From Micromonosporaceae bacterium (GTDB lineage: Bacteria; Actinomycetota; Actinomycetes; Mycobacteriales; Micromonosporaceae), in the NCBI GenBank assembly GCA_019689695.1, contig JADGHA010000003.1:1-32853 (forward strand): a stretch of DNA of 32,853 nucleotides, written 5' to 3'. Below the pieces are notes generated by a model that saw only the letters and a program-made list of their open reading frames with translations, had not been told where the DNA came from and ran no database searches. Both the position numbers and the translations under genes were made by a program. This document shows, piece by piece, positions 1 to 32,853 of this stretch (within the stretch, counting starts at the first letter, position 1; each line of letters begins with the position of its first letter).

Positions 1-276
1 CGGCCGCTTCTTTTGTTTATAAGACCCCGGTTCCACCCCACCGGCCGGGCGGCACTCGCCGCCCGCCACGGCCGCACCCTGCGCCCCGACGAACCGCTCG
101 CCGAACCCGTCCTCCGCGCCACCTGCACCGCGGTCGGCTGGCACCTCACCAGCTACGACGATCCACCCCACCGCTTCCTGGCCGTCGCCACCCGCCGCCA
201 ACCCGGCAGCCCGGACTCGGTCAGCGGCCCCGCCGCCCTGGCCTACCCCGAGCCCGGCGTGCGGGGGCGCCTCTGA
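1..276 (+). CDS. C-terminal fragment of an unidentified protein (gene truncated by window start)
   Basis: Frame 1 is open from base 1 to TGA at 274-276. Ends ...AVGWHLTSYDDPPHRFLAVATRR..., weakly reminiscent of a class I methyltransferase tail. Family not established. Confidence 0.35.
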   Translation, partial: RPLLLFIRPRFHPTGRAALAARHGRTLRPDEPLAEPVLRATCTAVGWHLTSYDDPPHRFLAVATRRQPGSPDSVSGPAALAYPEPGVRGRL

Positions 277-609
277 CGTGGCTCACTCCCTACGGTCGGC
301 GTACCGGTCCTCTCCGTACGCACTTGCTTCCGGTCGGGTCGGCCTGCCCACCCCGCCGGCCGGGCGCAGGCGGTGGCAAGACGGTGACCCGCGGTTGGCA
401 CCGTCCATCACCGACACTTCGTATCCCGACGCGGTGCGGGAGCAGGGCCGTGCGTCCGTACCGGGATTCGGACCCGAGGCCCGCGATCCGCCGGCTGGCT
501 GACCAGGTCGGCGTGTGCCTCGAGGCCCGCGGAACTGGATTCGCTCAAGGCGGTACGAACATGACGGCTCCACCCGACCATGACGGGGGCCAACGATCGC
601 AGGATTGCT

Positions 610-686
610 TGGTGCCCCCGGTGGGAGTCGAACCCACACTGGCGGAGGTTTGAGCTCCGTGCCTCTGCCGATTGGGCTACGGGGAC
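610..686 (-). tRNA. tRNA with anticodon CAA (Leu), class I body (short variable loop), CCA encoded
   Basis: Minus-strand GTCCCCG TA GCC CAATCGGCAGA GGC A CGGAG CTCAAAC CTCCG CCAGT GTGGG TTCGACT CCCAC CGGGGGC A CCA folds as a complete cloverleaf: 7-bp acceptor with one U-G pair, 3-bp D stem with GG in the loop, 5-bp anticodon stem, 5-bp T stem. Confidence 0.9.
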
Positions 687-776
687 ATTCAGCGCTCCAA
701 GACTACCCATTACGCTGAGGACTGCGACAACCCGCGAGCGGGTGTCGGGGACCGACAGCGTTGGGGGTAGGAACAG

Positions 777-1403
777 GTGGCCGAGACGCAGGCGGGCCAG
801 CAGCGCCGGCGGGTGTTGATCGCCGAGGACGAGGCGCTGATCCGCCTCGACCTGGCCGAGATGCTCGCCGAGGAGGGGTACGACGTCGTCGGCGAGGCCG
901 GGGACGGGGAGACCGCCGTGCGCCTGGCCGAGGAGCTCAAGCCCGACCTGGTCATCCTCGACATCAAGATGCCGATCATGGACGGGCTGGCCGCCGCGGA
1001 GAAGATCGCCGGGGCGCGCATCGCGCCCGTGGTCATCCTGACCGCGTTCAGCCAGCGCGACCTGGTCGAGCGCGCCCGATCGGCCGGCGCCATGGCGTAC
1101 CTGGTCAAGCCGTTCCAGAAGAGCGATCTGGTGCCGGCGATCGAGGTGGCGCTGTCCCGGTTCGCCGAGATCGTTGCGCTGGAGTCCGAGGTGGCCGAGC
1201 TGACCGAGCGGCTGGAGACCCGCAAGGCGGTGGAGCGGGCCAAGGGCGAGCTGATGAGCGCGTACGGGATGAGCGAGCCGCAGGCGTTCAAGTGGATCCA
1301 GCGCACCGCGATGGACCACCGGATGACAATGCGTGAGGTGGCCGAGCGGATCCTCGCGGAGAGCGCCAGCGGCGGCCTGACACCGCCGGGTGGTCGGAGC
1401 TGA
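777..1403 (+). CDS. pdtaR: ANTAR-domain response regulator (PdtaR/Rv1626-like)
   Basis: GTG start. Receiver motifs VLIAEDEALIRLDLAEML...DLVILDIKMPIMDG...LTAF...VKPF, followed by a C-terminal ANTAR-like region (RKAVERAKGELMSAYGMSEPQAFKWIQRTAMDHRMTMREVAERIL). Confidence 0.9.
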   Translation: MAETQAGQQRRRVLIAEDEALIRLDLAEMLAEEGYDVVGEAGDGETAVRLAEELKPDLVILDIKMPIMDGLAAAEKIAGARIAPVVILTAFSQRDLVERARSAGAMAYLVKPFQKSDLVPAIEVALSRFAEIVALESEVAELTERLETRKAVERAKGELMSAYGMSEPQAFKWIQRTAMDHRMTMREVAERILAESASGGLTPPGGRS

Positions 1404-2557
1404 TCAGCCGGGCGGCCGCCCTCCGGGCCGCGCTGGGCCTGGTGGTCGCACTGGCGGGTGGTTGTTCCCGTGCGACCGACGAGGCGCCGGTGAAGGTGAC
1501 CTGGCAGGAAGTGTCCCTGCCGGCGCCCGCCGGGCCGGCAGGCCGGCTCGCGCTGCGCGACTCGACCGCCTGCGGCGGCAGGTGGTACGTGGTGGGCGCG
1601 GTGGTCGGCGCGGATGGCGCTACCCGGCCGGCGGCGTGGGCCAGTGGCGACGGGCGGAGCTGGACCCCGACCCGGGTGGAGCCCCGGTCGACGTACGGGA
1701 AGGTGGCGGTCCTCTACGCCGCCGGGTGCCGGGGCGGGATGCTGGCCGCGATCGGCGCGCAGAGCGGCGGCGCGCATGGCAACCCCCGGGTCACCCAGTG
1801 GCGGCTGCGCCCGGACGGCGTCCTGGACGAGGTGCCGGCGGCGTTCGAGCTGTACGGCGGGCCGGACGCGGTGAACGTGGGGCGGATCGCGGGCGGGCCG
1901 CCGGGTTGGCTGGTCGCCGGTAACCGAGTAGGCGGCGCCGCGGTCTGGGTCGCCGGGCCCACGGCGACCGGCTTCCGGCTGGTGGACCGGGCACCAGGGC
2001 TGGCCAGCGACGGGCAGCTGGCGACCGAGGCCACCGACGCCACGGCGTACCGGGGCGGTTGGGTGGTGGTGGGCGGCGGACGCCGCCGTGGCCAACGCGG
2101 CGGCGAGCCGCTGGCCTGGACCTCGGCCGACGGTCTGAGCTGGCGGCGCACGAGCCTGCCGGTGACCGGCGGGGACGAGTACCGCCTGGTGCAGCGGGTC
2201 GTCGCGGCCGGCGACAGCCTGGTCGCGGCCGGGTTGGACGGCGGCCGGTTCGGCGCGTGGCGGTTGACTGGCGACGGCTGGCAGGAGGCGGGCCGGTTCG
2301 GCACCCTCACCACCGGCGCTGCTCAGCAGATCCTGGGCCTGGCCAGCGCTGGCGGGCGGGTGTGGGCGGCGGGCTGTGACGGGCGCGTGTACGGTCTGTG
2401 GTCGTCCTCGGGCGAGGGCGCGTGGCGATCCGTCCAGCTCCCGCTGGCGCCCCCTGCTCCCAGCGGGGACCACGTGCTGACCGTCAGCGGCGCCGGGCGC
2501 AGCATCCTGCTGATCGCCGACGACGGCCGGCGCAGTCGTGCCTGGTGGGCCGCGTGA
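1400..2557 (+). CDS. predicted lipoprotein of unknown function (possible CTG start; next in-frame start is GTG at 1442)
   Basis: Long ORF with GC-rich codon usage. In-frame N-terminus from CTG 1400 reads LISRAAALRAALGLVVALAGGC, a lipoprotein signal with lipobox LAGGC. Repeated W-x-S/G motifs suggest a beta-propeller-like fold. Confidence 0.7.
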   Translation: MISRAAALRAALGLVVALAGGCSRATDEAPVKVTWQEVSLPAPAGPAGRLALRDSTACGGRWYVVGAVVGADGATRPAAWASGDGRSWTPTRVEPRSTYGKVAVLYAAGCRGGMLAAIGAQSGGAHGNPRVTQWRLRPDGVLDEVPAAFELYGGPDAVNVGRIAGGPPGWLVAGNRVGGAAVWVAGPTATGFRLVDRAPGLASDGQLATEATDATAYRGGWVVVGGGRRRGQRGGEPLAWTSADGLSWRRTSLPVTGGDEYRLVQRVVAAGDSLVAAGLDGGRFGAWRLTGDGWQEAGRFGTLTTGAAQQILGLASAGGRVWAAGCDGRVYGLWSSSGEGAWRSVQLPLAPPAPSGDHVLTVSGAGRSILLIADDGRRSRAWWAA

Positions 2558-2611
2558 AGGGCCCGGTCAACCACGCTACGTTACGGTTCGGTCAACGCAG
2601 GTCCCCAGCCC

Positions 2612-2641
2612 TTACGTAGGCCGGACGGGGTGGGATAACGT
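2612..2641 (+). promoter_or_regulatory. candidate livK promoter, TTACGT-N18-TAACGT
   Basis: -35-like TTACGT (2612-2617) and -10-like TAACGT (2636-2641) in the intergenic region upstream of livK. Confidence 0.35.
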
Positions 2642-2756
2642 GCGCGGCGCAGACCGGCAGTAGCGGCCACGCCCTGGTGTGCCAATGGCCAATCGCCGGT
2701 GGCTGGCCTTGGCCAGGAAATCCCGTGGCCGTGGAATCGAGGAGGGGTCGACAGCC

Positions 2757-3938
2757 TTGAGGCAGGGACTCGTACGTGCGCTCGGCGGCGCCGCCATCCT
2801 GGCGCTCGTCGTCGGCGCGGCAGGGTGCAATAGCGGCAGTGACAACGACGGAGGCGGCGGATCGTCGGGCGGCGGCAAGAACTGCGGTTACAAGATCGCG
2901 TTCATGGGCGCGCTGACCGGCTCTGCGGCGAACCTCGGTATCAACATCGAGCAGGGCTACGAGCTGGCGATCAAGCAGTACAACGAGAAGAACGGCGCGG
3001 ACTGCATTCAGGTGGCCAAGTTCGACACCCAGGGTGACCCGGCGGTGGCCCCTGGCGTGGCCCGCCAGGCGGTCAGCGACCCCAAGGTCATCGGCGTGGT
3101 GGGCCTGCCGTTCTCCGGTGAGTCGGAGGCGGCCGGGCCGATCCTGAACGACGCGAAGATTCCGAACATCTCGCCGGCGGCGACCAACCCGACGTTGAGC
3201 ACGCACGGCTGGACCTACTTCCACCGCGCGGTGGCCACCGACAAGAACCAGGGCCCGGCCGCGGCGGCGTACATCCAGGACGTGCTCAAGCCGCAGAAGG
3301 TCTTCGTCGCCGACGACCAGTCGGCGTACGGCTCCGGCCTTGCCGAGGCGGTGAAGGCGAAGCTCGGGCCGATGGTGGTCGCGACCGACAAGACCAGCGC
3401 GGACGGCAAGCAGACCGACTTCTCGGCGATCGTGCAGAAGATCATCTCCAGCGGGGCCACGGTCTTCTTCTACGGTGGCTACTACACCAACGCCGGACTC
3501 ATCCGTAAGCAGCTGACCGCGGCCGGTTGGAAGGGCACCATGGTCGGCGGCGATGGCGTGAAGGACCCGGGCTTCGCCAAGGCGGCGGGTAACGCCGCGG
3601 CAGCCGGCACCGTGGTCACCTGCCCGTGCGCGCCGGCCTCCGAGGCGGGCGGCACCTTCGTCGCTGACTACAAGCAGACGTGGAACCAGGACGCCGGCAC
3701 GTACAGCGACGTGGCCTACGACGCGACGAACATCTTCCTGAAGGGCATCGACGAGGGGAACACGACCCCCGAGAAGATGAACGAATTCCTGAAGACGGTG
3801 GAGTACACCGGCGTGGCGAACACCTACAAGTTCACCGACACCGGTGAGCTGGACCCGCAGTACCTCAAGGTCTGGGCGTTCAAGTTCGACGCGAGCGGGG
3901 TTGACCAGCCAGTGCAGCAGATCAAGCTCACCAGCTGA
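2757..3938 (+). CDS. livK: branched-chain amino acid ABC transporter substrate-binding lipoprotein
   Basis: TTG start preceded by GAGGAGG. Lipobox VGAAGC. Periplasmic-binding LivK-type sequence (YKIAFMGALTGSAANLGINIEQGYELAIKQYN...). First gene of a liv cluster. Confidence 0.9.
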   Translation: MRQGLVRALGGAAILALVVGAAGCNSGSDNDGGGGSSGGGKNCGYKIAFMGALTGSAANLGINIEQGYELAIKQYNEKNGADCIQVAKFDTQGDPAVAPGVARQAVSDPKVIGVVGLPFSGESEAAGPILNDAKIPNISPAATNPTLSTHGWTYFHRAVATDKNQGPAAAAYIQDVLKPQKVFVADDQSAYGSGLAEAVKAKLGPMVVATDKTSADGKQTDFSAIVQKIISSGATVFFYGGYYTNAGLIRKQLTAAGWKGTMVGGDGVKDPGFAKAAGNAAAAGTVVTCPCAPASEAGGTFVADYKQTWNQDAGTYSDVAYDATNIFLKGIDEGNTTPEKMNEFLKTVEYTGVANTYKFTDTGELDPQYLKVWAFKFDASGVDQPVQQIKLTS

Positions 3939-3972
3939 GCCCGCTGCTTGTCGATCCGCACCTCTTACGGAC

Positions 3973-4062
3973 CGGTGGGGGGGGGGGGGGCGGGGGATCG
4001 GCGCCCCCACCCCGCCGCGGGGGCGCGGGGGGGGGGCGCCGCCCCCCCCCCCCCCCCCACCG
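3973..4062. repeat. long G/C-homopolymer inverted repeat (G14 ... G10 ... C17) between livK and livH
   Basis: CGGTG14C (3973-3991) is complementary to GC17ACCG (4041-4062), with further self-complementary GC sequence between them. Confidence 0.85.
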
Positions 4063-4084
4063 CCCATGTCCTTGTGGAGCTCGC

Positions 4085-5035
4085 TTGCATTTCGATGACC
4101 TTGCTCATAACTGGGGACCGCTGACCGCGTCGGGCCTGGCCCAGGGCGCTATCTACGCCCTCTTCGCGCTCGGCTACACGCTGGTCTACGGGGTCCTCCG
4201 GCTGATCAACTTCGCGCACTCCGAGGTGTTCATGGTGGGCAGCTACGCCGCCCTGATCACCTGGGGCTTCTTCGGCCTGGACGAGAACTCGGCGACTCCG
4301 CCGGCCACCGAGGTGATCGGCTACGTGGTGCTCGGCGTGCTGGTCGCGGCGGCCATCTCCGGGATCACAGCGCTCGTCGTCGAGCTGGTCGCCTACCGAC
4401 CGCTGCGCCGTCACAACGCCCCGCCACTGGCCTTCCTGATCACCGCGATCGGCGCCTCGCTGGTCATCTCCGAGGCGGTCGGCGTGGCGACCCATCGAAA
4501 CCAGCGGGGGGTGCCGCCGCTGATCCAACCGGCCGACGCGTTCACCATCGGCAACACGCACGTCACCAACCTGGAGATCTTGATCATCCTCCTGACGCTG
4601 GTGATGATGGTCGGGCTGGACCGGTTCATCAACCGGACCCGACTCGGCCGTGGCATCCGGGCTGTCGCCCAGAGTCCGGACACCGCGGCCCTGATGGGTG
4701 TGAACAAGGACCGGGTGATCTCCCTGGTGTTCCTGATCGGTGGCCTGATGGCCGGGATCGCGGCGGTGATGTACCTGTTCAAGATCGGCACCACCCGGTA
4801 CGACGCCGGGTTCAGCCTGGGCATCGCCGCGTTCACCGCGGCCGTGCTGGGCGGCATCGGCAACCTGCGGGGCGCGGTGGTCGGCGGCATCATCATCGGC
4901 CTGTTCGAGAACTACGGCTCGGCGTTGTTCGGCAGCAACTACCGCAACGTGGTGACGTTCGTCGTGCTCATCGTGATCCTGATGTTCCGGCCGAGCGGGA
5001 TTCTCGGCGAGGCACTCGGGAGGGCCAGAGCATGA
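4085..5035 (+). CDS. livH: branched-chain amino acid ABC transporter permease LivH
   Basis: TTG start. Multi-TM protein with LivH-type sequence (GAIYALFALGYTLVYGVLRLINFAHSEVFMVGSY...). Confidence 0.9.
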   Translation: MHFDDLAHNWGPLTASGLAQGAIYALFALGYTLVYGVLRLINFAHSEVFMVGSYAALITWGFFGLDENSATPPATEVIGYVVLGVLVAAAISGITALVVELVAYRPLRRHNAPPLAFLITAIGASLVISEAVGVATHRNQRGVPPLIQPADAFTIGNTHVTNLEILIILLTLVMMVGLDRFINRTRLGRGIRAVAQSPDTAALMGVNKDRVISLVFLIGGLMAGIAAVMYLFKIGTTRYDAGFSLGIAAFTAAVLGGIGNLRGAVVGGIIIGLFENYGSALFGSNYRNVVTFVVLIVILMFRPSGILGEALGRARA

Positions 5036-6147
5036 CCACCGTGCAGACGATCCTCCGGTGGCGCGGCCCGGACGGCGGGGTCCGGGGCTGGTTCGGCCGC
5101 CAACCACGGCTGGTCCGATGGACGCTCCTGGCCGCGATCGCGGCCGGGGCGTACGCGCTGCCGTACGTCGGCGAGGTCCCCGTCATCGGTCCGCAGATCG
5201 TGACCGAGGGCGTCGACTGGCGGACCGCCCTGTTCAACATCTCCTACTTCGTGCTGCTGGCGCTCGGGCTGAACGTGGTGGTCGGCTTCGCCGGCCTGCT
5301 CGACCTGGGCTACGTCGGCTTCTTCGCGGTGGGTGCGTACACCGTCGCCCTGCTCGCCTCGCCGAACAGCGACTTCAAGACGAACTGGCCGTGGCTGGCC
5401 ACGGTCCCGGTGGCGATCGTGATCACCATGATCTCCGGTGTGCTGCTGGGCTGGCCGACGCTCCGGCTGCGCGGCGACTACCTGGCCATCGTCACGCTCG
5501 GCTTCGCCGAGATCATCCGGATCTTCGCGGAGAACACCACGCTGCTGCGCGGAGACCGCGGCTTCAGCGGTATCCCACACCCGCCGGGCAAGCACGCCGA
5601 CGGCACGCCGATCTTCGGGGTCCGTGACGCGGGGCCGTACTACTGGCTCGGGGTCAGCCTGATCATCGTGATCGTCCTGGCCATCCGCAACCTGGACCGC
5701 AGCCGGGTGGGCCGGTCGTGGCTGGCGATCCGCGAGGACGAGGATGCCGCGGCGATCATGGGCGTGCGTACCTTCAAGTACAAGCTGTGGGCCTTCGCCA
5801 TCGGCGCCTGTGTCGGCGGGCTGGGCGGAGTGATGTTCGCCGGCCAGAACGGCTTCATGAACTCGGCCAGCTTCCAGATCCAGTTCTCTGTCCTGATCCT
5901 GGCCGGCGTGGTGATGGGCGGTTCCGGCAACATCGCCGGGGCGATCCTCGGCGGCGCGCTCATCTCGTACATCCCGGACCGGCTGCGCGGCGTCGAGATC
6001 GCCGGCCAGGACGCGTTCCAGTACCGGTTCCTGATGTTCGGTATCGCGATCATCCTGATCATGATCTTCCGGCCGCAGGGCCTGATCCCGAGCCGGCGCC
6101 GGGCGATGGAGCTGAAGGACCGGGCGAAGGAGGTGGCGCCGCAATGA
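5032..6147 (+). CDS. livM: branched-chain amino acid ABC transporter permease LivM
   Basis: ATGA overlap with livH. LivM-type sequence (LNVVVGFAGLLDLGYVGFFAVGAYT...). Confidence 0.9.
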   Translation: MTTVQTILRWRGPDGGVRGWFGRQPRLVRWTLLAAIAAGAYALPYVGEVPVIGPQIVTEGVDWRTALFNISYFVLLALGLNVVVGFAGLLDLGYVGFFAVGAYTVALLASPNSDFKTNWPWLATVPVAIVITMISGVLLGWPTLRLRGDYLAIVTLGFAEIIRIFAENTTLLRGDRGFSGIPHPPGKHADGTPIFGVRDAGPYYWLGVSLIIVIVLAIRNLDRSRVGRSWLAIREDEDAAAIMGVRTFKYKLWAFAIGACVGGLGGVMFAGQNGFMNSASFQIQFSVLILAGVVMGGSGNIAGAILGGALISYIPDRLRGVEIAGQDAFQYRFLMFGIAIILIMIFRPQGLIPSRRRAMELKDRAKEVAPQ

Positions 6148-7040
6148 GCGAGCCGCACATCGAGACTCCCGAGTGGGAGGACGAGACCGCCCGGCGCCCG
6201 GTGGACGAGCCGATCCCCGCTGACCCGGTGGCCGGCACGGTGCCGGCCCAGCGGGCGCCGTCCGACGGGCAGGCGTTGCTGGAGGTCGACAACCTGAGCC
6301 TGCGGTTCGGCGGCGTGCTCGCCCTCGACCGGGTCAGCTTCTCGCTGCGGGAAGGTGAGATCTTCGGGCTGATCGGGCCGAACGGGGCCGGGAAGACCAC
6401 CTGCTTCAACGCGCTGACCGGGGTCTACAAGCCGAGCGGCGGCGAGATCCGGTTCCGCGGCCAGGTGGTCACCGGGCGCAAGAAGCACCAGATCACCGCC
6501 ATGGGCATCGCCCGCACGTTCCAGAACATCCGGCTGTTCCCGGAGATGACCGCGCTGGAGAACGTGATGGTCGGCGCCGACGCGCGGCACAAAACGAGCG
6601 TGATCAGCGCGTTGTTCCGGCTGCCCCGGCACTGGCGCGAGGAGCGGGAAGGCCGGGAGAAGTCGATGGAGCTGCTCCGCTTTGTCGGCATCGACCACCG
6701 CGCCGGCGAGGTCTCCCGCAACCTGTCCTACGGCGAGCAGCGCCGGCTGGAGATCGCCCGGGCGCTGGCCACCGAACCCACCCTGCTCTGCCTGGACGAG
6801 CCGGCCGCCGGGTTCAACCCGGCCGAGAAGGACTCGCTGCTCAAGCTGATCCGGGCGATCCGGGAGCGGGGCATCACCGTACTGCTGATCGAGCACGACA
6901 TGCGACTGGTGATGGGGGTCTGCGACCGGCTGGTGGTGCTGGAGTTCGGCAAGAAGATCGCCGAAGGGGTGCCCGCCGAGGTGCGGGACGACCCCCGGGT
7001 GGTCGCCGCCTACCTGGGAGTGCCCGCCGATGCTGCTTGA
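6144..7040 (+). CDS. livG: branched-chain amino acid ABC transporter ATPase LivG, with an acidic/Pro-rich N-terminal extension
   Basis: ATGA overlap with livM. Walker A GPNGAGKTT, signature LSYGEQRRLEIARAL, Walker B LLCLDEPAAG. Confidence 0.9.
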   Translation: MSEPHIETPEWEDETARRPVDEPIPADPVAGTVPAQRAPSDGQALLEVDNLSLRFGGVLALDRVSFSLREGEIFGLIGPNGAGKTTCFNALTGVYKPSGGEIRFRGQVVTGRKKHQITAMGIARTFQNIRLFPEMTALENVMVGADARHKTSVISALFRLPRHWREEREGREKSMELLRFVGIDHRAGEVSRNLSYGEQRRLEIARALATEPTLLCLDEPAAGFNPAEKDSLLKLIRAIRERGITVLLIEHDMRLVMGVCDRLVVLEFGKKIAEGVPAEVRDDPRVVAAYLGVPADAA

Positions 7041-7740
7041 GATCGACAACGTCACCCTGCTGTACGGTCGGATCCAGGCGCTGCACGGGATCAGCCTCAC
7101 CGTGAACGAAGGGGAGATCGTCGCGCTGATCGGCGCCAACGGCGCCGGCAAGACCACCACCATGCGGGCGATCTCCGGGCTACGCCCGATCGCGTCCGGA
7201 CGGATCCGGTTCGCCGGTGAGGACATCACCAAGCTGCGGGCTGACCTCCGCACGGTACGGGGGATCAGCCAGGCGCCCGAGGGGCGCGGGATCTTCCCCG
7301 GGATGTCGGTCCTGGAGAACCTGGAGATGGGCGCCTACACCCGGCGCGACTCGGCCGGCATCCGGGCCGACCTGGATCGCGTCTACGGGTTGTTCCCGCG
7401 GCTGAAGGAGCGGGCCAAGCAGGTCGGCGGCACGCTCTCCGGCGGGGAGCAGCAGATGCTGACCATCGGCCGGGCGCTGATGAGCCGCCCCAAGCTGCTG
7501 CTGCTGGACGAGCCATCGATGGGACTCGCCCCGATGCTGATCCAGCAGATCTTCTCGATCATCACCGAGATCAACCAGCAGGGCACCACGATCCTGCTGG
7601 TCGAGCAGAACGCCCAGCAGGCGCTGTCCCGGGCGCATCGGGCCTACGTGCTGGAGACCGGCCGGATCGTCAAGTCGGGCACCGGCACCGACCTGCTGCA
7701 CGACCCGGCCGTCAAGGACGCGTACCTTGGCGTCGCGTGA
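7030..7740 (+). CDS. livF: branched-chain amino acid ABC transporter ATPase LivF
   Basis: Overlaps livG by 11 bp. Walker A GANGAGKTT, signature LSGGEQQMLTIGRAL, Walker B LLLLDEPSMGL. Confidence 0.9.
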   Translation: MLLEIDNVTLLYGRIQALHGISLTVNEGEIVALIGANGAGKTTTMRAISGLRPIASGRIRFAGEDITKLRADLRTVRGISQAPEGRGIFPGMSVLENLEMGAYTRRDSAGIRADLDRVYGLFPRLKERAKQVGGTLSGGEQQMLTIGRALMSRPKLLLLDEPSMGLAPMLIQQIFSIITEINQQGTTILLVEQNAQQALSRAHRAYVLETGRIVKSGTGTDLLHDPAVKDAYLGVA

Positions 7741-7756
7741 GAGGAAGTACATCGTC

Positions 7757-8665
7757 ATGAAACGGATAAGCACAGTGGTCGGTGTGGCAGGTGCGGTCCT
7801 GCTCGCCCTGTCGATGGCCGCCTGCGGTGAGAAGGAGGAGGGCAACACCGGATCCGCCGCCCCGGCCCCGTCGTCCACTGTGGACCAGGCGTTGGCGGCC
7901 AAGGTGCCGGACGCCATCAAGGCGGACGGCGTCATCAAGATCGGGACCGACTCGACGTACGCGCCGGCCGAGTTCCTGGACACCGACGGCAAGACCGTCA
8001 TCGGGTTCGACGTCGACCTGTTCAACGCCATCGCCGCCAAGCTCGGCCTGAAGACCGAGTGGGTCTCCAGCAGCTTCGACGACATCATCCCGGGCGTGGT
8101 CTCCGGCAAGTACGAGGCGGGGGTCTCCTCGTTCACCATCCGCAACGACCGCAAGTCGCAAGTGCACATGATCAGCTACTTCCTGGCCGGCACCCAGTGG
8201 GTCACCCAGAAGGGCAACCCGAAGTCGGTCGACCCGGACAACGCGTGCGGCAAGCGGATCGCCGTGCAGAACGCCACGGTCCAGCTCGACGACATCAAGG
8301 CACGGTCGAAGAAGTGCACCGACGCCGGCAAGCCGGCGATCACCATCGAGCCGTACACCGGGCAGGACGAGGCGACCTCGGCGGTGGCGACCGGCAAGGA
8401 CGACGCGATGCTCGCCGACCTGCCGCCGAGCGTGGACGCGGTCCGCAAGAACCCGGACAAGCTGGAGCTGCTCGGCGAGAACTACGACTCCGCGCCGTAC
8501 GGATTCGTGGTGGCCAAGGACCAGCAGGCGTTCGCCGAGGCGATCCAGGGCGCGCTCAAGCAGGTCATCGCGGAGGGCACCTACGACGCGATCCTCAAGC
8601 ACTGGAACGTCGAGGGCGGCAAGCTGACCGGGGAACCCGAGATCGATCCGCAGACCGCTGAGTAA
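7757..8665 (+). CDS. polar amino acid ABC transporter substrate-binding lipoprotein
   Basis: ATG with GAGGAAG upstream. Lipobox SMAAC. SBP family 3 sequence ([39 protein letters not shown]...). Confidence 0.9.
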
Positions 8666-8671
8666 TCCGAC

Positions 8672-9637
8672 ATGGCCGAGGCGGCGACCACCGAGCGGGC
8701 GCGACCCGAGCCGATCACCGCGGTACCCGTCCGCCACCCCTGGCGCTGGGTGGCGGTCGCGGTGCTGGCGGTGCTCGTGGCGATGTTCGTGCACATGCTG
8801 GTCACGAACGACAACCTCCACTGGTCGTTCATGGTGGACAACATGTTCCGGCCGCCGATCATCGAGGGGGTCCGGGGCACGATCCTGCTGACCATCAGCT
8901 CGATGGCCGTGGGGCTGGTGCTGGGCCTGGTGGTCGCCGTCATGCGGCTGTCGGCCAACCCGATCCTGCGGGTCGTGGCGTGGGTCTACACCTGGTTCTT
9001 CCGGGCCGTCCCGCGCCTGGTGCTCCTGGTGCTCTGCGGCAACCTGGGCATCTTGTGGAAGCGGATCGAGTTCGGGCTGCCGTTCGACCGCCAGATCGGC
9101 GCGCTGTTCGGCGTCGACGACTTCACCGCCCGGTTCTACGGCGTGGACTCGCTCAGCCTGCTGAGCGGGTTCACCGCCGGGCTGCTCGGCCTGGCGCTGT
9201 CCGAGGGCGCCTACATGGCGGAGATCATCCGGGCCGGCATCCAGTCGGTCGACCCCGGACAGTCCGAGGCGGCCGCCGCGCTCGGCCTGTCCCGGGGGCA
9301 GGCGCTGCGGCGCATCGTGCTGCCGCAGGCGATGCGGGTGATCGTCCCGCCCACCGGCAACGAGACCATCGCGATGTTGAAGGACACCTCGCTGGTGGCG
9401 GCGGTGCCGATCACCGTCGAGCTGTTCTACCAGCTGCGGGCCGTCGGGGTCCGGGCGTTCGACCCGTTCCCGATGCTGGTCGCGGCCACCATCTGGTACC
9501 TGTTCCTGACCAGCATCCTGCTCGTGCTGCAGTACTTCGTCGAGCGCTACTTCGCCCGCGGGTACGGCCGCACCGAGCGGGCCCGCATGCGGCTGCGCGA
9601 GATCGCGGCCGAGACCGGCGGGGGAGGGGCGGCATGA
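8672..9637 (+). CDS. polar amino acid ABC transporter permease (His/Glu/Gln/Arg type)
   Basis: EAA-loop region [43 protein letters not shown] is typical of HisM/GltJ-type permeases. Confidence 0.9.
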
Positions 9638-10467
9638 CCGAGACCACGGACGCCGCCCGGACGGCCGGGACGGCCGGCGGCGGCGCACCAGCGGCCACGG
9701 CCGCGGCCGAGCCGATGGTGCGGGTGGAGAACGTGTACAAGTCGTTCGGGCGGCTGCGGGTGCTCAGCGGCATCGACCTGCAGGTGCGCCCGGGCGAGGT
9801 GTGCGTGGTGCTCGGGCCCTCCGGGTCGGGCAAGTCCACCCTGCTCCGCTGCATCAACCACCTGGAGAAGATCGACGCCGGGCGGATCTGGGTGGACGGC
9901 GAGCTGATCGGGTACCGGCAGCGCGGCGGCAAGCTGCACGAGCTGCGGGACAAGGAGGTGGCCGCGCAGCGGCGCTCGATCGGCATGGTGTTCCAGCGGT
10001 TCAACCTGTTCCCGCACATGACCGCGCTGGAGAACGTGATGGAGGCGCCGCTGTGCGCCAGGCTCGGGACCAAGGCGGAGATCCGCGAGCGGGCGCTGGC
10101 GCTGCTGCGCCGGGTCGGTCTCGGCGACAAGGTGGACACCTACCCCCGGCAGCTCTCCGGCGGGCAGCAGCAGCGGGTGGCGATCGCCCGGGCGCTTGCC
10201 ATGCAGCCGAAGCTGATGCTCTTCGACGAGCCCACCAGCGCGCTCGACCCGGAGCTGGTCGGCGAGGTGCTGGACGTGATGAAGGACCTCGCCCGGGACG
10301 GCATGACCATGATCGTGGTGACCCACGAGATCGGGTTCGCCCGGGAGGTGGGCGACCACCTGATCTTCATGGACGGCGGGCAGGTGGTCGAGGCGGGCCC
10401 ACCCCGCGAGGTCATCGCGGAGCCCAAGCATGAGCGGACCCGCGCCTTCCTTGCCAAGGTGCTGTAG
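9634..10467 (+). CDS. polar amino acid ABC transporter ATPase (GlnQ/HisP-like)
   Basis: ATGA overlap with the permease. [36 protein letters not shown]. Confidence 0.92.
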
Positions 10468-10503
10468 CGGGAGTGTCGGGGGGCGCGGGTAGGGTCGCCT
10501 ACT

Positions 10504-13257
10504 GTGAATGACACCTCGCCGCGCCCTGCCCGGCCCGGCCCGGCGGGCCGGCCGACGTTGCTGCTGCTGGACGGGCACTCCCTGGCCTACCGGGCGTTCT
10601 TCGCGCTGCCGGTGGAGAACTTCTCCACCACCACCGGCCAGCCCACCAACGCGGTGTACGGGTTCACCTCCATGCTGATCAACGTCCTGCGCGACGAGAA
10701 GCCCACCCACATCGCCGTCGCGTTCGACGTGTCCCGGCACTCCTTCCGCACCGAGAAGTACGCGGAGTACAAGGCCGGCCGGGTGGAGAGCCGCCCCGAG
10801 TTCGGCGGGCAGGTGAGCCTGATCAAGGAGGTGCTGGCCGCGCTGCGCATCCCGGTGGTGGAGAAGGAGGGCTACGAGGCGGACGACGTCATCGCCACCC
10901 TCGCCGGCCGGGCCCGCGCCGAGGGCATGGACGTGCTGATCTGCACCGGCGACCGGGACGCCTTCCAGCTCGTCAACGACCGGGTCACCGTGCTCTACCC
11001 CCGGCGGGGCGTCTCGGAGCTGGACCGGATGGACGCGGCGGCGGTGACCGAGCGGTACGGCGTGGGTCCCGAGCGGTACCGCGACCTGGCCGCGCTGGTC
11101 GGCGACACCAGCGACAACCTGCCGGGCGTGCCCGGGGTGGGCCCGAAGACCGCGGCGAAGTGGATCAACCAGTACGGCTCCCTGACCGAGGTCATCGCCC
11201 ACGTCGACGAGATCAAGGGCAAGGCCGGCGACAGCGTGCGCGAGCACCTGGCCGGGGTGATCCGCAACTACGAAATCAACTGCCTGGTCGACGACCTGGA
11301 GCTGCCCCTGGCGCCGGCCGACACGCGTTGGCACGGGTGGGACCGGGAGGCCGTGCACCGCGTCTTCGACGCGCTGGAGTTCCGGATCCTGCGCGAGCGC
11401 CTCTACCAGTACCTGGAGGCGGTCGAGCCGGAGGCGGAGGCCGGCTTCGAGCTGGCCGGCCAGGTGCTGGCGGCCGGCCAGGTGGCCGGCTGGCTGGCCG
11501 AGCACACGGGCGGGCAGCAGCCGGTCGGGGTCGCGGTCACCGGCACGTTCGGCCGGGGGACGGGCTCGCTGACCGGGGTCGCCGTGGCCACCGCCGGGGG
11601 AGCGGCCGCCTGGTTCGACCCGACCCAGCTGGACGCCGAGGACGAGGCGGCGGTGGCCGCCTGGCTCGCCGACGAGGACCGGCCCAAGGTTCTGCACGAC
11701 GTCAAGCCCGCGCTGCTCGCGTTCCAGGCGCACGGCTGGCGGCTGCGCGGCGTCCGCGACGACACCGCGCTCGCGGCCTACCTGGCCCGGCCGGACCAGC
11801 GCTCCTACGACCTGACCGACCTGGCCCTGCGCTACCTGCAGCGGGAGCTGCGGGTGGAGGGCCCGGGGGACGGCCAGCTGGCGCTGGAAGGGCTGGGCCC
11901 GCAGGACGAGCTGGAGCAGAACCTGATGCTGCGCGCCCGCGCCACGCTGGACCTGGCCGGCGCGCTGCGCGCCGCACTGGCCAACGGCGGGGGCACCGGG
12001 CGGGCCGCGTCGGCGGATGCGACGGGCGCGGCGAGCCGGCTGCTCGCCGAGGTGGAGCTGCCGCTGGTCGAGGTGCTCGCCGGCATGGAGCGGGTGGGCA
12101 TCGCCGCGGACACGCACTACCTGTCCGAGCTGGAGTCTCACTTCGCGGCCGAGGTGAAGGCCGCCGCCCAGGCCGCGTACGCCGAGGTTGGCCGGGAGTT
12201 CAACCTGGGCTCGCCCAAGCAGCTGCAGGAGATCCTCTTCGGCCAGCTGGGGCTGCCCAAGACCAAGCGGATCAAGACCGGCTACACCACCGACGCCGAC
12301 GCCCTGCAGGGCTTGTACGCGCAGACCGGCAACCCGCTGCTGGCGCACCTGCTGCGGCACCGGGACGTGGCCAAGCTGAAGTCCACGGTGGACGGCCTGC
12401 TCAAGGCGGTCAGCGACGACGGCCGCATCCACACCACGTTCCTGCAGACCTCGGCGGCCACTGGTCGGCTCGCCTCCACCGATCCCAACCTGCAGAACAT
12501 TCCGATCCGCACCGAGGAGGGCCGGCGGATCCGGCGGGCGTTCGTCGTCGGCGACGGGTTCGAGACGCTGATGACCGTCGACTACAGCCAGATCGAGATG
12601 CGGATCATGGCGCACCTGTCCCGGGACGAGGCGCTGATCGAGGCGTTCAACAGCGGCCGGGACTTCCACGCGGTGACCGCCTCCTCGGTCTTCGGCGTCC
12701 CGGTCACCGAGGTGGGCCCGGACCAGCGCCGCAAGATCAAGGCGATGAACTACGGCCTGGCGTACGGCCTGTCCGCGTACGGCCTGTCCACCCAGCTGGG
12801 CATCACCCCGGCCGAGGCGTCGGTGCTGATGGAGGAGTACTTCAAGACCTTCGGCGGGGTGCGCGACTACCTGAAGGCGGTGGTGGACCAGGCCCGCCGT
12901 GACGGGTACACCGAGACGATCCTCGGCCGGCGGCGCTACCTGCCGGATCTGGTCAGCGACAACCGGCAGCGCCGCGAGATGGCCGAGCGGATGGCGCTCA
13001 ACGCGCCGATCCAGGGCTCCGCGGCGGACATCATCAAGGTGGCGATGCTGCGGGTGGACCGGGCGCTGCGCGAGTCCGGGCTCCGCTCGCGGATGCTGTT
13101 GCAGGTGCACGACGAGCTGGTCTTCGAGGTGGCGACGGGGGAGCGGGTGGCGCTGGAGGAGCTGGTCAGGCGGGAGATGGGCGGGGCATACCCGCTGTCC
13201 GTGCCGTTGGAGGTGTCGGTCGGCGCCGGCGACAACTGGGCCGTCGCCGATCACTGA
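10504..13257 (+). CDS. polA: DNA polymerase I
   Basis: GTG start. 5'-nuclease motifs (EADDVIATLA, CTGDRDAFQL, GDTSDNLPGVPGVGPKTA) and polymerase motifs A (VDYSQIEMRIMAHLS), B (RRKIKAMNYGLAYGLSAYGL) and C (QVHDELVFEV). Confidence 0.97.
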   Translation: MNDTSPRPARPGPAGRPTLLLLDGHSLAYRAFFALPVENFSTTTGQPTNAVYGFTSMLINVLRDEKPTHIAVAFDVSRHSFRTEKYAEYKAGRVESRPEFGGQVSLIKEVLAALRIPVVEKEGYEADDVIATLAGRARAEGMDVLICTGDRDAFQLVNDRVTVLYPRRGVSELDRMDAAAVTERYGVGPERYRDLAALVGDTSDNLPGVPGVGPKTAAKWINQYGSLTEVIAHVDEIKGKAGDSVREHLAGVIRNYEINCLVDDLELPLAPADTRWHGWDREAVHRVFDALEFRILRERLYQYLEAVEPEAEAGFELAGQVLAAGQVAGWLAEHTGGQQPVGVAVTGTFGRGTGSLTGVAVATAGGAAAWFDPTQLDAEDEAAVAAWLADEDRPKVLHDVKPALLAFQAHGWRLRGVRDDTALAAYLARPDQRSYDLTDLALRYLQRELRVEGPGDGQLALEGLGPQDELEQNLMLRARATLDLAGALRAALANGGGTGRAASADATGAASRLLAEVELPLVEVLAGMERVGIAADTHYLSELESHFAAEVKAAAQAAYAEVGREFNLGSPKQLQEILFGQLGLPKTKRIKTGYTTDADALQGLYAQTGNPLLAHLLRHRDVAKLKSTVDGLLKAVSDDGRIHTTFLQTSAATGRLASTDPNLQNIPIRTEEGRRIRRAFVVGDGFETLMTVDYSQIEMRIMAHLSRDEALIEAFNSGRDFHAVTASSVFGVPVTEVGPDQRRKIKAMNYGLAYGLSAYGLSTQLGITPAEASVLMEEYFKTFGGVRDYLKAVVDQARRDGYTETILGRRRYLPDLVSDNRQRREMAERMALNAPIQGSAADIIKVAMLRVDRALRESGLRSRMLLQVHDELVFEVATGERVALEELVRREMGGAYPLSVPLEVSVGAGDNWAVADH

Positions 13258-13258
13258 C

Positions 13259-14005
13259 ATGCTGCTCCGGGAGCGTGGTGAGCCACCGGCCGTGGTGGCC
13301 CATCGGGGACACTCGGCCCAGGCCCCCGAGAACACCATGGCCGCGTTCGTCGACGCGCGCCGGGCCGGGGCCGACTGGATCGAGGTCGACGTGCGGATCG
13401 CCGCGGACGGCGTCCCGGTGGTGATGCACGATCCGACCGTGGACCGGACCACCGGCGGCACCGGCAGGGTGGCCGGGCTGACCGCCGAGGAGATCGTCGC
13501 GCTCGACGCCGGGTCCTGGTTCGGGCCCGGCTTCGCCGGCGAACCGGTTCCCACCTTCGCGGAGGTGGTGGAGGAGCTGGGTCGCCGCGGCGGCAGGCTG
13601 CTGCTGGAGCTGAAGCACCCGCACACCCGCGACGACGTGGCACGGGTGCTGGGCATGGCGGCGGACGCCGGCCTGACCGACCGGCTGGTGGTGCAGAGCT
13701 TCCGCCCGTCGATCCTGGCCGACGTCGCCGCGGTCGCGCCCGGGCTGCCCCGCGCGCTGCTCACCACGACCCTGCACGAGAATCCGGTGGCGGTCTGCGG
13801 CGAGCTGGTCCTGTCCTCGTACCACCCGGCCGCGGTGGACGTGCTGGAACGGCCGGAGCTGGTGGACGCGCTGCACGCGGCCGGGGTGGCCACCATGGTG
13901 TGGACGGTCAACGACGAGGCGCTCTGGCCGCGGCTGGCCAGCCTCGGCGTGGACGGCCTGATCAGCGACCGGACCGCCGACCTGGTCACATGGTGCGGCG
14001 GATGA
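13259..14005 (+). CDS. glycerophosphodiester phosphodiesterase
   Basis: VVAHRGHSAQAPENTMAAFVDARRAGADWIEVDVRIAADGVPVVMHDPTVDRTTGG is the GDPD catalytic signature. Confidence 0.93.
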   Translation: MLLRERGEPPAVVAHRGHSAQAPENTMAAFVDARRAGADWIEVDVRIAADGVPVVMHDPTVDRTTGGTGRVAGLTAEEIVALDAGSWFGPGFAGEPVPTFAEVVEELGRRGGRLLLELKHPHTRDDVARVLGMAADAGLTDRLVVQSFRPSILADVAAVAPGLPRALLTTTLHENPVAVCGELVLSSYHPAAVDVLERPELVDALHAAGVATMVWTVNDEALWPRLASLGVDGLISDRTADLVTWCGG

Positions 14006-15738
14006 CGGCGGCGGTCGCGACTGCGACTCGGACGGGCCGGCGGGCCAGGCCGGCCGGGCGGCGGCTGGCCTGGGCCGCCGTGGCGGCCGGTGGGATCGCC
14101 GGCCTCTTCCTGGGCTACCTGCGCATGTCCAGGACCGTCCCGGTCAACGCCGACGGAGCCAGCAACGCCAGGCAGGCGTGGGAGATGCTGCACGGCAACC
14201 TGCTGCTGCGCGGCTGGACCGTCACCGACGTGTCGTTCTACAGCACCGAGCTGGTGCAGTACATGCTGGTGGAGCTGGTCCACGGCTACCAGCCGGACGT
14301 GATCCATGTCGCGGCGGCGATGACGTACACGCTGCTGGTGGTGCTGGCCGCGGTCCTGGCCAAGGGGCGGGCCACCGGCGGCGAAGCGGTGGCCCGGGGC
14401 GCGGTGGCCGTCGCGCTCATGCTGCTGCCCGGGCCGGGCAACGGGTACATCATCACCCTCGGTTCGCCGGCGCACCTCGGATCCGGCGTACCGCTCCTGG
14501 TCACCTGGCTGGTCCTGGACCGGGCGGCTGGCCGCCGGCCGGGGTGGGCGCACGCCGGCTGGCGCCTGCCCGCGCTGATCGCGCTGCTGCTGACCTGGGG
14601 ACAGATCGGCGACCCGCTGGTCATGTACGTCGGCGCCCTCCCGCTGGCGCTGGTCAGCGGGGCGCGGCTGTGGCGGGCGGGCGGTGGCTGGCGCTGGCGG
14701 CTGCGCTCGCTCGACGCCAGGCTGCTCGCCGCCGCCGTCGCGTCCGCCCTGCTGGCCCACGGCTTCCTGGCCGCGGTACGCCTGGCCGGCGGCTTCGTCG
14801 CGCACGCGCCACCGGTGCAGCTCAGCCCGCCGTCCGAGCTCGGCGCGCACGTGGTGCTCGCGGTCAAGTCGGTGGCGCTGCTGTTCGGCGGCTACCTTCC
14901 CGACCTCGACGGGCCGGCCGGCCTCGCGATCGGTCTGCTCAGGATCGCCGGCGCCCTGCTGGTCGCCGCCACCGTGGGCTACCTCGCCGTCCGCCTGGTG
15001 CGGGGGCTGCCGTGGCGGCGCGGCGCGGCGCCGGACACCCGGCCGGCCAGCGCGGCGCCGAGGCCCGGGCGGCCGGCAGCGACCGGCGAAGGGCCGGCCG
15101 GTGCGGATCGGGTGACCGAGCTGATGCTGGTCAGCATCCTGGTGAACGTCGGCGCGTTCCTGGTCTCCACCCTGCCGGTGGACCTGATGTCCGCCCGGCA
15201 GCTCGCGGTCGTGCTGCCGACGGGCGCCGCGCTGGCCGGCCGAGTCTTCGGCGCCCGGCTGGTGACGAGGCGGACGCTGGGCGTGGCGCTCGCCGTGCTG
15301 GTGCTGTTCGCCGGCGTCTTCGCCGCCCGGGCGACCGAACGGCCGGTGCCGGTGACGGACAAGGAGATCGGGGACTGGCTGGTCGCCCAAGGCCTGCACC
15401 ACGGCCTCGGCGGCTACTGGAACGCCAGCACCATCACCCTGGCCACCGGCGGGCAGGTCCAGGTCGCGCCGGTGACCGGCACCGAGCGGATCATGGGGTA
15501 CCGCTGGGAGTCGCGGGCCGAGTGGTACGACCCCGCCCGCACGGACGCCCGGTTCCTGGTGCTCGACCTGACCGACCCGGTCTACGGGACGGTCGCCACG
15601 GCGACCGCGCAGTTCGGCCGGCCGGTGCTGCGTCGGGACTTCGGCCATGTCGCGGTGCTGGTGTACGACCACAACCTGCTCGTCGGCCTGCCGGCGTACT
15701 GCCTGCCGGAGGTCCGGCCCAGCATGGCCGAGTGCTGA
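14002..15738 (+). CDS. polytopic membrane protein of unknown function (GT-C-like topology)
   Basis: ATGA overlap with the GDPD gene. Many TM segments and a C-terminal soluble domain. No catalytic motif identified. Confidence 0.75.
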   Translation: MTAAVATATRTGRRARPAGRRLAWAAVAAGGIAGLFLGYLRMSRTVPVNADGASNARQAWEMLHGNLLLRGWTVTDVSFYSTELVQYMLVELVHGYQPDVIHVAAAMTYTLLVVLAAVLAKGRATGGEAVARGAVAVALMLLPGPGNGYIITLGSPAHLGSGVPLLVTWLVLDRAAGRRPGWAHAGWRLPALIALLLTWGQIGDPLVMYVGALPLALVSGARLWRAGGGWRWRLRSLDARLLAAAVASALLAHGFLAAVRLAGGFVAHAPPVQLSPPSELGAHVVLAVKSVALLFGGYLPDLDGPAGLAIGLLRIAGALLVAATVGYLAVRLVRGLPWRRGAAPDTRPASAAPRPGRPAATGEGPAGADRVTELMLVSILVNVGAFLVSTLPVDLMSARQLAVVLPTGAALAGRVFGARLVTRRTLGVALAVLVLFAGVFAARATERPVPVTDKEIGDWLVAQGLHHGLGGYWNASTITLATGGQVQVAPVTGTERIMGYRWESRAEWYDPARTDARFLVLDLTDPVYGTVATATAQFGRPVLRRDFGHVAVLVYDHNLLVGLPAYCLPEVRPSMAEC

Positions 15739-15747
15739 CCGGCCACC

Positions 15748-15770
15748 GCCGGGACGGTCACCGTCCCGGC
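15748..15770. terminator. bidirectional hairpin terminator between convergent genes
   Basis: GCCGGGACGG-TCA-CCGTCCCGGC, perfect 10-bp stem with 3-nt loop. Confidence 0.65.
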
Positions 15771-15784
15771 TCGTGTGGACCTGG

Positions 15785-16588
15785 TCAGCCCGGCTTCTCG
15801 GACACGAAGATCGCCGTCCCCGGGAAGAGCCGGCCGCGCAGCGGGCTCCACTGCCCCCACAGTCGCTCGTGTCCCGGCGGCCACTCCGGTTCCACCAGGT
15901 CCCGCAGCACGAAGCCCGCCGCGACCAGCTCGCGCACCCGGTCGCCGAGCGTCCGGTGCTGCTCGACATAGGTGATCGTGCCGTCGGCGGCCTGCTCCAC
16001 GTACGGCCGGCGGTCGAAGTACGAGTGGGTGGCGACCAGCCCGCGCTCGCCCGGGTCGTCGAGGAAGATCCAGCGCATCGGGTGGGTGACCGCGAACACC
16101 CAGCGCCCCCCGGGCCGCAGCACCCGGTACACCTCCCGCATCACGCGGGCCGAGTCGGCCACGAACGGCACCGCGCCGAACGCGGTGCAGACGATGTCGA
16201 AGCCGCCGTCGCGGAACGGGAGCGCCAGCGCGTCGGCCTGCACCAGCGGCACGCGTACGCCCGTCCGGTCGGCACCGGCGCGGGCGTGCCGCAGCATCCC
16301 CGCGGACAGGTCCATCGCGACCACCGCGGCGCCCTCGGTGGCCAGCCACCGGGCGGCGGCCGCGGCGCCGCAGCCCAGCTCCAGCACCCGCCGGCCGCGC
16401 ACCTGGCCGAGCAGCCGGGCGTCGGCCTCGCGCAGCCCCTCCGGGCACCACACGAAGTCCGCGTCGCCCAGGAAGTCGCCGTGTTCCTGCTGGTAGGCGT
16501 CGGCGTCCGCGTCCCACCAGGCGCGGCTGGCCCGGCGCGCCTGGGCGTCGGTCACCGCCCGGCGGGCCGGCCCGGTGTGATCTTCCAC
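15785..16588 (-). CDS. class I SAM-dependent methyltransferase
   Basis: VLELGCGAAAAARWLATEGAAVVAMDLSAGML...VQADALALPFRDGGFDIVCTAFGAVPFV...VLRPGGRWVFAVTHPMRW. GTG start chosen at 16588; the ORF extends to 16651. Confidence 0.9.
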   Translation of the reverse strand: MEDHTGPARRAVTDAQARRASRAWWDADADAYQQEHGDFLGDADFVWCPEGLREADARLLGQVRGRRVLELGCGAAAAARWLATEGAAVVAMDLSAGMLRHARAGADRTGVRVPLVQADALALPFRDGGFDIVCTAFGAVPFVADSARVMREVYRVLRPGGRWVFAVTHPMRWIFLDDPGERGLVATHSYFDRRPYVEQAADGTITYVEQHRTLGDRVRELVAAGFVLRDLVEPEWPPGHERLWGQWSPLRGRLFPGTAIFVSEKPG

Positions 16589-16694
16589 CCCGGTATTCTC
16601 GCGGCCGGTGTGACGGGCGAAATGCCGGGGCCGGCCCGCTCTCGGCGGCAAACATGCTGATCGGGCACATCACGGTAACAGGTATTCGAAGGGC

Positions 16695-16725
16695 TTGCCC
16701 CGCGTGCTAATGCGCACGGTAAGCT
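16695..16725 (+). promoter_or_regulatory. candidate rpsA promoter, TTGCCC-N19-TAAGCT
   Basis: -35/-10-like hexamers in the roughly 300-bp divergent intergenic region upstream of rpsA. Would give a 5' leader of about 155 nt. Confidence 0.35.
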
Positions 16726-16887
16726 GTTCGATGCGCTCGCGGGTCGCGACCTCGGCAGGGAGCAGGTTCGCAGTCGCCGTACACATCACGTGGTTTTCGC
16801 CAGCGGGATCCTCGGCGTGTGGCCGGTGACAGCCCGCGGAGCGACCAAGGTCACCGCGACAACCATCGGTTCGGAGCAACAACCCAC

Positions 16888-18375
16888 ATGACGAGCAGCA
16901 TCGAGGCTACCTCGAGCGCGAACAAGGTCACCGTCGACGACCTCGGCACAGAGGAGGCCTTCCTCGCCGCGATCGACGAGACCATCAAGTACTTCAACGA
17001 CGGCGACATTGTCGAAGGCACCGTCGTCAAGGTCGATCGGGACGAGGTCCTGCTCGACATCGGCTACAAGACCGAGGGTGTCATCCCCTCGCGTGAGTTG
17101 TCGATCAAGCACGACGTGGACCCCGCGGAAGTTGTGTCCGTCGGTGACCACATCGAGGCCCTTGTCCTCCAGAAGGAGGACAAGGAGGGCCGGCTGATCC
17201 TGTCCAAGAAGCGTGCCCAGTACGAGCGCGCCTGGGGGACCATCGAGCGGATCAAGGAAGAAGACGGCGTCGTGCGGGGCTCTGTCATCGAGGTGGTCAA
17301 GGGCGGGCTGATCCTGGACATCGGGCTGCGCGGCTTCCTGCCCGCCTCGCTGGTCGAGATGCGCCGGGTCCGCGACCTGCAGCCGTACGTGGGCCGGGAG
17401 CTCGAGGCGAAGATCATCGAGCTGGACAAGAACCGCAACAACGTCGTGCTGTCCCGCCGCGCCTGGCTGGAGCAGACCCAGTCCGAGGTGCGCACCGAGT
17501 TCCTCAACAAGCTGCAGAAGGGCCAGGTCCGCAAGGGCGTCGTCTCCTCGATCGTCAACTTCGGGGCGTTCGTCGACCTCGGCGGCGTGGACGGCCTGGT
17601 GCACGTCTCGGAGCTGTCCTGGAAGCACATCGACCACCCGTCCGAGGTGGTGGAGGTCGGCCAGGAGGTCGAGGTCGAGGTGCTCGACGTCGACCTGGAC
17701 CGGGAGCGGGTCTCGCTGTCGCTGAAGGCCACCCAGGAGGACCCGTGGCGGCAGTTCGCCCGGACCCACGCGATCAACCAGATCGTGCCGGGCAAGGTGA
17801 CCAAGCTGGTGCCGTTCGGTGCGTTCGTCCGGGTGGACGACGGCATCGAGGGCCTGGTGCACATCTCCGAGCTGGCCGAGCGGCACGTGGAGATCCCCGA
17901 GCAGGTGGTGCAGGTCGGCTCGGAGGTGATGGTCAAGGTGATCGACATCGACCTGGAGCGGCGGCGCATCTCGCTCTCGCTCAAGCAGGCCAACGAGGGC
18001 TTCGTCGAGGGCGAGGAGCACTTCGACCCGACCCTCTACGGCATGTCGGCCACCTACGACAGCGAGGGCAACTACATCTACCCGGAGGGTTTCGACCCGG
18101 ACACCGGGGAGTGGCTGCCCGGCTACGAGAAGCAGCGCGAGGAGTGGGAGCGGCAGTACGCCGAGGCCCGCGCCCGCTGGGAGGCGCACACCAAGCAGGT
18201 GCAGAGCGCCCGGGCCGCGGAGGCCGGGGCGGCCGCCGCCTCCGCCAGCGGTGCGGGTGCCTCGGCCGGACAGCCGGCCCAGCCGCGCGAGGCGCAGGCC
18301 GAGCAGCCCACCGGCACGCTCGCCACGGACGAGGCGCTCGCCGCCCTGCGCGAGCGGCTGGCCGGCGGCAAGTAA
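16888..18375 (+). CDS. rpsA: 30S ribosomal protein S1
   Basis: Four S1 repeats (GTVVKVDRDEVLLDIGYKTEGVIPSREL; GAFVDLGGVDGLVHVSEL; GAFVRVDDGIEGLVHISEL), with an actinobacterial Ala-rich C-terminus. Confidence 0.96.
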   Translation: MTSSIEATSSANKVTVDDLGTEEAFLAAIDETIKYFNDGDIVEGTVVKVDRDEVLLDIGYKTEGVIPSRELSIKHDVDPAEVVSVGDHIEALVLQKEDKEGRLILSKKRAQYERAWGTIERIKEEDGVVRGSVIEVVKGGLILDIGLRGFLPASLVEMRRVRDLQPYVGRELEAKIIELDKNRNNVVLSRRAWLEQTQSEVRTEFLNKLQKGQVRKGVVSSIVNFGAFVDLGGVDGLVHVSELSWKHIDHPSEVVEVGQEVEVEVLDVDLDRERVSLSLKATQEDPWRQFARTHAINQIVPGKVTKLVPFGAFVRVDDGIEGLVHISELAERHVEIPEQVVQVGSEVMVKVIDIDLERRRISLSLKQANEGFVEGEEHFDPTLYGMSATYDSEGNYIYPEGFDPDTGEWLPGYEKQREEWERQYAEARARWEAHTKQVQSARAAEAGAAAASASGAGASAGQPAQPREAQAEQPTGTLATDEALAALRERLAGGK

Positions 18376-18388
18376 GCAGTCGGCGACG

Positions 18389-18430
18389 CACGACGGCGCC
18401 CCCGGGTGTACGCCCGGGGGCGCCGTCGTG
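18389..18430 (+). terminator. rpsA terminator hairpin
   Basis: CACGACGGCGCCCCCGGG-TGTACG-CCCGGGGGCGCCGTCGTG, perfect 18-bp stem with 6-nt loop, just after the rpsA stop. Confidence 0.85.
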
Positions 18431-18486
18431 TCCGCGGCGAGGAGGCTGCCGCGCGCCAGGCGGGACGGCTGGTGTTGACTGGCACC

Positions 18487-19677
18487 GTGCTGAGGGTCGG
18501 ACTCACCGGCGGAATCGGCGCGGGCAAGAGCGTGGTCGCCCGGCGGTTGGCGCAGCGGGGCGCCGTCGTGGTCGACGCGGACCGGCTCGCCCGCGAGGTG
18601 GTGGCGCCGGGCACCGAAGGGCTGCAGGAGGTGGTCGCCGCCTTCGGGCGGGAGGTGCTCGGCCCGGACGGGACGCTGGACCGGGCCGCGCTCGGCTCCC
18701 GGGTGTTTGCCGACGCGGACGCCCGGCGCCGGCTGGAGGGCATCATCCATCCGCGGGTGCGGGCCCGCACCGACGAGCTGGTCGCCGCGGCGCCGCCCGA
18801 CGCCATCGTGGTCAACGACATCCCACTGCTCGTCGAGTCCGGCGGCGTGGCCGCGTACCACCTCGTGCTGGTGGTCGAGGCGGCCGAGGCGACCCGGGTG
18901 GCCCGGTTGGTGCGCGACCGCGGCATGTCCGAGGACGAGGCGTACGCGCGCCTGCGTGCCCAGGCCACCGACGAGCAGCGGCGGGCGGCGGCGGACGTGC
19001 TGCTGGTCAACGAATCCACAATCGACGACCTGCTGGCGCGGGTGGACCGGGTGTGGGAGGAGCGGCTGGTCCCGTACGAGCGGAACCTGCGGCTGCGGCG
19101 CCGGGTCGAACGGCCCGAGCGGCTCGCGATCCGGCCGTACGACCCGACCTGGCCGGACCAGTACGCCCGGCTCGCCGCCCGGATCGCGCGGGCGGCCGGG
19201 GGGCGGCGGGTGGACCACGTCGGCTCCACGGCGGTGCCGGGGCTGGCGGCGAAGGACGTGATCGACATCCAGCTGACCGTGGACACCATCGCCGACGCCG
19301 ACCGGCTCGCCGGCGCGCTCGCCGAGGCCGGCTTCCCGCGCGTCGAAGGCATCCGGTCGGACCGACCGAAGCCCGACGCCCCTGACCCGGCACAGTGGGA
19401 GAAGCGGATGCACGGCGGTGCCGACCCGGGCCGGCTGATGCACCTGCACGTCCGGGTGGCCGGGTCCGCGGGCTGGCGGGCTGCGCTGCTGCTGCGCGAC
19501 TGGATGCGGGCCGACGCGGACATCCGCCGGGAGTACGCCGCGGTGAAGGAACGGCTCGCCGGGGCCGGTCTCACCGCGACCGAATACACCGTCGCGAAGG
19601 AGCCGTGGTTCGATCAGGTGTGGCCGCGGGCGCAGGAGTGGGCCCGGTCCGCCGGATGGCGGCCACCGACCTCGTAG
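18487..19677 (+). CDS. coaE: dephospho-CoA kinase fused to a GrpB (UPF0157) domain
   Basis: VGLTGGIGAGKSVVARRLAQRGAVVVDADRLAREVVAPG (CoaE), followed by YDPTWPDQYARLAARIARAAGGRRVDHVGSTAVPGLAAKDVIDIQLTV (GrpB). Alternative GTG start at 18472. Confidence 0.95.
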   Translation: MLRVGLTGGIGAGKSVVARRLAQRGAVVVDADRLAREVVAPGTEGLQEVVAAFGREVLGPDGTLDRAALGSRVFADADARRRLEGIIHPRVRARTDELVAAAPPDAIVVNDIPLLVESGGVAAYHLVLVVEAAEATRVARLVRDRGMSEDEAYARLRAQATDEQRRAAADVLLVNESTIDDLLARVDRVWEERLVPYERNLRLRRRVERPERLAIRPYDPTWPDQYARLAARIARAAGGRRVDHVGSTAVPGLAAKDVIDIQLTVDTIADADRLAGALAEAGFPRVEGIRSDRPKPDAPDPAQWEKRMHGGADPGRLMHLHVRVAGSAGWRAALLLRDWMRADADIRREYAAVKERLAGAGLTATEYTVAKEPWFDQVWPRAQEWARSAGWRPPTS

Positions 19678-20062
19678 CCGCCGGCGAGCGGAGTCGCCTG
19701 GGAGACCGGGCCGGGGGACAAGACGGGGGGCGCTCGCGGCGGCCGGTCTGCGCTCTCGCGCGACCGCGGTGAGTGCGCCTCGCCGGCTGGATGCCGGGGC
19801 AGCAACTCCGCGCCGGGGAAGACCGGCCGGTGTGGAGGCCAGGTCGTGTCCGGACGGCCGCCGCGAGCGGCCTACCCGTAAAACGGTACCCGGATGATCT
19901 TGTTCACACAATCACAGCATCGAAGTTGATGGTTCACCCACTCGGTCGGTCGCCTCCGCCCGCGTGGCGATGTCGGTGGCCGGGCGTACGGTTGGTTCGA
20001 GGTCCGGTCCCGCACGGGCCGCGACCGGTCCGGAAGCATCGGCGAGGAGCGAGAGTTCGACC

Positions 20063-22210
<2,148 letters not shown>

Positions 22211-22221
22211 CCCTCATCCCG

Positions 22222-22282
22222 TCGATCGAGGAGTTGTGGTGGGTATAAATCGGACCAAACAGGCGCACAGCTCCTCGATCGA
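22222..22282. terminator. inverted repeat with 17-bp stem and 27-nt loop between convergent uvrB and SDR genes (probable bidirectional terminator)
   Basis: TCGATCGAGGAGTTGTG (22222-22238) pairs with CACAGCTCCTCGATCGA (22266-22282), one G-U pair. Confidence 0.6.
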
Positions 22283-22305
22283 GAGCGGCAGGGCCGCCGG
22301 CTCGA

Positions 22306-23067
22306 TCAGGCGTACCGGTTGAAGCCGCCCTCGGAGTCGATGACCTGCCCGGTGATCCAGGCGGCGGCGGGGGAGCAGAGCCACTCGACCAGCCGCGCCG
22401 CGTCGTCGGGCTGGCCCCAGCGCCCACTGGGAAACATGCGCCGGACCCGCTCGTAGGTCTCCGGATCGGCGTAGCCGGTGTCGGTAGGGCCGGGGTTCAC
22501 GCAGTTGACGGTGATCCCCCGGCCGGCCAGCAGGTGCGCGAAGTTTCTGGTCAGCACCTCGACACCGGCCTTGCTCGCCACGTACGCCAGCTCGGTCGGC
22601 ATCGGGCCGAGCCGCTGCCCGCTGGAGAAGAGCACCACCCGACCGTCCCCGCGGCGGTGGTCGTACGCCCCGGCGAACGCCTCGACGAGCAGCATGGTGG
22701 CCCGGACGTTGACCATCAGGTGCCGGTCGATCTCGCCGGCGTCGAGCGAGCCGAGCTCGGTGTGCCGGGAGTAGGCGTGCACCGCGACGAGCACGTCCAG
22801 CGCGCCGTACCGCTCCACGGCGGCGGCGACCACGGCGGCGGGCGCGCCGGGCTCCAGAAGGTCGGCGGCCTGGTACGCGGCCCGGTCGCCGAGCTCGTCC
22901 AGCAGCGCTGGCACCCCCTCGGGGTCACCGCCGTACGGCTGCGCGGCGTCGTAGGACGGCAATCCGGTGAGCATGAGGCGGTACCCGGCGGCGGCGAGGC
23001 GGCGGGCCACCGCCGCGCCGATGCCGATGCGGCGGCTGACGCCGGTGACCAGAGCGACCCGGTTCAC
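22306..23067 (-). CDS. SDR family oxidoreductase
   Basis: VNRVALVTGVSRRIGIGAAVARRLAAAGYRL (Rossmann motif) and YVASKAG (YxxxK). Confidence 0.9.
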   Translation of the reverse strand: MNRVALVTGVSRRIGIGAAVARRLAAAGYRLMLTGLPSYDAAQPYGGDPEGVPALLDELGDRAAYQAADLLEPGAPAAVVAAAVERYGALDVLVAVHAYSRHTELGSLDAGEIDRHLMVNVRATMLLVEAFAGAYDHRRGDGRVVLFSSGQRLGPMPTELAYVASKAGVEVLTRNFAHLLAGRGITVNCVNPGPTDTGYADPETYERVRRMFPSGRWGQPDDAARLVEWLCSPAAAWITGQVIDSEGGFNRYA

Positions 23068-23072
23068 TGCGG

Positions 23073-23366
23073 TCAGGCCGGAACGTCGGCGAAGTGCTCG
23101 ACCACCGGCGGCTGGGCGAAGTACGGCCCGATGAGGGCGCGCCACTGGCCGAACCGCTCGTGCCGGCGGAAGTTGACCTCGTGCGCCTCGACCGAGTCCC
23201 ACTCCACCAGCAGGACAAACCGGGAGGGTGACTCGATGCCGCGGGTCATCCGCACCGACCGGCAGCCGGGCGTCTCGGTGATCAGCTCCCGCCCCTTCGC
23301 GCAGGCGGCGGCGAAGGCCCCTTCCTGCCCGGGCAGGACCTCGAATTGGGCGACCTCCAGGACCAT
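23073..23366 (-). CDS. antibiotic biosynthesis monooxygenase (ABM) domain protein
   Basis: MVLEVAQFEVLPGQEGAFAAACAKGRELITETPGCRSVRMTRGIESPSRFVLLVEWDSVEAHEVNFR is typical of small ABM proteins. Lies 5 bp upstream of the SDR start. Confidence 0.85.
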   Translation of the reverse strand: MVLEVAQFEVLPGQEGAFAAACAKGRELITETPGCRSVRMTRGIESPSRFVLLVEWDSVEAHEVNFRRHERFGQWRALIGPYFAQPPVVEHFADVPA

Positions 23367-23526
23367 GCTGACGATCCTCCCACACCGCATGCCCGACGCG
23401 ATCCGGTAGCACCAGACCTAGCCTCCTAGGATGATGTGCGCAAGGAGACCTGTGCCACGGCTACCGCACGGGTGAAACCGGGCACCCGCCTTGGGAACCG
23501 GGCGACCGTGGTGGAGAATGGGCGGC

Positions 23527-23654
23527 GGAGGGGAGTATTCCCTCGCGACGGTGTCGTCAGCACGGTCCACCGCCGGCCCCGGCCGGTCCGGACCCGGCGC
23601 CGTTGGCCGTCGGGCGGGCGCCACCAGCGTCCGGCCGCGGCGGGAGAGACCTCC
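23527..23654 (+). ncRNA. yybP-ykoY (Mn2+-sensing) riboswitch upstream of terC
   Basis: Conserved GGGGAGTA (23530-23537), GTCGTCAGCACGG internal element, and GAGAGACC (23644-23651). P1 GGAGG (23527-23531) pairs with CCTCC (23650-23654). Located in the leader of a TerC-family gene. Confidence 0.88.
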
Positions 23655-23730
23655 GACAGTCACCAACCTGCACGTCGCCTCCGGATCCGTCCGCGGGGGC
23701 GTCAGCCGCGAGGCGACGTGGTGTGTCTGC

Positions 23731-23738
23731 CGGAGGTC
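23731..23738 (+). promoter_or_regulatory. terC Shine-Dalgarno, complementary to the riboswitch P1 3' strand
   Basis: CGGAGGTC at 23731-23738 is the exact reverse complement of GACCTCCG at 23648-23655. An extra CTG/CAG pairing follows one mismatch. Confidence 0.7.
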
Positions 23739-23742
23739 CGAT

Positions 23743-24780
23743 TTGAACGTGTCCACCTGGGCGTGGGCCGGCACCCTGGTCGCCCTGGGCCTGCTGCTGC
23801 TCGCCGACCTGGCGATCATCGGCCGCCGCCCGCACGAACCCAGCCTGCGGGAGTCCACGCTCTGGGTGGTCTTCTACGTCAGCCTCGCGGCGCTGTTCGG
23901 CGTCCTGGTCGGGCTGTACTGGGGAGGCACTTTCGCCGGGCAGTTCTATGCCGGCTGGCTCACCGAGTACAGCCTGTCGATGGACAACCTGTTCGTCTTC
24001 GTCGTCATCATGTCCCGGTTCGGGGTGCCGCGGGCGTACCAGCAGAAGGTGCTCTTCACCGGCATCATGCTCGCCCTGCTCATGCGCGGCGCGTTCATCG
24101 CCGCCGGGGCCGCGCTGGTGAACCGGTTCGTGTGGGTGTTCTACATCTTCGGCGCCTTCCTGATCTACACCGCGTGGAACCTGGCCCGGCAGGGCGAGCA
24201 CGAGCCGGAGGAGGTCGGCGAGAACCTGCTGATCCGGCTGAGCCGCCGCGTGCTGCCGGTGTCGCGGACCTTCGACGGGGCGCGGATGACCACGGTGGGT
24301 CCGACCGGCCGGCGGCTGTTCACCCCGATGCTGATCGTCATGATCGCCATCGGCACCACCGACCTCATCTTCGCGCTGGACTCCCTCCCGGCTATCTTCG
24401 GCCTGACCAAGGAGGCGTACCTGGTCTTCACCGCCAACGTCTTCGCCCTGATGGGCCTGCGCCAGCTGTACTTCCTGCTCGGGGGCCTGCTCACCCGGCT
24501 GGTCTACCTCAACTTCGGGCTGTCCGTGGTGCTCGGCTTCATCGGCGTCAAGCTGGTCCTGGAGGCGTTGGCCGACAACAACCTCCCGTTCATCAACGGC
24601 GGTGAGCACATCGAGTGGGCACCGCACGTGCCGATCTGGCTCTCGCTCTCGGTGATCATCGGCACGCTGGCCATCGCCACCGTCGTGAGCATGCTCAAGA
24701 CGGCCCGGGACCGCAGGTTAGCCGCGGCGGTGGCGCCCACTGTCCCGGCCCGCCAGCGGGCGCGTTCAACCAAGCCCTAG
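23743..24780 (+). CDS. TerC/Alx family integral membrane protein (putative Mn2+ exporter)
   Basis: TTG start 7-8 nt after GGAGG. STLWVVFYVSLAALFGVLVGLYWGGTFAGQFYAGWLTEYSLSMDNLFVFVVIMSRFGVP...IGTTDLIFALDSLPAIFGLT are TerC signatures. Confidence 0.93.
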   Translation: MNVSTWAWAGTLVALGLLLLADLAIIGRRPHEPSLRESTLWVVFYVSLAALFGVLVGLYWGGTFAGQFYAGWLTEYSLSMDNLFVFVVIMSRFGVPRAYQQKVLFTGIMLALLMRGAFIAAGAALVNRFVWVFYIFGAFLIYTAWNLARQGEHEPEEVGENLLIRLSRRVLPVSRTFDGARMTTVGPTGRRLFTPMLIVMIAIGTTDLIFALDSLPAIFGLTKEAYLVFTANVFALMGLRQLYFLLGGLLTRLVYLNFGLSVVLGFIGVKLVLEALADNNLPFINGGEHIEWAPHVPIWLSLSVIIGTLAIATVVSMLKTARDRRLAAAVAPTVPARQRARSTKP

Positions 24781-24826
24781 CGCCTCCCGGCGCACCGGCA
24801 AGCCCTAGCACCTCCGGAGCGCAGGG
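24771..24826 (+). repeat. degenerate 28-bp tandem duplication spanning the terC stop codon
   Basis: CAAGCCCTAGCGCCTCCCGGCGCACCGG (24771-24798) followed by CAAGCCCTAGCACCTCCGGAGCGCAGGG (24799-24826). Confidence 0.6.
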
Positions 24827-24831
24827 CCGGG

Positions 24832-25785
24832 TCAGGGCAGGACGCGGTGGGCGCCGACGAGGGTCGCCGCCCGCTCGCCGCGCACCGGCTCGTCCACCAC
24901 CTGGCGGCGGGTGTAGCAGGCGTGCAGCATCCGGCGCCGGCCCTGGCCGTCGGGTGCGGCCGCGACGAAGCCGATGTGGTGGATCTTGCGACCCGGCCGG
25001 GCGAAGAAGTACAGGTCGCCTGGGCGCTCCTCGCCGAGCGCGATGGGGGTGGTGGCCTCCGCCTGGTCGTCGGCGTCGCGGGGCAGCCGCACGCCGAACC
25101 GCCGCCAGGCCAGGTGTACCAGCCCGGAGCAGTCGATGCCGTACGCGGAGACGCCACCCCAGACATACGCCACGTCGAGCAGCCGGGCGGCCACGCCGAG
25201 CACCTGCTCTGCGCTGGGCGTCCAGGCCAGGTCCGGCCGGACGTCGCGGGCCAGCGCCCACCGCGGCTCCGGCTCGCCGGGGACGCGCACCGGCACCCAG
25301 CCGCGGTAAGGCGGACCGGCCGCCGGCAGCCGCGTGCCGAGGACCACGCCGGGTAGCACCACGTCACCGGCCGGGGCGTCGCGGAGGGCGGTCGCGGTGG
25401 CGTCCACCACCCACCGCCGCGTCGCCGCCTCACCTGCCTCCGCGGCCGGCGCGGAATCCTCTACATCGGACACCGGAGCCAGCTGCGCGGCAGGCAGCCA
25501 GCCGGGGTAGCCGCGGGGGTCCAACTTCCCGGCGGGCTGCTCCAGCGCGACCACGCGGGCCCAGCCGCCGTCGACCTGGTCGACCTGCACCCGCTCGCCG
25601 AGCAGCAGCTGGCTCAACACACCCCGCCCGACCCGCTGGTCGGGATCCATCCCGGCCACCCAGGCGCGGATGTCGGGCCGGCAGCCCAGCGCCGGGGCAT
25701 CCACCGGGCGTACCGCGTCCGGCCCGGCCCACAGGGTCGCCACCGCGACGCGTACCGCCGCCCGCTGACCGGCGTCGAGCCGCAC
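24832..25785 (-). CDS. NlpC/P60 family peptidase with N-terminal SH3b-like region (YkfC-like gamma-D-Glu-diamino acid endopeptidase)
   Basis: YVWGGVSAYGIDCSGLVHLAWRRFGVRLPRDADDQ (catalytic Cys), HHIGFVAA (catalytic His), and N-terminal VATLWAGPDAVRPVDAPAL...DQRV...WARVVALEQPAGKLDPRGYPGWLPAAQL resembling YkfC. No obvious signal peptide. Confidence 0.88.
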   Translation of the reverse strand: MRLDAGQRAAVRVAVATLWAGPDAVRPVDAPALGCRPDIRAWVAGMDPDQRVGRGVLSQLLLGERVQVDQVDGGWARVVALEQPAGKLDPRGYPGWLPAAQLAPVSDVEDSAPAAEAGEAATRRWVVDATATALRDAPAGDVVLPGVVLGTRLPAAGPPYRGWVPVRVPGEPEPRWALARDVRPDLAWTPSAEQVLGVAARLLDVAYVWGGVSAYGIDCSGLVHLAWRRFGVRLPRDADDQAEATTPIALGEERPGDLYFFARPGRKIHHIGFVAAAPDGQGRRRMLHACYTRRQVVDEPVRGERAATLVGAHRVLP

Positions 25786-25818
25786 CGGCCCTCCTCCCGA
25801 AAGTATCTGCCGTTCGGC

Positions 25819-26907
25819 TCACGATATACGCAGATTACCTTCGAGAGTGAGGCCGAGTCCCGGCGCGTCGGGGAGCAGCACGGTCCCGCCCGCGTACCGC
25901 AGGCCGCCCTGCACCGGTGACGAGGCGAGCCACCATGCCGCGTCCAGGTCGCTGACCGCGGTGGTGCCGTGCGCGGCGGCCAGGCTCGCCGCCGCGGTCA
26001 CCCCGACCGGGCTCTCCATCATGGACCCGACCAGGGTGCCGAGGCCGTGCTCCTCGGCCAGCCCGAGCAGGACGCGCGCGGTGGCCAGGCCGGCGCACTT
26101 GGCCAGCTTCACATTCACCATGTCGGCGGCCCGGCGACGGATCACCTCGACCAGGTCGCGCACGCCGTAGACCGCCTCGTCGGCGAGGATCGGCACCCCG
26201 ACCCGGTCACTCACCCAGGCCAGACCGTCCAGGTCCCAGCTGGGCACCGGCTGCTCGACCAGCTCCACGTCCAGACCGGCGTCCTCGATGCCACGGATCA
26301 CCCGGACCGCCTGGCGCGGCGTCCAGCCCTGGTTGGCATCGAGCCGGATCCGCGGTCCGGGCCCGACCGCGTCGCGCACCGCGCGCACCCGGTCGACGTC
26401 GCCGGCCGCGTCCAGGCCCACCTTGAGCTTGAGCACGGTGAAGCCTTCAGCCATCCGGTCCCGTGCCGCGGCGGCGAGGCTGCCCGCGTCACCGGCGGAG
26501 AGCGTCACGTCGGTCGGCACGGACAGTGCGCTGCCGCCCAGCAGCCGCACCAGCGGTACGCCCAGCCGGCGCGCGGCCAGGTCGTGCAGCGCGACGTCGA
26601 CGGCCGCCTTGGCCGCCTCGTTGCCGGCGACTGCCCGCCTCACCTCCCGGCACCGGGCGGTGAGGTCGTCGGCGTCCCTGCCGAGCAGGGCCGGGCCGAG
26701 GTGCTCGCGCACGCAGGCCTCGGCGCCGGCGACGGACGCACCGGTGACCCGCCAGACCTCCGGCGCCTCCCCGAAGCCGGAGCGGCCGTCCGCGTCGACC
26801 ACCTCGACCACCAGGGTGTCCACAGTGGTGGCTGTGCGCAGTGCGGTGACGAACGGGGTGTGCATCGGCGCGCTCAACCGGTGCGTGCGTACTTCGGTGA
26901 TGGTCAT
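25819..26907 (-). CDS. dipeptide epimerase (enolase superfamily, L-Ala-D/L-Glu epimerase-like)
   Basis: KLKVGLDAAGD (KxK), RLDANQGW, VELVEQPVPSWD, ILADEAVYG, VNVKLAKCAGL. Confidence 0.88.
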   Translation of the reverse strand: MTITEVRTHRLSAPMHTPFVTALRTATTVDTLVVEVVDADGRSGFGEAPEVWRVTGASVAGAEACVREHLGPALLGRDADDLTARCREVRRAVAGNEAAKAAVDVALHDLAARRLGVPLVRLLGGSALSVPTDVTLSAGDAGSLAAAARDRMAEGFTVLKLKVGLDAAGDVDRVRAVRDAVGPGPRIRLDANQGWTPRQAVRVIRGIEDAGLDVELVEQPVPSWDLDGLAWVSDRVGVPILADEAVYGVRDLVEVIRRRAADMVNVKLAKCAGLATARVLLGLAEEHGLGTLVGSMMESPVGVTAAASLAAAHGTTAVSDLDAAWWLASSPVQGGLRYAGGTVLLPDAPGLGLTLEGNLRIS

Positions 26908-27746
26908 CGGCTGGCCAGCTCCCTGCGGTCAGCCCAGCTCGCCGCCGCGATCCGGGCCAGCAGCCGGCACGCCGGGTCGTCACGGTCCGCGCCGGTGGCC
27001 AGGCCGGTCGTGGTGCAGACGACCAGGGTGTACGGCGGGGCGTCGCCGGGGAACACCACGGCTGCGCCGTGCCGCACGCCGTCCACCCAGCCGCTCTTGT
27101 GCGCGAGGCGCGTGCCGGGCGGCAGCCCGGCGGCAAGGTCCTCCCGGTGTTCCTGGGCGAACAGCACGTCGAGCATGGCGCGGGAGGCCTGCGGACCGGC
27201 CAGGCCGCCGGTCGCGAGCGCGGCCAGCAGGGCGGCGAGGTCGGCCGCGGTGACCAGGTTGGTGATGCCGGCCTCGCGGGCCGCGTAGTCCTCGATACCG
27301 CGGGCGGTCACGCTGTGCCGGGCGCCGGCCAGGCGCCAGACCTCGGCCACCGCCGGAAGGCCCACGTGGGACAGTACGAGGTTGGTGGCGAGGTTGCCGG
27401 ATCGGACGATCATGCGTTCGGCGAGCCAGCGCAGCGGCACGCTCTGCCCCATCCGGTCCCAGACCTCGCGGTCACTGTCGTAGTCCCGGTCACAGCCGAA
27501 CCGCGCTGCGCCCGGCAGCGCGGAAGCGAAGTCGTTGCGCACCGTCACCGGGGCGTCCAGGGCCAGCGTGCCGGCCTCGGCGGCCCGGTAGAGGGCGGCG
27601 AGCACAGCAACCTTCATGGTGCTGGCGGCGTAATGGGTGGCGCCGGCCAGGCGGGCGTAGGCGGGCGGCCCGCCGAGCGGGCCGCACCACACGGAGACGG
27701 TGCCCGGCACCGCCGCCAGCTCGGGTTCGAGGTCGGCCAGCGTCAC
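26904..27746 (-). CDS. class A beta-lactamase-like serine hydrolase
   Basis: STMK (SxxK), SGN in place of [11 protein letters not shown] (KSG). Overlaps both the typA stop and the epimerase start (ATGA). Confidence 0.85.
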
Positions 27747-29596
27747 GCCCGCCTCCTTGCCCGGCGGCTCCGCTCGGCCGGATCCAGGACAACCTTGCGC
27801 AGGCGTACGGCGTCCGGGGTGACCTCGACGCACTCGTCCTCGCGGCAGAACTCCAGCGCCTGCTCCAGGGAGAGCCGGCGCGGGGGCACCAGGCGCTCCA
27901 GCTCCTCGGCGGTGGACTGGCGGATGTTGGTCAGCTTCTTCTCCTTGGTGATATTCACGTCCATGTCGTCCGGCCGGGAGTTCTCACCCACGATCATGCC
28001 CTGGTACACCTCGGTGCCCGGCTCCACGAACAGCGTGCCGCGCTCCTGCAGGTTGAACATGGCATAGCTGGTCGCCGTGCCGGCCCGGTCGGCCACCAGC
28101 GAGCCGGTCGGCCGGGTGCGCAGCTCGCCGACCCAGGGCTCGTACGACTCGAAGACGTGGTGCGCGATGCCGGTGCCCCGGGTCTCGGTCAGGAACTCGG
28201 TCCGGTAGCCGATCAACCCGCGCGCCGGCACCAGCCACTCCATCCGCACCCAGCCGGTGCCGTGGTTGACCATCTGCTCCATCCGGCCCTTGCGCGTGGC
28301 CAGCAGCTGGGTGACCGCGCCCAGGTACTCCTCGGGGATGTCTATGGTGAGCCGCTCGATCGGCTCGCACTGCCGGCCGTTCACCTCGCGGGTCACCACC
28401 TGCGGCTTGCCGACGGTCAGCTCGTACCCTTCGCGGCGCATCTGCTCCACCAGGATCGCCAGCGCCAGCTCGCCGCGGCCCTGCACCTCCCACGTGTCCG
28501 GTCGATCGGTGGGCAAGACCCGCAGCGACACGTTGCCCACCAGCTCCCGGTCCAGGCGGTCCTTGACCAGCCGCGCGGTGACCTTGCTGCCCTTGCTCCG
28601 GCCGGCGAGCGGCGAGGTGTTCACCCCGATGGTCATCGAGATGGCCGGCTCGTCCACCGTGATCGGGGGCAGCGGGCGCGGGTCGTCCGCGTCGGCGAGC
28701 GTGTCACCGATCATGATCTCGGGGATCCCGGCGACCGCGATGATGTCGCCCGGCCCGGCCCGCTCGGCCGGCTTGCGGTCCAGCGCCTCGGTCATCAGCA
28801 GCTCGGATATCCGCACCTTCTCCTGGGTGCCGTCGGTGCGGCACCAGGCCACCGTCTGACCCTTGTGGATGACGCCCTGGCGGACCCGGCACAGGGCCAG
28901 CCGGCCGAGAAACGGCGAGGCGTCCAAGTTGGTCACGTGGGCCTGCAGTGGGGCATGCTCGTCATAACTGGGCGGGGGGATGGTGTCGAGCAGGGTTCGG
29001 AACAGCGGCTGCAGGTCGGGCGAGTCGGGCAGGGCACCGTCGGCCGGCTGGTCCAGCGATGCCTGGCCGGTACGGGCGCAGGCGTACACGATCGGGAAGT
29101 CGATCTGGTCGTCGGTGGCGTCCAGGTCCAGGAACAGTTCGTATGTGTCGTCCACCACAGCCGCGATCCGGGCGTCCGGCCGGTCCACCTTGTTCACCAC
29201 CAGGACGATCGGCAGCCGGGCGCGCAGCGCCTTGCGGAGCACGAACCGGGTCTGCGGCAGCGGGCCCTCGCTCGCGTCCACCAGCAGGAGCACCCCGTCC
29301 ACCATGGTCAGCCCGCGCTCCACCTCGCCGCCGAAGTCGGCGTGGCCGGGTGTATCGATGATGTTGATGGTGACCGGCTCGCCGTCCCGCGGGGTGTGCC
29401 GGATCGCGGTGTTCTTGGCCAGGATGGTGATGCCCTTCTCCCGCTCCAGGTCCATCGAGTCCATCACCCGGTCGGCCATCTCCGCTCGGGAGTGCCAGGC
29501 GCCGGACTGCCGGAGCATGGCGTCCACCAGCGTGGTCTTGCCATGGTCGACGTGCGCGACGATGGCGACGTTGCGGAGGTCGGAGCGGGTCTTCAT
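27743..29596 (-). CDS. typA: translational GTPase TypA/BipA
   Basis: [34 protein letters not shown]...[47 protein letters not shown]...[11 protein letters not shown]. Confidence 0.97.
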
Positions 29597-29640
29597 GGCT
29601 CCATCCTCGCGGGTGCTTGATCGCGGGTGGGTGGCGGGTC

Positions 29641-31038
29641 ATGGCTGACCTGCTCGGTGCCGTCGAGCACCTGCCGCCGGCGCTGATCTACCTGGTCACC
29701 GCCGTGGTGGTGTGGTGCGAGACGGGTCTGATCGTCGGCCTGGTGATGCCCGGCGAGGCGACCCTGCTGCTGGTCGGCTTCCTGGCGTACCTCGGCACGC
29801 TGCGGCTGGTCCCGGCGGCGCTGCTGATGGTCGCGGCGGCACTGGCCGGGGACGCCTGGGCGTTCCGCAGCGGGCGGCGTTACGGGCCGCGGGTGCGGGC
29901 GAGCCGGCTGGGCGTCTGGGTGGGCCAGGAACGCTGGGCGAAGGCGGATGGCATGCTGCACCGGCTGGGTGGCCGGGGCGTGGCGGCCGCCCGGTGGGTG
30001 GCGTTCGTGCGGACGCTCGCGCCGCGGCTGGCCGGCAGCGCCGGCATACCGTACCGGCGGTTCGCCCCGTGGAACCTACTCGGCGCGGCCACCTGGGTGA
30101 CCGCCTCGGTGCTCGCCGGGTACCTGGCCGGCACTTCGTACCGGACCGTCTCCGACGTGCTCGGTCGGGCCACCGGTGCGGTGCTGCTGCTCGCTCTGGC
30201 GGTGATCGGGATCGTGCTGCTCGGCCGGTGGCTGGGCCGCAACCCCGACCCGGTCCGCGCCCTCGCCGGCCGGGCCGCGGCGTTGCCGGCGGTGCGCTGG
30301 CTCGCAGGGCGCTACGGCGGGTTGTTCCGTCTGCTCACCGAGCGCCTGGGCGCCGGCTGGGCGCTGGTGCTGAACCTGGTGTTCGGAGTTGCCGGGCTGT
30401 TCGCGCTCGGTGTCGGGCTCGGCTGGACGGTCGGGGTGGTGGTCCAGCACAGCGGCCTCAACCGGGTCGACGCCGGGATTGCGGACTGGTTCGCCGACCG
30501 GCGCACCGAGGGGGTCGCGGACGCGGCGAACGCCGTCGTCCACGTGCTGAAGGGAAGCTGGCTGGTGCTGGTGGTGGCGGCGGTCGCGCTGCTGCTCGCC
30601 TGGCGGGCCCGGGCGTGGCGCGGCGACCTGGTCAGCGTGGTCGGTACCGTCGGCGCCGTGCCGCTGCTGGTGCTGGCGCTCGTGGCGGAGAACCTGTCCT
30701 GGGCGGCGCCGGTGCCGCAGACCCATTTCCCGACCCAGAACACGGTCGCCACGGCGAGCCTGTGCACGCTGGCCTGGCTGCTGACCCGGCGTACGCACTG
30801 GGCGCGGATCGTGGCGGCGTGGACCGCCGCCGCGGTCGCCGTGGTGGGCGTCTCCGGAGCGCGGCTGTACCTGGGCGCCAGCCCGGCCAGCGGGGTGATC
30901 ACCTCGGTGCTGGTCGGTGTGCTGTGGACGATGGTCTTCGTTGTCGCCTGGACCACCAGGGACCGGACCCTTTCGCTCGCTGGGGCCGCCCGGGCAAAGG
31001 ACAGCGACGAACGCCTGACCGACGCGCGACTGCGGTAG
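29641..31038 (+). CDS. DedA family membrane protein fused to a C-terminal PAP2-like domain lacking canonical catalytic residues
   Basis: N-terminal DedA features (VMPGEATLLLVGFLAYLGTL...GDAWAFRSGRRYG...FVRTLAPRLAGSAGIPYRRFAPWNLLGAATW). C-terminal PAP2-like LNRVDAGIADWFADRR...HFPTQNTVATASL...GARLYLGASPASGVITSVLVG. Confidence 0.85.
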   Translation: MADLLGAVEHLPPALIYLVTAVVVWCETGLIVGLVMPGEATLLLVGFLAYLGTLRLVPAALLMVAAALAGDAWAFRSGRRYGPRVRASRLGVWVGQERWAKADGMLHRLGGRGVAAARWVAFVRTLAPRLAGSAGIPYRRFAPWNLLGAATWVTASVLAGYLAGTSYRTVSDVLGRATGAVLLLALAVIGIVLLGRWLGRNPDPVRALAGRAAALPAVRWLAGRYGGLFRLLTERLGAGWALVLNLVFGVAGLFALGVGLGWTVGVVVQHSGLNRVDAGIADWFADRRTEGVADAANAVVHVLKGSWLVLVVAAVALLLAWRARAWRGDLVSVVGTVGAVPLLVLALVAENLSWAAPVPQTHFPTQNTVATASLCTLAWLLTRRTHWARIVAAWTAAAVAVVGVSGARLYLGASPASGVITSVLVGVLWTMVFVVAWTTRDRTLSLAGAARAKDSDERLTDARLR

Positions 31039-31074
31039 GTGACATGTCCCGGCTGGGTGCCGAGCCTGCTCGAA

Positions 31075-31842
31075 TCAGGTCAGCCGGAACTCGACGAGCG
31101 GATTGGTGACGACTTCCCGCCACCGTTCGCGATGTCCGGCCGCGTGCAGTCGATAGTAGACCGTCTCGCGCCGCTCCCCGCCGGTCGCGCCGTCGTGGTT
31201 GCCTATGTTGTGGGCGAGCAGATAATGGGCGAACAGGACGCTGCCGGCCGGACCGACTGCCTGCGTCGGCTCACCGAGCTCGACCTTCGGATACGGTCCG
31301 GGATTCATCTCGTCCACCCGCAACAGCGCGTCTGGCCCGCGCTCGGCGAGGTAACGGCCGAACCGCAGGTGAGTCCCCGGCCAGGCCCAGAGATTGCCCC
31401 GGTGCCGGCGGCTCATGTCGGTGAGCCAGACGCCGGCGAGCAGGGAGAAGGTGCCCGGACGACCGCTGGGTTCGGGTGGTGTCAGGCCATCCACGTGCGG
31501 GCCGCCGGGTCGGTGCGGCCAGGGCGGGATGGTGGTGGCCACCTGAGCGAAATCGGGGTCGTCCACGGCAAGACCCGGGCGCAGCAGCTCGGCGGCGAGC
31601 TGCCCGATGCCCGCGGCACGGTAGAGGTCGAGCAGGGGATGGTTCGCACGGCGGAAGCGAGGCCACAGGAAGTACGGACCGACGTGGCCCTCGGCGTACG
31701 GCTTCTTCTCCAGCAGAGTCTTCACCACCGCACGGGCCGAGGCGATCTGATCGCCAGTCAGCACATCGGGCACCACCACGAACCCCTGCTCGCGGAACGC
31801 GTGCCGCATCTCGTTGGTGATCACCGCCACGCCTAAGTGCAT
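31075..31842 (-). CDS. phytanoyl-CoA dioxygenase (PhyH) family protein
   Basis: FREQGFVVVPDVLTGDQIASARAVV...HVDG (HxD)...GNLWAWPGTHLRFGRYL...HNIGNHDG. Fe(II)/2OG ligands look intact. Confidence 0.88.
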   Translation of the reverse strand: MHLGVAVITNEMRHAFREQGFVVVPDVLTGDQIASARAVVKTLLEKKPYAEGHVGPYFLWPRFRRANHPLLDLYRAAGIGQLAAELLRPGLAVDDPDFAQVATTIPPWPHRPGGPHVDGLTPPEPSGRPGTFSLLAGVWLTDMSRRHRGNLWAWPGTHLRFGRYLAERGPDALLRVDEMNPGPYPKVELGEPTQAVGPAGSVLFAHYLLAHNIGNHDGATGGERRETVYYRLHAAGHRERWREVVTNPLVEFRLT

Positions 31843-32051
31843 CTCTCGGCTCCGCCATCGCGCAACCGATTTCGCCGCACGCTCGGACCTCGTGCGACTC
31901 GTCGGCGGCCCACGGTCCTGACGCCGGGCGAGGGCCAGGACCCTCGAGATTGGACGGCGCCGGGCCGGGTCGACCCGGTCGTAGCGACTGCGGGCCAGCG
32001 ACCCGTGTTAATCGCGTCGCGGGCCGGTTGGCGTGGGGTTAGCCTGGCGCG

Positions 32052-32654
32052 GTGACGCCACCGAACGACCTTCAGGGCGGATGTGCTGGGCTGGTGATTC
32101 GGCCAGAACGGGCCGAAGATCACGGCGCGATCCGGGACGTTCACCGGCGGGCATTCGGTGACGGCGAACGGGTTCCTGCCCTTGTCGACGCGCTACGCGC
32201 GGCCCGGCGTCCGCTGGCGCCGGTGTCGCTGGTCGCTGCCGTCGCTGACCGGGTGGTCGGTCATGTGATGCTCAGTGGCTGCTGGTTGGACGCCCTGCCC
32301 CGGCTCGTGGACGTATGTTCGCTCTCGCCCCTCGGGGTGCTGCCGGAGTTCCAGCGCCAAGGGATCGGAACTCGACTTGTGGCGCACGCGCTCGCGGAAG
32401 CTGACCGCCGGGGTGTTCCACTGGTGTTTTTGGAGGGCTCACCGCGCTACTACGGCAAGCGTGGCTTCGCCGACGCCACGAAGCTGGGCTTTCGTCCGCC
32501 CACGCTGCGCTACCCGCCGGGCGCTTTCCAGGTCGCCACACTGTCCGCGTACGAGGATTGGATGACAGGCACCTTCGTGTACTCCGATGTCTTCTGGTCC
32601 CTGGACTGCGTGGGCCTACGGGGCGAGCACCTGAAAACCGCGGCTGCGACCTGA
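32052..32654 (+). CDS. GNAT family N-acetyltransferase
   Basis: LVIRPERAEDHGAIRDVHRRAFGD...LSPLGVLPEFQRQGIGTRLVAHALAEADRRGVPLVFLEGSPRYYGKRGFADA. Confidence 0.92.
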   Translation: MTPPNDLQGGCAGLVIRPERAEDHGAIRDVHRRAFGDGERVPALVDALRAARRPLAPVSLVAAVADRVVGHVMLSGCWLDALPRLVDVCSLSPLGVLPEFQRQGIGTRLVAHALAEADRRGVPLVFLEGSPRYYGKRGFADATKLGFRPPTLRYPPGAFQVATLSAYEDWMTGTFVYSDVFWSLDCVGLRGEHLKTAAAT

Positions 32655-32779
32655 CGCCACGGGTCCGCTGTTCCCGCGGCCTGGCTTGACGCGACCTGGC
32701 CGGCCGGTTCTCTCCGACCGCCACGACGTCGACGACCTGGTCAAAGTCACGTCACCGGCGGGCCGTACGCTTGGAATTC

Positions 32780-32853
32780 GTGCGGTTTGTCGTCTATGGA
32801 GCTGGCGCGGTCGGTGGGGTGCTCGGCGCGTTGCTGGCCGGCGCCGGGTACGA
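32780..32853 (+). CDS. N-terminus of a ketopantoate reductase (ApbA/PanE)-like protein, truncated by window end
   Basis: GTG CGG TTT GTC GTC TAT GGA GCT GGC GCG GTC GGT... = MRFVVYGAGAVGGVLGALLAGAGY, a GxGxxG Rossmann start typical of PanE/ApbA. Confidence 0.75.
   Translation, partial: MRFVVYGAGAVGGVLGALLAGAGY

Follow-up and report, generated by a model that had tools for sequence, protein, structure and literature searches.

The tRNA gene and its surroundings

The window analysed here, 32,853 nucleotides long, is one whole contig (G000:C501) of a draft genome of a Micromonosporaceae bacterium that is in 649 contigs and 80% complete. ARAGORN finds a single tRNA in the window, tRNA-Leu(caa) at 610-686 on the minus strand, and the Rfam model RF00005 matches 613-686 of that strand with 51 bits (gathering score 29; E = 2.6e-8). 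By both programs, the tRNA is a complete cloverleaf with a leucine anticodon. Read along the minus strand, the sequence is GTCCCCG TA GCC CAATCGGCAGA GGC A CGGAG CTCAAAC CTCCG CCAGT GTGGG TTCGACT CCCAC CGGGGGC A CCA, and the 77-nt molecule has a 7-bp acceptor stem, a 3-bp D-stem, the anticodon loop CUCAAAC and a normal T arm (Table 1). The gene is already routinely annotated as tRNA-Leu.

The sequence-only reading of this DNA described a class I body with a CAA anticodon, a 5-nt variable region, A73 and an encoded CCA, all of which are exact in the sequence, ARAGORN and Rfam. It also saw a departure from the textbook form of tRNA-Leu, and this is borne out by the variable loop CCAGU, which has five nucleotides where the long arm of class II has 10 or more. 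The tRNA carries the full signature of a class I tRNA-Leu lineage: the 5-nt variable loop, a D arm of the form CCAAY-N(0,1)-GGNAGAG, U48, A73 and a leucine anticodon.

Table 1. Features of the tRNA gene and the adjoining gene in the window
Feature	Position	Strand	Basis
Class I tRNA-Leu(CAA) gene, 77 nt including encoded CCA	610..686	-	ARAGORN, Rfam
Discriminator A73	613..613	-	Sequence; A73 in 65/65 bacterial CAA relatives
5-nt variable loop CCAGU, final base U48 pairs with A15	638..642	-	Sequence; relatives
Anticodon CAA (reads UUG), loop CUCAAAC with A37	650..652	-	Sequence; ARAGORN anticodon position 35
Leucine-type D arm: 3-bp stem, C13.A22 unpaired, A14 A15, G18G19, C20 A20a	661..677	-	Class II Leu layout of the same genome; stem covaries in relatives
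Divergent pdtaR homologue with Response_reg and ANTAR, 90 bp away from the 5' end of the tRNA; landmark of the conserved locus	777..1403	+	Pfam; synteny

After pdtaR follow genes of a branched-chain amino acid transporter (a binding protein and two permeases, 2679-6147), which lie near the tRNA-Leu, and polA, the DNA polymerase I gene, lies in the same neighbourhood (10504-13257).

Conservation of the cloverleaf

Folding by minimum energy sets the tRNA only weakly above shuffled sequences (z = -2.0) and gives misshapen D and anticodon arms; the structure was therefore judged by comparative pairing. The comparison drew on 65 distinct class I relatives with a CAA anticodon from bacterial genomes. 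In all 65, the positions of the acceptor, D- and T-stems are paired. The D-stem shows compensatory changes, with GC, TA and CG at 10-25 and CG, TA and AT at 11-24. C13.A22 is invariant and never paired, which leaves a D-stem of 3 bp as in class II tRNA-Leu. A15-U48 and A73 are each present in 65/65 relatives, and the commonest variable loop is NCAGU. As far as a comparison of sequences can tell, a chance fold is ruled out by this pairing and by the compensatory changes.

Leucine identity of the body

The LeuRS of E. coli requires A73, A15-U48, G18G19 and A20a, while variants without the long arm stay active (PMC9976931). The tRNA of the window has every one of these determinants, a set established in E. 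coli and not in actinobacteria. The class I tRNA has a D arm (TA GCC C AATCGGCAG A GGC) laid out like that of class II tRNA-Leu in the same genome (TG GCG G AATGGCAG A CGC), with a 3-bp stem, an unpaired 13.22, A14-A15, G18G19 and A20a; apart from the D arm and the discriminator, the sequences of the two classes differ.

The link between this body and leucine was approached from both directions. One search pattern fixed the D arm, the 5-nt length of the loop and part of the T loop, and left the anticodon open. Among the matches listed from viral contigs, the anticodon is one for leucine in 128 of 129 (UAA 59, UAG 37, CAA 19, GAG 5, AAG 4, CAG 4), the other one being His. Among those listed from one genome per bacterial species, the figure is 120 of 120 (UAA 60, CAA 41, UAG 10, CAG 6, AAG 2, GAG 1), and nearly all of these come from Actinomycetota. 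U48 is found in 341/342 distinct sequences and A73 in 340/341 readable ones; neither was required by the pattern. The converse search of viral sequences fixed the CAA anticodon, the short loop and CCA, and left the D arm open. It returned 98 distinct class I CAA tRNAs, of which 95 have A15, U48 and A73 together and 77 a strict leucine-type D loop, the remainder being mostly one nucleotide longer. Across 931 tRNAs from viral loci, a set that was partly pre-selected, the full determinant set is present in 143/158 class I leucine tRNAs and is rare otherwise. On the anticodon-free and determinant counts, the body is not that of a non-leucine isotype, which a remoulded tRNA would have.

Exchange of class II for class I beside pdtaR

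The sequence-only reading had proposed a survey of orthologs beside pdtaR, and this survey reveals a locus that is conserved for class I and common to class II. In the family of the window, a pdtaR homologue adjoins the class I tRNA-Leu(CAA) in 26 of 28 called loci; beyond these, 12/13 additional class I loci have it as a neighbour, as do 13/14 class II loci. Among the matches listed from one genome per species, pdtaR stands beside 31 of 41 CAA copies and 0 UAA copies. For one pair, the class I and class II loci of a single genus align flank to flank through the tRNA over ~3.1 kb.

The other leucine tRNAs of the window's genome (UAA, UAG, CAG, GAG) are all class II. A second tRNA with a CAA anticodon, class II included, was not found in this genome, from whose assembly, 80% complete, it could be missing; the class I gene is probably the sole CAA-anticodon tRNA there. 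It had been asked whether a canonical class II tRNA-Leu(CAA) exists alongside, and none appears in the wider sample either: of 296 genomes of the class, 179 match the class I Leu(CAA) pattern, 61 the class II pattern, and 0 match both, against about 37 expected (hypergeometric 8e-31, a value that ignores relatedness, the overlap having been read off tables by eye and related genomes not being independent). Of the 56 genomes that matched neither pattern, two were examined: one has a class II tRNA-Leu(CAA) missed by the pattern, and the other carries a class I tRNA of the second type described below, whose D arm differs. Both states occur within each of the genera g62, g64, g76, g79, g99, g105 and g109.

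Outside the variable region, identity between the class I and class II tRNAs of one genus is 68-70%; between class I tRNAs from different families it ranges over 65-87%, and the best comparisons give 81-87%. A simple deletion of the long arm was considered as the origin and is disfavoured, since the two tRNAs of one genus differ throughout. Because identity between class I tRNAs across families exceeds that between the classes within a genus, the comparison, made on few pairs of short sequences, favours a scenario in which the class II tRNA was exchanged for a different tRNA and not stripped of its arm in place.

The class I form is also widespread in actinobacteria as tRNA-Leu(UAA), the isoacceptor of bldA (L337 in G093, and loci such as L223, L244 and L286). 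Of 88 genomes, 26 match a class I UAA pattern and 8 a class II UAA pattern, with an overlap of 0 (p = 0.05); it is clear that members escape the class II pattern, and the exclusion for UAA is only suggestive.

Use of UUG

In 20 open reading frames of the window, UUG accounts for 41 of 892 leucine codons (4.6%), against 2 UUA codons. It is present in 18 of the 20, including pdtaR. These counts are approximate, as they cover the window only and the open reading frames were chosen by composition. The earlier statement that UUG is rare holds as far as its minor share of the leucine codons goes, yet the codon occurs in nearly all of the frames. UUA, the codon read by the Streptomyces bldA tRNA-Leu(UAA), is kept to auxiliary genes (PMC4932002). 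Among the open reading frames of the window, UUG is not confined to a few auxiliary genes in this manner.

Proposed function and alternative readings

The gene is very probably a functional, UUG-reading leucine tRNA of the class I lineage, recognised by LeuRS without a long arm and standing in for class II tRNA-Leu(CAA) beside pdtaR. LeuRS would most likely recognise A73 together with the corner of the D and T arms (A15-U48, G18G19, A20a); as the class I tRNA has kept these determinants, the long arm would be dispensable. At the pdtaR locus of Actinomycetes, the class I tRNA takes the place of the class II tRNA-Leu(CAA). In each of 12 genomes that carry one class or the other, one LeuRS match (leuS) lies above the curated cut-off (12/12), so that the same enzyme presumably charges the long-armed and the short-armed tRNA-Leu. 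We infer charging by this single LeuRS, expression and use on the ribosome.

Two alternatives concern what the tRNA does with UUG. The short variable loop, together with a precedent reported in human (PMC8450103), could point to a tRNA of non-leucine identity that reads UUG as another amino acid. This is very unlikely, since this body is found with every leucine anticodon and hardly any other, the D arm is of the leucine type, and A73 and A15-U48 are universal among the 65 relatives. It would also mean, given that class II tRNA-Leu(CAA) was replaced in many lineages, that UUG had been recoded repeatedly in otherwise ordinary genes. The suggestion that the tRNA might be mischarged is likewise unsupported, as the leucine determinants are kept, leucine anticodons are near-exclusive and class II is replaced one for one. 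It had also been proposed, by analogy with bldA, that the tRNA is regulatory, with UUG limited to special genes under its control. That UUG is a minor leucine codon in the window would fit, but its spread over 18 of 20 open reading frames, pdtaR among them, does not, and the tRNA is the only one with a CAA anticodon that was found and not an extra copy. With class II replaced one for one, a bldA-like role finds no support and is highly improbable.

A further alternative is that the gene is a pseudogene, or a tRNA-like relic left by a phage or an integrative element, and has no role in translation. In favour of this, class I tRNA-Leu is common in phages and integrases adjoin some copies. Against it stand the near-perfect pairing with compensatory changes across 65 sequences, the conserved locus where no class II partner was matched, and the absence from the window of a remnant 3' repeat, and a relic is accordingly extremely unlikely.

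Relation to known leucine tRNAs

A class II tRNA-Leu(CAA) from the same family (G003:6437246-6437328) serves as an example of the bacterial class II form. It is alike in anticodon, A73, A15-U48, G18G19 and A20a, in the 3-bp D-stem and the unpaired 13.22, and in its place next to pdtaR, but it has a long variable arm instead of the 5-nt loop. Class I tRNA-Leu is also known from phages and tRNA arrays (mycobacteriophage, corynephage, cyanophage P-RSM6, Sinorhizobium phage), and most of these tRNAs share the D-arm motif, the 5-nt loop and A73; they have mostly UAA or UAG anticodons and in phages are extra copies, whereas that of the window has CAA and is not an extra. A tRNA-Leu(TAG) with a short loop has been noted in a phage-like cluster (PMC6582537). 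The bldA tRNA-Leu(UAA) of Streptomyces is likewise a minor leucine tRNA of actinobacteria; it reads UUA, a codon of auxiliary genes, while the tRNA of the window reads UUG with no sign of such a restriction. In animal mitochondria, too, tRNA-Leu is short-armed, and its determinants are A73 and A14 (PMC9976931), but it is organellar and structurally weakened, whereas the tRNA of the window is a normal bacterial cloverleaf.

According to a 2023 review, short-armed tRNA-Leu is limited to animal mitochondria (PMC9976931). In a 2024 paper, tRNA-Leu-2, 3 and 5 alone of M. tuberculosis were named as long-armed (PMC11541572), which implies two tRNA-Leu without a long arm in that species. In a literature search that was thin on subscription journals, neither a description of class I tRNA-Leu(CAA) in actinobacteria nor a statement of the general fact was found. 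Judged by its sequence and relatives, the tRNA is an overlooked class I form of the ordinary UUG-reading leucine tRNA, widespread in Actinomycetes and in phages, and contradicts the 2023 review. The rule that tRNA-Leu has a long arm everywhere but in animal mitochondria (PMC9976931) appears not to hold throughout a major bacterial class. One LeuRS that serves both long-armed and short-armed tRNA-Leu would be a natural experiment on what the enzyme reads, and the in-place swap of two unlike tRNA bodies offers a tractable case of replacement for a probably essential tRNA gene. Programs that predict isotypes and count on a long arm may mark class I tRNA-Leu genes as suspect.

Phages, mobility and further short-armed types

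Class I tRNA-Leu is frequent in phages. The phages Omega and Gaia integrate at the tRNA-Leu-CAA of M. smegmatis, and Gaia has its own copy (PMC10865867). In Tsukamurella and one other member of the order, the tRNA has an integrase homologue beside it, and some UAA copies have one nearby; copies with such a neighbour are few overall. tRNA genes are common integration sites anyway. Taken together, the abundance in phages, the integration of Omega and Gaia and the adjoining integrases make a phage vehicle for the swap between the classes plausible, if hypothetical. In the window itself, a duplicated 3' end of the tRNA was not found and no integrated element is visible; phage integration there is ruled against by the missing duplication.

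It is possible, although on balance doubtful, that class I tRNA-Leu is a separate lineage that travels with phages and integrative elements and has repeatedly taken over the site of class II tRNA-Leu(CAA) next to pdtaR on actinobacterial chromosomes. A selective reason could be that toxins or nucleases which recognise host tRNA-Leu miss a tRNA that has no long arm. Within this reading, the displacement is supported, while both the carriage by phages and the selective reason are hypothetical.

The plasmid pTY66_01 of Mycolicibacterium sp. TY66 (L032) holds an array of 27 tRNAs that is not in the plasmid's gene table and includes tRNA-Leu of class I as well as of the long-armed form. A second class I type, with the D arm GGCAAATTGGNAAAGCC (CAAAY..GGNAAAG), occurs at L339 (G093) and at L032:386-463; in viral contigs, this type has a leucine anticodon in 86 of 106 distinct matches, the others being mostly Gln and Glu. 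Viral class I tRNA-Leu(CAA) with a further D arm (GAAGGGAAY..GGTATACCT), U48 and A73 is found at L419, L425, L439 and L363, and these are further independent short-armed leucine tRNAs.
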